A stretch of 64,000 bases of DNA from NCBI GenBank assembly GCA_003054655.1, contig QAYZ01000016.1, positions 1,426,001-1,490,000 of the forward strand, written 5' to 3'. Position 1 is the stretch's first letter. Each line of letters begins with the position of its first letter. Origin of the DNA: Spartobacteria bacterium LR76 (GTDB lineage Bacteria; Verrucomicrobiota; Verrucomicrobiia; Chthoniobacterales; Terrimicrobiaceae). The notes beneath the pieces were generated by a model. The model was given only the letters and a program-made list of their open reading frames with translations. It did no database searches and had not been told where the DNA came from. Positions 1 through 64,000 of this stretch are shown here, one piece after another. The translations under genes were made by a program, and so were the position numbers.

Positions 1-2
1 GT

Positions 3-710
3 AATGTCTTTGCCACGGGGTGGGATCGCGCCTCGGCGATTCTCAAGGTCTTCACCGGAGCCGACCGGACCTGGCGCACCTACCGCCTGCCCAAGGCCTC
101 GCACTGCTGGGATCACAAGTGGCAGACCGAGTGGCCGCGCATTCGCTCCGTCGATCACGAGCGCCTGCTCATGGACCACCATGGCATGTTTTACGAGCTC
201 TCGCCCTGGGCCTATGGCAATCGCGTGTGGGGCATCCGCCCGATTTCAACCCACCTCTGGGTGCACGGAGACTTCTGCTCCTGGAAAGGCATGCTCATCA
301 TCGGCGCAGACAACACCAGCCACGAGGGCGGCGGCAACCTCCAGTGCGCCGAGCCGCAGTCCGGCCTCTGGTTTGGCCGCACCGATGATCTCTGGAATCT
401 CGGCAAGCCCAAGGGCTGGGGCGGTCCCTGGTGGGAGGATGCAGTAATGTCAGGCGAACCCTCCGATCCTTACCTGATGACCGGCTTTGACAAGAAGGCC
501 CTCCATCTTTCCCATGACAGCACCCAGGCGGTGACCTTCAACGTCGAGGTCGATTTCCTCGGCTGCGGGGTGTGGAAATCCTATGCCCGCATCGAGGTGC
601 CAGCCGAGGGATATGTCCCGCACGTCTTCCCGGACGGCTTTTCCGCCCACTGGGTCCGCGTCACGGCCTCAGCCGACTGCCGCGCCACGGCGCAGCTTCA
701 CTACACGTAA
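3..710 (+). CDS. Unknown protein, C-terminal part (truncated by window edge)
   Basis: The frame is open from the first complete codon to a TAA at 708-710, so this is the last 235 residues of a longer protein whose start lies outside the window. It is rich in Trp, Gly and His (WAYGNRVWGIRP, FGRTDDLW) and ends in a beta-rich stretch (FNVEVDFLGCGVWKSYARIEVP). That suits a beta-propeller or beta-sandwich carbohydrate-related protein, but I do not recognise a family. It converges with the next gene with only a few bases between the stop codons. The function is unknown. Confidence 0.7.
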   Translation, partial: NVFATGWDRASAILKVFTGADRTWRTYRLPKASHCWDHKWQTEWPRIRSVDHERLLMDHHGMFYELSPWAYGNRVWGIRPISTHLWVHGDFCSWKGMLIIGADNTSHEGGGNLQCAEPQSGLWFGRTDDLWNLGKPKGWGGPWWEDAVMSGEPSDPYLMTGFDKKALHLSHDSTQAVTFNVEVDFLGCGVWKSYARIEVPAEGYVPHVFPDGFSAHWVRVTASADCRATAQLHYT

Positions 711-715
711 GGGCT

Positions 716-1336
716 TTACTGCACCTGTACCGAGGACGTCGCCGCTTTGTTCTCGGTCAGTTGCTGGCGTTTATCGAAGAATGCGAGTGCCATGCGCTTG
801 CGTTCCTCGAGGACGGCAGCGACCTGCTGATCGACAGGCGGCAATGGGGCAAGAATCGAACCTCCCGGAGGCATCCAGGCGCGCCTGGTGAAATTATCGA
901 AAACCGAGCCGCCCGGCAGGGGGCGCGGACAGTCGGAGACATAAAGGCGCTGGCCGCTGGGCGCGAGCGCGACCATTTCCACATGGCCGTAGGAGCCGCC
1001 GGGCGTGCCGCGATTGCGCTTCCCCATGCGGGCATCTCCGAGGTAGACGAGCACGCTTCCGAGAGGTGCCTTGAACGGTGAGGCGCAGGCCACCGGTTTC
1101 CACCCGGCATCGGCGAGGATCTTCTCCCAGTCCTGGCCATTACCTTGCTTGAGCCCGGTACCGAGGCCGGATTTGTTCAGGATCGAATAAATGCCGCGAC
1201 CGCACCATCCCGAGGAGATGTTATCATTCGCGCTCTCGACGGCGGCGGCGACGAGCTTCGTGCGGGAAAGCTGGCCCGCCTGCACCGTGGCGGCGAGGGC
1301 GATCATTGCGATGAGGGCCAGACTCCGGAGAAGCAT
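716..1336 (-). CDS. Secreted CHAP/NlpC-like cysteine peptidase (putative)
   Basis: The protein has 206 residues and starts at the ATG at 1336, which begins a signal peptide (MLLRSLALIAMIALAATVQA). The mature part has a Cys in the helix start SSGWCGRGIY (about residue 45) and a His in GSYGHVEMVAL (about residue 118), followed by LYVSD. This is the Cys...GHV spacing and order of CHAP/NlpC-type peptidoglycan amidases and endopeptidases, so a periplasmic or secreted cell-wall role is inferred. An upstream extension to 1630 is open but has no signal peptide and overlaps the next gene out of frame. The match is by motif only; the third catalytic residue is not certain. Confidence 0.6.
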   Translation of the reverse strand: MLLRSLALIAMIALAATVQAGQLSRTKLVAAAVESANDNISSGWCGRGIYSILNKSGLGTGLKQGNGQDWEKILADAGWKPVACASPFKAPLGSVLVYLGDARMGKRNRGTPGGSYGHVEMVALAPSGQRLYVSDCPRPLPGGSVFDNFTRRAWMPPGGSILAPLPPVDQQVAAVLEERKRMALAFFDKRQQLTENKAATSSVQVQ

Positions 1337-1389
1337 CGGGGAGACTTTATTCAGAGAGCCGGGTGCGCCAAGGGTTTTTTCGCCGAAAA

Positions 1390-2229
1390 TCACTCCTCGG
1401 CCCGCACCAGTTCCGGCAGCGCCTCGCGATAGGACGGAAACACCGGCAGCCATCCCGTGGCTTTGAGCTTTGCATTGGAGATGCGCTTGTTGCTGGCTCC
1501 TCGTCGGCGAACCACCTCGCCCTGGGCCTGACCCGGCAGATCTCCACCCAGAAAGTCGGCGATCCACTGGTAAACCTCGCGCTGGGTGGCGGGGTGATCG
1601 TCTGCCACGTTGTAAACGCCCGGAGCGCAACGATGCGTATAGAGATGAAAAAGCGCCCGGGCCGCGTCGTCACGGTGGATCTGATTGATCCAGCGGCTCC
1701 CTTCGCCGTCGAGGGCAGCCTCTTTTCCAAGGTAGCGTTTGAGCAAAACCGAGCGTTTCGGTCCGTAAAGGCCGGCCAGCCTCGCTGCGTAGCCACCCGA
1801 TGCCAGAGCGACACCCTCGGCATCGCGCAGGATGAGGCCGGTATCCCGGGGCGGATCAGCCGGGCTATCCTCCGTCACCCATTCGCCGTCCTTCTGGGCA
1901 TAAACCGAGGTGCTGCTGACAAAAAGCGAGCGTCGGGGTTTTGCGGCGGCGAGGGCGTTGAGGAATCCATCCAGATAGGCCGAGCGATACGCTTCAGCAT
2001 CCCCTCCCCGCGTGCTTACGGAGTAGATCAGGGCGTCTGCGCCCCGCCACGGCGGAGCGAGCAGGAACTCACGCGTAAGATCCTGGGAGCGAACCTCATA
2101 AGGTTTGCCAGCCAGCCGTCGCGCCGAGTCTTCACGACCGAAGGCAATCACCTCCCAGCCGGAGCTAAAAAACAAATCGGCTGCGGCCTCTCCGAGGAAA
2201 CCGCAGCCGGCTATGATTACCTTCGGCAA
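1390..2229 (-). CDS. NAD(P)-dependent SDR/epimerase-like protein (YeeZ-like)
   Basis: The 279-residue protein begins with a Rossmann dinucleotide motif (VIIAGCGFLGEAAA), followed by SVSTRGG and FVSSTSVYAQKDGEW. It ends with the WINQIHRDDAARA and GVYNVADD segments typical of extended short-chain dehydrogenases of the YeeZ/NAD-dependent epimerase group. The start must be the TTG at 2229, because the Rossmann strand begins at residue 3 and there is no nearby ATG. It lies 8 bases downstream of rpsU on the same strand, so co-transcription is likely. The substrate is unknown. Confidence 0.8.
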   Translation of the reverse strand: MPKVIIAGCGFLGEAAADLFFSSGWEVIAFGREDSARRLAGKPYEVRSQDLTREFLLAPPWRGADALIYSVSTRGGDAEAYRSAYLDGFLNALAAAKPRRSLFVSSTSVYAQKDGEWVTEDSPADPPRDTGLILRDAEGVALASGGYAARLAGLYGPKRSVLLKRYLGKEAALDGEGSRWINQIHRDDAARALFHLYTHRCAPGVYNVADDHPATQREVYQWIADFLGGDLPGQAQGEVVRRRGASNKRISNAKLKATGWLPVFPSYREALPELVRAEE

Positions 2230-2237
2230 AAAATTGC

Positions 2238-2441
2238 TTAAGGAAGGTTCAGGTTGAAACGAATCTTGAGCTTCGCGCGCTTCGCGTTGTTCTTCGCTTT
2301 GCGACGAGACTTCTGCGTGGGCGTTTCAAACGCGCGCAGACGACGGACTTCGTCGAGAATGCCTTCGGAGTCCAACTTCGACTTGAGGCGCTTCAGGGCG
2401 CGGTCGATTGGCTCTCCTTTACGGACTGTCACTTCTGGCAT
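2238..2441 (-). CDS. rpsU: Small ribosomal subunit protein bS21
   Basis: The 67-residue protein starts MPEVTVRKGEPIDRALKRLK and carries FETPTQKSRRKAKNN, the hallmark of bS21, which binds near the 3' end of 16S rRNA and helps translation initiation. Length and basic C-terminus fit the family. The ATG at 2441 is preceded by AAGGAAGGTGAAGAT, a good ribosome-binding site, so the longer open frame upstream is not used. It is divergent from the START-like gene at 2557, with the shared promoter region between them. Confidence 0.97.
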   Translation of the reverse strand: MPEVTVRKGEPIDRALKRLKSKLDSEGILDEVRRLRAFETPTQKSRRKAKNNAKRAKLKIRFNLNLP

Positions 2442-2556
2442 ATCTTCACCTTCCTTTCTTTTGGGACTTGAGACGGTAGCGGCTGATTTTCCGGGAGTCA
2501 AACATCTCCTTTCCTGTTTGCCGATTTCTGTGTTATTCCGTATTGCGTTCCCCCGC

Positions 2557-3231
2557 ATGAAGACAGCTTGGCAAAGATGGCAGTGCCTCCTCGGCACTGG
2601 GCTTATTCTCGCAACATCCGGCATCCAGGCAGGAGAAATCGCACAAGAACTCTCCGAGAGCTATCTTCAGCAGGTCAAGGATGGCAAGCTAGTCGTTGTC
2701 ACTGAAGACATTGCAGGAAAGCCATGGCCCCGGGTGCGGCTCTACCGCCGGGTCGCCGCCAAGCCCGAGGAAGTCGCGGCAGTCTTCACAAATTACCCAG
2801 GCGCAACGAAATACATCCCCAATCTGCTCAAGTCCGAGATTTCCAAGCAGGTCACCCCCTGCGTGGCGGAGGTGGATTATGGCGTCGACATTCCGATCCT
2901 GCCCGACGAATACTATACGGCACGTAACTCCCTGAGCCTGAAGGATGGAGTTTACCGCATCGACTGGAAGCTGCTCCGTGCCACCCAGACGAAAGACAGC
3001 GAGGGCTGCCTCCGCATCGAGCCATACGGACAGGAATCCTTGATCTGCTACCGCAATCTGGTAACCCCGGGTTCCATGATGGCTCCACTGCTCCGCGGCA
3101 AAGCCATCGAACAAATGCGCGAAACCGTCACAGCCATCGCCAGAGAGGTCGAGGACCAAAAGAAAACCTCGCCAGCCCAACTGGCCAAGGAGGTCGATGC
3201 GCTCCGAGCCGCCCTCTCCTCCGGGTCTTAA
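2557..3231 (+). CDS. Secreted START/SRPBCC-like protein
   Basis: The protein has 224 residues with an N-terminal signal segment (WQRWQCLLGTGLILATSGIQA). The body resembles the helix-grip fold of START/polyketide-cyclase proteins: VRLYRRVAAKPEEVAAVFTN near residue 60, then YIPNLLKSEI, IDWKLLRATQTKDSEG and a long C-terminal helix (MRETVTAIAREVEDQKK). These folds bind lipids or other hydrophobic ligands; no ligand can be inferred. The ATG at 2557 gives a clean signal peptide, whereas the longer frame runs back through the antisense of rpsU. It ends 6 bases before the AddB-like gene. Confidence 0.7.
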   Translation: MKTAWQRWQCLLGTGLILATSGIQAGEIAQELSESYLQQVKDGKLVVVTEDIAGKPWPRVRLYRRVAAKPEEVAAVFTNYPGATKYIPNLLKSEISKQVTPCVAEVDYGVDIPILPDEYYTARNSLSLKDGVYRIDWKLLRATQTKDSEGCLRIEPYGQESLICYRNLVTPGSMMAPLLRGKAIEQMRETVTAIAREVEDQKKTSPAQLAKEVDALRAALSSGS

Positions 3232-3237
3232 TACCGG

Positions 3238-6018
3238 ATGCCCACGCCCGTTTTCCTCACGGAAGCCCGACCGCTGGTAAAAAAAACTGCGGAGTGGCTG
3301 GCCAGCCAGGCCACCGGCAAGCCGTGGGACCTGGGCACGCTGGCCGTCCTGCTGCCTACGGCAGGAGCCGGACGGCGATTGCGAGATGAGCTCTCCCTGC
3401 TGGCGGAGCAGCATGGCACCGGCCACTTTCCTCCGCGCATCTCCACCCCGTTTGGGTTCATCGACGCCCTGCTGCCCAAGGTGGCGACGGCATCCGAGCG
3501 TCTTGCGGCCTGGAGCCGAGCCATCACCAGTGAGGCGGGAGATGTCGGCGACCTGCTGCCCGGCTTTCGTCAGCCCATCCCCGCCAGGGACTCCGCCCGG
3601 CTCGCGCAGACATTTCTCGATCTCTGCTCATCGCTCGCAGAGGCCGCCCTCACGCCGCTCTCGGAAAACCTTCCCGAGCTGCTGCCCAACGACGCCGACC
3701 GTTGGGAAGCGGTAGCCATGCTTTACCGCAGCTATCTCTCCTTTCTCAGAAATCCGGACCCGAACGAAGCCCGCATCACCGCCATCGCCGAGGCCTCGCC
3801 TCCCGCCGGGCTGGATCACCTCGTCATCGCCAATGTCGCCGATCTGCCCCGCCTGCATCGGCTGATATTCAATCACCTCGAGGAGTGCGGCATCCGCATC
3901 ACCGTCCTCGTCGATGCGCCCGGAGAACCCGAGGTCAGCTTTGATGCCTGGGGAACCCCATCCGCCAAGGACTGGGAGGAAAGCACCCTTCCCATCCGCG
4001 CTGCCGACATCGTGATGACCGCCGACGCTTATTCCGAAGCCGAGGAGGCCGCACGGCTCATCACCTCGGCCCCCGGGGCGGGTCTGTGCCTCGCAGACGA
4101 ATCCCTCAAGGCCCAGGCGCGCAGCGCCTTTGCCCGCCGCAACCGGGAGGTCTTTGATCCCCAGGGAGAACCTCTCGCTACTGCCGAAATCGCCGTCCTC
4201 ACCGACGCATGGGTGGAGTTTTGTACGAGCGAACTCGTCTCCGCTCTCGCCCCGGTGGTGCAGTCTCCGGCTTTCCTTGCCGCATTAAACCGTACGGCAG
4301 GCATCGTGCCCGCGCACAGCCTCGAGTCCTACGATCTGGTGCGCACGGAGATGCTGATCGATTACTGGGAGGACGTCGCCGGGTACTTCCAGCGTCCGCT
4401 CGAGGAAGAACCCGAGGCGCTGCGCAAACGTGCGCACTTCGTACAAACCGTGGAGGCTCTGCGCCGGGAGTTCATGGCAGCTCCCGATCTGGTCGTGGGC
4501 CTCGAGAGGTTTGTGGCTTTTCTCTACGGCGACGCGACGCTGGAGTCGGACTCCCGCGAGGCGCAGGCGCTGCGCGGCTATGTCAACGCCCTCCGCGAAG
4601 CCCGCTCCCATGTGGATGAAAACGGCGATTTGCTCCGTGAGTGCGTCCGCGATGCCACCCGGCGCATCGCCCTCTACGACGCACATCCCGCCGATGCGGT
4701 GGAGCTCAACGGCTGGCTGGAGGCTCCCTGGCTGGCAGAGGAGCGCCTCGTGCTCACCGGCTGCACGGAAGGCACCCTCCCCTCCGCCACCAATGGTCAT
4801 GCGTTTCTGCCCGACAGCGCGAGGGAAACGCTCGGCCTCTCGACGAATCGCTCCCGCTTCGCCCGCGACGCCTTTTTTCTTCACAACATCCTGAACTCGC
4901 GCCCGCCCGGTGCGGTCAAGTTTCTCCATGGCCGCACCAATGCCGGAGGCGAACCGGCCAAGCCCTCCCGGCTGCTCCTGCGGTGCCCGCCGGATGAACT
5001 CGTCACGCGCGTCGGCCAGGTGTTTCATTCCGTCCCCACCCTGCGCCACTCGCCCCGCCGCCAGCGCGAGTGGCGGCTGCAAGTACCGAGGGCAGCCACG
5101 GTGACGAAGCTGCCGGTGACCGGATTCGGCGATTATCTCGCCTGCCCGATGCGGTATTACTTCAAGCATGTGCTCGGGATGAGGGCGATCGATCCCCAGG
5201 CCGGCGAGATGAACGCCACCATGTTTGGCCTGTTGTTTCACACGGTCGTCGATCGCTTCGCCAAGGACGAGGTGGCCCGCGACAGTGACGATCCCCGCAT
5301 CATCGAGCGGTTCCTTCACGACGCTCTCGACCGCGAGGTGGTGCGACTGCACGGCCTGCATCCTTCGCTCCCCGTGCGCGTGCAGCAGGAAAGCCTCCGC
5401 GTCCGCCTGTCGCGGATGGCGGAGATCCAGGCGGAGGAGCGGGCCGCCGGGTGGCAGATCCTTCATTCCGAGTACCGATTCGGCCCCCGCGGGGAGCAGT
5501 CTCCGGAGTGGTTCGGTCTGCCCATCTCCGCGAGCCTGGACCGTATCGAGGTGCACATCCGCACCGGCCAGCGGCGCATCCTGGATTACAAGACCTTCGC
5601 CCGTGACAAGACGCCGGAGGAGGCGCACCTCTCCTCCCGGTGCCCCGAGGAGCTCCTGCCCGGCGAAGAAGTCATCCGAGACGGCAAGCCGCGTTACTGG
5701 ACCAATCTCCAGCTCCCGCTCTACCGCGAGCTCTCTCTTTTCAAATGGCGCGACGATCTCGCCCCGCCGGTCGTCGGATATTTCCTCCTCCCGGAAAGAG
5801 TGGAGGATGCAAAGATCGCGATGTTTGACCTCGACGACGATACCATCAGCAACGCGACGCTCTGCACGGAGGCCATTGCCGAGCGCATCGCTCGCGGGAT
5901 TTTCTGGCCGCCCCGTGAACCGCTCTACGACGACTACGAATCGCTTTTCCTCGGTGAAGCCCCGGAGGACGTCCTCTCCGAGGAATCCATGGAATGGCTG
6001 CAAGGGAGGCCCGAATGA
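3238..6018 (+). CDS. AddB/RexB-like PD-(D/E)XK nuclease
   Basis: The 926-residue protein opens with PVFLTEARPL and LAVLLPTAGAGRRLRDEL, like the degenerate helicase half of AddB/RexB proteins. It has LTGCTEGTLPS in the middle and a C-terminal RecB-family nuclease: YLACPMRYYFKHVLGMR, GLLFHTVVDRFA, then RRILDYKTFARDK near residue 782, the D-x-K core. The four-Cys iron-sulphur cluster of Bacillus AddB is not apparent. It overlaps the downstream helicase by ATGA, so the two are translationally coupled and probably form a double-strand-break end-resection complex that feeds RecA. The match to the AddAB/RexAB type is by domain order and is not a full-length identity. Confidence 0.85.
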   Translation: MPTPVFLTEARPLVKKTAEWLASQATGKPWDLGTLAVLLPTAGAGRRLRDELSLLAEQHGTGHFPPRISTPFGFIDALLPKVATASERLAAWSRAITSEAGDVGDLLPGFRQPIPARDSARLAQTFLDLCSSLAEAALTPLSENLPELLPNDADRWEAVAMLYRSYLSFLRNPDPNEARITAIAEASPPAGLDHLVIANVADLPRLHRLIFNHLEECGIRITVLVDAPGEPEVSFDAWGTPSAKDWEESTLPIRAADIVMTADAYSEAEEAARLITSAPGAGLCLADESLKAQARSAFARRNREVFDPQGEPLATAEIAVLTDAWVEFCTSELVSALAPVVQSPAFLAALNRTAGIVPAHSLESYDLVRTEMLIDYWEDVAGYFQRPLEEEPEALRKRAHFVQTVEALRREFMAAPDLVVGLERFVAFLYGDATLESDSREAQALRGYVNALREARSHVDENGDLLRECVRDATRRIALYDAHPADAVELNGWLEAPWLAEERLVLTGCTEGTLPSATNGHAFLPDSARETLGLSTNRSRFARDAFFLHNILNSRPPGAVKFLHGRTNAGGEPAKPSRLLLRCPPDELVTRVGQVFHSVPTLRHSPRRQREWRLQVPRAATVTKLPVTGFGDYLACPMRYYFKHVLGMRAIDPQAGEMNATMFGLLFHTVVDRFAKDEVARDSDDPRIIERFLHDALDREVVRLHGLHPSLPVRVQQESLRVRLSRMAEIQAEERAAGWQILHSEYRFGPRGEQSPEWFGLPISASLDRIEVHIRTGQRRILDYKTFARDKTPEEAHLSSRCPEELLPGEEVIRDGKPRYWTNLQLPLYRELSLFKWRDDLAPPVVGYFLLPERVEDAKIAMFDLDDDTISNATLCTEAIAERIARGIFWPPREPLYDDYESLFLGEAPEDVLSEESMEWLQGRPE

Positions 6019-9000
6019 CCCCTCTGCGCCACCAGCGAATCATCGCCAATGCCGGATCGGGCAAAACGTACCGGCTGACCAGCCGCTTCATCGAGCTGCT
6101 GGCCCGCGGCGTGCCCGCGGAGAAGATCATCGCCCTCACCTTCACCCGCAAGGCGGCGGGGGAGTTCCTCGACGCCATCTTTGAGCGTCTGCTCAGGGCC
6201 GCCTCGTCCGACGCGGAGGCGCGCCAGCTTGCAGAGGCCATAGGGTTCCCCACGCTGAAGAGCGCGGATTTCCACCGCCTGCTGGAGGACATGGTGCGCA
6301 AGATCCCGCAGCTCGCGCTCGGTACGCTCGACGGGTTCTTTGCGCGGGTGGTCCGCGTCTTTCCGCTGGAGTGCGGCCTGGCCGGGGAGATCACCGTGCT
6401 CGATCCGCAGTTCCTCGACGTGACACGGCGGAGCGTGCTCGCAGCCGTCTTTCGAGCCCATGCGGCCAATGACAAATCCTTTGCGGAGCTCCTTGAGCTT
6501 CTCCGCCAGGAAAGCCGCAACCGCCAGTCGCGCACGGTCATCGAGACCATCGACCGCCAGATCGCTACGCTGCATGAGAAATATCTCCAGACGCCCGCAC
6601 ATCATGTCTGGGGCGATCCCCGGGACATCTGGGGCGAGCATCCGCCTTTCTCAAACTCGGGTCACCTCTCCGCCCGGGTGGAGCTTTTTGCCGACGAACT
6701 GGAGGAAATCCACTCCGACATGGAGGACAAGCACCGCGAAAGCTGGCGCGTGCTCCTCGAGGAAATCGGCCGGTTGAAAACCGGCCACGTCGTGCCCAAG
6801 GAATGCCTCGGCTTCGCCCTCAAGGCCCTCGCCGCGCCGCCATCCAAAAAAGCCGACGACTGCTTCGACCTGAAGCTCAGCCGCAAAACCTTCGCCTTTC
6901 CCGAGACCCTGCGCCCGCTCGTCGAGGACATCGCAAAATCCATCCTCTCCGTCGACCTGCAGACGCGCATCACGCGCTCCCGAGCCCTGCACACGCTGGT
7001 CGACAAATTTGAGCACACCTACCAGCGCACCGTCCGGCAGGCAGGCAAGCTGACCTTCCTCGACATCACCGGAATGCTCGCCTCGGGCGATACGGGCGCG
7101 TGGTCCGGGCAATCCCTGCGGCCTCACGTGCGGCAGGCCATTGATTACCGGCTCGACGCCTCCTACGACCACTGGCTGCTGGACGAGTTTCAGGATACGA
7201 GTCGCCTCCAATGGCTCGCCATCCGCGATCTCATCGACGAGGTGGTGCAGAGCGAAAGCGGGCGGCGCTCGTTTTTCTACGTCGGCGACACCAAGCAGGC
7301 CATCTACTCCTGGCGCGGCGGCGACTCCCGGCTCTTCGACGAAATCGCCCGGTACTACAATGCCTCGGGCGAGGACCGGATCGATGTCTCGGAATCGCTC
7401 AATACCTCGTACCGCTCGGTGCCGGAGATCCTGGAAAGCGTCAATACACTTTTCTCCCCCGGCAATCTTTCCGATCAGGCCGGAATCATCGAGTTTCCCT
7501 CCGCGACCCTCGACCGGTGGCAGTCCTCGTGGCGGCAGCACCACGCATCCAATTCCCTGCCCGGTCGCGGCTGCGTCACATGGCAGACCTTCGCCACGGA
7601 TGAGGGCAGCGCCTTTCTCGACCAGCAGGCCGCCCGTATCGCCGCAGAGATCAATCCCATAGCGAAAGGCTGGACCTGCGCGGTCCTCGTGCAGACGAAC
7701 TCCCGCATCGCCAGCGTGGTCAACGCCCTGCGCGCCGAAGGTCTGCCTGCGGCGGCCGAGGGGCGGTTCTTCCCCTGTGCAGACAATGAACTGGCCGGAG
7801 CCCTCCTCTCGCTCGTCCACTGGCTGGCGCATCCTCACGATACGCTGGCAGAGAAACACGTGCTGATGTCGCCCTTTTCCGCGCTCTGGCATGAGGGAGC
7901 TGAGCATTTCCGGATCGAGGCGTTGCGCCTCATCCGCACGAGAGGCTTCGCCGAGGCCGTGCGCCAATGGGTCAACCAGGCGGCGCCATCCCGTGGCGAT
8001 TACCTTCAGAGCCGCTTCGAGACGCTGATCGAGGCAGCCGTGGAGTTTGAATCCGTCACCGGCGGCGCTGGCACTCTGGATGACTTTGTCACCTATGCCC
8101 AAGGATTCACCGACACGGAAACCGGATCAGGAAACACGATCCGGGTGATGACGATCCATGCCTCCAAGGGCCTCGACTTTGACATGGTCATCCTGCCAGA
8201 ACTGCAGGGAGTATCGCTGCCCAGCCGTCGTGACGACACGTCCATCCACCTGCATGTCAACGCCCACGGTGACGTCGACTGGGGTCTTGACCTGCCCAAC
8301 AAGGATGTATGCCAAGCCGATCCCGTGCTAAGCGAAGCCTATGAGCAGGACGCCGCAGAGGATTGTTACGAAAACCTCTGCCTGTACTATGTGGCCCTCA
8401 CCCGGGCGAAACGCGCTCTGTATTTGCTCACCACCGCCCAGAAAGACAGCACGACGAGCCGCGATTTCAACCGTCTGCTGCACCTGACCTTCCGACGGGA
8501 CTCCGGGCGGTATGTCCAGGGCAACGAAGACTGGCACGCTGAGGGAAAACCGGTGGCCGCCAGCGCTCCGGCGGAGCTTGTCGCCTTCGAGGCTCCAGCT
8601 TCTCCTCCCCGCATGGCCCGGACCGCCTACCATCCATCCGATACGCACTCCGCCACCCTGCCGGGACGCGCCATCCTCGCCGCCCAGGCTGCCGCCGATC
8701 TCGGTGTGGAAGTCCACTCGGCTCTGGCCGAAGTCGAATGGCTGCCCGGGCCACCTCCCGACCTCGACAAGGTCTCGCCGGAGGCGGCAAAGCTTCTCCG
8801 GGCGTTCCTCGAAAGCCCGGAGGCCTCCGCGCACTTCGAAAAGCCCCCCGGCCCATCGACCCTGTGGCGGGAGAAGGCTTTTGATATTGTGTTGCCTGAT
8901 GGACGGCGGGTTGCCGGAGTGTTTGACCGGGTTGTCGTGCAGGCCGATCGGGCTCTGCTGCTGGACTTCAAGACGGAAGCTGCCGATCCGGGGCAATTAA

Positions 9001-9104
9001 CGAAACGCCATGGGAAACAAATGGCCGTTTACCGGGAGTGCCTGGCCTTCCTCACCGGGCTGCCCGAGTCCGCCGTTGAGACCAGGCTCGTGCCTGTGAG
9101 GTAA
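6015..9104 (+). CDS. AddA-like UvrD-family helicase/nuclease
   Basis: The 1029-residue protein has all superfamily 1A helicase motifs in order: Walker A IIANAGSGKTYRLTSR at the N-terminus, ALTFTRKAAGEF, DEFQDTSRLQW (motif II), YVGDTKQAIYSWRGGD (III), VMTIHASKGLDFD (V) and YYVALTRAKRALYLL (VI). The C-terminus has a RecB-type nuclease, LLLDFKTEA followed by KRHGKQMAVYRECL. This is the domain plan of AddA/RecB, giving ATP-driven unwinding with end trimming in recombination repair. The ATG at 6015 overlaps the stop of the AddB-like gene (ATGA) and follows GGGAGG at good spacing; a start seven codons earlier is also open. Confidence 0.9.
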   Translation: MTPLRHQRIIANAGSGKTYRLTSRFIELLARGVPAEKIIALTFTRKAAGEFLDAIFERLLRAASSDAEARQLAEAIGFPTLKSADFHRLLEDMVRKIPQLALGTLDGFFARVVRVFPLECGLAGEITVLDPQFLDVTRRSVLAAVFRAHAANDKSFAELLELLRQESRNRQSRTVIETIDRQIATLHEKYLQTPAHHVWGDPRDIWGEHPPFSNSGHLSARVELFADELEEIHSDMEDKHRESWRVLLEEIGRLKTGHVVPKECLGFALKALAAPPSKKADDCFDLKLSRKTFAFPETLRPLVEDIAKSILSVDLQTRITRSRALHTLVDKFEHTYQRTVRQAGKLTFLDITGMLASGDTGAWSGQSLRPHVRQAIDYRLDASYDHWLLDEFQDTSRLQWLAIRDLIDEVVQSESGRRSFFYVGDTKQAIYSWRGGDSRLFDEIARYYNASGEDRIDVSESLNTSYRSVPEILESVNTLFSPGNLSDQAGIIEFPSATLDRWQSSWRQHHASNSLPGRGCVTWQTFATDEGSAFLDQQAARIAAEINPIAKGWTCAVLVQTNSRIASVVNALRAEGLPAAAEGRFFPCADNELAGALLSLVHWLAHPHDTLAEKHVLMSPFSALWHEGAEHFRIEALRLIRTRGFAEAVRQWVNQAAPSRGDYLQSRFETLIEAAVEFESVTGGAGTLDDFVTYAQGFTDTETGSGNTIRVMTIHASKGLDFDMVILPELQGVSLPSRRDDTSIHLHVNAHGDVDWGLDLPNKDVCQADPVLSEAYEQDAAEDCYENLCLYYVALTRAKRALYLLTTAQKDSTTSRDFNRLLHLTFRRDSGRYVQGNEDWHAEGKPVAASAPAELVAFEAPASPPRMARTAYHPSDTHSATLPGRAILAAQAAADLGVEVHSALAEVEWLPGPPPDLDKVSPEAAKLLRAFLESPEASAHFEKPPGPSTLWREKAFDIVLPDGRRVAGVFDRVVVQADRALLLDFKTEAADPGQLTKRHGKQMAVYRECLAFLTGLPESAVETRLVPVR

Positions 9105-9181
9105 AAAAACATTTGTCGCGGCACGGAATTTGCTTTTTTCTCAAAAGCGCTGATGGTGCGTTCGCCGCGCCTGCCTTGACC

Positions 9182-9862
9182 GTGACGAAACTGAACCGCT
9201 TCCTACTGCCCATATTTTTTGCTACGTCCCTCGTGATCGCGAGGGCCGAGGACGCGACCGTCCCGATCAATCCCGAGATTCCCCTGCCCGCTTCCATCCC
9301 GGGAGCCGAGCCGACATCCTCTGATTTGGAGATCCTCGTCAGTGTGGCCGACCAGCAACTGGCCCTTGTATCAGGCGGCGAAATTGTAAAAAAATACGTC
9401 ATCTCGACCTCTCGCTACGGCGTCGGCGACAGATACAACTCCTACCGTACACCGCTGGGAAAGCTCCGGGTCTGCAGCAAGGTCGGGGGAGGTCTCCCGG
9501 AGGGTGCAGTTTTCAAACGTCGCCAGCCGACCGGCGAGATCCTGCCGGTCAATGCCGCCGGGCGCGATCCCATCGTCACCCGCATCCTTTGGCTGGAAGG
9601 CACGGAGGGCCAGAATGCCAACGCTCGCGAGCGCGGCATCTACATTCATGGCACCCCGGTGGAAAAACAACTGGGCCGCCCGGTCAGCTACGGCTGCATC
9701 CGCATGCGCTCCCGGGATGTCGTTGACCTCTACACCTCTGTCCCTGTCGGCGTGACCGTGACCATCACCATGGACCATCTGCCCGGGAAAAAGAGCGGAC
9801 CATTTGACGGCCCGCTGGCGCTTCTCGCCAGTCTCTCTGGCAAGCAGCCAGCCATTCGCTGA
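9182..9862 (+). CDS. Secreted L,D-transpeptidase (YkuD/ErfK type)
   Basis: The 226-residue protein has a signal-anchor (LNRFLLPIFFATSLVIARA) and a YkuD domain beginning LEILVSVADQQLALV. The active-site signature is complete: IYIHGTP with His near residue 156 and SYGCIRM with the nucleophilic Cys near residue 172. Family members make 3-3 peptide cross-links in peptidoglycan or anchor proteins to it. The GTG at 9182 places the signal peptide at the N-terminus, but there is no clear ribosome-binding site and TTG codons at 9113 and 9176 are also possible starts. It converges with the membrane TPR-like gene. Confidence 0.88.
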   Translation: MTKLNRFLLPIFFATSLVIARAEDATVPINPEIPLPASIPGAEPTSSDLEILVSVADQQLALVSGGEIVKKYVISTSRYGVGDRYNSYRTPLGKLRVCSKVGGGLPEGAVFKRRQPTGEILPVNAAGRDPIVTRILWLEGTEGQNANARERGIYIHGTPVEKQLGRPVSYGCIRMRSRDVVDLYTSVPVGVTVTITMDHLPGKKSGPFDGPLALLASLSGKQPAIR

Positions 9863-9873
9863 ACCGGCTGCCT

Positions 9874-11142
9874 CTACTGGGCAAAGAACGGCTGAAGTTT
9901 TGGCTCGTTCCGATAACGACGAAGGGCGGGATCGTTAACGACATAGGTGAAGACATCTGGAGTCATGCCCTGTCGAGCCTGACTCAATAACTCGGCCGCA
10001 CGATCAAAATTCCCCCGACGCATCGCGACATAGGCCGCCGGCACGAGTTTTTGCACGTTGTCTGTCATTCCGACATCGGGAGGCAGTTGGGTATCGGCCA
10101 TCGTCTCGCGCTCCATGATGCGCGCAGTGACATCCATCACGAGATGGCTGTCCACGGCGCTGAGGCGAACCATCGCCGCCCGGACCTCCTCGAGCGCTTC
10201 CTGGCGTTTGCCGGAGTACCGCAGGATCGAAGCGAGTTCGAAGTGCGGGTATGGGTTGGCTGGATCAGCCGCGATGGAGCGCCGCAGGTACTCCTCGGCC
10301 CGCTTCACCGGATTTCCCAGTACGAACTTATCGCGCCGGGCCGCCTTCTGGCTCTCGATCACCGCGAGAAGGGCCAGAGAATCCGAAACCCGCTGGCGTT
10401 TGGCGATGGATTCTGTGGCCTTGGACAAGGCCAGGTCTTCATCTCCGGTTTCCAGGGCAGCGAGCGCCACGAGGTAACTCATCGAAACCACCGACGGCCA
10501 CTGCTTTTGCAGATCCTTGATCTCCTCCAGGCTTTCGGCAGCGTTGCCGTTCCTCAGTTTGAAGAGGGAGGCATTCAGCTTGCTGGAAAAAACCGGATCC
10601 AGGTCTACACCGTCAAAGGCCGCCTCCTTGTTGGCAAGCCGACGCCCCTCGGTCACGCCCGCATCGTACGAGAACGAATACAGCCACAGCGCGAGAAGCA
10701 CCGCCGCGATGACCACGTAGATCAGCTTCAGGTTGAAAAAGAGAATGGCCTGCAAAGATCGCAGGAAGCTCTTGGCAAAGGCTGCCGCCTGCTCCTCCGG
10801 AGCGGGAAGTCGCAGATCCGGCCCTCCTTCCGTGGACGGTTTCGCGGCAGAACTCTCCGTTTCCGCCCATGGCTCCTCTTCGTTCTTGGGTTCCTCTTCC
10901 TTCGGAGCCGGACGGGCCGGGGCAAATCTGGCCTTTGTCTTGGACGTGCCGGTGGGTTTGCGCACGGAGCCCAGGGTTTCGATCTTGGCCGGAGCATCCT
11001 CATCCAACGACTTCGTATTCTTCGCGACCGGCAGCCCCTTGCGCTCTACCCCCGCTTCAGACTCCCGGGTATTCTTTTTGTCCTCAGGCGTCCCTCCCTG
11101 AGAGTCTTGCTGCTTCTTTTCGCTTCCCTTTTCTTCGCTCAT
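9874..11142 (-). CDS. Membrane-anchored TPR-like protein with charged N-terminus
   Basis: The 422-residue protein has three parts. Residues 1-125 are a low-complexity, highly charged cytoplasmic tail (Lys/Glu/Pro-rich). Residues about 133-157 form one transmembrane helix (NLKLIYVVIAAVLLALWLY). The rest is helical with repeat-like segments (NASLFKLRNGNAAESLEEIK, AEEYLRRSIAADPANPYPHF, LASILRYSGKRQEALEEVRA) that look like tetratricopeptide repeats. It is probably a type II membrane scaffold with the repeats outside the cytoplasm. No enzymatic motif is visible. The start ATG at 11142 is the first in the frame. Confidence 0.7.
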   Translation of the reverse strand: MSEEKGSEKKQQDSQGGTPEDKKNTRESEAGVERKGLPVAKNTKSLDEDAPAKIETLGSVRKPTGTSKTKARFAPARPAPKEEEPKNEEEPWAETESSAAKPSTEGGPDLRLPAPEEQAAAFAKSFLRSLQAILFFNLKLIYVVIAAVLLALWLYSFSYDAGVTEGRRLANKEAAFDGVDLDPVFSSKLNASLFKLRNGNAAESLEEIKDLQKQWPSVVSMSYLVALAALETGDEDLALSKATESIAKRQRVSDSLALLAVIESQKAARRDKFVLGNPVKRAEEYLRRSIAADPANPYPHFELASILRYSGKRQEALEEVRAAMVRLSAVDSHLVMDVTARIMERETMADTQLPPDVGMTDNVQKLVPAAYVAMRRGNFDRAAELLSQARQGMTPDVFTYVVNDPALRRYRNEPKLQPFFAQ

Positions 11143-11295
11143 ACCCGGAATTGCTTGCAGTTAACTGATTTGCCAAAAGGGTACTAGACTCGCCCGGCTG
11201 ACAAAATCCAGCGCAAAAAACCAGATGTCTTGACCAACCAAGGGCGAGGAAATCGAGTTGGGTACGGGTCGGAAAAGGTGATATCCTGTCAGGCT

Positions 11296-12096
11296 GTGAC
11301 AGATTCAGCGATCAATCCGCCTCCGTTGGCAGACATCGCCCGCCTGACCACCGCGATAGGACGCGGATTGATGCAGGCCGGGGCGACGACGGATGTGGTT
11401 CATTCCAGCATTATCGATGCGGCCAAAGGGCTCGGCTGCACCGAGGCAGAAGTCTACGCCCAGCACGCAGCACTCATCGTAACCCTCCGCCGTGGCACCG
11501 AATCCTACACCCACATGGGCAAGGTCGGCGAACACGGCACCAACCTCCGCATCGCCAGCTCCCTGCGTAAGCTGGTGGAGCATATCCAGGACGGAACACT
11601 CGACCTCGCTGCGGCGAAGAAGGTCCTCAAGGACGTACCGACCACCACCAAGAAATATCCGGTGTGGGTCGTGGCGCTCGCCACGGGACTGGCCTGCGCC
11701 GGGTTCGGTCGATTGATCCTTTCGGATTGGCGCGTGGAGTGGATGGTCTTCATCCCGACCTGCCTCGGCACGGCGGCGGGCCAGTGGCTCCGCCACACCA
11801 TGCTGCACAAGTACTTGAACTTCTACCTCATGGTGACCTCGGTCGCCTTCACCTCCGCCTTCATCGCCGGGCTGGGAAGCCGCCTGGCGCACTCCTCGAA
11901 GTGGGAGCTCGCCACCGTGGCCGCCACGCTATTGCTGGTACCCGGGACGGCCATGTTCAACGCCCAGTTGGACATCCTGCACGGCAAGCCAAGCCTCGCG
12001 GCGGCCCGCGTGGTGCGCATCATGTTCATCCTGCTCTTCCTCAGCCTGGGCCTCATCCTGGCCCAGCGAACCGTCAGCCTGATCCCTCTGCCATGA
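11296..12096 (+). CDS. ThrE-type exporter, large subunit (YjjP-like)
   Basis: The 266-residue protein starts with the soluble domain of threonine/serine exporters: LTTAIGRGLMQAGATTDVVH, then GCTEAEVYAQHAALIVTL. Five hydrophobic segments follow (for example VALATGLACAGFGRLIL and FYLMVTSVAFTSAFIAGL). In ThrE proteins this half is fused to a DUF3815-like half; here the second half is the next gene, as in the YjjP/YjjB pair. Small dicarboxylate or amino-acid export is inferred. I chose the GTG at 11296, where similarity to the family starts; an upstream TTG at 11230 would add 22 unrelated residues. Confidence 0.85.
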   Translation: MTDSAINPPPLADIARLTTAIGRGLMQAGATTDVVHSSIIDAAKGLGCTEAEVYAQHAALIVTLRRGTESYTHMGKVGEHGTNLRIASSLRKLVEHIQDGTLDLAAAKKVLKDVPTTTKKYPVWVVALATGLACAGFGRLILSDWRVEWMVFIPTCLGTAAGQWLRHTMLHKYLNFYLMVTSVAFTSAFIAGLGSRLAHSSKWELATVAATLLLVPGTAMFNAQLDILHGKPSLAAARVVRIMFILLFLSLGLILAQRTVSLIPLP

Positions 12097-12590
12097 GCAA
12101 CGACGAAATCATCCGCCACATCATTCACCAGGCGTTCTTTGGAGGCGTCTCCGCCCTGGGGTTTGCCGTACTCTTCAACTGCACGCCCCGCATCCTGTGG
12201 GTGGGCTTCATCTCCGGCATGCTGGCTCTGGCCACGCGCACATTCTGCCAGGATATCTTTCACCTGGGCCTGCCCGCGGCGTCGTTCTTCGGCAGCCTGC
12301 TGATTGCCTCGCTCAATCGCTGGTGGTGGGAGGAGGCGCTCTCGCTGCGCGGCCCTGTGCTGGCGATCGTCGGCAGCATCCCGATGGTACCAGGAAGCCT
12401 TGCCGCCAAGGGCCTGTACGCCATCTTCCTGATGATCAACAACAGTCAGGTGCCAGGCACGCTCCCGCCCGTCGAGCTGGCGCTGGAAAACCTCATCCTC
12501 GGCGCGACCACTCTCGTGGCGATCGGCACCGCTCTGGCGATCCCGGCCTTCTTCCCCGACTTTCCGGAGAAGAACGAGGAAGAAGCCTGA
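12093..12590 (+). CDS. ThrE-type exporter, small subunit (YjjB-like)
   Basis: The 165-residue integral membrane protein has about five hydrophobic helices, including ILWVGFISGMLALATRTF and GPVLAIVGSIPMVPGSLAAK. The PMVPGSL motif is characteristic of the YjjB/DUF3815 half of ThrE exporters. Its ATG overlaps the stop of the YjjP-like gene (ATGA), so the two are coupled and likely form one transporter. It ends a few bases from the convergent glutamate dehydrogenase. Confidence 0.85.
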   Translation: MSNDEIIRHIIHQAFFGGVSALGFAVLFNCTPRILWVGFISGMLALATRTFCQDIFHLGLPAASFFGSLLIASLNRWWWEEALSLRGPVLAIVGSIPMVPGSLAAKGLYAIFLMINNSQVPGTLPPVELALENLILGATTLVAIGTALAIPAFFPDFPEKNEEEA

Positions 12591-12600
12591 TCCGCTCCGC

Positions 12601-13887
12601 TTAAGGAAAGATACCCCGTGCCTGTCTGGCAGCGAGTACCCGCTCGACCCCGAGCGAGACCGCTGCCGTCCGGTGCGGGATGCGGCGTTCCTTGGAGCGC
12701 TTGACCATGGCGGTAAATGCGGTCTCCAGGATGCGATAGAGCCGGTCGGTGATTTCCACATCAGACCAGAAGAAATTCTGCAAATCCTGCACCCACTCAA
12801 AGTACGAGACAATCACGCCGCCCGCGTTGCAAAGGATGTCGGGAACGACAAAAAGCTCGTCCCAGCGCTGATCGAGGATCTTGTCAGCATCGGGCGTGGT
12901 GGGTCCGTTCGCCGCCTCGGCCAGGACGCGGCATTTCAACCGGCCCGCATTTTCCTCCGTGATGACACGCTCCACGGCGGCAGGCACGAGCACATCGCAC
13001 GGGAGGGTGAGGAACTCTCTGGGATCGACCCGTTCGCCCTGCTCGAAGCCCTCCAGCACGCCATGCACGGCGACATGGCGATCCGCCGCCGCGACATCGA
13101 GGCCGTTCGGATCGTAAAGAGCCACGGTGTGGTCGCTCAGGCCGACCACTTTCATCCCGGATTTATAGGCCAGCCCCGCCGCCGTCACCGACCCCACATT
13201 GCCAAATCCCTGCACGATGGCAGTGCACTCGGCAGGCTGGATCTTGAGCATGTTGAGCGCTCGCTCGATCAGAAAGATGACCCCTCGGCCGGTCGCCTCG
13301 CGACGGCCCTGCACGCCGCCGAGGGAGACGGGCTTGCCGGTCACGATCTCACCGAGCGCGCACCCCATATGCACGGAGTATGTATCCATGAACCAGGCCA
13401 TCACCTGCTCATTGGTGCCCATGTCGGGAGCCATCACGTCCATCTGCGGCCCCACAAAGGGGATCATTTCCTGCATGTAGCGCCTCGAAAGCACCTCAAG
13501 CTCCCGGCGGCTCAGGCTGCGCGGATCGACGCGGATGCCTCCCTTGGCGCCTCCGTACGGGAGACCGGCCAGAGCGCACTTCCAGCTCATCCAGACCGCG
13601 AGCGCGGCAGATTCTCCGATCGTCAGGTCCGGAGAGTAGCGCGTGCCACCCTTGGTGGGTCCGATCGAGAGATGGTGCTGTACACGATAACCGTGAAAGA
13701 CGTGCACCTCGCCATTATCCCGTTCGATGGGGAGGGCGACAGAGACGGCGCGCTTCGGATAAATCAACCGCCGTCGCGTGCCCTCCGGTATCTGCAAGTG
13801 ATCCGCGATCACTTCAAATTGTTGCATCGCCATTTGAAACACCGGATCTGAGTAGATCGGGTCCGAGGGAGAGTCACCGTTCGCCAT
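12601..13887 (-). CDS. gdhA: Glutamate dehydrogenase (Glu/Leu/Phe/Val family)
   Basis: The 428-residue length matches hexameric glutamate dehydrogenases of the GudB/RocG type. The substrate domain has GPTKGGTRYSP, the active-site segment LPYGGAKGGIRVDP and the loop MDVMAPDMGTNEQVM. The NAD(P) domain has IVQGFGNVGSVTAAGL, and LAEAANGPTTPDAD and PDILCNAGGVIVSYFEW follow. It interconverts glutamate with 2-oxoglutarate and ammonia in the cytoplasm. The acidic coenzyme-site residues cannot be assigned reliably enough to choose NAD or NADP. The ATG at 13887 gives a normal family N-terminus. Confidence 0.95.
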   Translation of the reverse strand: MANGDSPSDPIYSDPVFQMAMQQFEVIADHLQIPEGTRRRLIYPKRAVSVALPIERDNGEVHVFHGYRVQHHLSIGPTKGGTRYSPDLTIGESAALAVWMSWKCALAGLPYGGAKGGIRVDPRSLSRRELEVLSRRYMQEMIPFVGPQMDVMAPDMGTNEQVMAWFMDTYSVHMGCALGEIVTGKPVSLGGVQGRREATGRGVIFLIERALNMLKIQPAECTAIVQGFGNVGSVTAAGLAYKSGMKVVGLSDHTVALYDPNGLDVAAADRHVAVHGVLEGFEQGERVDPREFLTLPCDVLVPAAVERVITEENAGRLKCRVLAEAANGPTTPDADKILDQRWDELFVVPDILCNAGGVIVSYFEWVQDLQNFFWSDVEITDRLYRILETAFTAMVKRSKERRIPHRTAAVSLGVERVLAARQARGIFP

Positions 13888-13932
13888 CTGCGAGGTGATT
13901 TTACGCCCGACTCAGGCGGGATGCAACCGCTT

Positions 13933-13959
13933 GCCGGAAAAAGAACCTCCTTTTCCGGC
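13933..13959. other. Intergenic hairpin
   Basis: GCCGGAAAA (13933-13941) and TTTTCCGGC (13951-13959) form a perfect 9-bp stem around a 9-base loop. It lies between the 3' end of the small secreted protein gene and the start of gdhA, both on the minus strand. It has no U-tract on the minus strand, so it could be a weak terminator, an attenuator or an mRNA-end stabiliser. Confidence 0.5.
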
Positions 13960-14031
13960 GGTCATCTCTGTTGCCCGCCCCCGGTCATTGGGACCCGGCC
14001 GGGGACAGGCAAGAACAGATGCGGAGTGTCC

Positions 14032-14406
14032 TTAGTTGCTGCCGTTCTGGGTCACCGCGGTCGCCTCGCCGTCCTTGAAGTACAGCGTGACGTCGGTGAT
14101 CTCGGTCAGCTTGAGATTTTCCCAGGTGATGCTGTTGCCCTGGCCATCGACGACCTTGAGGTCCCACTCATCGGCCTTTTCCTTTGGGCTGAAGGTGATG
14201 TCGAGTTCCTCGCCGTCGGGAAGCTTGTCCTTGCCGAGAACGTCCTCCTCCCAATCGTTGGTGGAGTGCGGAGAAACATACAGCTCATGAATCTCGACGC
14301 CTGTCTTGTTGTGAACGGTGAAATCCTGGTCTCCTGCGCGCACAGTCGAGACCTGTGTGAACACCGCCAGAGCAGCTACCGTAAGAGGGAAAAGAATGCG
14401 TTTCAT
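14032..14406 (-). CDS. Small secreted protein with LYVSP...DVLG motif
   Basis: The 124-residue protein has a clear signal peptide (MKRILFPLTVAALAVFTQVSTVRA). The remainder is one compact beta-rich domain: FTVHNKTGVEIHELYVSPHS, DWEEDVLG, LPDGEELDITF and EWDLKVVDGQG. This pattern recurs in small secreted bacterial proteins of unknown function. No catalytic residues stand out; it is probably a periplasmic beta-sandwich. It is monocistronic or the first gene before gdhA, with a hairpin between them. Confidence 0.75.
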   Translation of the reverse strand: MKRILFPLTVAALAVFTQVSTVRAGDQDFTVHNKTGVEIHELYVSPHSTNDWEEDVLGKDKLPDGEELDITFSPKEKADEWDLKVVDGQGNSITWENLKLTEITDVTLYFKDGEATAVTQNGSN

Positions 14407-14491
14407 AACTGGATTGGCTTCTCTGCCAGCTTCCCAACCCGTTGCAAGATTATTATTAAGCTCCTCGCAAAAAAACTAACACTTTAGGTGG

Positions 14492-14812
14492 TTAATGATT
14501 CCAGATGAGAACGATTCCCAAGAGAATCGGCACGGGAAGCGTGACCAAGACGGCCAGCACCACAGCGGCGACATATCGATGGAATGCCCACAGCACCCAG
14601 GCTCCGATGCCGGCGAGCAGGAGCCAGAGCGGATACGACCATAACAAGCCGACAAACAGCCATGGCTGCCACATCGCTGTGGACCCCGGGGAATCAAACG
14701 CCATGACCGACAGCCCCGCCATGGGAAGCCACGGGATGAGCGTCAATAACTGGATCGCCTGCAGAGCCAGCAGAGTGATCCAGGGCCATTTTGGCCGGCT
14801 CGCGGGGGTCAT
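14492..14812 (-). CDS. Small three-helix membrane protein
   Basis: The 106-residue protein is mostly hydrophobic, with segments WITLLALQAIQLLTLIPWLP, WLFVGLLWSYPLWLLLAGI and VAAVVLAVLVTLPVPILLGI. Its ATG at 14812 overlaps the stop codon of the TMEM43-like gene (ATGA), so it is translationally coupled to it. A longer frame upstream is the out-of-frame shadow of that gene. The function is unknown; it may be an accessory of the TMEM43-like protein. Confidence 0.8.
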   Translation of the reverse strand: MTPASRPKWPWITLLALQAIQLLTLIPWLPMAGLSVMAFDSPGSTAMWQPWLFVGLLWSYPLWLLLAGIGAWVLWAFHRYVAAVVLAVLVTLPVPILLGIVLIWNH

Positions 14813-15978
14813 GCCCGGAGCAGCCTTCCCTGGCGGCGCTTGTAAAGCAGCCACCCCCCGCCAGCCACCACCAAAGCAGCGAGAATCAGCAAGCCGATCC
14901 CGAGCAACGGACGCACGGCGATCCAGGTGATGGCGATCGTGCCGACCGTAAGGGCCAAGGCCAGGAGGAACATGACAAGCGCAACTCCCGCCCCAATCAC
15001 GTCGCCCGCGAGAGGAAGCACGCTGGCGATCACCGGCAGGGGCGAGGAAATCGCCAGCAGCCCGACAAACATCAAAACAAAGCCCACCCCTCGCAGGATC
15101 CACGTCAGAGTCGTGTTGGCCGACCGTTCCCCGGCAAACATCTCCTGGGCGCTTACGGCCCCGAGATACAGGGTCTCGATGGAGCCGAGATCGCGCACGG
15201 AGAATGGTTCGAACGTATCCCCGACCTGCCTGGCGAGCACACTCACCTCACCGAGTGGGATGACTTCAAAAGCGACGCGCAAATCTCCCACAGCGGGCTT
15301 CTGCGGATCGGCTCCGACATAATAGGCACCGGCTACGATCGACACATTACCCAGTCGTTCGAGCTCCGAGGTCGCCGTGAGGTTCTCGGACTTGACCGGC
15401 ATTTTTTCAAATTTGTCCGCCTGCGAAAGCAGCGCATCCGTCAGGAAAAAATCTCCCACTTGCACCTCCTGGGGAAAGAAATCCTCAGTGGCAATCGGCA
15501 TGGAGTCGGGATTCTGATGGCTTTTCTCCTGAAAACCCGAGGAGTCTATCGGCTCCGAGGACCACACCTTTTTGTAGGTATAGGTGGTCGTCTCCTCCTC
15601 GCTCCCTCCGACCTTCTGCTCGCGCTCGGTGGAGGACTCCTCCTTCCACTGGTACATCTCGACGGTCCGCCGCAAGCACAGGGCCTTCGCCGAGGTGCCC
15701 AGCACCGAATCCGTGGCCGGGCCGGAAGCCGAAGCTTCGCCCGAGACATGCACCAGACGCCCATTGTTTGCCGGATCGATCGGGGCGGAGGCGATAGGTA
15801 CCACCTCCTTCTCTCCAATGGCGAGGGTGCGTGAGCGATTGACCGCACGCACCTCGTTCCAACTCAGCAACCCGAAAGCGATGGCCACCAGCACCACGCC
15901 TCCGACGACCCCGGCTATCGCCGAGCTGATACGTTCAAACCACGACTTACTCCTGGTCGTTCTGAGGACATCGGCCAT
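14809..15978 (-). CDS. TMEM43-family membrane protein
   Basis: The 389-residue protein has an N-terminal helix (SAIAGVVGGVVLVAIAFGLL), a long soluble region and four C-terminal hydrophobic helices. The soluble region carries the family signature: VEMYQWKEE, TTTYTYKKVWSSEPIDSSGF and HQNPDSMP. TMEM43/LUMA is best known as an inner-nuclear-membrane protein in animals but occurs widely in bacteria, where its role is unknown. I chose the ATG at 15978, with GGAGGGG upstream, over a TTG 36 bases earlier. Confidence 0.88.
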   Translation of the reverse strand: MADVLRTTRSKSWFERISSAIAGVVGGVVLVAIAFGLLSWNEVRAVNRSRTLAIGEKEVVPIASAPIDPANNGRLVHVSGEASASGPATDSVLGTSAKALCLRRTVEMYQWKEESSTEREQKVGGSEEETTTYTYKKVWSSEPIDSSGFQEKSHQNPDSMPIATEDFFPQEVQVGDFFLTDALLSQADKFEKMPVKSENLTATSELERLGNVSIVAGAYYVGADPQKPAVGDLRVAFEVIPLGEVSVLARQVGDTFEPFSVRDLGSIETLYLGAVSAQEMFAGERSANTTLTWILRGVGFVLMFVGLLAISSPLPVIASVLPLAGDVIGAGVALVMFLLALALTVGTIAITWIAVRPLLGIGLLILAALVVAGGGWLLYKRRQGRLLRA

Positions 15979-16017
15979 GGCCCGAGAAGAACCCCTCCGA
16001 CTCGCCAGGGTCAAGCT

Positions 16018-16899
16018 TTATGCCAAGGATTCCGGCACCGCACGGGCAAGGACGAGTAGTCGCTTCAGATCGGAAACCGTGGTTGCCGAGGTCTTGGCCA
16101 CAAAGCCCCTGGCATGGGCAAAGTGGACGAGCTCGTGTCCGCTCAGCCGGGTGAAATCAAAGCCCCGGTGGTCGTTGTGCCGGGAGAGCCCGTAGCCCGT
16201 TCCCCGGCGATCCGGGTAGACCAATGCCGCAATGTCCAATCCCCTGGCCTGAATGTACCGGTCGAGTCCGAACGAAGGCTCATCCGCTCCGGAAGTCGTG
16301 CGCGGCAGGTACAACACCCGGAGCATCTGCGCTCCATCCACGGAAATCTCCCACACCTCCGCATGATCTCCGATGAAATCCAACCGCTCGCGCAGCGAAT
16401 GCACATACTCGAGCAAGTCCTCGCCGACCATGCGCATGACCTGCCAGATGGCGTCACTGGCCTCAAATCGCTCTCCTTGCGCGAAGCGGCGCAGGAGCGT
16501 GATATCCACCGGGGAGATCAAACGGTCGAGAGTCTCGCGGGAGACCCCGAGCCACTTTGCCGTCTCATGAGGACCGCGAGAGTCGAACCACTCCGCCGCC
16601 TCCAGCCAGTCACAAAAAACCCTGGCATCCTCGCGCAGCCCCAGATGCTCAAGCACCAGCGAAAGCGAGCAGACCGGCGGGTGATCGGCGGGGAATTGAT
16701 GATGGTCGAAGTTATTGAGACCGGGAGTGTGCTCATGCCCGACATCGACCACGGCGATGCCGGGGTCGGCCAGCTCATCGACCGCAGGCTCACGCCGGAT
16801 GATCGGCGCCTGGGTCAGGGCAACGAGGACGCAGCAGGCCAGGAACTCGTCCTTATGCGCACCTCCGGGATGCGTGAGAATCGTGTGAATTTTTTGCAC
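16018..16899 (-). CDS. MYG1-family (UPF0160) predicted metal-dependent hydrolase
   Basis: The 293-residue protein begins THPGGAHKDEFLACCVLVAL and has VVDVGHEHTPGLNNFDHHQF and CDWLEAAEWFDSRGP. These His/Asp clusters resemble the DHH-phosphoesterase-like core of MYG1 proteins, which eukaryotic studies describe as 3'-5' RNA exonucleases. A bacterial role is not settled. The C-terminal half (GLSRHNDHRGFDF, GHELVHFAHARGFVAKT) also fits the family. The start codon is GTG at 16899. It is divergent from the LexA-type gene with about 280 bases between them, where I see no other gene. Confidence 0.85.
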   Translation of the reverse strand: MQKIHTILTHPGGAHKDEFLACCVLVALTQAPIIRREPAVDELADPGIAVVDVGHEHTPGLNNFDHHQFPADHPPVCSLSLVLEHLGLREDARVFCDWLEAAEWFDSRGPHETAKWLGVSRETLDRLISPVDITLLRRFAQGERFEASDAIWQVMRMVGEDLLEYVHSLRERLDFIGDHAEVWEISVDGAQMLRVLYLPRTTSGADEPSFGLDRYIQARGLDIAALVYPDRRGTGYGLSRHNDHRGFDFTRLSGHELVHFAHARGFVAKTSATTVSDLKRLLVLARAVPESLA

Positions 16900-17180
16900 T
16901 GGCCGCTGAGGCTACCTCGGCTTTCCGCTCTGGCAAACTTTCTGGCGCACCATCGCTCTTGATCAGACGCCGAAGCTCCGCCCGGATTTCCCTCCGTGAC
17001 TTGCGAAAACTCACCTCGTTTTTGCTGGCAGATTTGTCCTGCGGCATACCCTTGAAACCCTCCCTGAAAAATTTCCCTCCACAACTAAAACCATTGTAAC
17101 GTTCCCGTGACAATCGCATTTCGCGAAGTTTGCGAAGAAAAGCATTTGCCAATCGCGCCGCGCTCGTGAATATACACGAT

Positions 17181-17816
17181 ATGCGCACATCATCGTTGAC
17201 GCCCACGCATGAACGGATCGCCCGAGCCATCCTGAATCTGGAGCGACGACACGAACCGGCCTTCGTCAGTGATCTGGTGCGCAATCTCGGCTACGCCGCC
17301 GAGAGCAGTCTCACCGCCACGCTGCACCTGATGGAGCGCAAGGGATTTCTCCTCCTGCAGGGAGGCGGCGCCCGCGGTCGCTCGCGCGTGGCCCGGCTCA
17401 CGCCCCAAGGGCGCATGGCCATTGGCGCAGGAGGCCTCCCCCTGCTCGGCTTCATCCCCGCCGGTCCCCTCACCGAGGCGCTCCAGCAGGCAGATGATTT
17501 CGTGGAGCCTGAGGAGCTTTTCCCCTATCGCGACGGGGATTTTCTCCTGCGCGTGAAGGGCGACTCCATGATCGGTGACGGCATTCTCGATGGAGACAAG
17601 GTGCTGCTGCGTCCCGGCGTCGAGGCCCGCCAGGGAGAAATCGCCGCCGTCCTCGTCGGCGAGTCCTACGAGTCGACGCTCAAACACATCTTTGTCGACC
17701 GCGAAACCGTCACTCTGCGAGCAAGCAATCCAAAGTACCCCGACCTCTCCGTTCCTGCCGAGTCCGTTTCCATCGCGGGAGTCTTTCGCGGATTGATCCG
17801 GCAGAGTGTCGCCTGA
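17181..17816 (+). CDS. lexA: LexA-type repressor/peptidase S24
   Basis: The 211-residue protein has an N-terminal winged helix and a C-terminal S24 peptidase. The self-cleavage machinery is complete: Ala-Gly cleavage site in GFIPAGPLTE (94-95), nucleophile Ser129 in KGDSMIGDGI and Lys168 in ESTLKHIF. LexA represses DNA-damage genes and cleaves itself on activated RecA. The DNA-binding part (FVSDLVRNLGYAAESSLTAT, RVARLTPQGR) is unlike the usual LexA helix-turn-helix and reads more like a MarR/PadR-type winged helix. The ATG at 17181 was chosen because the upstream extension is not LexA-like. Its target site cannot be read from this window. Confidence 0.88.
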   Translation: MRTSSLTPTHERIARAILNLERRHEPAFVSDLVRNLGYAAESSLTATLHLMERKGFLLLQGGGARGRSRVARLTPQGRMAIGAGGLPLLGFIPAGPLTEALQQADDFVEPEELFPYRDGDFLLRVKGDSMIGDGILDGDKVLLRPGVEARQGEIAAVLVGESYESTLKHIFVDRETVTLRASNPKYPDLSVPAESVSIAGVFRGLIRQSVA

Positions 17817-17819
17817 TTC

Positions 17820-20800
17820 CTAGAACTTCCAGCCGAGGCCGGTGGAGATCATCTGGCTCAGGTAATCCTGACGGCCGAAGTCCGTATTGTAATACACGAA
17901 GGCATTGAAGTCCTCGCCGAACTGCGCGCTCACGCCCGCTCCGGCAAACACGCTGTCGCGTCCCGGCACGGTCGTCATGTAGTCGAAGGAATCCCCGGCA
18001 CCCCCGTCTAGACTGGCGCCGATGGCGGTCGAGTTTTGCAGGTACTCGTGCTGCCAGAACATCCGCACCTCGGGGATCAAGACGACATGCGATCCGGCAT
18101 TCCAGGTGTAGGCAATACGTCCGCCAACATTGGTGCGCAGGCTGTTGGCGTTCTGTTGCTCGACGCGCAGGTCGAGGCTGTCAGCACCCGTCTCGGAGAA
18201 CGGCGCGATGCCCGCATACGTGTATTGCGCGCTCAGGAGCGGGCCAAAGGTGAAGCCGCCCATCTGCCAGTCATACCCGGCATCCAGATAGGTCGAGAAC
18301 TGCCCGCCATCGGGATTGGCCCGGGCCGTGCGGTCGATCGTGCTGAACTGGATGGCGCGCTTGGCGATGTAGCCGTTATATCCGCCGCTCACGACGGCGT
18401 CGCTGTAGAAGCCCTCTTTCTGATAGGTCGCGTAGCCGCCAAAGAGCGCGGAGTTCACCGACGACATGCTGCCGTTGCCGTACTTTGCATACGTGCCCTG
18501 ATATCCACCAAAGACACCGGTGGCGAAATTCTCGCTCCAGGCATAGTCCGCACCAACCAGGAATCCGCCGCCTTGGAAGCGGTAGTTCGGGATCTGGCTG
18601 ACGCTCGTCACCTTGGAGAAAACGCCGTTTCCGAGCGCCCACACGCCCCATTTGTTGTTGGGCGATGGTGTGAACAAATCCTTGCCATCCTTCGCATCGA
18701 GGACGTTCTTGCCATTGCGATCGTTGACAAGAGGCACCTCGATCCCGATGGCCTGGAAACCACGCGCCCCGAGGCGCACCGCACTCAACCGTTGGGCGAC
18801 GAATTGGCTCTGGGCTGTCGCCTGCTCGATCGTCGTATCGGTCAGCGTCTCATAGTAGCCGGGGGCAATCGCGTCAAAGGCCGCCGGATACTGCTCCGCA
18901 GTCTGGAGATCGAGTGCTATGCTCACCGCCTCCCGATCTCCGCTCGTCGCAGGAATGTAGCTATCGAGCGCTCGGGCCACATTCCGCTGGTTCTGCGTCT
19001 CCGCCACGAGCGTGTAGCTGGCCGGTGCCACCAAAAGCGTACCCGTGGTTCCATTACTCAGAAACCGCCCGCGGAAGATCTCCGGATCAGGCATCGTAAT
19101 GGAATCGAAGCTTCCCGTGATATTGCCCGCATGCAGGAAGTTGAACTGCTGGCCGTAGGCGAACTGGAAGCCTTCGTAGCTCTGCACGGCAAGAGTGCCG
19201 TCCAGGCTGGCTGTGCCCGTGACGACCAGTTGGTCAAAGACGCTCATGCTCGCCACCTCGATCTGCAAATCACCCGTGCTCGTCTGCGTAAAGTTGCCCG
19301 CGACAGCCAATGTCCCCGGTGAATTACCCGGTGCGACGGTTCCCTGGTTGAGCACACCGCCGATGATCGTTCCCGCTCCCTTCAGGATTGCGCCAAATTG
19401 CACGATCAACTGGCGGAGCTGGAGCACTCCGTTGATGGAAAGCGTGCCATCCTGCACGTAGCCATTGCCATTGGCCAGCACATTGCCGAGCAGGTTGAGC
19501 TGCCCCGCACCGAGCTTGGTCAACACATCGGGCAGGAACAAAGTCCCGCCGGAAATGGAGGCGAACCCCTCCGGCACGTTGAACTGCCCGGAGGTGACCT
19601 GGAGCAGATCGAGGATGTCGACACTTGCCCCATTTCCGAAAGTGAGTGAGTTCACCCGCTGATTGCCCGCGAGAGACTGGACGTTGCCATTAACGAGGAA
19701 ATCCGCATTCCGGGGAGTCCAGTCGGGAGCGTCGTTATTAATGACATTACTCTGGACACTACCACTGTAGCGAACGGTGAGCGTCGACGTTCCATCACCA
19801 TTGTCCCGGACGGCGAAAATGCCGCCCAAACCGGAGACCAAGTTGGCGGTGAATAGCGACGCATCGACCGCTGAGGTGCTGTCGAAGGTGAGCAAATCAT
19901 AGGTCGTGTTTCCCTGGAAACCTCCATCGGTAAAGCTGAATACCCCCGCCCCACCCTGCGAGAGCAGGGAACTGATCGAGACATACGAGGTCGAGGCGGC
20001 CACAGAACCCAGCGAAAACCGGAAGGTTCCGCCGCTCTGCCAAGTGAGAGCCTGGACCGATAGCGTGGTGCCGCCAGCGAGGGCGACCGTTCCATTGCCC
20101 CCCAGGGTCAGCGCACCAGTGCCGAGCGCCGCAGTGTTGGCGGTTTCGAGCACCCCTGCATTGACCGTGGTTCCGCCGCTATAAAGGTGGGCCGAGGTGA
20201 CGCGTACCGTGCCTGCCCCTTGCTTGGTCAACCCACCGGTTCCCGTGATGCTCCCGGAAAGTGTGGTGTCGCCACCCGCGCCAAAGATCAGATTTTTCGC
20301 CCCGAGCACGATACTCCCTGCGTTGGACAAGTCCCCGACCGTCGTTGATGCCCCGCTCAGCCCCGAGATGTTGAACGTCCCGTTCGTATCCACCGATAGC
20401 GCTCCGGTTGAGAGGAGTGAACCGTTGCCGGACAGGGCCAGCGTACCGCTCTTCACCATCGTACCTCCGCTGTAGCCATTGGCTCCGGAGAGGGTCTGCG
20501 TGGACGCGTTGCCGCCGTCCATGATCAATGCGCCCGTCCCGCTTACCGCACCGCCAAAGGTGTTGGCCGCATTGGCTCCTCCGAGAGTCAGGGAACCGCC
20601 ATCGAGGACGATGGAGCCGGTACTCCCGATGAGTTGGGCAACCGTCAGCTCCACCCCGTCGATGGTAGCCTGCCCCGATTGCGCTCCGAGATAAGCACTG
20701 GCGCTCAGCGCCGAATTGCTCGCAAAGATCAGTTCGCCGCCAAAAACATCAACTTGACCCGCGAAGGTGTTATTACCGCTGAGCACCTGGGTGCCTGAGC

Positions 20801-23800
20801 CGAGTTTCACCAGGAAGCCGTAGAGACCCCCCGTGATATTCCCCGCAAAGGTCGAGATTCCGGAAGCCACATCGATGCCCAGAGCGTTGCCATTATCCAG
20901 GATGACCTGCGCCCCTACCGCACCACTGAGAGCGCCAATCGCGAGCTGAGCCGTATCGACCGAGAGGGTCGCCCCATCCGAAATGGCCACCGCTCCCGTG
21001 CCGAGTGCGGAATCATTCTTCGCCGAGATGATGCCCGCCGAGATGGTCGTGCCGCCTGCGTAGGTATTCGCGGCGGAGAGAACGAGCGTGCCGCCCTGCC
21101 GCTTGTCCAACTGCCCGCTCGTGATCTTTGCGCTGATCGTCGTCGAGGCACCGGAAAAGACCTCGATCACACCGTCTCCCGAAAGCTGGAGGTTTCCCGT
21201 ACCAGCGGCGGCAAGCGTGTAGCCATCGACCTGAAAGCTCATCGCCGGAGTCGTGATCGTCGCCCCATCCGCGATCGTAACGGTGCCTCCCGCTCCCTTG
21301 AATACCGCGCCCACGGCACCACCATTCCATGCCGCATTGGCGTTGCCCGTGGAACTGGTCCAGTTTGTCGTAGTGGCATCCCAGGTGCCGGTGCCGCCCT
21401 CAATCGCCCCGTTGGGCGCAGTCTGGCTGTCATCCCAGTACTGCCACGCGGCAGCGGTGACAATGAGGTTCACCTGGCCCGGTGTGCTGAAGTCCAGTTC
21501 ATATTCAAACGGCATGGCGATGCTGCCAAAGGTCAGCCCGTCGTTTATCAACGAGCCGTAATTGAACAAGCGATACGTGCCCGCCCCGAAACCCGTCGTC
21601 GCAACAACGTTAAGAATCCCATCGAGATTAAGCGCTCCGCTAACGTCAATACGATCACTGCCCGGATTTCCCAATTCATAATTCAGGAGAGAGGCATTGC
21701 CCAGGTCGAGGGAACCGACCGTGAGGACGCCGGGGCTGTTTCCCGCAGCGATGGTAGCGCCATTCTCCACGGTGACTGCGCCGGAAAGAGTTCCCGTGCC
21801 GCCAAGCACTGCGCCAGAGCGCACCGTTGTGCTGCCGCTCAGGGTCGAGTTCACCTTCAGCGTTCCGGCCTGGATATCGGTGGATGCCACACCGGTCAGG
21901 TTTTTGTCGAGTGTCCATGTCGCCGAACCAAGCTTCTTCAACACGCCGGAGAATGTCGTCGTCCCGGTGACCACTACCGAATAAACGGCATCGGTCGCAG
22001 CATTGAGTTCCAGCTTTGCGCTTGAACTCGTTCCCATATTCAGGTTCCCCGTGATCTTGGAGCCGGAGTACATCTGCACCGTGTGCCCGTAGTTGGAAAG
22101 AGAGACATTGCCCGTGAGCGTGCCTTTGTTGGTCAGAGTCGCGAGGGACGAATTTTGCACCCGGATCGCATTTGTCCCGGTAATCGTGCCTTCATTGAGG
22201 ACCGAGCCGCCGCTCGCCAGCAGGACGCCATCGTTCTTTCCCGTGATCTTCGAGGTGCCGAGATTGCTGACTGATCCCGAGCCCCCGCTCACATAAACGC
22301 CGACGTTATTCTGCCCGGTGATCTGACTACCATCGTCATTGGTCACCGTGCCGCCCGAGTAGAGATTAATCCCATACCTGGAGCCCTTGATCGTGCTGGC
22401 ACCGACATTCTGAACCGTCGTGGCGCTGAGAGCGGGATCGCCCGACACGGTCTGGCCTCCCACGATGCCCGAGTCGCCCTGGATCGTTCCGGCCGACTCG
22501 TTGCGCACCGTGCCTCCCTGCCGGATCTCCACTCCATAATTCCCGGAACCGGTTCCCTTCAATGTGCCGCCCGTGTTGGTCACCGTTCCGATACCGTCCT
22601 GGATGTACGCTGCGCTCCAGGAGCTTGCATTGATCGCACCGGTATTGATCAGAGTGCCGCCAGCCGCACCACTGGAAGACGACCCGAATGCCGCATTGAC
22701 CGTGCCTCGATTGTCCAGTGTTGCGCCGTCGTTAAAGCCGATTGCCTTGGAGAGCGTCACCCCGGAGTTGACCTGCACCTTGGAGCCCGCTCCCGTGGCG
22801 GACACGGCATTGGCGTACGCGCTGACTCCCAACGCGCCGCTGCTCCCGACAATGAGAGTACCCCCGGTGACCTGAGCCCCTCCGGTAAAGGTGTTCGCAC
22901 CATTGAGCGTCAATGTGCCGCTCTCCAGCTTCACCCCGCCTGTGCCGCTGATGGTATTGGAAAACGTCAACGAATCACTGCGATTGAAAGCGAGGATGCC
23001 ATTATTCGTGACGCTTCCGCTCAAGGTCCCAGCGACACCGCCATTGCCAAGCCGCAAGGTGCCCTCGCTGATCGTCGTCGCACCTGTGTAGGATTGATCT
23101 TTGGTGAGGGTCAGCACGCCTGCACCCTGCTTGGTCACGGTGCCGCTTCCGCTTATGACAGATCCGTAGGTGGAGTCGTCGCTGCGGGCGAAGACCACCG
23201 ACGCGTTGTTGGTGATATTCGTATTCCACTGCCCGTTCGTTCCCCCGTCGCCGATCTGCAAAACGCCTCCGCTGACCGTGGCGGAGCCACTCATCGTATT
23301 CGCTCCGGCCAGGATCAGGGTTCCCGTGCCTTTCTTCTCCATCGTTCCCGTGCCGCTCAGGACGCTGGAGTAGGTCAGAGAACCGGTTCGATTGAAGGTC
23401 AGGGCGCTGTTGTTCTCGATATCCCCGGCGAAATTGCCTGTCGCTCCGCCGTTGCCTATCTGAAATGTCCCGGCGCCGATGGTGAGCTTGCCGGAATACG
23501 AACCATCTGCCGTGATGGCCAAAACCCCGCCTCCGGCCTTGGTCAATGCGCCGGAACCCGTCAGGGCGGTCGCCAGCGTAACGTCATTGCCATTGGTATC
23601 AAATGTGCCGCCGCTCGCGCCGATCGCATTCAGCCGCGCCGAGACGTCATCCGTGGTCGCCGCCGCCCACTGGAGTCCGCCGCCGTTCAGGGTGATATTT
23701 CCTGATCCGAAACTCCCCAGGCTGGAAAAATTCACCAGCCCTCCTGTGATGGTCGTCCCGCCCTGATAGGTATTGGTCGCGCCCACGGTGAGCGTGCCTG

Positions 23801-24629
23801 CTCCGATTTTGGTCAGCGCACCCGTGCCATCGATCACACTGGAGATGCCGATATCGAAGCCATTCGTATCGATAGTTCCCCCGCCATTGCCGAGAGTGAC
23901 GTCGCCCGCCTCGAACGAGCGCAGAAAGTTTGACTCGTTCTGCCGGGCTTGCAATACACCTCCATCCCAATCGATCGTTCCCTGGCCATCAGTTTCCTCA
24001 ATGTACGCCACCTTGAGGAGGCCGCCGGAGTTCAGGTTGAGGTGCCCTTTCGATTCTTCATTGGCTTCTCCCACCCTCAGCGCCAACGCCAGATCCACCT
24101 TTCCTCCGTTTTCCACGGTCAGAAAGCCCTCGGCCCCGGAGCTCCCCACGATCATCGCTAGCGAGCCTGAGAACATGGAGCCCACGCCTGATACGGTGAG
24201 ACGGCCATTCCCCAACCCGCCCGCACCCACTTGCGAGACATAGTTGGCGGAGACCTGCCCGCCATCAATGATGGAAAACGTTCCGTTTGACTGAGCGCCT
24301 ACATACAGCCACCGCTCGATGGAAAGAGTGCCGCCGCTCCCAACGATCAGCCCGCCGTCTACCATTCCCGCTCCATTATAGTCACCGATACCCAATTCGT
24401 ATGCCGTCGCTCCCGGTGAATCGATCCGGGCCGTACTAGAGTTGTTCAGGTAGATCCTGGAGGAATTGTCCTTGGTTGGCACCGTGCCCGAATCCCAATT
24501 ACCCGGAGTGAACCAGGAGCCATTGTTTGCACCGATGTAGGAAACACTCTGAGCGGAAGCCTGGGAAACACCTCCGACGGCAAAAAGTACAAGGAAATAC
24601 AATCCGGCAAATCGGGCGCAATCAGTCAT
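17820..24629 (-). CDS. Giant autotransporter with PATR beta-strand repeats
   Basis: The 2269-residue protein has a signal peptide (ARFAGLYFLVLFAVGGVSQA), then WFTPGNWDSGTVPTKDN and GGTLSIERWLYVGAQSNG repeats of the T5SS/PEP-CTERM-associated type. The passenger carries about nine PATR units of the form LTKxGxGTLxLxxxNTYxGGTTIxxG. The C-terminal 280 residues or so (from about base 18654 leftwards) form an autotransporter beta-barrel and end in Phe (STGLGWKF), as barrel recognition needs. It would be exported by Sec, inserted by the BAM machinery and display the passenger on the surface as a beta-solenoid. The ATG at 24629 starts the signal peptide; the open frame upstream overlaps the LytTR gene antisense-free but out of frame. 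Its regulator genes lie immediately upstream. Confidence 0.93.
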   Translation of the reverse strand: MTDCARFAGLYFLVLFAVGGVSQASAQSVSYIGANNGSWFTPGNWDSGTVPTKDNSSRIYLNNSSTARIDSPGATAYELGIGDYNGAGMVDGGLIVGSGGTLSIERWLYVGAQSNGTFSIIDGGQVSANYVSQVGAGGLGNGRLTVSGVGSMFSGSLAMIVGSSGAEGFLTVENGGKVDLALALRVGEANEESKGHLNLNSGGLLKVAYIEETDGQGTIDWDGGVLQARQNESNFLRSFEAGDVTLGNGGGTIDTNGFDIGISSVIDGTGALTKIGAGTLTVGATNTYQGGTTITGGLVNFSSLGSFGSGNITLNGGGLQWAAATTDDVSARLNAIGASGGTFDTNGNDVTLATALTGSGALTKAGGGVLAITADGSYSGKLTIGAGTFQIGNGGATGNFAGDIENNSALTFNRTGSLTYSSVLSGTGTMEKKGTGTLILAGANTMSGSATVSGGVLQIGDGGTNGQWNTNITNNASVVFARSDDSTYGSVISGSGTVTKQGAGVLTLTKDQSYTGATTISEGTLRLGNGGVAGTLSGSVTNNGILAFNRSDSLTFSNTISGTGGVKLESGTLTLNGANTFTGGAQVTGGTLIVGSSGALGVSAYANAVSATGAGSKVQVNSGVTLSKAIGFNDGATLDNRGTVNAAFGSSSSGAAGGTLINTGAINASSWSAAYIQDGIGTVTNTGGTLKGTGSGNYGVEIRQGGTVRNESAGTIQGDSGIVGGQTVSGDPALSATTVQNVGASTIKGSRYGINLYSGGTVTNDDGSQITGQNNVGVYVSGGSGSVSNLGTSKITGKNDGVLLASGGSVLNEGTITGTNAIRVQNSSLATLTNKGTLTGNVSLSNYGHTVQMYSGSKITGNLNMGTSSSAKLELNAATDAVYSVVVTGTTTFSGVLKKLGSATWTLDKNLTGVASTDIQAGTLKVNSTLSGSTTVRSGAVLGGTGTLSGAVTVENGATIAAGNSPGVLTVGSLDLGNASLLNYELGNPGSDRIDVSGALNLDGILNVVATTGFGAGTYRLFNYGSLINDGLTFGSIAMPFEYELDFSTPGQVNLIVTAAAWQYWDDSQTAPNGAIEGGTGTWDATTTNWTSSTGNANAAWNGGAVGAVFKGAGGTVTIADGATITTPAMSFQVDGYTLAAAGTGNLQLSGDGVIEVFSGASTTISAKITSGQLDKRQGGTLVLSAANTYAGGTTISAGIISAKNDSALGTGAVAISDGATLSVDTAQLAIGALSGAVGAQVILDNGNALGIDVASGISTFAGNITGGLYGFLVKLGSGTQVLSGNNTFAGQVDVFGGELIFASNSALSASAYLGAQSGQATIDGVELTVAQLIGSTGSIVLDGGSLTLGGANAANTFGGAVSGTGALIMDGGNASTQTLSGANGYSGGTMVKSGTLALSGNGSLLSTGALSVDTNGTFNISGLSGASTTVGDLSNAGSIVLGAKNLIFGAGGDTTLSGSITGTGGLTKQGAGTVRVTSAHLYSGGTTVNAGVLETANTAALGTGALTLGGNGTVALAGGTTLSVQALTWQSGGTFRFSLGSVAASTSYVSISSLLSQGGAGVFSFTDGGFQGNTTYDLLTFDSTSAVDASLFTANLVSGLGGIFAVRDNGDGTSTLTVRYSGSVQSNVINNDAPDWTPRNADFLVNGNVQSLAGNQRVNSLTFGNGASVDILDLLQVTSGQFNVPEGFASISGGTLFLPDVLTKLGAGQLNLLGNVLANGNGYVQDGTLSINGVLQLRQLIVQFGAILKGAGTIIGGVLNQGTVAPGNSPGTLAVAGNFTQTSTGDLQIEVASMSVFDQLVVTGTASLDGTLAVQSYEGFQFAYGQQFNFLHAGNITGSFDSITMPDPEIFRGRFLSNGTTGTLLVAPASYTLVAETQNQRNVARALDSYIPATSGDREAVSIALDLQTAEQYPAAFDAIAPGYYETLTDTTIEQATAQSQFVAQRLSAVRLGARGFQAIGIEVPLVNDRNGKNVLDAKDGKDLFTPSPNNKWGVWALGNGVFSKVTSVSQIPNYRFQGGGFLVGADYAWSENFATGVFGGYQGTYAKYGNGSMSSVNSALFGGYATYQKEGFYSDAVVSGGYNGYIAKRAIQFSTIDRTARANPDGGQFSTYLDAGYDWQMGGFTFGPLLSAQYTYAGIAPFSETGADSLDLRVEQQNANSLRTNVGGRIAYTWNAGSHVVLIPEVRMFWQHEYLQNSTAIGASLDGGAGDSFDYMTTVPGRDSVFAGAGVSAQFGEDFNAFVYYNTDFGRQDYLSQMISTGLGWKF

Positions 24630-24678
24630 GGCGATTCGCCAAAAGAGGATTGCACCCCCCGCGAAACAACGTTTTTGG

Positions 24679-24709
24679 GACGAACCGCCGAAAATGGCTG
24701 ACGAACGCC
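24679..24709 (-). promoter_or_regulatory. Candidate LytTR operator: GACGAAC direct repeats
   Basis: On the plus strand GACGAACCGCC (24679-24689) and GACGAACGCC (24700-24709) are direct repeats starting exactly 21 bases apart, about two helical turns. LytTR regulators classically bind two direct repeats with this phasing. The site lies 50-80 bases upstream of the autotransporter start and 10 bases past the stop of the LytTR regulator gene. That makes it a plausible activation site. The assignment is inferred from spacing and position. Confidence 0.45.
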
Positions 24710-24718
24710 AGACGCAAC

Positions 24719-25420
24719 CTATTTCGGGCCGCCGATTTTTTGCACCTCCGGCCAGAACGTCCGACCGACCGGCACGCTCTCCCCGTCGGAGAGAACCAGC
24801 TCTCTCGCCCCGTCCTTCTTGAGCCGCAATTCCCGGACATCCGCCGGACGGATGAGAACACATCGATGCACCTGAAGGAAATGGCCCCCCGGGGCCAGAT
24901 CCATCCACTGCTTCAAGGTGCGCAGGATCAGGACGGACGAGCCATCCTCCAGGTGGACCGCTGAATAGTTGCCCTTGCTTTCGACTCTTCGCACTTCGCT
25001 CCAGGGGACAAATCTGGCCGTCGAGGCTCCCTTGAGGAACACAAGATCCTGCCCGCCCGCCGGCGAGGGCGCGGGAGCCGGCAGACGGCGCAGCGTCTCG
25101 CCCAGGCGCTTCGGCTCCAACGGCTTGAGCAGATAGTCCATGGCGTTGCACTCGAAGCCTCTGATCGCATACCGGTCATAGGCCGTAACAAACACAATGC
25201 GCGGCCCGCGCTCCCCGACCCGTGCGACGTAGTCGAAGCCCGACTCGCCCGCCAACTGGACGTCAAGGAAACACACGTCGGGCTGGTGGAGAGCAGTCAA
25301 TTCCAGCGCAGCCTCCACATCCGCGGCGTCGCCAGTAACCTCGACGTCCGGGAAAAGCGACAGCAGCTTCCGCATTTCGAGCCGGGCCGGGGCTTCATCA
25401 TCGACGATCAGGGCCTTCAT
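24719..25420 (-). CDS. LytTR-family response regulator
   Basis: The 233-residue protein has a receiver domain (MKALIVDDEAPARLEMRKLL, phosphoacceptor Asp53 in VCFLDVQLAG, then FVTAYDRYAIRGFE and the KP of DYLLKPLEP). A C-terminal LytTR DNA-binding domain follows (VRRVESKGNYSAVHLEDG, FLQVHRCVLIRPADV). It is the partner of the LytS-like kinase: its ATG at 25420 overlaps the kinase stop (ATGA). The next gene downstream on the same strand, 90 bases away, is the giant autotransporter, its likely target. Confidence 0.93.
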   Translation of the reverse strand: MKALIVDDEAPARLEMRKLLSLFPDVEVTGDAADVEAALELTALHQPDVCFLDVQLAGESGFDYVARVGERGPRIVFVTAYDRYAIRGFECNAMDYLLKPLEPKRLGETLRRLPAPAPSPAGGQDLVFLKGASTARFVPWSEVRRVESKGNYSAVHLEDGSSVLILRTLKQWMDLAPGGHFLQVHRCVLIRPADVRELRLKKDGARELVLSDGESVPVGRTFWPEVQKIGGPK

Positions 25421-26952
25421 ACGGGAATCACCATTTTCACACGGACAAATCCCTCCGCCTCCCCGGTAACGAGCGAAGCCCGCGAGGCATAGACGAGTTC
25501 CAGCCTCTTCCGGACATTCTCCAGCCCGACGCCCGACCACTCACCCGCTCCGCCCCGCCATGTTCCGGAGTTTCTCACCTCCAGCAGCAGACTTGATTCC
25601 GCGATATGCGCCATGATCGCAATCTCGCACACGCCTTTTATTTTCTCCAATCCATGGCGTATCGCATTCTCCACGAGGGGTTGCAGGATAAAGACCGGCA
25701 CCATTTTCTCACCCGCAGCCGCATCGATGTCGAAGATGGCGCGTAATCGGGGACCGAACCTGTGCTGCTCGATGCGCAGATACCCCTGCACGCTGCGCAC
25801 CTCATCGGCCAGAGCAACAGCCTCGACGCCATCGCATGCCAGGGTGGAGCGCAGATAGCCGGAGAGATCGGTGAGCATGTCCCGTGCGACGGCCTCGGTC
25901 AGCGGGAGCGCGGCGCGCACGGAGTTGAGCGCGTTGAAAAGAAAATGGGGGTTGATCTGGTAGCGCAATGCGGCGAGCCGCATCCGCTCCGCATAAAGCG
26001 AGGCCTCCAGCGTGCGTTCGCGCTCGACCAGGACATGCTGCTCCACCTCGCGCCGCTGCGCCGTCAGCGCGGCAATCAGGAATCCCGTCGCGGCAAGTCC
26101 CCAGGTGAATGCCTGCACAAACCAGATCGCGGCGACCTGCTCGTCCGGTCTCAGGGCGCGAGCATTCCAGCCAAGGGTCGCGTAGATCACAGCAGCCACC
26201 ATCCCCAGCACCGCGCTCACCTCCGCCCAGCCGAAGCGTACCGCCGCGTAAATCACCGGGGGAAGGACGAGAAATGTAAAATTGATTCCCAGTCCACTGA
26301 ACGCCGCGCCGAAGGCAACCACCCCAAGCGCAACCGCTGCGAACAGCGTGCACGCAAACTCCAGTCCCCGCCCCCGCCAGCTCCACGCCTGACGATAGAT
26401 CGACCACACCAGAGGCGAGACCAGCAGCATTCCGGCTGCATTTGCAAGATTCCAGTTTCCCAGCGCATTCCAGATCTGGCTGGCAGGCATCTCGCCCTTC
26501 AGGATCAAATATACCGGAAACAGCAAGGCCGGCACCCAGGAGGCTACCAGGGAGACTCCCAGCAGCACGCCGGTAGGTCGCAGACGATCGAGACGGATAG
26601 CGGAAAGATGCCCTTCGAACGCACGTATCGCTCCCGCAGCCACCACCGCCTCCAGGAAATTGCTCACCGCCCCAACCATCGAGGTTTCCCAAGGCGTGCC
26701 AAACAGCAGACATACAGGGACGACATCGAGCAGGATCACCGGGGCATAGCGGATGCCAAGAAGCAGTATCCCGGCGAGATTCACTCCGCTGGCCAGCCAA
26801 AAGATGTGATGCGCCCAGGCTGGCAGGCCCTCCGGCCAGAAATACCTGCCAAAACCAAAAACAAATAGCACCGCGGCATTCGAAGCGGCGGAAAACGCCA
26901 GCGCCTTGATCAACGCTGGCATCCACGCTCCTTGCCTGAAAATCTGGGCCAT
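25417..26952 (-). CDS. LytS-type sensor histidine kinase with MASE1-like membrane domain
   Basis: The 511-residue protein has eight or so hydrophobic helices in its first 300 residues, in the arrangement of MASE1 sensor domains (IFWLASGVNLAGILLLG, PVILLDVVPVCLLFG, NFLEAVVAAGAIRAFEG). A HisKA_7TM/LytS-type kinase core follows: LRYQINPHFLFNALNSVRAA with the phosphoacceptor His near residue 336, FILQPLVENAIRHGLE (N box) and GVGLENVRKRLELVY (G box). It should autophosphorylate and transfer to the LytTR regulator encoded immediately downstream. The signal sensed is unknown. The ATG at 26952 is the first in the frame. Confidence 0.92.
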   Translation of the reverse strand: MAQIFRQGAWMPALIKALAFSAASNAAVLFVFGFGRYFWPEGLPAWAHHIFWLASGVNLAGILLLGIRYAPVILLDVVPVCLLFGTPWETSMVGAVSNFLEAVVAAGAIRAFEGHLSAIRLDRLRPTGVLLGVSLVASWVPALLFPVYLILKGEMPASQIWNALGNWNLANAAGMLLVSPLVWSIYRQAWSWRGRGLEFACTLFAAVALGVVAFGAAFSGLGINFTFLVLPPVIYAAVRFGWAEVSAVLGMVAAVIYATLGWNARALRPDEQVAAIWFVQAFTWGLAATGFLIAALTAQRREVEQHVLVERERTLEASLYAERMRLAALRYQINPHFLFNALNSVRAALPLTEAVARDMLTDLSGYLRSTLACDGVEAVALADEVRSVQGYLRIEQHRFGPRLRAIFDIDAAAGEKMVPVFILQPLVENAIRHGLEKIKGVCEIAIMAHIAESSLLLEVRNSGTWRGGAGEWSGVGLENVRKRLELVYASRASLVTGEAEGFVRVKMVIPV

Positions 26953-26995
26953 CTACGCCGTTTTCTCAGGCGCAGACCGTTCCCGTCAACCCCGA

Positions 26996-27009
26996 GTGAT
27001 CAGGATCAC
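26996..27009. promoter_or_regulatory. CRP-like palindrome upstream of the kinase operon
   Basis: GTGATCAGGATCAC is a perfect inverted repeat (6+2+6) that can also be read as GTGA-N6-TCAC, the core of CRP/FNR-superfamily sites. It lies 44-57 bases upstream of the kinase start codon. Binding by a CRP-family protein is inferred from form and position only. Confidence 0.4.
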
Positions 27010-27091
27010 GAAACCGCCATGCCTTCCCGACGCCGGACTTTCCTTCCACACCCCGCCTGCCCTTGTCCCGTCTCTCACCGGCAGCAGCCGC

Positions 27092-27271
27092 TCAAGACGC
27101 AGCGCCGATTCGCGTGGCCTCGGGCACCTCGATCAGCTTGCCAGACTTGACGTCGTATACGTAGCCATGGATCTGGATATAGCTCGGGACGAGCGGATGA
27201 TTGCGCACCCGCGCCACATCGACCACCAGGCTGGAGGTTTCATCCGGGAATGTCAGCCAGTCGATGAAGTC
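27092..27271 (-). pseudogene. Beta-carbonic anhydrase, C-terminal remnant
   Basis: In one minus-strand frame about 59 residues read DFIDWLTFPDETSSLVVDV, VRNHPLVPSYIQIHGYVYDV and KSGKLIEVPEATRIG to a TGA stop. This is the C-terminal end of beta-class carbonic anhydrases. The zinc-binding Cys-Asp-His-Cys part is missing. Upstream, after about 35 bases, the sequence continues as an unrelated substrate-binding-protein fragment in another frame. It is therefore a deletion remnant and cannot make an active enzyme. Confidence 0.7.
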
Positions 27272-27306
27272 TCCCTCTGCGGACCCCGGCCCAGCGCCGA
27301 CATCCT

Positions 27307-27588
27307 TCCAGCCCTCACCAGCAGAGTCCTCCGCACCTCGCTGTAGGGACGCGACCACGAGATCGCGCCATCGCACCCCGGGCGCATCGAGATTCCGCTG
27401 GCCGCCACATCGGCGATTCCCTGCCCGGGCAATTCCCACAAGCGATCAAAGCCATGGAACATCACAACGGGTTCCAGCCCATGAAGCCTGGCGAAACGCC
27501 TGAGAAAAACGATATCCCTGCCGCGAGCGAGGTTGCCATCGCGCCAGGAAAAGGGAGCAAAACCCGGGAAGGCGGCAATCCTGAGGAT
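27307..27588 (-). pseudogene. Periplasmic substrate-binding protein, N-terminal remnant
   Basis: A minus-strand frame reads ILRIAAFPGFAPFSWRDGN, RGRDIVFLRRFARLHGLE, FDRLWELPGQGIADVAASGI and WSRPYSEVRRTLLVRAG. This is the opening lobe of a family-3-type extracellular solute-binding domain. There is no signal peptide or credible start, and the second lobe is absent. It joins the carbonic-anhydrase remnant in a different frame, so the locus looks like two genes fused by a deletion and then decaying. Confidence 0.6.
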
Positions 27589-27726
27589 GCCTTCGCTAAG
27601 GGTCGGAAATGGTGATTGCAAAGAAAAATGGATGGGTTGTCGAACGGAGCAAAAAACAGGGAGGCGGAACTTCCGCCGGAGAAAAGAAGCGAGCTCATCG
27701 ACAACAACACCCCGCCATCAGGACAC

Positions 27727-27764
27727 CCACAGCCCGGCGCAATGCCGATGTGGCCGGGCTGTGG
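27727..27764. other. Strong inverted repeat 3' of tRNA-Cys
   Basis: CCACAGCCCGGC (27727-27738) and GCCGGGCTGTGG (27753-27764) pair perfectly over 12 bp around a 14-base loop. It lies about 30 bases beyond the 3' end of the minus-strand tRNA. No T-run follows on either strand, so it is not a classical intrinsic terminator, though it could help end or process the tRNA transcript. Confidence 0.55.
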
Positions 27765-27795
27765 AGTGACTTCGTCATGATGGCAAAAAGGAAAG

Positions 27796-27867
27796 AGGTG
27801 GAAGCGGGAATCGAACCTGCGTTTGCAGCTTTTGCAGAGCTGTGCCTTACCACTTGGCTATTCCACC
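27796..27867 (-). tRNA. tRNA-Cys (GCA)
   Basis: The minus strand folds as a cloverleaf: acceptor GGTGGAA/TTCCACC, D-arm GCC...GGC, anticodon stem CAGCT/AGCTG with loop CTGCAAA (anticodon GCA), a five-base variable loop, and T-loop TTCGATT. The discriminator is T and CCA is not encoded. The T-stem, GCAGG against CCCGC, has an A-C mismatch at its middle pair; the other pairs are canonical. The gene stands alone, with no other tRNA nearby. Confidence 0.95.
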
Positions 27868-28005
27868 GTTTAATAGACGATCTAGTTAGTCGTCTTTTAA
27901 AAATGGTCAAGCCTTTTGGTAAGGGTTTTTTCTTTTTAATATCTGAGATCAAAATGTTCCTTTCGGCACCTTGTCCCGGAATTCCCTTTCCGGCATGGTC
28001 GGGGG

Positions 28006-29586
28006 ATGCCCCAGATTCTGTTGCGCCTCATCCTATTCGTCCTCGTCGGAACGCACCTTCTCCGCGCGGAGAGGAGTGCCCAGCCAGTGGTGAACGTGGA
28101 TTTCGAAAGCGGCACTCTTTTGCCCGAATGGAAAAGCGAAGGATCAGGCAGCGCCTCGATAGTTCCAGGAGGCTATGGGGCCAAATCGCTGCTCGTCAGT
28201 GTGCCCGAGCAAGGCAGCCAGTTCGTCCATATCCCGCTGGCCGCCGAAAGCATCCGGGGCCGACGCATCGCACTTTCAGCAGCCGTGAAGGCAGAGAACG
28301 TCACAAAACCCCGCGAACCCTGGAATGGCGTCAAGGTCATGGTGAAAACGGTCGCGCCGGGCGGCACGGATTATCAGGGTTTGATGGATCTTTATGGAAC
28401 GTTCAGTTGGAAGTCCTGCGGTCTCATTACCAACATCCCGGCAGATGTGACGGAGGCGACGCTGATGCTCGGCCTTCAGGACGCGAGCGGGCAGGCCTGG
28501 TTTGATGATGTCACGCTTTCGGTCATGGGGAAGCTTCGCACGCGACCAGCATCACAGCCAGCCCTCCTTCCCCCGGAGAAGCTCGACCGCCGCACGGACC
28601 TGCCCCGGCTGCGCGGTGTGATGTACGGCCCACATGGCCGCGAGGAGGACATCCGCAAGCTGGCCGAGTGGGGGGCCAATCTCATCCGGTGGCAATTCTA
28701 CTGGTACGACGGCAGTTTCCCGGAAAAGCGCTTGGACCTCGCGCTGTATGACCAGTGGCTCGAGGCCACGATGGCGGAGGTGGATCGCCTGCTCCCACTC
28801 TGCGAACAACTCGGCATCCGAGTCATCATCGACCTGCACACTCCCCCGGGAGCCACGGAATCCCGGCAATCGGCCATCTTTCAAAGAGCCGAGTATCAGA
28901 AGAAATTCCTCGAGGTCTGGGACAAACTCGCACGCCATTACAAGGACAAGCCCGCGATCTGGGGATATGACCTGCTTAACGAACCGGCGGAGGGTTCGGT
29001 CGCTCCGGGGCTTCTCGACTGGCATGCGCTGGCCGATCTGACCGCCAACCGCGTTCGGGAAATCGACCCGCACCGCGCCATCATCGTCGAACCCGGCCCC
29101 TTCGGCGGATGGGGCAACCTCCCCTTCTTCGAGCCGATCGCCGTACCGGGAATAGTCTATAGCATCCACATGTACGACCCGCTGGCCTTCACCCATCAGG
29201 GCGTGCTCGACGGCTACCCGATGGGCGTGGAGTATCCCGGCATGATCCGGGGCGTCCTGTGGAACAAGGAGAAGCTCCGCGAAATCCTCTCCCCCGTCCG
29301 CGAGTTTCAAAAGGACTACAACGTGCCGATTTTCGTTGGGGAATTCAGCGCCATCCGCTGGGCTCCAGGCGACAGCGCCGCCCGCTATCTTCGCGACTGC
29401 ATCGAGATCTTCGAGGAATACGGCTGGGACTGGGCCTACCACGCCTTCCGCGAGTGGCATGGCTGGAACGTCGAGGTCGGCTCGCTCAAGGAAGACACCA
29501 GTCCGTCGCCTGTGCCGACCGACCGTGAGAAAGAACTCCGCTCAGGGCTGTCCAAAAACCAGCCGCCACGGGCAGTGAACCCTTAG
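28006..29586 (+). CDS. Secreted GH5-type glycoside hydrolase with N-terminal binding module
   Basis: The 526-residue protein has a signal peptide (LLRLILFVLVGTHLLRA). Residues 25-175 form a beta-sandwich of carbohydrate-binding type (VDFESGTLLPEWKSEG through AWFDDVTLSVMG). The rest is a TIM-barrel of GH5/cellulase type: VIIDLHTPPGA, GYDLLNEPAEG with acid/base Glu326 and IFVGEFSAIRW with nucleophile Glu446. It would hydrolyse a beta-linked glycan outside the cytoplasm; the exact substrate cannot be read. The ATG at 28006 follows GGGGG. Confidence 0.9.
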   Translation: MPQILLRLILFVLVGTHLLRAERSAQPVVNVDFESGTLLPEWKSEGSGSASIVPGGYGAKSLLVSVPEQGSQFVHIPLAAESIRGRRIALSAAVKAENVTKPREPWNGVKVMVKTVAPGGTDYQGLMDLYGTFSWKSCGLITNIPADVTEATLMLGLQDASGQAWFDDVTLSVMGKLRTRPASQPALLPPEKLDRRTDLPRLRGVMYGPHGREEDIRKLAEWGANLIRWQFYWYDGSFPEKRLDLALYDQWLEATMAEVDRLLPLCEQLGIRVIIDLHTPPGATESRQSAIFQRAEYQKKFLEVWDKLARHYKDKPAIWGYDLLNEPAEGSVAPGLLDWHALADLTANRVREIDPHRAIIVEPGPFGGWGNLPFFEPIAVPGIVYSIHMYDPLAFTHQGVLDGYPMGVEYPGMIRGVLWNKEKLREILSPVREFQKDYNVPIFVGEFSAIRWAPGDSAARYLRDCIEIFEEYGWDWAYHAFREWHGWNVEVGSLKEDTSPSPVPTDREKELRSGLSKNQPPRAVNP

Positions 29587-29663
29587 TGCGTAATCACCAA
29601 CACCGGGCAGGAAGTCCGGAGCGCTGATGTATTGTCCTCCGCAGAGTGCCTGAATTACTCTGC

Positions 29664-30029
29664 ATGGGCTTGGCGATGAGATCGAAAGGACCGACCGAAT
29701 TCCAGGAACGCGTCTACGCGACCGTGCGTCGTATTCCCACCGGCACGGTGGCCAGCTATGCCGTGGTCGCGAACGCGATCGACTGTCGCTCTCCGCGAGC
29801 GGTCGGACAGGCAATGCGCCTTTGCCCGTACGACGACGTACCCTGCCACAGGGTGGTGGCGGCGGGCGGTCGCCTAGGCGGCTTTGGAGGGAATGATTTC
29901 GGCAAGGTCCTCCAGCGCAAAAAACAGCTACTTTTGGCAGAGGGCGTCGCATTCCGCCCGAACGGACAAATCACCGAGGAGCATATTCTTCCTGACTCGC
30001 CGGGTGTGCGGCGGCTATTGCGAGGTTAA
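29664..30029 (+). CDS. MGMT-family DNA-binding domain protein
   Basis: The protein of about 121 residues contains only the C-terminal domain of O6-alkylguanine-DNA methyltransferases: FQERVYATVRRIPTGTVASY, PRAVGQAMRLCP and the active-site PCHRVVAAGGRLGGFGG with Cys61. Alkyltransferase-like proteins of this size usually replace that Cys, so retention of PCHRV is notable. It could transfer alkyl groups or flag lesions for excision repair. Start choice is uncertain: GTG at 29646, ATG at 29664 or ATG at 29676. Confidence 0.85.
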   Translation: MGLAMRSKGPTEFQERVYATVRRIPTGTVASYAVVANAIDCRSPRAVGQAMRLCPYDDVPCHRVVAAGGRLGGFGGNDFGKVLQRKKQLLLAEGVAFRPNGQITEEHILPDSPGVRRLLRG

Positions 30030-30145
30030 CAGAGCCGATGACGTTCTCAGTCGATCGATCTCAGCAAAACCTCCCAAACTTGCGTCGCAAATTGTTCCGG
30101 AAGCGAGATTCGACATGCCGCAGGGGAATCATGTAATTTCACGGG

Positions 30146-31681
30146 ATGCTGACCCGAGTCTTTTCCGCCGCCATTCAGGGCGTCGATGCTGTTGAAGTCG
30201 AAGTCGAGGTCAACACCGGACCCGGCGCTCCGCAGATTGTCGTCGTAGGGCTTCCCGATGTCGCCGTGAAGGAGAGCAAGGATCGTGTCACTACGGCCAT
30301 TTCCAACAGCGGATACCGCTGGCCGCGCGAGCGCACCACGATCAATCTCGCCCCGGCCGACATCAAGAAAGAAGGCCCCAGCTTTGACCTGCCCATCGCG
30401 CTCGGAATGATCGCTGCGGCATTGGATGAGGACGTACCGCGCTTCGCCCGCTGCCTCGTCGCCGGGGAACTCGCGCTCACCGGCGAGGTCCGTCCCGTAA
30501 AAGGCGCGTTGTCGATGGTGCTGGAAGCGCGCAATCGCGGGCACAAGGCGGTCGTGCTTCCCCTCGCCAACGCCCGCGAGGCTGCCATGGTCGAAGGTAT
30601 CGATGTGTATGGCGTGACAAACCTTCGCGAGACCTATGAGTTTCTAACCCGCAAGGCCGAACTGTCGCCCGTGACCGAGAATGTCGAGGCGCTGTTTGAG
30701 TCCATGGCCCGCGACGAGGTCGATTTCTCCGAGGTCAAGGGGCAGCACCACGTGAAGCGCGCCATCGAGGTAGCCGTGAGCGGAAACCACGCACTGCTGC
30801 TAATCGGCCCTCCCGGCAGCGGCAAGTCGATGCTCTCCAAGCGTATCGCCACCATCATGCCGCCGCTCACGCTGGAGGAAGCCATTGAGACCACAAAGAT
30901 TCACAGCGTCGCCGGGATGCTCAAAAACGACGCGCCCTTCGTCGGTCGCCGTCCCTTTCGCTCGCCCCACTCCACCATCTCCGATGTCGGCCTCGTCGGC
31001 GGATCAACCAACCCGTCGCCCGGCGAGGTAAGCGTGGCACATCATGGCGTGCTCTTCCTCGACGAACTTCCGGAGTTCAAGCGCACCACGCTGGAAACCC
31101 TGCGGCAGATTTTGGAAGACAGACAGGTCACCGTGAGCCGCGCCGCGGGCAGCGTGACGTTCCCGGCAAACTTCATGCTCATCGCGGCGATGAATCCCTG
31201 CAAATGCGGCTACTACGGAGACCCGAAACGCGAGTGCCGCTGCTCGCCGCGTGAGATCGAGAATTACCGCAACCGCATCTCCGGGCCGTTACTCGACCGC
31301 ATCGACCTCCATGTCGAGGCTCCCGCAGTGGAGTACAAGGATCTCAGCAGCACGGAAAGCGCCGAGCCGTCCGCCGCGATTCGCTCACGTGTCATCGAGG
31401 CCCGCCGCATCCAGCGCGAGCGTTTTGCCTCATCCCGCAAGACGCGCACCAACGCCGAGATGTCTCACGGCCAGATCAAGGAGCATTGCAAGCTCGACAA
31501 CGCCGGGCAGGAGCTTCTGCGCCACGCCATGACCAACCTCCAGCTCAGTGCCAGAGCCTACGACCGCATCCTGAAAGTCTCGCGCACCATCGCCGACCTG
31601 GCCGGCAGCGCTACTATTCAGCCGCCCCATGTCATGGAGGCCATCCAGTACCGCACGCTGGATAGGAATCTGTGGCATTAG
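30146..31681 (+). CDS. comM: YifB/ComM-family Mg-chelatase-like AAA+ ATPase
   Basis: The 511-residue protein has full family length. The N-terminal Lon-like domain has [20 protein letters not shown] and [20 protein letters not shown]. The AAA+ core has Walker [13 protein letters not shown] (Lys227), [18 protein letters not shown] and Walker [10 protein letters not shown], followed by [17 protein letters not shown]. The C-terminal domain ends with [20 protein letters not shown]. ComM is a branch-migration helicase that extends strand integration during natural transformation. The gene is intact to its TAG at 31681, but two further copies of its last 43 codons lie downstream. Confidence 0.96.
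31553..31681 (+). repeat. comM 3'-end repeat, copy 1 (in the intact gene)
   Basis: This is the last 43 codons of comM, from the AGA of RAYDRILK to the TAG. It is the parent unit for copies at 32192-32320 and 34587-34715. All three are the same length with no insertion or deletion, and both downstream copies begin at the same codon. Confidence 0.9.
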
Positions 31682-31708
31682 CCTCCCTCTAAAAGGCAAT
31701 TAGCAAAA

Positions 31709-32158
31709 ATGAAGACAAGAATACAAAGCTCCAAGCTAGGTTCGCTGGTTTTTGACGAAGAAGAGATGCCTGACTTTCCTCGTTACACAGGAAAGGTTCC
31801 GTTCGGACGGCACGGAGTTGTGGAAGTTAACCTCACATGTCTTGAGGGTAAAGAGGGAGACTGGCAACAGCTTTTGTCCCGCGCAGAATTGGTCTATCCA
31901 AAATTGGTTGAAGTCGAAAGAGCGCTGCTTCAGCAATCCCAAGCGAGGATTCTCGCTCTTCATAGGAGCTATTTTGGTCATATATGGACAGGGACCGAAG
32001 AGGCTTTAGTTAAGACCTTGACGCTTCACCATTGGAATATTTTCGACGAGGGGGGCATCGAGCTCTGGTATGAGGGTGGATCGGAGTTCAACTGTCTCGA
32101 CGTAAATCTAAATCTGGATTCAGGCATGCGTGTGGCAGAGGTTCGATTTGATGGATAG
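31709..32158 (+). CDS. DUF2262-like hypothetical protein (cargo module 1)
   Basis: The 149-residue protein, SSKLGSLVFDEEEMPDFPRY through GGIELWYEGGSEFNCLDVNL, looks like the DUF2262 family in its GxLxxD opening, acidic-helical middle and Phe/Trp-Tyr-rich end. The resemblance is from memory and modest. It sits alone between comM copies 1 and 2. Its DNA is AT-richer than the surroundings: the 60-base stretches starting at 31741, 31921 and 31981 count 28, 30 and 26 G+C, against 39 for the comM stretch starting at 31141. This suggests recent acquisition. Confidence 0.7.
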   Translation: MKTRIQSSKLGSLVFDEEEMPDFPRYTGKVPFGRHGVVEVNLTCLEGKEGDWQQLLSRAELVYPKLVEVERALLQQSQARILALHRSYFGHIWTGTEEALVKTLTLHHWNIFDEGGIELWYEGGSEFNCLDVNLNLDSGMRVAEVRFDG

Positions 32159-32191
32159 ATGACAACCGGCTCTCACACTGAAAGTCCGCTC

Positions 32192-32320
32192 CGCGCCCAC
32201 GACCGCATCCTGAAAGTCTCCCGCACCATCGCCGACCTCGCCGGAAGCGCGACCATCCAACCGCCACATGTGATGGAGGCCATCCAGTACCGCACCCTGG
32301 ATCGCAATCTGTGGCACTAG
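32192..32320 (+). repeat. comM 3'-end repeat, copy 2
   Basis: These 129 bases align to 31553-31681 without gaps and end at the same TAG. By eye 16 bases differ in 14 codons, and 13 of those codon changes are silent (the exception is Tyr to His). The copy encodes [20 protein letters not shown] and onward exactly as comM does. Mostly silent divergence means it evolved as part of a working comM elsewhere before arriving here. No start codon or upstream comM sequence accompanies it. Confidence 0.88.
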
Positions 32321-32445
32321 GCTTGATCGTTTGGGGACGAATACTTTGCAGCAGGTATTGCGCAAGAAATCCGAATCCTGTAGGTATTTTTCCCATCGAG
32401 AGGGCAACCGCTCGGGCCGTGGGGCGGTTTGTTGTTTCGAAAATA

Positions 32446-32703
32446 ATGAATGCCCACTTCGCGCTGGTTATTGCCATTCTGTCCGAAGTCATCGGAACTC
32501 CGGCCCTGAAAGCGTGTGATGGGTTTTCTCGCTTTTGGCCATCACTGATCGTGGCCGCGGGTTACGGATTGGCGTTGATCATCGGCATCTCGTGGCTGGT
32601 CTTTAGGCAGGCGCTCGCTCGATTTGCCCGCCATCTATGGATTCCGCTCACCATCGCCGGGGGCATCGTTTTGAACGTTTTTTCAAAGGCATCTACCCGC
32701 TGA
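32446..32703 (+). pseudogene. SMR-family transporter with an internal in-frame deletion (cargo module 2)
   Basis: The 85-residue frame starts MNAHFALVIAILSEVIGT, a normal first helix of small multidrug-resistance transporters with the essential Glu14 kept. It ends LWIPLTIAGGIVLNVFSKAS, a normal fourth helix. The family is about 105-110 residues; the middle (the end of helix 2 and the GIAYAIWSGVG region of helix 3) is missing with the frame intact, so the sequence runs from YGLALIIG straight into ISWLVFRQ. It is probably non-functional, though a short partner subunit cannot be excluded. Confidence 0.6.
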
Positions 32704-32757
32704 CCGAAGACGAAGAACCCATCACAATTTGACAAACCGCCCACCGGACAATCCTCT

Positions 32758-34542
32758 ATGAAAAAAACCGCCCTCATCCGAAGTATTCTCGCCGGGAGAA
32801 CGTCACTGATCAATCGGGCCCAATTTCTCCTGCCTGCCCTGCTTTTTTGCATGGTGGCGGCGGCAGACGGTGCCACGAACAAGGAGGCCGACTACGTTTT
32901 CAAAAACGGTGCCGTCTATACGATGGATGCCTCCGCTCCGAAAGCTGAGGCGGTCGCCGTCACGGGCAAGGAGATTTCCTATGTGGGGGACAACAAAGGC
33001 GCGGAGGCCCACGTGGGGAAAAACACGCAGATCATCGACCTGAAGGGCAGGATGCTGCTGCCGGGCTTTGTCGAGTCACATATCCATCCCACCTTGGCCA
33101 TAGTCGCCTCCGGTGCCGACCTGCCTTGCGACTCTGTGGACGAGGTTCTGGCCAGAACGAAAGCCTGGGCGGACGCTCACCCTGATGCCAAACTTATCAA
33201 AGGCTTTGGCTGGCGATACACCCTATTCCCGACGACAGGTCCGACCAAGGAGGTTCTGGACAAGCTGTTTCCCGACAAGCCGGTGATGCTGGTTGCCATT
33301 GATGCTCACAGCGCGTGGGTAAACAGCAAGGCGCTGGAAATGGCTGGGATTGATGCCAAGACTCCCGACCCCGCGCCGGGAGTAAGCTACTTCCAGCGCG
33401 ATCCCAAAACGAATGAGCCGACGGGCTGGGTGGTGGAGACTCTTGCCGAACAGGCTGTGATGGCCAAACTGAACCCTCCGACGCCTGAAGCCGTCATTGC
33501 CGCCGCCGCTGAAAAATTCCAGGAATTCGCGGCTGCGGGGATCACGGCTGCGTTTGATGCCGGGATGGGCACTATACCGACCGACCGCGGTCTTGAGGGA
33601 TACCAACAACTGGAAAAGGACAATGCGCTGCCGCTGCGAATCGTTGCCAGCTACTATTGGAACGATCCCGCCATCACAGACCCAGTAAGTGATGTCCTGG
33701 CTCTGCGGAAGAAATTCCATTCAGAGCTCGTGCAAGTCCGGGCACTGAAGATCATGTTCGATGGTGGTGAGGCGCAGCACACGGCGGTCATGCTCCAGCC
33801 GTATGCCGATCGTCCCGGCTTTTTGGGTGAATATGCGATAGATGAGAAGCTGGTCAAAGCCGCCGTGCTCAAAGCACAGGCCAGTGGAGTCGATACCCAT
33901 GCCCACTGCTACGGGGACGGCACGGTGCGCACCTATCTCGACGCCGTCGAGGAGGCGCGCAAGGCTTATCCAGACAGCCCGTCGCGGCACACGTCGGCTC
34001 ACAATATCTTCGTCAGCGATCCGGATGCCGCCCGCTTTGCAAAGCTAAATGTAACGATGCAAAGCTCGGCCCAGTGGGCGATGCCTGATCCCACCATCAA
34101 ACGGACGGCGGAAATTGTCGGCGAGGACGTGGCTTTCCGGGAGTTTTTCCGCCACAACTCCGTGCTGAAAGCCAACGGGCGTGTCGCTTTCGGGACAGAC
34201 TGGCCTGCCTCGGGCTACATCGTCACCTATCGTCCGCTAGACACCATCCAGGTAGCCGTCACACGGGGGATCCTGTCGCGGTTTGGGAAGGAGCAATTCG
34301 CTCCAGTCCTGCCGCCGGAAGACGAGCGCATCACTCTGGACCAGGCTCTCAAGGCCTCCACGCTCGACGCGGCATACGTGCTCGGACTGGAGGACAGGAT
34401 CGGCTCTTTGAAAGCGGGAAAAATGGCGGACATCGTGGTGCTGGAAAAGGATCTTTATAAGATTGCCCCCAAAGATATAAGCGCCACAAAGGTTGACCTC
34501 ACGATGATGAACGGGAAGGTCACCCACCGTGATGGAATCTGA
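32758..34542 (+). CDS. Secreted YtcJ-like amidohydrolase (cargo module 2)
   Basis: The 594-residue protein has an N-terminal hydrophobic segment (FLLPALLFCMVAAADGA). The amidohydrolase-3/YtcJ fold follows: FKNGAVYTMD, GRMLLPGFVESHIHPT with the metal-binding HxH, AHSAWVNSKALEMAG, VDTHAHCYGDGT, VAFGTDWPASG and GSLKAGKMADIVVLE at the end. Members hydrolyse amide or related bonds using a metal centre in a TIM barrel; the substrate is unknown. It lies between comM copies 2 and 3 and so belongs to the second inserted module. The ATG at 32758 precedes a plausible signal sequence. Confidence 0.9.
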   Translation: MKKTALIRSILAGRTSLINRAQFLLPALLFCMVAAADGATNKEADYVFKNGAVYTMDASAPKAEAVAVTGKEISYVGDNKGAEAHVGKNTQIIDLKGRMLLPGFVESHIHPTLAIVASGADLPCDSVDEVLARTKAWADAHPDAKLIKGFGWRYTLFPTTGPTKEVLDKLFPDKPVMLVAIDAHSAWVNSKALEMAGIDAKTPDPAPGVSYFQRDPKTNEPTGWVVETLAEQAVMAKLNPPTPEAVIAAAAEKFQEFAAAGITAAFDAGMGTIPTDRGLEGYQQLEKDNALPLRIVASYYWNDPAITDPVSDVLALRKKFHSELVQVRALKIMFDGGEAQHTAVMLQPYADRPGFLGEYAIDEKLVKAAVLKAQASGVDTHAHCYGDGTVRTYLDAVEEARKAYPDSPSRHTSAHNIFVSDPDAARFAKLNVTMQSSAQWAMPDPTIKRTAEIVGEDVAFREFFRHNSVLKANGRVAFGTDWPASGYIVTYRPLDTIQVAVTRGILSRFGKEQFAPVLPPEDERITLDQALKASTLDAAYVLGLEDRIGSLKAGKMADIVVLEKDLYKIAPKDISATKVDLTMMNGKVTHRDGI

Positions 34543-34586
34543 GGACTCGAAGCGATAGGAAGAAAGCACAAGACCGGAAGCAGGCC

Positions 34587-34715
34587 CGCGCCTACGATCG
34601 CATCCTGAAAGTCTCTCGCACCATCGACGGCCTTGCCATAGGCGCAGTCACCCAGCCTCTGCTCGGCATGGAGATCGCCCGATCTCGCATGCTCCGTCGC
34701 ATTCCATGGTACAGA
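34587..34715 (+). repeat. comM 3'-end repeat, copy 3 (decayed)
   Basis: These 129 bases align to the comM end without gaps. The first 13 codons are nearly perfect ([13 protein letters not shown], changes silent). The rest is degenerate but still traceable through the shared CAG, ATG GAG, CGC and TGG codons, and the terminal stop is lost. This is the oldest-looking of the three copies and marks the right edge of module 2. Confidence 0.8.
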
Positions 34716-34734
34716 ACTGATAAAATACCAACGG

Positions 34735-35214
34735 TCAGACGGCTACAGTCCGAAACCTTCGTACCGCCGCGACGCCGAGAATGAGGAATCCCAGAAAAAC
34801 CAACCCCTGCGTCACGCCAAAGGCGGGTTCGGCCTGGGTGGGCGCGAGGGCGTGGAGGGCCGGGAGCCTCGCGAAAAGCTGGGCGACGAGGACGAAGAAA
34901 TTCAGGTAAAGCGCGAAACCTGCTGTGACCAGATACGTCGTCTGCCAGCGGCCTGCAAGCTTGCGCCCATAGAGTGCGTACGCGGCAACGACCAGGAGAA
35001 TCACGGAAATGCCTCCCACGGCGTAGGCCGGGGTGAAGCCTTGGAACGGGAAGAAAAATCCCGTGATGCTGGTGAGTGCTGTCGTCGCGAGGAAAAGCGC
35101 GGTGAGGCCTCGAAAATGCCTCGCCGCCAGCCACCCGCCGAGTACGACCAGCCCGGCGAGGATTCCCGCCAGGCTGATCAGCACGTGGATGAGCGTGAAG
35201 ATATTGAGTCCCAT
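34735..35214 (-). CDS. Four- or five-helix membrane protein
   Basis: The 159-residue protein is almost wholly hydrophobic: LIHVLISLAGILAGLVVLGG, LFLATTALTSITGFFFPFQG, VGGISVILLVVAAYALYG, YLVTAGFALYLNFFVLVAQL and a last helix (LVFLGFLILGVAAV). I recognise no catalytic motif. It follows the alpha/beta-hydrolase gene by 9 bases on the same strand and is probably co-transcribed. The function is unknown. Confidence 0.8.
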   Translation of the reverse strand: MGLNIFTLIHVLISLAGILAGLVVLGGWLAARHFRGLTALFLATTALTSITGFFFPFQGFTPAYAVGGISVILLVVAAYALYGRKLAGRWQTTYLVTAGFALYLNFFVLVAQLFARLPALHALAPTQAEPAFGVTQGLVFLGFLILGVAAVRRFRTVAV

Positions 35215-35223
35215 GGCCCAAGA

Positions 35224-36054
35224 TCAGGCTCTGATGAACTCCAGCAGGTCCGCATTGAGCTGATCCTTGGCGGTATCGCCGAGGCTGTGCGAGCCTCCGG
35301 GGTAGACCTTCAGGATGGCGTTTGGCACGAGCTTCGAGGACCGCAGTGCGGCGGCGCCGATCGGTACGATCTGATCGGCATCCCCATGGATGATCAGAGT
35401 CGGCACATCGATCTTTTTCAGATCCTCGGTGAAATCCGTTTCGGAAAAGGCCTTGATGCAATCGTAGGCATTTTTGAAACCCGATTGCATTCCCTGCGCC
35501 CACCAGGATTGGATCAATCCTTGCGAGATTTTTGCCCCAGGGTGATTGAAATTGAAAAACGGCCCGCTCGCAACGTCGAGGAAGAACTGCGAGCGATCGG
35601 CAAGGTATGCCTTGCGAAAGCCGTCAAATACCTCGATCGGCAGGCCGCCGGGATTTTCCTCCGTCTTGAGCATGATCGGAGGGACCGCGCCCATCAGCAC
35701 GACCTTGGCCACCCGGGAGGTGCCATGGCGACCGACGAACCGCGCCACCTCGCCACCCCCGGTCGAATGGCCGATCATCACGGCATTCTTGAGATCGAGA
35801 GCCTCAAAGAGCTCCGCCAGATCGTCAGCGTACTGGTCCATGTCGTTTCCATCCCACGGCTGACTCGACCGGCCGTGGCCGCGTCGATCATGGCCGATAC
35901 AGCGATAGCCCTGCGAAGCGAGGAAGAACATCTGGTTCTCCCAGGCGTCCGACGAGAGCGGCCATCCGTGGCTGAAGGTGATGGGCTGTCCATCTTTCGG
36001 ACCCCAGTCTTTGTAATAAATCGTCGTGCCGTCCTTCGTGGTAATGGTGCTCAT
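35224..36054 (-). CDS. Alpha/beta hydrolase (non-heme chloroperoxidase/esterase type)
   Basis: The 276-residue protein begins [20 protein letters not shown] and has the complete catalytic triad: Ser97 in the nucleophile elbow GHSTGGG, Asp227 in [11 protein letters not shown] and His256 in YPGGSHSLG. The oxyanion segment is SHGWPLS. This is the cofactor-free haloperoxidase/arylesterase subgroup, a cytoplasmic esterase or perhydrolase. I chose the ATG at 36054; the open frame reaches further up but is not family-like. Confidence 0.92.
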
Positions 36055-36125
36055 GGATGTGGAATTTCCGCGTTTGGGTATGTCTTGTCGAAGCGAGATG
36101 TGTGCCAATCTCGGCACTGGCTGAT

Positions 36126-36866
36126 CTAAAGCAATTGGCCGGTTGCCGTGAGAGTTTGGCCGCTAATCCAGCGCGAATCGTCGGAAGCCAGAAAGACGAC
36201 GATCGCAGAGATATCCTCGACCTTGCCCACCGGCCCCAGCGGGCTGGTGGGGTTCTCGACATCGGCCACAAAGCCAACCGCATGCGTTCCCTCCGTAGCC
36301 ACGAGTCCCGGGTTCACTGAGTTCACCCGGATCTTGCGCGAGGCCAGCTCGCGAGAGAAAGCCCGGGTCAGGGAATCCACCGCGCCCTTCGTCGCGCTGT
36401 AGACCGCGATGCCCGGAGGAGTCAACTGGGCAACGACAGAGCTGATGTTCACAATCACTCCCCCCTCGGAGCCGAAACGGTTCGTCGCTTCCTGGGAGGC
36501 CAACAGCACCCCAAGCACGTTCAAGTCAAAGTGTTTGTGAAAGGACTCCGCCGTGATGGAGCCAATGGGAGCGGCTTCATAAATCCCGGCATTGTTGACC
36601 AGGATATCGAGCTTTCCGAAAGCCGCTTCGGAGGCTGTGAACAACTGCGGAATCTCCTCCGCCTTTGCGACATTGGCCTTGATCGCCACCGCCTTGCCTC
36701 CCGCAGAGGCAATCTCGGCAACCACTTTCTCCGCCGCCTCGCGGCTCGATGAATAGTTGACCACCACAGCGGCACCCTGTGCGGCCAATGCCTTGGCAAT
36801 CGCTGCTCCGATTCCCTTTGATGCCCCGGTCACGATAGCGACCTTTCCCTCAAGTTTGTTGTTCAT
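36126..36866 (-). CDS. Short-chain dehydrogenase/reductase (FabG/glucose dehydrogenase-like)
   Basis: The 246-residue classical SDR has the cofactor motif [16 protein letters not shown], structural [10 protein letters not shown], catalytic NISSVVAQ and YSATK, and [14 protein letters not shown]. It would reduce or oxidise a keto/hydroxy substrate with NAD(P)H; the substrate is unknown. It is divergent from a TetR gene 85 bases away, with a palindrome between them, so repression by that TetR protein is likely. This arrangement is common for electrophile- or quinone-responsive SDR genes. Confidence 0.92.
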
Positions 36867-36908
36867 TGGATGAACCGCGTTTAGTTTTCAGAAAACAAGA
36901 ACTTGCGA

Positions 36909-36932
36909 GATAGATGATTTACATAATCTATC
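36909..36932. promoter_or_regulatory. Candidate TetR operator between SDR and tetR
   Basis: GATAGAT (36909-36915) and ATCTATC (36926-36932) are perfect inverted arms around a 10-base centre; over all 24 bases, 20 positions are symmetric. It sits in the 85-base divergent intergenic region, so one dimer could control both genes. The assignment follows from symmetry and context. Confidence 0.6.
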
Positions 36933-36951
36933 CTGTCAAATCTATTCGCGT

Positions 36952-37533
36952 ATGAGAGTCACCCGCCAACAAGCTGCCGAAAATCGCCGACGTGTCCTGC
37001 ATCTCGCCTCGCGCCGCTTCCGCGAGCGAGGATTGTCAGGAGTGGGCGTGGCCGACCTGATGCAGGAGGCAGGCCTCACACACGGCGGTTTTTACAAGCA
37101 GTTTGAGTCCAAGGAGAGCCTCGCCGCCGAGGCGTGCGCCGCCGCGATCGCCGAGAACCTCGCTGGTTATCAGGAGCTGGCCAAAAAAGATCCCTGTCAT
37201 GTGCTGGCCCATGTCATATCCAACGCGATCTCGGACCTCCATCGCAACAGCCCCGGGGAAGGCTGCCTGCTCGCCGCGGCAGGAGCTGACATCTCACGCT
37301 CAAACGCGCCCGTTCGCCGTGGCGTTACTGATGGTGTCCGGAAAATCATCGATTTTCTCTCCGGTCTCATGCCTGGTCGCTCCAGGAAACAAGCTCGCCG
37401 GAAAGCCATCACCACGTACGCGACGGTAGTGGGATCTCTCGTCGTGGCCCGGGCCGTGGATGATCCGGATTTCGCCAGCGAGATATTGACTGCAGCACGC
37501 GAGTCCCTGCTGGAGTCGCTTGGACAGGAGTAA
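36952..37533 (+). CDS. TetR/AcrR-family transcriptional regulator
   Basis: The 193-residue protein has an N-terminal TetR helix-turn-helix (VLHLASRRFRERGLSGVGVA, then MQEAGLTHGGFYKQFESKES) and a helical ligand-binding C-terminal domain with GEGCLLAAAGADISR. This resembles the YcnC/LexA-like TetR group that pairs with SDR genes. It probably represses the divergent SDR and itself through the palindrome at 36909-36932. Confidence 0.92.
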   Translation: MRVTRQQAAENRRRVLHLASRRFRERGLSGVGVADLMQEAGLTHGGFYKQFESKESLAAEACAAAIAENLAGYQELAKKDPCHVLAHVISNAISDLHRNSPGEGCLLAAAGADISRSNAPVRRGVTDGVRKIIDFLSGLMPGRSRKQARRKAITTYATVVGSLVVARAVDDPDFASEILTAARESLLESLGQE

Positions 37534-37563
37534 CATCCGCTCCCGAGGCGAGGCTCAGCGGCA

Positions 37564-38253
37564 ATGGTTGCGTCACGAAAAAAATTCCCCAAAGATGCCG
37601 GCATGCAACGCCCGGCTGGCATCCTGGTATCCGACTTTGACGGCACGATCTCGCGGAGGGATTTTTTCGATCTTGTGCGCGCCCGCTGGCCGATTCCGAA
37701 GAATGAAGATCCCTGGGAACGCTATGTCTCCGGGGAGATCACCCACTTCCAGGCGCTGGCGCTGATTTTTGGGCGCATCCGATGCAGCGAAGCCGAGCTT
37801 CTTGAGCTGGTCGACCAGATGGAGGTCGATCCCGATTTCGCATCCACGGTACGAGCGCTCCAGAGTCGTGACTGGGAGGTGATCGTCGCCTCGGCGGGAT
37901 GCGCGTGGTACATCGAGCAACTCCTCGCGAGGGCAGGCATCTCCATTTCGGTCTACAGCAATCCAGGCACGTTTGCCCCATCGACAGGCCTCGTCATGAG
38001 CAGGCCTCCAGAATCGCCTTTCTCCGATCCTGGCACGGGAGTGAACAAGCTCGAGATCGCCCGCGATGCTCTGCGACGGTGCGATTGCGTTGCCTTCGCG
38101 GGCGATGGACGGCCCGATATCGGCCCCTCACTGCTCGTGCCTGCTGAGCGCAGATTCGCGCGCGGCTGGCTGGCGGAGGAGCTGACCCAGCGAAAGGAAG
38201 AGTTTGTCGGATTCGACTCCTGGATTACGATCCGCGACACGCTCTTATGCTGA
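37564..38253 (+). CDS. HAD-superfamily phosphatase (MtnX/SerB-like)
   Basis: The 229-residue protein has HAD motif I ILVSDFDGTISRRDFFD, motif II around VIVASAGCAWYIEQLLARAG and motif IV in CVAFAGDGRPDIGPSLLV. It resembles MtnX-type phosphatases of the phosphoserine-phosphatase group. Its end overlaps the start of the glycerol-1-phosphate-dehydrogenase-like gene by seven bases, so the two are coupled. A phosphorylated polyol such as the partner's product or substrate is a reasonable guess. The start may be the ATG at 37564 or, 13 codons later, at 37603. Confidence 0.85.
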   Translation: MVASRKKFPKDAGMQRPAGILVSDFDGTISRRDFFDLVRARWPIPKNEDPWERYVSGEITHFQALALIFGRIRCSEAELLELVDQMEVDPDFASTVRALQSRDWEVIVASAGCAWYIEQLLARAGISISVYSNPGTFAPSTGLVMSRPPESPFSDPGTGVNKLEIARDALRRCDCVAFAGDGRPDIGPSLLVPAERRFARGWLAEELTQRKEEFVGFDSWITIRDTLLC

Positions 38254-39302
38254 ACCCGAGACAAACCGCCATCCCCACCCTCGTCCGGGTCAAGCCCGGC
38301 GCTCTGGAACGCGTCGGCATCTATGCCACCCGGCATGACTTTCGCCGCGTGGCCTTGTTTTACAGCCAGGATATCGTGCCCGACCTGCATGATGCCGTCG
38401 CGGATTCACTGGCGGCGGAACGCATCGCGGTAGTCAGCCAGATCCCGGTGGAGTCGGCGAGCTTTGAGGAAGCCGCCGAGCTGGCGGTCTCGCTGCCCGC
38501 CCGGGTCGATGCGATCATCGGCTTCGGCGGAGGCAAGGCCCTCGATGTCGCCAAGTACGTCGCCTTTCTCTCCCGGCTGCCCTACATCGCCGTGCCGACC
38601 TCGCTATCCAATGACGGCATTTGCAGCCCGCAATCCAGCCTCACGGTGGCGGAAAAGCGCCGCTCATTTCCCTCCAGCATGCCGATGGGGGTCGTTATCG
38701 ATACGCGCGTCTGCCTCGGGGCCCCCGAGGTTCTCTGGCATTCCGGCGTGGGAGACCTGGTGGCCAAGTTTACCGCCGTGGCGGATTGGAAACTCGCCTT
38801 TCATGCCAAAGGCGAGCCGGTCGACGACTTTGCCGCCCTGCTTTCCGATGCCAGCGTTTACCAGTTCATCGGCCGCCCGGCATACGACCTTGAGGGCATG
38901 CGCCTGCTCGGTTCGGCGCTGCTGCTCAATGGCATCTCCATGGCCATTTGCGGATCATCCCGTCCCGCCAGCGGCAGCGAGCATCTTATTTCCCATGCCC
39001 TCGATGGTCTCAGCAAGCGCCCCCGCCTCCATGGCTTGCAGGTCGGTGTGGCCTCGTATCTGATGAGCCTCATCCAGGGCCAGGGAGTCTCCGAGACCAT
39101 CGCCGGGCTTTTCGAAGCCACGGGCTTCTGGAGGACCATCGAGGCCGATCCCTTTGACCGCGCCGAGTGGCTGGAGGCCGCCCGCATCGCACCGACGATC
39201 AAAGCCGAGTTTTACACCGTCCTTTCCTCCCGCAACTGCCTCCCCGACATCGAGCACGCCCTGGCCACGGACCAGCAGTTGCAGCGCTGCATCGTGGGTT
39301 GA
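38247..39302 (+). CDS. sn-Glycerol-1-phosphate dehydrogenase-like protein (EgsA/AraM family)
   Basis: The 351-residue protein has the iron-alcohol-dehydrogenase-like fold: IIGFGGGKALDVAKYVAFL for the nucleotide, YIAVPTSLSNDGICSPQSSL, then metal-site segments GVGDLVAKFTAVADW, SRPASGSEHLISHALD and PRLHGLQVGVAS. This matches EgsA/AraM, which reduces dihydroxyacetone phosphate to sn-glycerol-1-phosphate, the stereoisomer used in archaeal lipids. It overlaps an upstream HAD phosphatase. The substrate is inferred from the family. Confidence 0.85.
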   Translation: MLNPRQTAIPTLVRVKPGALERVGIYATRHDFRRVALFYSQDIVPDLHDAVADSLAAERIAVVSQIPVESASFEEAAELAVSLPARVDAIIGFGGGKALDVAKYVAFLSRLPYIAVPTSLSNDGICSPQSSLTVAEKRRSFPSSMPMGVVIDTRVCLGAPEVLWHSGVGDLVAKFTAVADWKLAFHAKGEPVDDFAALLSDASVYQFIGRPAYDLEGMRLLGSALLLNGISMAICGSSRPASGSEHLISHALDGLSKRPRLHGLQVGVASYLMSLIQGQGVSETIAGLFEATGFWRTIEADPFDRAEWLEAARIAPTIKAEFYTVLSSRNCLPDIEHALATDQQLQRCIVG

Positions 39303-39337
39303 AGCACACGGTTGCCTGCCCTGATTGCCCCTCGTCC

Positions 39338-40150
39338 TTATCTGCCCGGCTGCGCAACGCTCAGCCAGGCCTCAAAGTAACGCTTCCCCAATTCCTTCAA
39401 AGCCTCAGCGCTGAAGTGTACGCCATCGCCTTTGTCCCCCAGCCCGCTCGACGAAACCACCGCCGCGCACGGGACGAAAGCAGGTAAATCATCGATCGCC
39501 TCATTGATCTGACGAGCGCTGGGAAACTTGGGGACATGCCCCTCCTCCATGGTATATTGCCCAATCTCCCCTACAATGAAAGGCACCTCGGGCTGCTCGA
39601 GCGCCTTTCGAAATCCATTAACGACTTCGACCAGGCTTTTCCGGTAAGCGTCGGAACTGGTCACACCCGAAGCCTCGGACTCTCCCTGATGCCAGAGGAT
39701 ACCTCGCAGACGCCCCGCTCTCTTCGCGAGCTTTGCCCGCCGAACAGCTTCCTCGAACAGATCCCCACCTGGCTTCCATCGTGAGATCGGCGTGCCACCG
39801 ACCGCACAGGGGACAAGGCCAACAGTGATCCCGGGCATCTGGTCAGCCACGATCCTGGCAAAGGTAAAGCCCAGGCCCACTCCGGCGATCTCCGGCTTAT
39901 CAAAGTGAATCGGCTCACCCTGCGAGACCCACCTATCGTCTTTGCCGAAAACGAGGATGCGCGGATCGGGCTGCCGGTCAGAAGCAGCCAATACACCACG
40001 TCCCGCCATGTTGGATTGCCCCACGAGAAGAAAGAGCTCCAGATGCTCTGGCGTAGCAGGCGAGCCTGCATTGAGAGAAGCTGAACCAGACTCACCTGCC
40101 CAGCAAACGGACAAAGAAAGAGCGCAGAGAACCAAGAAACGTATCATCAT
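39338..40150 (-). CDS. Secreted SASA-type carbohydrate esterase
   Basis: The protein of about 270 residues starts at the double ATG at 40150/40147 with a signal peptide (FLVLCALSLSVCWAGES). The SASA/sialate O-acetylesterase-like domain has LFLLVGQSNMAGRG with the catalytic Ser, VPCAVGGTPISRW, GILWHQGESEA and the Asp-His pair in GDGVHFSAEAL. It would remove acetyl groups from a polysaccharide. It overlaps the end of the beta-helix gene by 59 bases and is the last gene of the five-gene minus-strand operon. Confidence 0.88.
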   Translation of the reverse strand: MMIRFLVLCALSLSVCWAGESGSASLNAGSPATPEHLELFLLVGQSNMAGRGVLAASDRQPDPRILVFGKDDRWVSQGEPIHFDKPEIAGVGLGFTFARIVADQMPGITVGLVPCAVGGTPISRWKPGGDLFEEAVRRAKLAKRAGRLRGILWHQGESEASGVTSSDAYRKSLVEVVNGFRKALEQPEVPFIVGEIGQYTMEEGHVPKFPSARQINEAIDDLPAFVPCAAVVSSSGLGDKGDGVHFSAEALKELGKRYFEAWLSVAQPGR

Positions 40151-42026
40151 CGGATTGTGTTTGTTTTGCGGGAGCATGGGCCTGAAGAGCTTGCGGATCC
40201 TGTGGAGATATGAAAACCGGGCCATGCGGATAGGCATCCGGTTCCGCGAAAGCGTTATCGCGAACATCGGTTCCAGGCGAATCCAACACCACAATGCACC
40301 TCCCACGCAGCCCCTTGCCGCCAGAGAACGGGGATTGGGGCGAAGCCGTATTGCAGTTGGAGATAGAATTTCCCGTAATGACTCCGCCGGAAAGTCCACT
40401 CACGACGATGGCTTCGGCAGAGCAGTCCTTGATCTGGTTGCCTGTGATCTGAATGTTACGGTGCTCCGGTGCCGTCGGCGTCTGTCTGGGCGCATCTGGG
40501 GCCGTCTCGCTCCACACGCTGATGGCCCCTGGTGTCGGCGATAGCCCCAAATCGATATCGGAACCAATCCCAACATCCTCCAGCACATTGTCGCGCACCA
40601 CCACATTGCTCACCCAGCCCGCCTCCCGATAATAGGCATAGTGGCCGCCCAGGCAGATACCAGGCTGAGTCGTCCGCGCGATCCGGTTGTTTTCAATGAT
40701 CCCGTCACTGGCCATGATACGCATCCCGCGAGGTCGCACGTCATGGATCGAGTTGCCGCGGATGACGTAGCCGGGGGAGTTCGCGGAGGGAAAATCAATC
40801 ATGTCCCCCGGTTTCACCACGGAGGCATCCGCCAGCGTGATTTTCAGGTACTTCTCCCCAGGATAGTTCGCAAAGGAGTTGGCCTTGAGAATCTCCTCGC
40901 GGGAAAGCTGAAAGGGAGGAGTCACATCCGTCTCCAGGGCGGTGACGGGAACCGTTTTTTTGATGGCAAAGTTGTCCGCGTCGAGGATGCGCATGGGGTC
41001 GCCGGGAAGGATGATATTGTCATAATACTCTTTGATCCGGTTCAACGACGTTCGCCTGAGACACCAGACGACATTGGGAGACTCCACCCGGACGATCTGG
41101 AAGGCTGGACCGTGCAGATTGATCCCATCGTCGCCCATGAAGCCAAAGTCGCAACCCTCGATGAGCGGCCCTTTCCGTGAATACCCGTAGTTCAGCGCGT
41201 CACAATTCGTTGAGATAAGGCGCGGGGTCGTCGCTCCCGAGGGCGTGCCGCCACGCTCCACCTTGCAGCGCAGAAAGCGGTTGTCGCCATCGGCATTGCG
41301 TACATCGATCGCCAAGCCCGGCGAAGCCTGGATACGAACATCCTCCACATGAATATCCCGGCTCCTGAAGAACTGCAAAGCAGGAGCCTTGCGCATCGTG
41401 AAGGCAACCATGTCGCCCGGCTTCAAAAGCGCAGCCTTTCCCTTTTGAACCATCGAGGGCGCGAGATAAACCTTCGCTTTGCGAGGTGATTCCCTCGTCA
41501 GTTCCCGGTACAGCCCCTCCGCCGCTCCGCGTTTCCAGCCCTGCGTGGTTCCATCAAAGAAATGGATGCGCTTCGAGTCAAACTCCTCTCGCAGGTCGGG
41601 GTAGCCTTCGTGAATCTCCACGTCAATCCACGAGGAGTCAGTCGCCTTCGCCACAATGCTGCCCTGGGTAAAGGGAAGTGGATCGTAATCGATGATAAAA
41701 CCCTTCAGCGTCACTCCCTCGCAGTTCTCGAATCGCATGGCCGGATTCTCAACCTGACTAAAGACCAGCCTCGTCCCCTCTCCCTCCACCGTTAAGTTCA
41801 TGGCACCTCGAACCACAACTGTTTGCTGAGAAATCCGGAACTCGCCCGCAGGTAAACGGACGACGGCTCCGGGCTGCCGGGCCGCCTTTGCCAGCATCGC
41901 TCCCAAGTCGAGGGACTGGGCAACGTTTCTTCCGCTCCCATCGGCGAAGCAATGACCAGCGGACGTCAAAAGCGCAGCAGCACAGACAGGAAGTGCCAGG
42001 AAAACCATCAAGCGGGAGCCGTTCAT
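40092..42026 (-). CDS. Secreted right-handed beta-helix protein (distantly GH110-like)
   Basis: The 644-residue protein has a signal peptide (LMVFLALPVCAAALLTSAGH) and a parallel beta-helix: VVRLPAGEFRI, then repeated turns such as NCEGVTLKGFIIDYDP, VRNADGDNRFLRCKVERGG, GCDFGFMGDDGINLHGPAF and GNSIHDVRPRGMRIMASDG. The GDDGINLHG turn recalls the Asp-Asp motif of alpha-galactosidase family GH110, but similarity is distant, so lyase or glycosidase chemistry stays open. Its ATG overlaps the stop of the pseudopilin gene (ATGA). The C-terminal tail (FLGSLRSFFVRLLGR) is amphipathic and basic. Confidence 0.82.
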   Translation of the reverse strand: MNGSRLMVFLALPVCAAALLTSAGHCFADGSGRNVAQSLDLGAMLAKAARQPGAVVRLPAGEFRISQQTVVVRGAMNLTVEGEGTRLVFSQVENPAMRFENCEGVTLKGFIIDYDPLPFTQGSIVAKATDSSWIDVEIHEGYPDLREEFDSKRIHFFDGTTQGWKRGAAEGLYRELTRESPRKAKVYLAPSMVQKGKAALLKPGDMVAFTMRKAPALQFFRSRDIHVEDVRIQASPGLAIDVRNADGDNRFLRCKVERGGTPSGATTPRLISTNCDALNYGYSRKGPLIEGCDFGFMGDDGINLHGPAFQIVRVESPNVVWCLRRTSLNRIKEYYDNIILPGDPMRILDADNFAIKKTVPVTALETDVTPPFQLSREEILKANSFANYPGEKYLKITLADASVVKPGDMIDFPSANSPGYVIRGNSIHDVRPRGMRIMASDGIIENNRIARTTQPGICLGGHYAYYREAGWVSNVVVRDNVLEDVGIGSDIDLGLSPTPGAISVWSETAPDAPRQTPTAPEHRNIQITGNQIKDCSAEAIVVSGLSGGVITGNSISNCNTASPQSPFSGGKGLRGRCIVVLDSPGTDVRDNAFAEPDAYPHGPVFISPQDPQALQAHAPAKQTQSDDDTFLGSLRSFFVRLLGR

Positions 42027-42697
42027 TGGGAAAGGTTGTCGATATATTGTGTCGTCTTGGGATCAGATTTCTTCAGCAGCTCAACGTGCCCGTCGGCAAA
42101 AAGTGCCTGAAACATCCCACCATGCCTTTCCTCGATACGATTCAGGCTGGCAGACCGGAAATAGAAGATCGCATCGTGCTCGCCAAGGTCAGCGCTTTGT
42201 ATGCAATCCGCCACGAGGATCGTCTGAGCGGGAGACCTCAACTGATAAACCGAGACCGGCTGAGTGATGGTCGATGGCAGTGTATTCAACCCGTAAGTCC
42301 GCCGGGCCAGGCCGTCAGAATAGGTGCGGCGGGCCTCCGGGCATAGAAACGGGTTTTTGACATTCGCCGAGACCGCGCGAAAGCCGACGTAATCCCCCAT
42401 CATAAGAGCCATCGTCCACGACCCCTTTGCCCCGCTGGGCAGAGTATTCTCCATCGGGGCCGGATAGAATCCCCCATGATCACCGGCATATTGAACCAGC
42501 CCCGTGTGAAGCGTTTTATAATTGCCGATACACTCGGTTGTTCGGGAAGCTCGCAGGAGATTGAGTCCGGATGGCACCAAGAGTGCCACGAGGATGGAAA
42601 GCATCCCTATGGCCACCAGGATCTCGACCATGGAGAAGCCTGAGACTTTATCGCGTTTGCGGCATGTCACACCACTATCCTGATGAGAGGTCATCAT
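42023..42697 (-). CDS. Pseudopilin-like protein with H-x9-DG motif
   Basis: The 224-residue protein has a prepilin peptidase site KVSGFSMVEILVAIGML, with cleavage after Gly20 and the conserved Glu at +5, followed by the hydrophobic alpha-helix. The C-terminal RHGGMFQALFADGHVELL is the H-x9-DG type found in expanded pseudopilin families of Planctomycetes and Verrucomicrobia. LCPEARRTYSDGL also fits. It is embedded between secreted-protein genes and overlaps the beta-helix gene by ATGA. A role in surface assembly or secretion is likely but unproven. Confidence 0.9.
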   Translation of the reverse strand: MMTSHQDSGVTCRKRDKVSGFSMVEILVAIGMLSILVALLVPSGLNLLRASRTTECIGNYKTLHTGLVQYAGDHGGFYPAPMENTLPSGAKGSWTMALMMGDYVGFRAVSANVKNPFLCPEARRTYSDGLARRTYGLNTLPSTITQPVSVYQLRSPAQTILVADCIQSADLGEHDAIFYFRSASLNRIEERHGGMFQALFADGHVELLKKSDPKTTQYIDNLSQ

Positions 42698-42735
42698 GTC
42701 CCGGGAGGAGGAATCGAAATCTGTCAGGCTCTTTC

Positions 42736-43467
42736 CTAATGCACGGGCAAGGACCTGCCGTTTACAGATTCCGCATAGAAATAGAAATCAGGAGTCCCCT
42801 GCCATCCGCCGTCGTCCTCCAGGATCGCACCACTGCCCTCGGTGTAGGTCTCGTGATTGTCGCCATTCTGAGCCATCGGAATAGAATATCCCTGTCCTTC
42901 CTGGACAAACGAAAGAACGACGGCGTAATAGGAGTCGCGCTGTAAGGCGACAGGCTTGAAGGAGAAGGAAATATAGCAGTAAGCCGTATCATTGATATTC
43001 CCGCTGCGCAGCGGTTGATCTGCGGCAAATCCGGCAAAGCTCCCGATCTGCTCGGAAACCATTTCCGCCTCGGGAGATGACGGCAGCGCCTTCGCAGAGG
43101 GAAGACGATACACACTCAGTCGGAATGCGGCCTTGGGATTATCTTGCAGGGCCCTGGAAACAAACGCCCCTCCAGTCTTGAACGTCATCTTGTCAAAGAC
43201 GACATCCTCTCCATTCGTCCGGAAGGACTGGGCAATCTCCCGGCGGGCAACATCGTCCCATCTCCAACCCATCGCGCAATCAACCGCGACCCCGGCATCC
43301 GTCCGTGTTTTCTCCGTCGAGGCGAATACACGACCGGTGGGGGCGTAAGTTGCCTCACCCACCGATCCCCCGCCAGCAAGAGCGACAGAGACATCGGCAC
43401 AAGCACGGGTTGCGGCCAGCGCCAGTATTGCCGCAAAAAGCAGAACAAAGCATTTCATACAAACCAT
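42736..43467 (-). CDS. Secreted beta-sandwich protein, paralogue of the PEP-CTERM protein but without the tail
   Basis: The 243-residue protein has a signal peptide (CFVLLFAAILALAATRACA). The body aligns throughout with the upstream PEP-CTERM protein: VFASTEKT, MGWRWDD, AQSF, VVFDKMTFKTGGA, YYAVVLSF, DFYFYAES. It stops just where the paralogue continues into VPEPGT, so it lacks the sorting signal and would be released or periplasmic. The start is the ATG at 43467 or 43458. It lies 5 bases downstream of its paralogue, indicating a tandem duplication within an operon. Confidence 0.8.
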   Translation of the reverse strand: MVCMKCFVLLFAAILALAATRACADVSVALAGGGSVGEATYAPTGRVFASTEKTRTDAGVAVDCAMGWRWDDVARREIAQSFRTNGEDVVFDKMTFKTGGAFVSRALQDNPKAAFRLSVYRLPSAKALPSSPEAEMVSEQIGSFAGFAADQPLRSGNINDTAYCYISFSFKPVALQRDSYYAVVLSFVQEGQGYSIPMAQNGDNHETYTEGSGAILEDDGGWQGTPDFYFYAESVNGRSLPVH

Positions 43468-43472
43468 CCCCG

Positions 43473-44252
43473 CTACTCAATGCCACGGCCTGCGGCTTTG
43501 GCTCGCCGAACAAACCTTGCCACGCAAAAAAGCAGTCCAGCTCCCAGCACAGCCCCAGCCGTTCCCGGCTCCGGCACAGCTTGTGCGTAGAAGTAAAAAT
43601 CATTGGTTCCTGCCCAACTCCCTCCATTCTCCGCCACCGCACCCGTTCCGCCGGTATAGTAGGAGTTATTCCCATTATTGCCCAAGGCGACATTGTAGCC
43701 GGAACCGCTTTGATTGAATGCTAACACAACAGCGTAATATTTGCCCGCGGCGAGCTGAACGTCAGCAAAATCAAAAGTGATGTAGTTGAATGCCGTCCCG
43801 GTAATATTCCCGCTTGATGTCGCAGAACTCGACGCAAAATTTGCAAAACTGCCGGTCTGGGAGGAAACCAGCGAACCACTCGAAGGCAGAGTCGAAGCGC
43901 TGGCCACCTCGTAAATCGAAAACGTAAACCCCGCGGATGCATTATCCTTCAACTGTGATGGAATGGCCGCGCCGCCGATCTTGAAGGTGATCTTGTCAAA
44001 CGTCACCGCGCTCGACCCACTGAAGAAGGACTGGGCCACCTTTCGCTCAGACACCGGCGTTATCGAAGTATCCCACCTCCAACCCAGGGCGCTGTTCACC
44101 GCCGTGTTTTCCGTCGAGGCGAAGACATTCTCCGTAGGGGCGTTAAGCGTCGTGTTGACGGCACTGACTCCGCTGAGAGACACAACCACTGCGGCGGGAG
44201 AGATGCAGGTCGAGACCGTCAATCCAATCAAGAGTAGGGGGAACATTTTCAT
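43473..44252 (-). CDS. PEP-CTERM sorting-domain protein
   Basis: The 259-residue protein has a signal peptide (MFPLLLIGLTVSTCISPAA), a beta-rich body (VAQSFFSGSSAVTFDKITFK, AAGKYYAVVLAFNQSGSGY) and a classic C-terminal sorting signal: VPEPGT, a hydrophobic helix and a basic RFVRRAK end. PEP-CTERM proteins are processed by exosortase and usually go to an exopolysaccharide matrix. It is the first gene of the minus-strand operon and faces the LacI regulator across 119 bases. Confidence 0.92.
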   Translation of the reverse strand: MKMFPLLLIGLTVSTCISPAAVVVSLSGVSAVNTTLNAPTENVFASTENTAVNSALGWRWDTSITPVSERKVAQSFFSGSSAVTFDKITFKIGGAAIPSQLKDNASAGFTFSIYEVASASTLPSSGSLVSSQTGSFANFASSSATSSGNITGTAFNYITFDFADVQLAAGKYYAVVLAFNQSGSGYNVALGNNGNNSYYTGGTGAVAENGGSWAGTNDFYFYAQAVPEPGTAGAVLGAGLLFCVARFVRRAKAAGRGIE

Positions 44253-44371
44253 AAATGCAACTTAGTTGACAACCGAGCGTAGAGTCTCTTCCAAGCGCCG
44301 CAACGAGTTTATTGTTGAACAGTTAAATCCCGATTGCATCCCCTCGGCGAAAGACTTTCACTCAATGCATC

Positions 44372-45436
44372 ATGAGCAAAGACCTCCCCACCCTGCGCGA
44401 TCTGGCCCGGGCGGCAAACATGTCGGTGGCCACCGTCTCGATGGCGCTTCATAACAATCCCCGCATCAAATCGGAAACCCGCACCCGCATCCATGCACTG
44501 GCCAAGGAGATGGGCTATCAGCCCGATCCCCACCTCTCAGATCTCATGGGCTATCTGCGCAAAGGCCGCACCAGCACTTTCCGGGAAACCATAGCTTTCG
44601 TCAGCAAAATGCCCTTCGATGCGTTTCAGGAATACGACACGTTTCGCAAACAGTTCACTGGAGCTGCAAAACGCGCCTCAGATCTGGGCTACTCGGTGGA
44701 GTATCACGCCGTTTCCTCATCCATGTCGGAATCTCGCCTCGCCAGCGTCCTGCGGAGCAGGGGCATCCGGGGGGTCATAGCACTGCCGCAGATCGATCCC
44801 GACGGAAAGTCCCAGGGATACGAGAGATTCCCTTGGCAATATTTCGCCAGTGTGGCCATCGGTTTTTCGTGCCCGACTCCGCCGACCCACCGGGTCATAT
44901 CCGATCAGATTCAGTCGATGCACATCGCCATGACTTCGCTCCGCAACCTCGGCTATCATCGCCCGGGACTGGTCATGGATCAATGGCGCGATGATCGCCT
45001 TCGCAATCACCTCACGGCAGGATTCCTTTCCTGCCTGCACAGAAACTACGCTCGCAAAAACCACATTCCCATGATGATGGAGCCGCTCAATAAACAAGGC
45101 CTTCTCGATTGGTATAGGCGGTGGCAGCCCGATGTCATCATCGGCCCGGATGTCGAGGGCGCGGTAAACTTCCTCAAGAAATCCTCAGCCAGCCCCACTG
45201 AGGAAATTGCCTTCGCCACTTTGGACAAACAGATATCCGGAAAATGGTCTCATCATGCAGGGATCTGGCAGCCGGCCATGGAGGTCGGCACGATCGCGAT
45301 GGATATCCTGATCGGGTGCCTTACCCGTCATGAAATCGGCCTGCCGACACGCCCCCAGGTCGTCCTGCTCCCCGCCGCCTGGATGGATGGAGAAAGCGCA
45401 CCGCCCCGGAATGTCGGGAAAACCGTCAGTCGATAG
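44372..45436 (+). CDS. LacI-family transcriptional regulator (first)
   Basis: The 354-residue protein has a LacI helix-turn-helix and hinge helix at residues 6-40 (LRDLARAANMSVATVSMALH). The linker MGYQPDPHLSDLMGYLRKGR is typical of a Verrucomicrobia/Planctomycetes LacI clade. A periplasmic-binding-protein-like sensor domain follows (GVIALPQID, LRNLGYHRPGLVMD). It is divergent from the PEP-CTERM/pseudopilin/beta-helix/esterase operon, which it probably represses until a sugar binds. GTTGACAAC (44265-44273) and TGTTGAACA (44313-44321) are small palindromes in the intergenic region that could be its operators. Confidence 0.92.
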   Translation: MSKDLPTLRDLARAANMSVATVSMALHNNPRIKSETRTRIHALAKEMGYQPDPHLSDLMGYLRKGRTSTFRETIAFVSKMPFDAFQEYDTFRKQFTGAAKRASDLGYSVEYHAVSSSMSESRLASVLRSRGIRGVIALPQIDPDGKSQGYERFPWQYFASVAIGFSCPTPPTHRVISDQIQSMHIAMTSLRNLGYHRPGLVMDQWRDDRLRNHLTAGFLSCLHRNYARKNHIPMMMEPLNKQGLLDWYRRWQPDVIIGPDVEGAVNFLKKSSASPTEEIAFATLDKQISGKWSHHAGIWQPAMEVGTIAMDILIGCLTRHEIGLPTRPQVVLLPAAWMDGESAPPRNVGKTVSR

Positions 45437-45444
45437 AGATCAGC

Positions 45445-46821
45445 TCACTCCGGGATCTGGTCCAGGCCGCCGCGGCGCATGAGGCTGCGATAGACAAAGA
45501 TCGCTGCCAGCAGTGCAAAGGTTGCCAGACAGGCCCCGATCACAAAGGTATAGCGGTAGGTATTGTGGGTCTGGTCGATGAGGATGCCCATGGCGGGTGA
45601 AAGCGTCATGGTCGCAAGCGACATCACGATGCCGGAAGCCGAGGCAAACTGGGCAAACTTGATACGTGGGAACAACCGCTGGCCGAGCGACGCCGCGCAG
45701 GTAAAGTAACACCCTGAGAGCACCCCGTGCAGCACCCAGCCGACGAGAAAGGTATCCGCCGTCCGCGCAAAGAACGCCCCCCAGACCGCCACCGCTGCAT
45801 AGCCGATCAGGCAAAACATCACCATCCGCAGCGGATGGAAAAGATCGACCAGCCAGCCGAGAAAATAGGCCAGGCAGAGCGAGATCGCAAAGGTAAGCGC
45901 GAGCGATTTGCCAAACATGTCCATGTCCACCCCCAGGCTCTTGGCGTAGGGAATACTAAAGGTGTTCACCGGAGAAAATGTCAGCCCTGCCGCCATCAGC
46001 ATGACAAAGACGGCCAGAAAATACGGCTGGCTGAAGCACTCGCGGAAGTAGGTCTTCATCCCGCCGATCGCCCCGCGCCTCTCCGGCTCGACCTGCGGCG
46101 GCGGCGGATACTCGCCCTCCTTGACCCGCAGGCAGACCCAGAAGAAGGCCACTCCGTAAAAAATGCCCACCGTCACGAGAATGAGGGTGAAGTGATGGGG
46201 CACCAGCCCGAAGATCCAATAATTGAAGATCATTCCATCGATGAGGCTCACCGCCCGGAAGAGCCCGTAAAATCGCCCCAGCAGCGGCGTCGGCACCACA
46301 TCATTGACCAATCCGCCAAAGACCGCCTGCCCGGCGATGGTGGCCACCTCAAAGGCCGCCCAGAAGACGCCGAAGCAGATGAGCGAGACAAGCATCTCGC
46401 TCTCATTCGGGAAATGCGAGTGAACCCAACGCGCGAGAATCGGGGTAAATCCCAGCCCGATCATTCCCGCCGCGGCCAGCGGCGTGGTTATCAGCAAAAA
46501 TGGAATGCGACGCCCAAATCTCCCGCGGTGCCGGTCCGACTTCACGCTGATCACCGGGCCGAGGATCATCCCGATCAGCGCGGGAAAGGAGCTGATGAGC
46601 AGGCCAAAGAGGATGTTGGGTACATTCAGATGGCTCAGGTACCATTGCGCCATCGGCCCCACCGAACGGTCGCGCATCGACCAGGCAAAGTCACCGAGCA
46701 ACAGCCAGGCAAAAAGGACGACGATGCCCGTTGAGGTATAGACCAGCGTACCCGCCCGCCAGACACGCGGCTGGCCCGGCGTGGAATGCTCGGGAGTTGG
46801 GGGAATGACCGTGACGTTCAA
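45445..46821 (-). CDS. Major facilitator superfamily transporter
   Basis: The 458-residue protein has about 12 transmembrane helices. Between helices 2 and 3 it carries GPVISVKSDRHRGRFGRRIP, the MFS loop motif in a form common in sugar/sucrose and GPH-like carriers. It would import a sugar or oligosaccharide through the inner membrane by proton symport. The start is a TTG at 46821, with AAAGGA about 11 bases upstream, because no ATG precedes the first helix. It is divergent from the second LacI gene, which likely controls it, and converges with the first. Confidence 0.9.
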   Translation of the reverse strand: MNVTVIPPTPEHSTPGQPRVWRAGTLVYTSTGIVVLFAWLLLGDFAWSMRDRSVGPMAQWYLSHLNVPNILFGLLISSFPALIGMILGPVISVKSDRHRGRFGRRIPFLLITTPLAAAGMIGLGFTPILARWVHSHFPNESEMLVSLICFGVFWAAFEVATIAGQAVFGGLVNDVVPTPLLGRFYGLFRAVSLIDGMIFNYWIFGLVPHHFTLILVTVGIFYGVAFFWVCLRVKEGEYPPPPQVEPERRGAIGGMKTYFRECFSQPYFLAVFVMLMAAGLTFSPVNTFSIPYAKSLGVDMDMFGKSLALTFAISLCLAYFLGWLVDLFHPLRMVMFCLIGYAAVAVWGAFFARTADTFLVGWVLHGVLSGCYFTCAASLGQRLFPRIKFAQFASASGIVMSLATMTLSPAMGILIDQTHNTYRYTFVIGACLATFALLAAIFVYRSLMRRGGLDQIPE

Positions 46822-46960
46822 GATTGTTTTTCCTTTCCCCTCGGATCACCTGGGATGAAACCTGCATGGGGACAAAACAGCGCAGCGAAAGCACCGCTTT
46901 GACTTGAGAACATTAGGAATGGTTTCCTCCCCGCGAAAGCGGTATTTGGTTGCGCTATTC

Positions 46961-46974
46961 TTCTACCTGTAGAA
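46961..46974. promoter_or_regulatory. Palindrome TTCTACCTGTAGAA between MFS and lacI genes
   Basis: The 14-base sequence is a perfect 6+2+6 inverted repeat immediately upstream of the second LacI start and within the divergent promoter region. Half-sites of the same kind (TGTAGA, TCTACA) recur at 50900-50923 upstream of the pectate-lyase-like and deacetylase-like genes. It is a reasonable operator for the second LacI protein. Confidence 0.5.
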
Positions 46975-46984
46975 CCTTCCTCGT

Positions 46985-48133
46985 ATGTCGACCAGCCCCC
47001 GCGTCACGATCCGCGACATTGCCCGCAAGGCCAACATGCATTTCACCACGGTCAGCCTGGCGCTGCGCAACAGCCCCAAGCTGAAGATCGAGACTCGGGA
47101 GAAAATCCAGAAGCTGGCGGAGTCGATGGGGTATCGCCCCGACCCGATGCTGGCGGCGCTGAACGCCTACCGGCAGGCCAATCGCCCCGTGCATTATCAG
47201 GCCTCGCTCGCGTGGGTGCACAACTGGGCCAATCCCGAGAATCTCTACGGCTGCGAGGAGTTCAACCAATACTATCTCGGTGCCTGCGACCGTGCGGCCG
47301 AGCGAGGCTACAACATCGAGGAGTTTGCCCTGGCCAAGGACGGAATCACGATCGACCGGCTGCACCGCATCCTGCGCGCGCGTAACATCCAGGGCACCCT
47401 GCTCGCTCCGCAGCCCTCGGCCAAGAGCTTCCTCGACCTCCGCTATGACGAACTCTCCGCCGTGGCGTTTGGCTTCAGCATGCGTCCGGCCGTGCTCCAT
47501 CTGGTGACCAATCATCACTATCACACGATGATGATGCTGATGGAAAAGGTGCTGGAGTTTGGCTATCACAGGCCCGGCCTGTGCATCCCTCGGGACTGGA
47601 ACTACAAGGTCGACTGCGCATGGCAGAGCGTCTTCCTGCTTTTCCTGGATGAGCATCCGGAGCTGGCCCGCATCCCGATCTACTGGGCGACCTGGAACGA
47701 CACCCAAGATGCCGGCCTCGCCTCCTGGATCAGCGAAAATCGACCCGACGTGATCCTCGCCTTTAACGAAGCAAAAGCCGCCGTGGAAAATGTGGGCTTC
47801 CGCATCCCTCAGGATGTCGCTTTTGCCAGCGCTTTTCTCAACAAGGACGAAAGCATCATGAGCGGCGTACACCAGAATGACTATCTCATCGGCCAGAAAG
47901 CCGTGGACATGGTGATCGACATGCTGCATCGCGGGGAGACTGGCATTCCCCGCACCCCGGTGCGCATGCTGGTCGAGGGTGAGTTTTTTCCAGGCACAAC
48001 CATGCCTGATTTGAGGAAGGCCGCCGAGAAAGCGGACAAACAATACGCCGCTAAGTCGCGCGGTCGTAAACTTCCAGCGTCACGCGGTTCTCGACCTCCT
48101 CGCCGCGCAGGTACCGCTGCAGGTTCTTCATAG
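46985..48133 (+). CDS. LacI-family transcriptional regulator (second)
   Basis: The 382-residue protein has a LacI helix-turn-helix (IRDIARKANMHFTTVSLALR) and the linker SMGYRPDPMLAALNAYR shared with the first LacI protein. The sensor domain follows (VLEFGYHRPGLCIPRDW, SENRPDVILAFNEAKAAV). It probably governs the divergent MFS gene and the adjacent carbohydrate genes. The last 30 residues are a basic Arg/Ser/Pro-rich tail that runs 83 bases into the convergent dehydrogenase gene and is read from its antisense, so it looks like a stop-codon-loss extension. Confidence 0.92.
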   Translation: MSTSPRVTIRDIARKANMHFTTVSLALRNSPKLKIETREKIQKLAESMGYRPDPMLAALNAYRQANRPVHYQASLAWVHNWANPENLYGCEEFNQYYLGACDRAAERGYNIEEFALAKDGITIDRLHRILRARNIQGTLLAPQPSAKSFLDLRYDELSAVAFGFSMRPAVLHLVTNHHYHTMMMLMEKVLEFGYHRPGLCIPRDWNYKVDCAWQSVFLLFLDEHPELARIPIYWATWNDTQDAGLASWISENRPDVILAFNEAKAAVENVGFRIPQDVAFASAFLNKDESIMSGVHQNDYLIGQKAVDMVIDMLHRGETGIPRTPVRMLVEGEFFPGTTMPDLRKAAEKADKQYAAKSRGRKLPASRGSRPPRRAGTAAGSS

Positions 48134-49178
48134 CCTCCTGACCGCAGCGGGGATAGGTTTCCCATGTCGGCCCGGCCACATGCGGGGAAAGCAGGATGCC
48201 CGGCTGCCCGCGCAACGGCGAGTCCGCCGGCAGAGGCTCGTGCCGAAAAACATCCAGGCCGATCCGGAGGCGGCCCTCTTTAGCGAGCTTGATCAGAGCG
48301 TTCTCGTCGACGACAGCGCCGCGGCCGATATTGACGAAAACGCCATCCTGCGGCAGCAGGCGCAACAGATCCTCAGTGACAGAGTTGCAACTCCGCTCAT
48401 TAAGTCCCTCACACTCGATGAGGATCTCGCTCCGGGCGAAGAGCGAGCGAAGGTCCTGGCATGGCGTCACGCCAAACTCCTCCATCATCGCAGGCGGTAC
48501 GCCATGGGAGTATGCCGCCACATCCGCGTGAAAGGGCCGCAGGATGGACGCCAGCTCGCGCGCCACTGCGCCGAAACCATGCAGGCCGACCCGCTTGCCG
48601 CGCAGCACCCGCGTGCGCAGGCGCGGCATCATCTCAAACATCGACGCCTCATTCTCCATGCACTCGCCCCACAGGGGCAGTGAACGCAGAAGCGCCAGCA
48701 CCATGAGGAAGGCATGCTCCGCCACAGCCGTGCTCGCCATCGTACCCCAGTTCGTCACGAGCACCCCGTCCTCGATCCAGGCGCGGGGCACGCGCGGCTT
48801 CACCGAGCCGGTCACGCTACAGACATAACGGAGCGGAAAATCCTCCTCCATCCCCCACGCCTCTGGCAGCCGGGGACAGCTCCAGGCCGTAACCAGGATC
48901 GTCGGCTTCAGGGTTTTCAGCGCATCCTCAATCGTATCCCCGTCGACCAGCGCGGTATCGAGCCAGGTTTCGCGCACGGCAGGATTCTTCAGCCCAAACG
49001 GACCATTGCGAAAAAACAACCCTCTCTCGTCCTCCGTCATCGCCAGAACGACATGCTGCGAGACGGGTGACACACCATTCCGGTGCGCTTTGACGGCGGC
49101 ATCACTCACTTCCATGAAACTGCCCCAAGGATACGACCATCCTTTCCGTCCGCAAAGGCGCGGGTCCAGCGATTCCAT
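48051..49178 (-). CDS. D-isomer-specific 2-hydroxyacid dehydrogenase
   Basis: The protein of about 375 residues has the NAD-binding motif VGLHGFGAVARELASIL and the catalytic set of the family: NIGRGAVVDENAL (preceded by the loop with LNERSCNSV), the Glu of DVFRHEPLP and the His of LLSPHVAGPTWE. It would reduce a 2-keto acid or oxidise a D-2-hydroxyacid, perhaps from uronic-acid breakdown given the neighbours. The start may be the ATG at 49178 or at 49115. It lies downstream of the pectate-lyase-like gene on the same strand and converges with, and overlaps, the LacI gene. Confidence 0.9.
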   Translation of the reverse strand: MESLDPRLCGRKGWSYPWGSFMEVSDAAVKAHRNGVSPVSQHVVLAMTEDERGLFFRNGPFGLKNPAVRETWLDTALVDGDTIEDALKTLKPTILVTAWSCPRLPEAWGMEEDFPLRYVCSVTGSVKPRVPRAWIEDGVLVTNWGTMASTAVAEHAFLMVLALLRSLPLWGECMENEASMFEMMPRLRTRVLRGKRVGLHGFGAVARELASILRPFHADVAAYSHGVPPAMMEEFGVTPCQDLRSLFARSEILIECEGLNERSCNSVTEDLLRLLPQDGVFVNIGRGAVVDENALIKLAKEGRLRIGLDVFRHEPLPADSPLRGQPGILLSPHVAGPTWETYPRCGQEAMKNLQRYLRGEEVENRVTLEVYDRAT

Positions 49179-49213
49179 TCATCCTGTAGAAAGCCGCGAA
49201 GGCTCTCCGCGCC

Positions 49214-50833
49214 TTACTTGGCCGCCTTGAGACGACGCTGGAGCTGGTCTTGATAGAGCGAAGCCGGGACGAGCGAATCCCCCTTGCCCACACCCTCGAC
49301 AAAGTCGTCCGAGTCCACCTTGTCGCACGGGCCGCTGGTTCCGATCACATAGCCATTTCCCACCTGCTGGGACCATACGAGCGCCTTGCGTTCCTTGGAG
49401 TATTTCAGCCCCTTGGAATTCCAAAAGACCGACTGCGTGGTGGTCACGCCGTGCACGGGATTCCCGCCCCAGGGCCGGTAGTATCGCGCCTCCAGGAAGT
49501 CGCCGTCGCATGTCATCTGGTCGAGGAGATTCGACACGGAGAGGAACATATGAAAGTCCGACCCGTGCGATCCGTCCTTGGCATAGCTGCGCGAGATGAC
49601 ATTGCCGCTGCATGCCATCGTGCCGAAGTCGTAATTGTGCCGCCCGGCCTCCGCGCGGCAGTTGATGATCAGGTTTTCCTGCCCGTTATGCGTGAAGAGA
49701 TAGCCGTTTCCGCCGCCGCCTTTGTACTGGGAGAAGCCCATCGAACAATCCTCCACGGTGACAAATCGCGACCGGCGCAGCCCGATGCCGCTGGAAAGCA
49801 GATGAATGTCCGGGGCATTCCCGGCTGGCGCGTAGGACCTCACTCCTTTGATCCAGCAGTTTTCCGCGTTTTGCACGCTGATTGCTCCCGCGCCATGTAC
49901 ATCGTACCCGACCGTGCCGGGCTTGTTGAAGTCCTCCTCCTCCGTCCCGGCGCCGGGGTGCTGTTTCATGCCGATGGAGAAGTCCTCCAGTCCGCACTCC
50001 GAAATGAGCTGGCCGGGAATCTTCACCAGACGACCAAGATCAGCCACTCGCACCGGATAGCGCACTGGCACGTCGAGCGTCACCGAGGACTTCGCGGGAT
50101 CGATGCTCTCGATGCGGCGGCAAAACATCAGCGTGCGATTCGGTGAACCCGCGCCCGCCGGTTTCCACTTGCCCGTCATCTCGACCTCGTCGATGAAGCG
50201 CTGGGTGAGATCGCTCCGCAGGACGACGAGATCGCCCGCCGCAAATCCATCGACGCTTTGCAGGAAAATCTCCCGCGCCTGATTCGGAACATCCCGCGCC
50301 AGCGCGCTGGCCAGGATGCCGCCACCCTCATCCCTCCAGTCCATGGCCTTTTCCGGGGCCAGCTCGATCACCACCTTGCCTCGCATCATTGGCGTGTCGT
50401 TAAAAAGAAAGGTCTTGTCCGCTCCCTCGCCTCGCAGAACCGTCCTGTCCCCGCGAATCCGCAGGGCATGGTTGACCGTTCCCTGCGGCTGAATGCGGTA
50501 GGCGCCCGCTGGCAGAAACACGACTCCGCCATCGGAATCCGCCGCCGCGTCAAGCGCCGCCTGGATGTCGCTGGTCGAGTCCTTCACCCCCGTCGGGTCA
50601 GCCTGATAGGGGGCTTGGGTCACATCGATGACCGGCCCCGCCAACCGGGGTATGGGCTTCTCGCCGCGATGATACCCCGCGTAGGAAAAATCATGCAGGA
50701 AATGCCCGGCGGCGTCGCTAAAGCCGGGAGTCCAGTCCGCCGGGTACAAGGTCGACCTCCAGGAGGCATCCTGAGACAGGAGGACAGAGGCCGAACCGGC
50801 CACGGCAAGAGCGCACAGCAAGGGGAACTTCAT
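49214..50833 (-). CDS. Secreted pectate-lyase-3-type beta-helix protein
   Basis: The 539-residue protein has a signal peptide (FPLLCALAVAGSASVLLSQD) and the pectate_lyase_3 opening QADPTGVKDSTSDIQAALDA followed by GGVVFLPAGAYRI. Beta-helix turns follow: HALRIRGDRTVLRGEGAD, NAENCWIKGVRSYAPAGN, RRSRFVTVEDCSMGFSQY and HNYDFGTMACSGNVISRSYA. It is likely a polysaccharide lyase or hydrolase for a uronic-acid-containing or related glycan; catalytic residues cannot be named. The ATG at 50833 is used, since the upstream TTG adds only four residues. It is divergent from the deacetylase-like genes. Confidence 0.85.
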   Translation of the reverse strand: MKFPLLCALAVAGSASVLLSQDASWRSTLYPADWTPGFSDAAGHFLHDFSYAGYHRGEKPIPRLAGPVIDVTQAPYQADPTGVKDSTSDIQAALDAAADSDGGVVFLPAGAYRIQPQGTVNHALRIRGDRTVLRGEGADKTFLFNDTPMMRGKVVIELAPEKAMDWRDEGGGILASALARDVPNQAREIFLQSVDGFAAGDLVVLRSDLTQRFIDEVEMTGKWKPAGAGSPNRTLMFCRRIESIDPAKSSVTLDVPVRYPVRVADLGRLVKIPGQLISECGLEDFSIGMKQHPGAGTEEEDFNKPGTVGYDVHGAGAISVQNAENCWIKGVRSYAPAGNAPDIHLLSSGIGLRRSRFVTVEDCSMGFSQYKGGGGNGYLFTHNGQENLIINCRAEAGRHNYDFGTMACSGNVISRSYAKDGSHGSDFHMFLSVSNLLDQMTCDGDFLEARYYRPWGGNPVHGVTTTQSVFWNSKGLKYSKERKALVWSQQVGNGYVIGTSGPCDKVDSDDFVEGVGKGDSLVPASLYQDQLQRRLKAAK

Positions 50834-50899
50834 AGCTCGGCTCAAACTAAAGCGAATCCCTCCCGGTGCAATCGCACGCTCATGGGTTTCCTTTCAACA

Positions 50900-50923
50900 T
50901 GTAGACAATTTACCATATCTACA
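50900..50923. promoter_or_regulatory. Inverted repeat TGTAGA-N12-TCTACA
   Basis: Perfect six-base arms (50900-50905 and 50918-50923) flank a 12-base AT-rich centre in the 156-base divergent region between the pectate-lyase-like gene and the first deacetylase-like gene. The arms match the palindrome arms at 46961-46974. It could be a shared operator that lets one regulator act on both loci. Confidence 0.45.
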
Positions 50924-50989
50924 GTTTGAAAGCATCGGGGGTCGCACGCCTGCTCCACCGTGTTAGGTTGCAACCACGCAGTTCGTCCC

Positions 50990-52324
50990 ATGAAATCACT
51001 CCTCCCCGCATTTCTCGCGCTTGCCGCCTTCACCTCAGGCTTCGCCCAGGCCCCCGTCAATCCCGGCCTTGAGGATGGCGCCACCGGGTGGTCGCTCGAC
51101 TCCATGTCGGCCGTCGTCCCGGAAGCAGCCAATACCGGAAAGCTCGGTCTCCGCATCACCGACAACAGCCCGGAGGCAGGCTCGTCCGCCACGAGCGGCA
51201 GGATACCCGTCACCCCCGGGTCGACGGTGGAGCTTCGCTTCCAGGCCCGCACCGAGACGGCCGGATTCATCGGCGTTTATCTGTTCTTCTATGACACCGC
51301 CGGAAAGCTGATCAAGGACGAGGCGCAGCGCGCAGGGGCCGGCCACCCCGTGGTCGGAGTGAGCAAGGCCGACGGCCAGTGGAGCGCCTACACGCTCAAG
51401 GCCAGCGTGCCGCCCGCTGCCTCCGATGTTGCGATCTGGGTGCATTCCTTTGGCAAGGCGATCGGGACAGCAGATTTTGACGATTTCGTCTTTGAAGGTG
51501 CCAGCGGCGCTGCTGCCGCAGCCGTACAGGCTCCGCCTCCAGAGCCGAAGGCCCCCGTCGTCATCCCGCAGCGTGCGAAGCCGCCGCTCATCGTGATCAA
51601 GGTCGACGACTTCCGCCCGATCAACAACGGCAACCTTCACGGCATCTGGGTCAAGGTCGTCGATTATCTCGCGTCCAAAAATGCCAAGGTCGGCATCGGC
51701 GTAAATCCCGAGAAGCTCAACGAGGCCTCTCCCGCGCTGATCGAGTGGGTGAAAAAGCAGCATGCCTCCGGAGAGGTGGAGTTCTGGTTCCACGGCTGGG
51801 ATCACGCCATGCATGAGGTCGACGGCGTGAAGTACAACGAATTCAACAAGCGACCCTACGAGGAACAAAAGAAGCGATTCGACGACGGCCAGGCCATCAC
51901 GAAGGAAAAGTTTGGCTTCACCTACAACACCTTTGGCCCTCCGGGGGGCGCGAGCAATGGCTTTGGCGACGCCAATACCTACAAGGTCATGGCGGACGAA
52001 CCCGATATGAAGGTCTGGCTTTATCCTCAGCCCATGGACAAAGCTGCACAGGATCTCCAGGCGGGCGGCAAAGTCACCGTGCTGGATCGCGTCTGGGCTG
52101 TGAATCTGGAGTCCAAGGTCGGCCAGCCCGATTTCCAGCGCTTCCTGGAAGGCTATGCCAAGAATCCAGATCGCGAATACTTCGTTCTCCAGGGGCATCC
52201 CATGTCCTGGGGCAGCCCGGAGAAATGGGCCGAGTTCACCAAGATCATCGATTTCCTCGTCGAGCAGAAAGCTGAGTTTCTGACTCCCTCCGAGCTCGCC
52301 GCCCGGGTAAAGTCTGCCAACTAA
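50990..52324 (+). CDS. Secreted binding-module plus polysaccharide-deacetylase-like protein (first of tandem set)
   Basis: The 444-residue protein has a signal peptide (SLLPAFLALAAFTSGFAQA). Residues 20-180 form a CBM-like beta-sandwich (VNPGLEDGATGWSLDSMSAV through DFDDFVFEG). After a Pro/Ala linker comes a deacetylase-like barrel (PPLIVIKVDDFRPI, EVEFWFHGWDHAMHEVDG, PPGGASNGFGDANTYKVMA, YFVLQGHPMSWG). The Asp-Asp and the His-x3-His-like cluster suit a NodB/DUF2334-type metal site. It could deacetylate or cleave a surface or plant glycan. The ATG at 50990 begins the signal peptide. Confidence 0.82.
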   Translation: MKSLLPAFLALAAFTSGFAQAPVNPGLEDGATGWSLDSMSAVVPEAANTGKLGLRITDNSPEAGSSATSGRIPVTPGSTVELRFQARTETAGFIGVYLFFYDTAGKLIKDEAQRAGAGHPVVGVSKADGQWSAYTLKASVPPAASDVAIWVHSFGKAIGTADFDDFVFEGASGAAAAAVQAPPPEPKAPVVIPQRAKPPLIVIKVDDFRPINNGNLHGIWVKVVDYLASKNAKVGIGVNPEKLNEASPALIEWVKKQHASGEVEFWFHGWDHAMHEVDGVKYNEFNKRPYEEQKKRFDDGQAITKEKFGFTYNTFGPPGGASNGFGDANTYKVMADEPDMKVWLYPQPMDKAAQDLQAGGKVTVLDRVWAVNLESKVGQPDFQRFLEGYAKNPDREYFVLQGHPMSWGSPEKWAEFTKIIDFLVEQKAEFLTPSELAARVKSAN

Positions 52325-52336
52325 CCGTATCCTCCC

Positions 52337-52846
52337 GTGAAACCCCTCCTGATCGGTATTTTCCTCGCCTCAGCATCCCTTCTCCACGCCCAGATCCTGC
52401 CCAATCCCGGCTTCGAATCGGGAATGGAGGGCTGGACGACCACGGAGAAAACACCTGTCACAACCGTCTCCACGGAAGCCGCCCGTACCGGCACGCATGG
52501 GCTGCGAATCGACGACCAGGCCGAGACGGATGGAGCACGATTTTCTTCCGACGCGTTTACGGTCAGTCCCGGCCAGAAGGTGACGCTCAGCTTTTGGGCG
52601 CGTTCCCCGCAGGGTGACGTGGCGGGAGTATCGCTGCAACCCCTCGGAGCGCGCAACCGTCCGCTCATGGACGAAAAAGGCCAGCCGCCGCTGGTGATCG
52701 GCATCAAAACATCGACCGACTGGAAGCAGTACAATGCGACGTACACCGTGCCGGATGAAGCCGAGTCCATGGTGATAAACATCCGCTCATGGAGCCGATC
52801 CAAAGGCGTCGTCGATCTCGACGATTTCGACATTGTTATCGAATAG
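52337..52846 (+). CDS. Secreted stand-alone carbohydrate-binding-like module
   Basis: The 169-residue protein has a signal peptide (KPLLIGIFLASASLLHAQ) and one beta-sandwich module: ILPNPGFESGMEGWTTTEK, GLRIDDQAETDGARF, VTLSFWARSPQGDVAG and VDLDDFDIVIE. The module is clearly related to the N-terminal modules of the genes on each side, but the deacetylase domain is missing. It starts with GTG at 52337, 12 bases after the previous stop. It probably acts as a secreted binding protein, or is the remains of a shortened paralogue. Confidence 0.8.
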   Translation: MKPLLIGIFLASASLLHAQILPNPGFESGMEGWTTTEKTPVTTVSTEAARTGTHGLRIDDQAETDGARFSSDAFTVSPGQKVTLSFWARSPQGDVAGVSLQPLGARNRPLMDEKGQPPLVIGIKTSTDWKQYNATYTVPDEAESMVINIRSWSRSKGVVDLDDFDIVIE

Positions 52847-52871
52847 CTGCACGTCGCTGTCACCTCCCCTT

Positions 52872-54215
52872 GTGAAACTCCTGCCCCTGCTCATGTTCGT
52901 CGGCGGCACGCTCGCCGCCGGGGAGATCCCCCTCCCGCTGCCCAACGGCGGCTTCGAAAATGGTCTCGACTCTTGGAAACTGGAAGGGTCGACAACAGCG
53001 GCCACCGTGCTGCCCGAGGCGGCCATGCTCGGAGCGAGCGGCTTGCGCCTGCAAAGCGAACCGGCTCGATTTTCCCTGAGTTCCGCCGCCGTACCAGTCA
53101 CTCCCGGCAAGACCTACAAGCTCAACTTCTGGGCGGGCAGCCCCAAGGCCCTGGATCAACCCCAGAGCAACGTCGACGCCAAGCTCATCTTTCGCAGCGC
53201 CGACGGCAAGGAGATCGCCGCCGCGCCCGCAAAGATCCGGAAATGGCCGGTCGCCATGATCGCCAACAATTTCTTCAACGAGGAATACACCATGGCCGGT
53301 GCTGCTCCCGAGGGCGCAGCCACTCTGGAGGTGAGGCTCTCGTCCTCAGGCAAGGGGCCGGTGGGACCACTCCATCTGGACGACTTTTCCCTCGCCGAGC
53401 TGGACGATGTCCCGGAGCCGCAAATCGCTGAGGGGGGCGGGCATCCCATCCCGCCTTTCGATCCTCAACTCCTCAAAGCGCTCGAGGATGAGATCAAGGC
53501 CGACCCCTATCGCGGAAAACAGCCGCCCAGGATCGTGATCAAGCTCGACGACTTCGGCGCGGCAGGCAGCGGAGTCCATGCCCGCTGGAAGAAGGTGGCG
53601 GACTACGCTGCGGCCAAGGGCATCAAGGTGACCTTTGGCATCATCGCGACCCGCATCCAGGGCGACAACATCACCGACTTCGTCACCTGGACGAAGCAGC
53701 AGCACGACGGCGGCCGCATCGAATTCTGGAATCACGGCTACGACCACGCCGAGCGCAAGGACGGCAACAAGCGCATCATGGAATTCGGCGGAGAGTCCTA
53801 CGAATACCAGAAGCAGCACATGACCGACGCCAACAAGCTCGCCCGCGAAAAGCTCGGCTTCCCCTACGTCTCTTTCGGCGCACCGTTCAACGGCACGGAC
53901 GAGAATACCGCGAGGGTGCTCGCGGAGGATCCCGACATCAAAGTGTGGATGTACGGCGACCCCCGCAACCCGGCTGGCAAAAAGGTCCTCATTCGCTGCG
54001 GCGCAGTCACGCTGGAAACTCCGACGCTCATTCCCAACTACGCCGCATTTGTCGAAGGCTACGCCCACAATCGCGGCGCGGAGTACTTTGTCCTGCAAGG
54101 ACACCCCGCCGGATGGGGCGACGACCGCTGGGAGCAATTCACCAAGATCGTGGAGTTTCTCATCGCCCAAAAGGCGGAGTTTGTCTTCGCCTCGGATTTC
54201 GCCGGGAAGCCCTGA
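52872..54215 (+). CDS. Secreted binding-module plus polysaccharide-deacetylase-like protein (last of tandem set)
   Basis: The 447-residue protein repeats the plan of the gene at 50990: signal peptide (LLPLLMFVGGTLAAGE), a CBM-like sandwich (LPNGGFENGLDSWKLEGS to LHLDDFSLAELDDV), then the barrel (PPRIVIKLDDFGAAGSGVHA, RIEFWNHGYDHAERKDG, FGAPFNGTDENTARVLAED, YFVLQGHPAGWGDD). The metal-site Asp-Asp and His residues are conserved between the two, so both are probably active. It starts with GTG at 52872. All three tandem genes read in one direction with short gaps and should form one operon. Confidence 0.82.
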   Translation: MKLLPLLMFVGGTLAAGEIPLPLPNGGFENGLDSWKLEGSTTAATVLPEAAMLGASGLRLQSEPARFSLSSAAVPVTPGKTYKLNFWAGSPKALDQPQSNVDAKLIFRSADGKEIAAAPAKIRKWPVAMIANNFFNEEYTMAGAAPEGAATLEVRLSSSGKGPVGPLHLDDFSLAELDDVPEPQIAEGGGHPIPPFDPQLLKALEDEIKADPYRGKQPPRIVIKLDDFGAAGSGVHARWKKVADYAAAKGIKVTFGIIATRIQGDNITDFVTWTKQQHDGGRIEFWNHGYDHAERKDGNKRIMEFGGESYEYQKQHMTDANKLAREKLGFPYVSFGAPFNGTDENTARVLAEDPDIKVWMYGDPRNPAGKKVLIRCGAVTLETPTLIPNYAAFVEGYAHNRGAEYFVLQGHPAGWGDDRWEQFTKIVEFLIAQKAEFVFASDFAGKP

Positions 54216-54219
54216 CCGG

Positions 54220-55041
54220 TCAGCGCCGCACCCGCGCCGCCGCCTCGGATGGCGGCATGCCCATGACCCGGCGAAATGCCGTGGAAAAGGCAAAGCCATT
54301 CTCGTAGCCGACAGCATGCGCGGCGGCCTCGACCGTGAAGCCGGAGCCGAGGAGGGAAACCGCCTCCTGCATGCGCAGCATCGTCACCTGCCGCATGGGG
54401 CTGCGCCCCGTCTCGCGATGGCAGATACGGCGCAACTGCTCGGGCTCCAGTCCGGCCCGCACGGCCAGCATGGTCAGCGTCCAGGGTTCCCCCACCCTGC
54501 TCCGCACGTCCTCCCAGAGGGGCCAGAGCAGCGAGGGCGAACCATGCCGTCCCACGCGCAGCGTGTAGACCTGAAGCAGTTCCACCCAATGCCGCAGCGC
54601 CTCGGGTTCCCGCCGCGAGGACATCTCCAGCTTCAAGCCCTCAAGCACCGCCACCAGCGGACGCGGGTCCACGTCGAGCAATAGCGGATCATGACGCTCG
54701 ACCGTGCGAGGCGGCGGCTGGATCACCCAGCAAACCTTCCAGCGCCCCTCGGACCGGTACGCATGAGGCCTCCCGGCGGAGGTGATGTAGGCCTTCCCGG
54801 GCGGGCATTTTTCCCAGCCATCCGCAGTCCACACACGCCCGGCACCATCCAGGCTGACGAGCACCTGCCGCATCTCCGGACAATGGCGCACGAAGCAAAA
54901 ATCCCTCGCGGCCTCCGAGATGCCTGCCAGCACGATGTCGTGTCTTTCCAGAGCCGGGCACTGCATAGGCCCGACGATCCATTCGCGTGTTCGCTTCCCG
55001 ATTGAGTGGATTTCACGAAGGTCCAGGTGGATTCGACCCAT
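54220..55041 (-). CDS. AraC-family transcriptional regulator
   Basis: The protein of about 273 residues has a cupin-like sensor half (MRQVLVSLDGAGRVWTADGW, PPGKAYITSAGRPHAYRSEG) and a C-terminal AraC double helix-turn-helix (LTMLAVRAGLEPEQLRRICH, then EAAAHAVGYENGFAFSTAFR). It would activate or repress sugar-utilisation genes, most simply the divergent glycosidase 29 bases away. I prefer the ATG at 55041; a TTG at 55083 is also in frame but would overlap the divergent gene's start. Confidence 0.9.
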   Translation of the reverse strand: MGRIHLDLREIHSIGKRTREWIVGPMQCPALERHDIVLAGISEAARDFCFVRHCPEMRQVLVSLDGAGRVWTADGWEKCPPGKAYITSAGRPHAYRSEGRWKVCWVIQPPPRTVERHDPLLLDVDPRPLVAVLEGLKLEMSSRREPEALRHWVELLQVYTLRVGRHGSPSLLWPLWEDVRSRVGEPWTLTMLAVRAGLEPEQLRRICHRETGRSPMRQVTMLRMQEAVSLLGSGFTVEAAAHAVGYENGFAFSTAFRRVMGMPPSEAAARVRR

Positions 55042-55070
55042 GGAAACAGAGAAGCATTTATGTAAGGAAT

Positions 55071-56168
55071 ATGGAAACGCCAAATATCATGCACCTCCCT
55101 CCCTATCATCAATCCATCGCCGATAAACGCTGGTCCGCCGAGCAGGCCTGGGAATGGCACAACACCCGCCCCTGGCTCGTGGGATGCAATTTCCAGCCCA
55201 GCAACGCCGTGAACCAACTGGAGATGTGGCAGGCGGAGACCTTTGACGAGGCAGCCATCGACCGGGAGCTCGGCTGGCTCGCCGGGCTGGGCATGAACAC
55301 GATGCGCGTCTTTCTCCACGACCTCCTGTGGACGCAGGATGCACAAGGATTTTTGTCCCGTATTAACCGTTTCCTCGATATTTCCGCCAGACACGGCATC
55401 TCTCCCCTGCTCGTTCTTTTCGATAGCTGCTGGCATCCCTTTCCCCGCCCTGGCAAACAACGGGAGCCGGAACCCGGGGTGCACAACAGCTTCTGGGTGC
55501 AGTCTCCGGGTCGGGAGATTCTGGCCAGGCCCGGCGCATTTGAAACCCTTGAGGGCTACGTTACCGGCGTGACCGGCCATTTCCGGGACGACCCGCGCAT
55601 CATCGGGTGGGATGTCTGGAACGAACCCGACAACGAAAGCCCCTGGTACATGCAGCGAGAACTGGGCGATGCCAAGCCCGAGATCGTCTTTCCGCTCATC
55701 GCACGGGCCTTTGATTGGGTGCGCTCCGTCCAGCCCATCCAACCTGTCACCTCGGGCGTGTGGAGATTCGACGCCGGCGGTGTCTGCCGCGAGCAGCCCA
55801 TCGCTCGCTTCATGCTGGAGGCGTCCGACATTCTTTCCTTCCACATCTACCTGCCTCCCGGGCAGACCGCGGATGTGGTCGGGCATCTCCGGAGCTACGA
55901 CCGACCGCTCTGGTGTACCGAGTATCTCGCCCGCACCATCGGCAACACGCTTGAGGACACGCTTCCCCTGTTCCATCGCCACAAGATCGGTGCGTTCAAC
56001 TGGGGCGGAGTGACCGGAAAGACCCAGACCCTCTTTCCGTGGGATTCCTGGAGAGAACCGATCCTCTCCGATCCCGATCTCTGGTTTCACGACCTGCTCC
56101 GTCCCGACGGCACGCCCTTCCGCGAAAGCGAAGCCGTCCTGCTTCGCACGCTGACCGGCAGGAGTTAG
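55071..56168 (+). CDS. Clan-A (GH5-like) glycoside hydrolase
   Basis: The 365-residue protein has a TIM barrel with LVGCNFQPSNAVNQLEMWQA near the N-terminus, GMNTMRVFLHDLLW, and GWDVWNEPDNESPW with acid/base Glu185. The nucleophile Glu284 lies in LWCTEYLART and FNWGGVTGKTQT comes later. The roughly 100-residue spacing is right for clan GH-A. No signal peptide is present, so it acts in the cytoplasm on imported oligosaccharides. The ATG at 55071 follows TAAGGAAT, a usable ribosome-binding site; the open frame upstream is not family-like. Confidence 0.85.
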   Translation: METPNIMHLPPYHQSIADKRWSAEQAWEWHNTRPWLVGCNFQPSNAVNQLEMWQAETFDEAAIDRELGWLAGLGMNTMRVFLHDLLWTQDAQGFLSRINRFLDISARHGISPLLVLFDSCWHPFPRPGKQREPEPGVHNSFWVQSPGREILARPGAFETLEGYVTGVTGHFRDDPRIIGWDVWNEPDNESPWYMQRELGDAKPEIVFPLIARAFDWVRSVQPIQPVTSGVWRFDAGGVCREQPIARFMLEASDILSFHIYLPPGQTADVVGHLRSYDRPLWCTEYLARTIGNTLEDTLPLFHRHKIGAFNWGGVTGKTQTLFPWDSWREPILSDPDLWFHDLLRPDGTPFRESEAVLLRTLTGRS

Positions 56169-56303
56169 CCATCAGCGCCACCGGCGGAAAAGCCCTCCAC
56201 TTTCTACAGAGAGAAATTTCAGCCGCTGGCACTTGGTTCGCGTCACAGGCAGAATGAAGAAGTGCCGTGATCCCACGGCTGCCCAGCAGATCCCCTTTCC
56301 GCC

Positions 56304-58049
56304 ATGATGCTATTCAATATCTTTCACCGCCCGGGTCCGGGAGCTCACTACGACATCTATCGCCAGCAGCAGGAGCTCGCCCATCAGCTCGGCCTGAAGA
56401 CCACGATCTTCCTGTACTACAGCGACCTCTTCGATCCGCGCGCCATCGCCGACGCCATCCATGATCGCGACACCCATGGCGACGAAATCTCCCTCGCCCT
56501 GCACAATCTCACCGGCCCGGAGATCACGGAAATCTCCAACGGCCAGATCGCCCTGTGGCTGCTCGATCGCGAGCGCAAGGAGCAAATCCTCGCCAGGATG
56601 ATCGGCAAGTTCGCCGAGGTCTTCGGAGCCAACCCCACCTCCATCGGGTCCTATCATCTCGACTCCTCCTGCCTGGAAGTCCTGCGCCGTCTCGCACCCG
56701 AGGCGCGCACGGTAATCGGCGGATGCTTCGAGGAAGGCGTGCGCGTTTTCCATGGCTGCAACCACTCGTGGTATCTCTTCAATGAAGGCATGCCGTGGAA
56801 TCCCTGGTACCCGAGCAAAACCCATGGCCTGCGCCCTGCGCGGGATGAAGACGATGCTGCCGGTGTGGTGGCCGTTCCGCACCTCGTGCGCGACATGTCG
56901 CTCGCCTTTGAGGGCCGCAATGATTTCTGGGCCAGCCATCCGCCGAATGTCATTCGCGGCATGGGCAACGACGCGAGCTTCTGCCCGTATGACCTCAACC
57001 TCATCGACCAGTATCGCATGCAGGCGGAATGGAATGGCGGCTACTCGTATTACAACACCTTTGTCAGCCCCTCGTGGCTCGACTGGAATCATAATAGCGA
57101 GTACCCGCCCGAGGTGGCCTGGGAGCTGTACCGCAAGTTCCTCACCTACATGGCCAGCCTCAAAAAGGACGGCCAGCTTGAGGATCTCACGCTTTCCGCC
57201 TACGGCGAGCGTCACCGCCAGATCCGCCCCGTCGGCCACGACGAGGTCTATCTCGCGAAGGAACTCCTCTACGGCAGCGGCAAGCACTACTTCTGGTTCG
57301 TCGATCCCGCCTATCGCGTCACCATCGACGCCACCCAGGGCGGCTCCATCGGCGATCTCCGTCCCTATGCCGGACAGGCCCCCGTGGCGACCGGCCCCGA
57401 CACGCCGCATCGCGACATCGGCAGCTATCCGTACCTCATCCAGTCCCAGCACCGCTCCGGCAATGCCCATCATTGCTACGACGGCGCGCGCACCACGCTG
57501 CTCCTCAAGCATGCCGGACAGACTCTCGACCTGTGCAATTACCGCACGAAGGTCGCCTCTGTCACCCGCGCCGATGACCGGGTAAAGGCCACCCTCACCC
57601 CCGTAAGCTTCACCTTCGCGGATGGATTGGCCGGGGAACTGACGACGACCTACGAGTTTGGAAATGGCGTCATCACCATCTCGCGCCAGGTCTCCGGTCT
57701 CTCCGCACAGGCGGACCTTGAGCTCATCGAGTACTTCAAGGGAGCGCCCGGTCGTACGGAATACCCGGAAGACCTGCATGGCATCATCCTCGAGGCCAAT
57801 GGTTCGTCACCCGTGCAGCGGGAGTTTGACTACTCCGGTCAATGGATCGACGCGCCCGGGGCCACCGAGGTGGCCGCCGTCATCCCGCATGTCCGCACCC
57901 GCCTCTCACTAACGAGCAACTCCGCCGCCTCCGGCCGTGTTCACGCCGGGCATCTTTTCAGCCCGTACTTCACCCTCCAACTCGCCCACCGCCTCACCGG
58001 CAACGGCACCACTCGCACATGTCTGAATCTAACTCCTATCGCAGCGTGA
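56304..58049 (+). CDS. Large unassigned protein, possibly carbohydrate-active
   Basis: The 581-residue protein lacks a signal peptide. Its N-terminal half (LFNIFHRPGPGAHYDIYR, TTIFLYYSDLFDPRAIADAI, SIGSYHLDSSCLEVLRRL) suggests a (beta/alpha) barrel like those of deacetylases or GH38/57-type enzymes. The C-terminal third is beta-rich (TLTPVSFTFADGLAGELTTT, FGNGVITISRQVSGLSAQAD), like the sandwich domains of glycosidases. I do not recognise the family. It follows the clan-A hydrolase on the same strand, so a role in the same glycan pathway is inferred. Confidence 0.65.
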   Translation: MMLFNIFHRPGPGAHYDIYRQQQELAHQLGLKTTIFLYYSDLFDPRAIADAIHDRDTHGDEISLALHNLTGPEITEISNGQIALWLLDRERKEQILARMIGKFAEVFGANPTSIGSYHLDSSCLEVLRRLAPEARTVIGGCFEEGVRVFHGCNHSWYLFNEGMPWNPWYPSKTHGLRPARDEDDAAGVVAVPHLVRDMSLAFEGRNDFWASHPPNVIRGMGNDASFCPYDLNLIDQYRMQAEWNGGYSYYNTFVSPSWLDWNHNSEYPPEVAWELYRKFLTYMASLKKDGQLEDLTLSAYGERHRQIRPVGHDEVYLAKELLYGSGKHYFWFVDPAYRVTIDATQGGSIGDLRPYAGQAPVATGPDTPHRDIGSYPYLIQSQHRSGNAHHCYDGARTTLLLKHAGQTLDLCNYRTKVASVTRADDRVKATLTPVSFTFADGLAGELTTTYEFGNGVITISRQVSGLSAQADLELIEYFKGAPGRTEYPEDLHGIILEANGSSPVQREFDYSGQWIDAPGATEVAAVIPHVRTRLSLTSNSAASGRVHAGHLFSPYFTLQLAHRLTGNGTTRTCLNLTPIAA

Positions 58050-58240
58050 TGCGGTGCCCCGTGTGTTTCTCACGGGATACCGACGTCCTCATGATCCACA
58101 CCGGCACCGATTTCCACTACTGCACAAAGTGCAGCTTCCAGGGCCTGGAATCGGAAATCCGCGGCATGTACCGCGACATCCAGAAAAAGTTTCATAACAT
58201 GGGCAAACGCATCACCCTGGAGGAGCAGCGCGCGCTTTAA
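58019..58240 (+). CDS. Small zinc-ribbon protein
   Basis: The 73-residue protein has one zinc ribbon, RCPVCFSRDTDVLM followed by HYCTKCSFQG (CPxC...CxxC), and a charged C-terminal helix (MYRDIQKKFHNMGKRITLEE). It overlaps the end of the preceding gene by 31 bases in another frame and is followed 27 bases later by a strong terminator. The function is unknown; a nucleic-acid- or protein-binding role is possible. Confidence 0.78.
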   Translation: MSESNSYRSVMRCPVCFSRDTDVLMIHTGTDFHYCTKCSFQGLESEIRGMYRDIQKKFHNMGKRITLEEQRAL

Positions 58241-58267
58241 CCAACCGCCTTTTTCGACAAAAAGGAC

Positions 58268-58308
58268 AAAGGGCCGGAAGACCGAGGGGACTTCCGGCCC
58301 TTTTCTTT
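58268..58308 (+). terminator. Intrinsic terminator
   Basis: AAAGGGCCGGAAG (58268-58280) and CTTCCGGCCCTTT (58291-58303) form a perfect 13-bp stem around a 10-base loop, continuing into TTTTCTTT. It ends the plus-strand glycosidase/zinc-ribbon run. Read from the other strand the stem is followed by GTCCTTTTT, so it may also terminate the convergent Verru_Chthon cassette. Confidence 0.9.
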
Positions 58309-58361
58309 CAGATAAGGAAAATCAGGCAAAAGCGCGCCCAGAGTGAAACCCCTCAGCCTCC

Positions 58362-61300
58362 CTAAGGAGCGAAAGTGCGATGCGAGCGCATCCGCCAGCG
58401 GTAGAAGCTGTCCAGCGTCGGGGTCGCGCCTGGATTCGCGGCAAAGTCCGGGATGTCAGTATTACTTGGGTCCACGAATCTCTCCAGCGTGGTCGATCCG
58501 CGGTAGTCACCCGTGATCATATCCTTGCTTTCGTCCCAGACATTCGCTGTCGAGCCGGAGCGTTTCCGCAGGGACTGCGCGCGAAAGTGCACTGTATACG
58601 TGTTTGATTTGGTCGTGAGACGCTGATAAACCGTGGTATAGACACGCTCGCGGGAGTTGTCCCCGGTTAATGTTCTCGCCGCCCAGTAGGTGGCCATGGA
58701 GTTATCGATTGAGGATCGGGACGATGCATCCACGGTGGCATCCTCGGGGATGATATGCAGATCGCAAATCTCCGCCGCTGATCGAAAGGCATACAATCCC
58801 GTGCCGTCCGAGTTATCAAATCTCTGCTGAAACTGCTTGAGCGTTCCCGGAATGTTCACGAGATGCCGATAGTTATTTGTACTAAAGACGTTGTTGGTCG
58901 CAGTCTTGTACACTCCATTATAATCCGTTGCCGGGACTGAGATCACCCGCTCGTTTTCGAGCACTGCATAGATTCCCGTATCACGTTGGATATAGGTGAA
59001 GGGAATGATCTGGGTGTTCATGTTGACTTTGCCCGCCGTGGATAGCGGCTCGCTGATCGCATACGGCTCCACCACGGGCATCCAGAAGAGATCCATCCAA
59101 AGGAAGTCCGGATTGTCGATAAAGCCACCGTTGGCAGCACCGTAGCCCGGATGCGACGGCTGACGGCGAAAGAGCAGCGTCTGCCACCCCAGCCCGCGCT
59201 TGAATCCGGAGGGAAGAGAACCAAACATCCCCGGCGAAGGCATCATCCGACTGGGAGAGGTAAAGGTCGTGCTCACACCGCTGATCTTGTTGTGCACGCT
59301 GAAGTAGGGAGTGGTGTAGCCAAAGTTGGCATCGGTATCGGTGCGGGCAGCCAGGTTTCCCTGATCGGGCTGGTTGAGAAAGCCTCCGTCAGGCAGCGGC
59401 CCTATCCCATTATCCCAATCTCCATTAGCCACTGCCTCATCTGCCGGCAACGGCACCTTGGGGCATGGCTGATAGGAGAATGGATAGTATTTTCCAGCTC
59501 CGAGATTGGCCAGTGTCCCCGTATTTCCATTTCCACCCCCCGGTGTGTAACCGCCAAAGCCCGACATCGGATTGGATATGATCGAGTGCGCAAAGGCATT
59601 CGTCCCATCCGCCTTCGGATGAAGGATGAACGTATTCTCCACGTTCTCCGTCATCGCGAGAAATCGCGGATCGAGCGTTTGAGCCGGACTCCCCTGCGCT
59701 GCCACCAACGAATAAATCACATCGTTGTTGCGATCAATCGACGGAAGTGTGGAAGTGAATCGACCGCCAGTCGCCGAGGTTGTCGGCGCCGCCCCGGCAC
59801 CGGATTGCTGGAAGGTCCACGGGAGCGTGGTTGAGAGTTTCGGCACGGGCATGGTCGTCTCCGGAAACTCCATCTTGAGCGTCTGGATCACGTCGCCGGT
59901 GGTGCGCTGTTTGATGGTCACCGTAATAGGGGACCCCTTGAACGTCATCTTCGGATTGGAGTTGCTCACCGTGATCGTAACCGGCAGGCTGACAAAGGGA
60001 TTCTGCTTATTCTTCACGCCACTGGAATCAACTGACCCGTCAAATCCGCCATCCTTGGCGAGCCGGCCACGCGCCCGCATCTGGCGTTGGTACATGGCCC
60101 AGTTTGTTCCCATATAGCCGCCAGTGTTCGGCAGGGAGGAAATCCACCCCGCATTGGTGCCAAAGCGAAAGACACCCGCATCCGAGTCGACCTGTCCGTC
60201 CAGAGCGGGAAAGCCCAGATTGGACACCGCGGAGTCTGCGTTGCCCTTCACCGTCCAACCATCCAGCCCGTCGATCAGCACCTCGATGTCGGGATGCATC
60301 GCCACCGAGCCATGCATCGGCGTAAAAGGATCAAGGAGCAATGCGGCCTCCAGACGAACCTGCCGGATACCCGCCGCATCATCCTTGGTCAGCGGGGTAT
60401 TCCCGGCCAGCGTGAGATTGGTCGCCGGGTCGTTGCTGCCCAGCAATCCTTTTGGATTGGGGGATGAAGGGTTCTGCGAGTCCAGTGAATCTGCTGTGCA
60501 AATGAACCACAATCCAACTTCGCTGATCGTCACATATCGCCCGAATCCCCGCGTATTTCCAATTTTGATCGGCACAACCTCACCCTGTCCGACCGCCCGG
60601 TTCCCCGTTCCCGGCGCAAATTGCTTTGTGGTATCGGTGAAGTTCAGGTCGTTAAGGTTCGAGCTGCGGATGTAGTCAAACATCTCGGTCAGCACCTGGT
60701 CGCGGTCGGCCCCCAGCTTGCCCGAGATTGACCCGCCAAACCCCGGAGTCCTGCGGGACGTGAGATTTTGCAGGTAGGAATAAAGGACGCGATTACGGGA
60801 TATGCTGACGAAATCCTCGGTCATACTGTCCTTGTTCTGTCGTTGAAAATAGTAGGGCAGCCCGTTCAAAGTTCCGCAAAAGGCGATGAGATTGTCAAAG
60901 GGTGTGCGGCGTGCTGTATCGCTGTGAATCGGCCAGCAAACAACTCGTGGCAGATTGAAAAGATTCACCTCCGGTGCACGGCTGATCGTCGTCAGAAAGA
61001 ACTTCGCCCGCTCGATATCCGTCTTTCCCAGAGCGCCATCAGGATTGCGCGCATTGTCGAAAATCAGCTCATCAATATCAGCATACAAGCGATCCTGATC
61101 GAGGGTCACCGAGCTGAGAGTATCCGTCGCCGGTTTCGTAAGGTTGGCCGAACCGCCGGCCGCGATACGAGGAGCGACCTTGTAAATCCTGTCATACTCC
61201 GTCGCAGTCGACCCGGAAACGAGTCCGGGGAAGACAGTGGAGAGATTCACACCCGCAGGATGCCCAGGGTACCCCTGAAACTCGTTTTTCACAGGCTGGT

Positions 61301-62087
61301 AAATGCCGAGCTTCTGGTCCGTAACCGTTGTAAACTTTGGCACGTCCCAGTAGGCGCCCTGGGAAGCGGTATTCACGTTCAGCTTGCAGGTCTCGTCATC
61401 CGTCCAGAAGGCGATACGCCCGACGATGGGGTTGTCCTTGGAGGCGCCGGAAACGGTGGCCAGGTTGCCCGCGGAGGACGCATCCGGAGCGACCACCTGG
61501 CCGTCCTCCAGCACGTAAAGCCAGCGCACCGGCATGGGTGCCGAGTTGTTCACGCCGAGATAGCTCCCCTTCGGGGCCGAGTTGATTTCAAACCCCTCGA
61601 CCTTTCCCTCAGCAGATGGGTCGAGGATGGGCCACATGTCGGGCGTGCCATCGAAGTTTGCATCCACCGGCGAGTTGATGTCAGTGAAGACGCCTGGACT
61701 GGCATACCAGTTCTTGAGCGCGTCGGCCTCCGTGGCAGGATTGAGCGCCCCGGTCACCTGCATCGTCCCATCGCTGTAGAGCTTGAAAGACTTTGCCGGG
61801 CGGCCCGCCTCGTCAAAAGTGCGGATCAGCCCCGGCTGCGACGACCACGCCACCGAGATGCCCCCGGATGTCGCCGCGTCGATCTGAGCCTGTACGAGCT
61901 GCACCGCGGTATCGGCCAGAAGTTTGGCGCCCACCGACGAGGCGTATCCCCCGGCGGCAGATCGCTCGTTGGTCACCCTGGAAAGGATTCCCATCACCAG
62001 CGCCAGCACGAGAATCATGATGGCCAGGGCAATAATAAGCGCGGCACCCCGGCTGTTGCCAAGGCGCGATGAAGTCAGTTTTCTCAC
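58362..62087 (-). CDS. Verru_Chthon cassette protein A
   Basis: The 1241-residue protein has an N-terminal pseudopilin-like segment (NSRGAALIIALAIMILVLAL) like GspK/PilX minor pseudopilins, then a very large extracytoplasmic region with no known catalytic motif (VGRIAFWTDDETCKLNVNTA, GWQTLLFRRQPSHPGYGA). Size, N-terminus and position as the last gene after B, C and D match the Verru_Chthon cassette protein A family. It starts with GTG at 62087, overlapping the stop of D (GTGA). It is probably part of a lineage-specific secretion or surface apparatus related to type II/IV systems. Confidence 0.88.
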   Translation of the reverse strand: MRKLTSSRLGNSRGAALIIALAIMILVLALVMGILSRVTNERSAAGGYASSVGAKLLADTAVQLVQAQIDAATSGGISVAWSSQPGLIRTFDEAGRPAKSFKLYSDGTMQVTGALNPATEADALKNWYASPGVFTDINSPVDANFDGTPDMWPILDPSAEGKVEGFEINSAPKGSYLGVNNSAPMPVRWLYVLEDGQVVAPDASSAGNLATVSGASKDNPIVGRIAFWTDDETCKLNVNTASQGAYWDVPKFTTVTDQKLGIYQPVKNEFQGYPGHPAGVNLSTVFPGLVSGSTATEYDRIYKVAPRIAAGGSANLTKPATDTLSSVTLDQDRLYADIDELIFDNARNPDGALGKTDIERAKFFLTTISRAPEVNLFNLPRVVCWPIHSDTARRTPFDNLIAFCGTLNGLPYYFQRQNKDSMTEDFVSISRNRVLYSYLQNLTSRRTPGFGGSISGKLGADRDQVLTEMFDYIRSSNLNDLNFTDTTKQFAPGTGNRAVGQGEVVPIKIGNTRGFGRYVTISEVGLWFICTADSLDSQNPSSPNPKGLLGSNDPATNLTLAGNTPLTKDDAAGIRQVRLEAALLLDPFTPMHGSVAMHPDIEVLIDGLDGWTVKGNADSAVSNLGFPALDGQVDSDAGVFRFGTNAGWISSLPNTGGYMGTNWAMYQRQMRARGRLAKDGGFDGSVDSSGVKNKQNPFVSLPVTITVSNSNPKMTFKGSPITVTIKQRTTGDVIQTLKMEFPETTMPVPKLSTTLPWTFQQSGAGAAPTTSATGGRFTSTLPSIDRNNDVIYSLVAAQGSPAQTLDPRFLAMTENVENTFILHPKADGTNAFAHSIISNPMSGFGGYTPGGGNGNTGTLANLGAGKYYPFSYQPCPKVPLPADEAVANGDWDNGIGPLPDGGFLNQPDQGNLAARTDTDANFGYTTPYFSVHNKISGVSTTFTSPSRMMPSPGMFGSLPSGFKRGLGWQTLLFRRQPSHPGYGAANGGFIDNPDFLWMDLFWMPVVEPYAISEPLSTAGKVNMNTQIIPFTYIQRDTGIYAVLENERVISVPATDYNGVYKTATNNVFSTNNYRHLVNIPGTLKQFQQRFDNSDGTGLYAFRSAAEICDLHIIPEDATVDASSRSSIDNSMATYWAARTLTGDNSRERVYTTVYQRLTTKSNTYTVHFRAQSLRKRSGSTANVWDESKDMITGDYRGSTTLERFVDPSNTDIPDFAANPGATPTLDSFYRWRMRSHRTFAP

Positions 62088-62677
62088 GGTCTGTAGGTGC
62101 GTACGCGACCATTTACCTGGTCGACCTGGATCACGGCGTAGTTGTCCGGCACATCGGTCTTCGACGCATCTCGGTCCCGCACGACGGTCACAAAGTTCGA
62201 AGTCGTGTCAAACCCGAGGTCGGTCCCGCCGCCTGGACGAAAACGAAAACCGCAATACTTCGTATTTCCTCTCCCGGGGAACACTCCATTGGTCTCGCGG
62301 ATCGACGCACCCGCGATCAAGGGCGACATCTTGGAATTGGAGGCCATCACTGTTCCGTCCGGCAGCCACGAAATGCGCGAGATCGGGCGATAGCTCGTCA
62401 CGTCGTTCGGGGCTGGTGCCCACAACTGCACCCCGGCATAACCGGGCTGGCTGCCGTCGCGCCAGACAAAGCGCACCTGCACCTCGCGATTCTTGCCCAC
62501 GGCCTCCTGCCTCGCGTAGGCAAACTGGTCGGCGACGATCTGCCCCGCCCGCGTCATCGACGTGCCGCCCGTGATATTGTTCATGGCAGGAATCGCCAAT
62601 ACCGCGAGGAGGCCGATGATCGCCACCACGACAAGAAGCTCCACCAGGCTGAAAGCGCACGTCCTCATGGCGACCAT
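62084..62677 (-). CDS. Verru_Chthon cassette protein D (pseudopilin-like)
   Basis: The 197-residue protein has a pseudopilin N-terminus TCAFSLVELLVVVAIIGLLA with Glu at +5, then a GspH-like globular part (RAGQIVADQFAYARQEAVGK, REVQVRFVWRDGSQPGY). The residue before the processing site is Ala instead of Gly. The ATG at 62677 is preceded by GGGAG at five bases; the ATG at 62668 would give an ATGA overlap with gene C instead. It is part of the B-C-D-A operon. Confidence 0.85.
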   Translation of the reverse strand: MVAMRTCAFSLVELLVVVAIIGLLAVLAIPAMNNITGGTSMTRAGQIVADQFAYARQEAVGKNREVQVRFVWRDGSQPGYAGVQLWAPAPNDVTSYRPISRISWLPDGTVMASNSKMSPLIAGASIRETNGVFPGRGNTKYCGFRFRPGGGTDLGFDTTSNFVTVVRDRDASKTDVPDNYAVIQVDQVNGRVRTYRP

Positions 62678-63723
62678 TTCGACTCCCGTAGAGACACCGT
62701 GGTGGAGAAGACCCGGAAGCCGATGTTCTTATCCGCCAGCCGGTCCTGGAGCTTCTTCAGGTCGCTGGCGTACTGCGTGACGTCATTGGCAAAGAGTCCG
62801 GCAAGCGCCGCCGTGATTTCCGCCGGAGGAGCCTGCCCTTTGTCGATACGCTTGGCGGAAATTTCATCAATGACGACCAGTGTGAGTTGCAGGTTCGGCG
62901 GGAGCTGATGCGCCTGCGCAGGCTGCCTGGGAGGAGTGCCGCTCCAGGCATCGGCCGTGCGCGAGTCATAGGTATAGTCGTCAGAGATCTGGGTGCCCGC
63001 AGCATCATCCTGGGTGGAAAGCCGCGGCCACACGATCAGGGCGATCACATTTTCCGCCACCGCCCGCACCTGTCCCTGGGACAGCGGAGTGGTCGCCCAG
63101 GAGTCCCCCGACGATGACGTGAAAACCGAGAGCTTTTCCGCCGGAGCGCTCAGCTCCATCAATCTCCAACGATACCGCGACGGGGTGGAGAGAAATCCCG
63201 GCTTGGACGCGTCGTCATCGCCAAAAGCCACGAAGTAACCGCAGGCGCTCAGCAGCCCGGGGAGCGCGCTATAGTCGGCATTGGACGACAGTCCGGTGGG
63301 CGCGATAAAGAAGATCGCCTGCGTGGCCACCGCAGAGATGCCCGGCGGCATTCCGGTGATCAACGACGAGGCCGGACCGCAAAGAAAATGCAGATCAGAG
63401 TAACGACCGTACTGGTCTGGAACAAAGGTTGAGGGCGACGACGACAACCGGAACGGTTTGCGTGAGCTGTCGTAGTAATCCCAATAGGTATTGAGCGTCG
63501 CCCGGCTCAATCTCGCCGTCATCACATCAAACGCGGCGCGCGCGTCCTGAAAGGTTTCGATCTTGGCATTGGCCTGTCTCCACGCACGGGAACTGCTGCT
63601 GATGATCGATCCCGTCATCACAAGGATCATCGCCAGCAGGGTCACCGCCGCCAGCACCTCGAGCAGCGTAAACGCGGCGGGATGAGTCGCCTGTCTGTCA
63701 GCGGGCTGCCACTTGAATCGCAT
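62665..63723 (-). CDS. Verru_Chthon cassette protein C (pseudopilin-like)
   Basis: The 352-residue protein has THPAAFTLLEVLAAVTLLAM near the N-terminus, again with Ala before the Phe and Glu at +5. A GspJ-like region follows (QDARAAFDVMTARLSRATLN), then a long specific domain (VRAVAENVIALIVWPRLS, LTLVVIDEISAKRI). Order and size fit cassette protein C. The ATG at 63723 overlaps the end of B by 26 bases. Confidence 0.85.
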   Translation of the reverse strand: MRFKWQPADRQATHPAAFTLLEVLAAVTLLAMILVMTGSIISSSSRAWRQANAKIETFQDARAAFDVMTARLSRATLNTYWDYYDSSRKPFRLSSSPSTFVPDQYGRYSDLHFLCGPASSLITGMPPGISAVATQAIFFIAPTGLSSNADYSALPGLLSACGYFVAFGDDDASKPGFLSTPSRYRWRLMELSAPAEKLSVFTSSSGDSWATTPLSQGQVRAVAENVIALIVWPRLSTQDDAAGTQISDDYTYDSRTADAWSGTPPRQPAQAHQLPPNLQLTLVVIDEISAKRIDKGQAPPAEITAALAGLFANDVTQYASDLKKLQDRLADKNIGFRVFSTTVSLRESKWSP

Positions 63724-64000
63724 ACCAGACAACCTGGGCGTTTGGCACATTGCTCCGCGTGATGCCGATCCTGATGCGCTTGAGATGATCCTGCATCTGT
63801 GCGATGTCGGCATCGGCGCTCAATCCCGGCAGGGAGGGTGTCGACTCCTGGACCTTCGCTGTATAACGGGCGCTGGCATCCGACGCGCCAGCCAGCAACT
63901 GGCCCTCCTGGTCAAATGTGAGGGTCTGTCCCGTGAGAGAGGCAAACTCGGAAGTGGAGACTCCCGCCGCGATCCGCTGCAGGATCTGCGCATGCACCGT
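63698..64000 (-). CDS. Verru_Chthon cassette protein B, C-terminal part (truncated by window edge)
   Basis: The minus-strand frame is open to the right edge, so the gene starts outside the window; about 100 residues are visible. ILQRIAAGVSTSEFASLTGQ, LTFDQEGQLLAGASDASARY and RIRIGITRSNVPNAQVVWYA read as the C-terminal part of a pseudopilin. Its place just before C, with overlap, identifies it as cassette protein B. The N-terminal processing site is not in view. Confidence 0.75.
   Translation of the reverse strand, partial: TVHAQILQRIAAGVSTSEFASLTGQTLTFDQEGQLLAGASDASARYTAKVQESTPSLPGLSADADIAQMQDHLKRIRIGITRSNVPNAQVVWYAIQVAAR

Follow-up and report, generated by a model that had tools for sequence, protein, structure and literature searches.

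A LacI-facing operon of Spartobacteria bacterium LR76 combines a PEP-CTERM protein, a solitary pseudopilin and predicted glycan-degrading enzymes, and is one of dozens of such cassettes in the genome

The window analysed here, a stretch of 64,000 nucleotides from Spartobacteria bacterium LR76 (contig QAYZ01000016.1, positions 1,426,001 to 1,490,000), contains five minus-strand open reading frames facing a LacI-family regulator gene (Table 1), with all gaps and overlaps where the first-pass annotation had placed them. P0005 and P0004 are separated by 5 nt (43468-43472) and P0004 and P0003 by 38 nt (42698-42735); P0003 and P0002 overlap by 4 nt (42023-42026) and P0002 and P0001 by 59 nt (40092-40150), the esterase gene starting at 40150. 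An intergenic region of 119 bp (44253-44371) lies between the operon and the divergent regulator gene, the product of which has LacI-family regulators as its nearest solved chains in a comparison with the PDB. As read by eye, a hydrophobic signal or prepilin sequence opens the N-terminus of every operon product (5/5). The cassette is missing from the congener G001 (stretch L066), where the MFS gene is still in place. Promoter and terminator scans gave nothing better than shuffled sequences, the one weak promoter-like site near the operon start being at chance level; palindromes as large as a LacI operator would turn up by chance in an intergenic region of 119 bp. A family scan of the operon and its flanking proteins revealed no SusC/SusD pair; gsp genes are absent from the ORFs listed around the operon, and secretion genes from the cassette itself.

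Table 1. Features of the cassette and its flank (coordinates are those of the window).
Feature	Position	Strand	Evidence
SASA carbohydrate esterase P0001, secreted	39338..40150	-	SASA 210 bits
Right-handed beta-helix enzyme P0002, secreted, GH110-like	40092..42026	-	Beta_helix 52.5 bits
Solitary pseudopilin P0003	42023..42697	-	N_methyl 21.6 bits; H-x9-DG motif
Tail-less paralogue P0004, secreted	42736..43467	-	50% identity to P0005
PEP-CTERM protein P0005, secreted	43473..44252	-	PEP-CTERM 18.0 bits + tail residues
LacI-family regulator	44372..45436	+	Pfam LacI 53.1 bits, residues 7-52
MFS sugar-transporter-like protein, adjoins cassette	45445..46821	-	MFS_1 75 bits, MFS_2 40 bits
Second LacI-family regulator, divergent from MFS gene	46985..48133	+	LacI 41.8 bits

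P0005 is a PEP-CTERM substrate by its residues and not by its score, which lies under the curated cut-off of 20.7 bits. The residues are plainly present (...FYFYAQAVPEPGTAGAVLGAGLLFCVARFVRRAK): the C-terminus VPEPGTAGAVLGAGLLFCVARFVRRAKAAGRGIE runs from VPEPGT through a hydrophobic stretch to RR, providing the PEP motif, hydrophobic helix and basic cluster described for the PEP-CTERM/exosortase (EpsH) system (PMC1569441). P0004 had been proposed to be a paralogue of P0005 lacking this tail, and this is borne out, as the two are 50% identical over their shared part and the alignment stops where the PEP-CTERM tail starts, leaving the tail cleanly absent from P0004. Both show a weak Lectin_like similarity that is below the cut-off (20.8 bits for P0005, 20.2 bits for P0004), and the predicted structure of P0004 (pLDDT 50) is too poor a model for a fold search. 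The genome contains a single exosortase (one PF09721 match, 153 bits) and one detected prepilin peptidase, along with T2SSE, T2SSF and a secretin.

The N_methyl score of P0003 is just over the cut-off of 21.2 bits, and the protein has a prepilin-type N-terminus (SGFSMVEILVAIG) and the C-terminal motif H-GGMFQALFA-DG, although the HX9DG profile gives it 13.5 bits against a cut-off of 19. It is not the major type II secretion pseudopilin GspG, as it scores 22.4 bits against typeII_sec_gspG, far under the equivalog cut-off of 88.85, and the ORFs listed around its operon include no gsp genes. Its AlphaFold model (pLDDT 87, helix at 23-73) returned no significant match in a fold search, so that the predicted head is without a solved relative; the best PDB match by sequence is 6gv9, 'Prepilin peptidase-dependent protein D'. 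Pilin heads are highly diverse, with a mean column identity of 19%, and these genomes contain scores of solitary H-x9-DG pilins.

Among solved structures P0002 is closest to alpha-1,3-galactosidase B (8pvs, E 3e-12) and 9i4f (E 4e-11), with 7jw4 also matched. GH110 alpha-1,3-galactosidases combine a beta-helix fold with an Asp triad (PMC7939477). P0002 shares the fold, and its D276, D299 and D300 have the same spacing (23 and 24) as D321, D344 and D345 of PdGH110B; the triad is also common to the clan relatives GH28, GH49 and GH87 and is therefore supportive only of a GH110 assignment. P0002 is thus a GH110-like alpha-galactosidase homologue of predicted activity, distant from the solved members (E 3e-12 at best). 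P0001 matches PDB 1zmb, an 'acetylxylan esterase related enzyme' (133 bits), as well as 2apj, and is predicted to be an acetylxylan-esterase-like SASA carbohydrate esterase. The pectin- or hemicellulose-type substrate suggested at first finds no support here: pectin is not indicated, because the beta-helix enzyme is GH110-like and has kept the Asp triad with its spacing exactly preserved.

To place the operon in its genome, neighbourhoods were counted from family hits obtained by search and from fetched stretches, and compared with position-shifted controls that are approximate. There are 128 N_methyl and 86 PEP-CTERM hits in the 4.75 Mb of this genome. Solitary pilins have a LacI gene within 5 kb in 25 of 67 cases (6.7 expected), the LacI gene being upstream in 24 of these 25 and divergent in 16, whereas clustered pilins show no significant excess (10/61 vs 6.0 expected). 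The earlier suggestion that pseudopilins should be sought next to beta-helix enzymes gave a positive answer, with 8 of the 9 relatives of the beta-helix enzyme in this genome less than 4 kb from a pilin (1.3 expected). The pilin is therefore not a stray in its operon, since pilins recur genome-wide near these enzymes and downstream of LacI genes. A PEP-CTERM gene ends at most 164 nt upstream of the pilin start at 12 of the 67 solitary pilins, where 0.19 were expected and the maximum across 20,000 position shifts was 3; the gene following the pilin encodes a PEP-CTERM protein in just 2 cases. These couplets, most of which are separate genes, occur alike at loci with LacI (5/33) and without it (7/34). 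The immediate upstream neighbour of a solitary pilin is a PEP-CTERM gene in 11/51 cases and a Laminin_G_3 gene in 7/51, the immediate downstream neighbour is Beta_helix in 7/51 (heparinase, BNR and MFS also occur), and the divergent gene at solitary-pilin operons matches Peripla_BP_3 in 17/49 and LacI in 14/49. All three associations, of pilins with beta-helix enzymes, with LacI and with PEP-CTERM genes, are far above the controls, and the cassette is one of dozens in this soil-type Verrucomicrobiota genome, not a one-off.

A single open frame encodes both the PEP-CTERM protein and the pilin at four loci. Three of the fusion families are stop-free in all three congeneric genomes, and a fusion is also found, 97% identical, in record JAFKMU010000037.1. 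Sequencing error is ruled out as their source, because the frames are stop-free in three species and under purifying selection (dN/dS of 0.06-0.32 at the junction). In 9/9 copies examined, two hydrophobic peaks flank a basic linker of 6-28 residues (about 6 in family F3) with a net charge of +2 to +8. Family F1 has an in-frame Met in the linker, from which the pilin could be translated separately; such an internal ATG start is excluded in the two genomes read for F2 and in 2/3 species for F3. One fusion has unfused orthologues in another family (G292/G325).

The explanation we favour, to which we give somewhat less than an even chance, is that of a secreted cassette for glycan foraging which is switched by LacI and comes with a pseudopilin of its own, specific to its cargo. 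LacI would keep the divergent operon repressed as long as no sugar signal is received. Induction would then yield the GH110-like alpha-galactosidase and the acetyl-esterase, the surface protein P0005 sorted by the sole exosortase, the freely secreted tail-less P0004, and one H-x9-DG pseudopilin matured by the one detected prepilin peptidase. This pseudopilin might be an exchangeable subunit, specific to its cargo, of a shared type II secretion/type IV pilus machine, and help the co-encoded proteins to cross, or to sit at, the outer membrane. What we infer of induction, substrate and pilin function, beyond the anatomy of the cassette, its repetition across the genome and the specific link from PEP-CTERM protein to pilin, draws on the operon geometry, the upstream bias of LacI, the PEP-CTERM/pilin spacing, the conserved fusions and precedents in type II secretion. 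Against it stand the lack of a secretion gene in the cassette, the chance-level promoter scan and a pilin head with no solved relative; in this operon, too, the PEP-CTERM gene is not adjacent to the pilin.

Alternatively, the solitary minor pilin could bind a glycan or surface and be swapped into an adhesion pilus when the substrate is sensed, with the PEP-CTERM or LamG-like lectin anchored separately, so that the link would be functional (attachment and breakdown) and not secretory. The often lectin-like upstream partners (Laminin_G_3, and weakly P0004 and P0005) and the diversity of pilin heads agree with this, but alone it leaves unexplained why a PEP-CTERM sorting signal should precede, or be fused to, the pilin, including away from LacI loci, and we consider it rather unlikely. 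An ordinary carbohydrate operon into which a member of an expanded pilin family has fallen, as solitary pilins numerous enough would into operons of every sort, with neighbourhoods that mirror the clustering of secreted genes, was already disfavoured and is improbable: the abundance of pilin and PEP-CTERM hits speaks for it, as does the enrichment of PEP-CTERM genes themselves near LacI (22/87 vs 8.7 expected), yet direction and spacing are strong (12 PEP-CTERM genes just upstream of the pilin against 2 just after it), LacI is nearly always upstream, and the fusions are conserved. It is likewise improbable that the pairing only eases membrane insertion, an out-to-in tail and an in-to-out prepilin segment forming a hairpin with no shared pathway later. 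The topology of the fusions fits such a hairpin, but most couplets are separate genes and form none, and the LacI and enzyme associations would be left unexplained.

Returning to the cargo-specific pseudopilin, the fusion of a tagged protein to a pilin hints at how PEP-CTERM proteins leave the cell, their route across the outer membrane being stated as unclear (PMC12188702). In fusions elsewhere in the genus, the exosortase would cut on the periplasmic side of the inner membrane and the prepilin peptidase on its cytoplasmic side. It is conceivable, if doubtful, that Verrucomicrobiota PEP-CTERM cargo in general exits by a pilus-type machine, each cargo with a dedicated pseudopilin encoded next to it or in the same polyprotein, and that sugar-sensing LacI regulators pick the cargo-pilin pair. 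About half of the solitary pilins have neither LacI nor PEP-CTERM nearby, which counts against the favoured explanation and would fit a broader function of the pilin. The repeated, directional and sometimes fused pairing nevertheless joins two questions, the export of PEP-CTERM proteins and the role of solitary pilins, and makes both directly testable, and the cassette offers a concrete model for glycan-by-glycan change of the surface in these bacteria.

Several known systems resemble the cassette in part. Like the polysaccharide utilisation loci of Bacteroidota, it sets a regulator beside secreted carbohydrate-active genes of one orientation, along with lectin-like surface proteins, but it lacks a SusC/SusD pair and has a LacI regulator, a pseudopilin and an exosortase-type tag. 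With LacI-controlled sugar catabolic operons it shares the divergent LacI gene, the enzyme operon and a nearby MFS sugar transporter; here, however, every operon product other than the pilin is exported, and genes for a sugar kinase or an intracellular pathway are absent. Verru_Chthon cassettes and type II secretion pseudopilins have the same prepilin N-terminus and presumably the same prepilin peptidase, but those pilins are clustered, without significant LacI excess, whereas P0003 is solitary and lies in an enzyme operon. The EpsH system (PMC1569441) has the same type of C-terminal tail, matched here by one exosortase in the genome, but not the pseudopilin link, in a few cases by gene fusion, that we find; the literature searched showed no connection between PEP-CTERM and pseudopilins, nor any paper on PEP-CTERM in Verrucomicrobia together with prepilins or pseudopilins. 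The GlyGly-CTERM/rhombosortase and MYXO-CTERM/myxosortase proteins bear a C-terminal sorting tag and use the pseudopilus-driven type II system to cross the outer membrane (PMC3237569, PMC11980579); they differ in tag and protease, and the portions consulted mention no pseudopilin dedicated to each cargo, as the cassette described here may provide.

Reading of the open frames placed five genes on the minus strand, with a LacI gene facing away from them, at exactly the positions and in the order that the first-pass annotation had described. Family scans identified, besides LacI, a PEP-CTERM protein (P0005), its tail-less paralogue (P0004), a prepilin-type protein with the H-x9-DG motif (P0003), a Beta_helix protein (P0002) and a SASA esterase (P0001). 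P0005 scores under the PEP-CTERM cut-off, with the residues of the motif clear; P0004 is 50% identical to it and ends where the PEP-CTERM tail starts. The head of P0003, encoded at window 42023-42697, was modelled with confidence (pLDDT 87), and Foldseek found no significant relative of this predicted head among solved structures. The G+C content dips to 0.55 at window positions 42001-44000, which hold the PEP-CTERM, paralogue and pilin genes, between flanks of about 0.60-0.62.

This layout is no one-off but recurs in the LR76 genome (G000; 4.75 Mb, 16 contigs), the single genome to which all genome-wide statistics refer, with expected values from position shifts over approximate contig coordinates and gene calls beyond the window from a simple codon model. 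The genome yielded 128 N_methyl, 51 LacI-domain (50 above cut-off) and 86 PEP-CTERM matches, and 31 Beta_helix stretches. A LacI gene lies within 5 kb of 25 of the 67 solitary pilins (no second pilin within 3.5 kb), against 6.7 expected, being upstream in 24 of the 25 pairs and divergent in 16; clustered pilins show no significant LacI excess at that distance (10/61, 6.0 expected). The proposed association of pseudopilins with beta-helix enzymes also held, as a pilin lies no more than 4 kb away from 8 of 9 relatives of P0002 (1.3 expected). Position-wise Pfam scans of 66 solitary pilins found PEP-CTERM (11) and Laminin_G_3 (7) directly upstream, Beta_helix (7) along with heparinase-like, BNR and MFS families directly downstream, and Peripla_BP_3 (17/49) or LacI (14/49) in the divergent gene. 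More prepilin-type N-termini are closely spaced at window 62594-64000 (G000:C11:1488594, 1489616 and 1490052, the last just past the window end), apparently as part of a cassette of clustered pilins.

For 12 of the 67 solitary pilins, a PEP-CTERM protein has its C-terminal end at most 164 nt upstream on the same strand, against 0.19 expected and a maximum of 3 in 20,000 position shifts. The window's own PEP-CTERM, absent at E 0.05, was added to the match list by hand, which shifts the count of 17 within 1 kb by one and leaves the 12 unchanged. This adjacency is not a by-product of sugar operons, because it is equally common near LacI (5/33) and away from it (7/34).

In three of the 12 couplets, and in a fourth case where the pilin belongs to a clustered cassette, the two proteins are joined in one open frame.

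Single-frame PEP-CTERM/pseudopilin fusions, positions given by locus
Feature	Location	Strand	Remark
PEP-CTERM/pseudopilin fusion frame	L078:5880-8465	-	single open frame
PEP-CTERM/pseudopilin fusion frame, family F2	L085:5025-7319	+	single open frame
PEP-CTERM/pseudopilin fusion frame	L094:5655-7181	+	single open frame
PEP-CTERM/pseudopilin fusion frame	L126:5073-6338	-	single open frame

Three fusion families (F1, F2 and F3) are all stop-free in LR76 and its congeners G001 and G002, in a search of 388 related genomes with a junction model. Substitution counts give dN/dS of 0.06-0.32 at the junction and 0.04-0.10 in the pilin part, indicating purifying selection; judged on sequence, the fusions are real. 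The F3 linker of about six residues (RFRRMA, RIRRAA, RIRNTA) doubles as PEP-CTERM basic end and prepilin leader, and has no internal Met in two of three species. The N-terminal part of F2 (L085:4828-5028) is out of frame with the rest in LR76 and continuous in G002, in an 857-residue frame, which suggests a frameshift or sequence error. In two genomes of another bacterial family (JAFIGT010000023.1, NEUU01000019.1), the F1 orthologue keeps the same neighbours and is split by a stop codon plus about a dozen codons. Other families and classes of the phylum likewise have couplets that share a frame and are separated by one stop; among the matches listed, stop-free fusions spanning the full junction model are confined to the window's genus.

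The cassette itself varies among relatives. The syntenic site of G001 (L066:7478-10055) retains the MFS gene, the second LacI and the esterase, together with a remnant from the 3' end of the beta-helix gene that has 54% identity to P0002 residues 536-644. The pilin, the first LacI and the two PEP-CTERM-type genes are missing, so that the cassette looks to have been lost there in one piece. Contig C3 (L051:1-19001) has a paralogous arrangement, in which one side holds a LacI gene, a PEP-CTERM gene, a pilin and two genes of beta-helix type, while on the opposite side another pilin precedes an MFS gene closely related to that of the window.

As to substrate, a sequence search of solved structures matched P0002 to GH110 alpha-1,3-galactosidases only (8pvs, 9i4f, 9beh, 7jw4), and its D276, D299 and D300 match the spacing of the GH110 catalytic residues D321, D344 and D345 (PMC7939477). 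The nearest solved structure to P0001 is 1zmb, an 'acetylxylan esterase related enzyme'. With these two homologies, an acetylated, alpha-galactose-containing glycan would be a better first guess than the pectin initially proposed.

Prepilin leaders are basic, cytoplasmic and cleaved on the cytoplasmic side. The PEP-CTERM helix crosses from the periplasmic to the cytoplasmic side, so that its basic end lies inside the cell (PMC1569441), and the topology of the fusions would follow from these established features of the two signals. The thresholds used gave a single exosortase and a single prepilin peptidase in LR76. The main rival explanation for the solitary pilins is that each is a substrate-specific adhesion pilin. 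The reading we favour, by analogy, is that cargo-specific pseudopilins would feed a shared machine, since the outer-membrane step for PEP-CTERM proteins is described as unclear (PMC12188702) and, according to two reports (PMC3237569, PMC11980579), proteins with the related C-terminal tags GlyGly-CTERM and MYXO-CTERM go through the T2SS.
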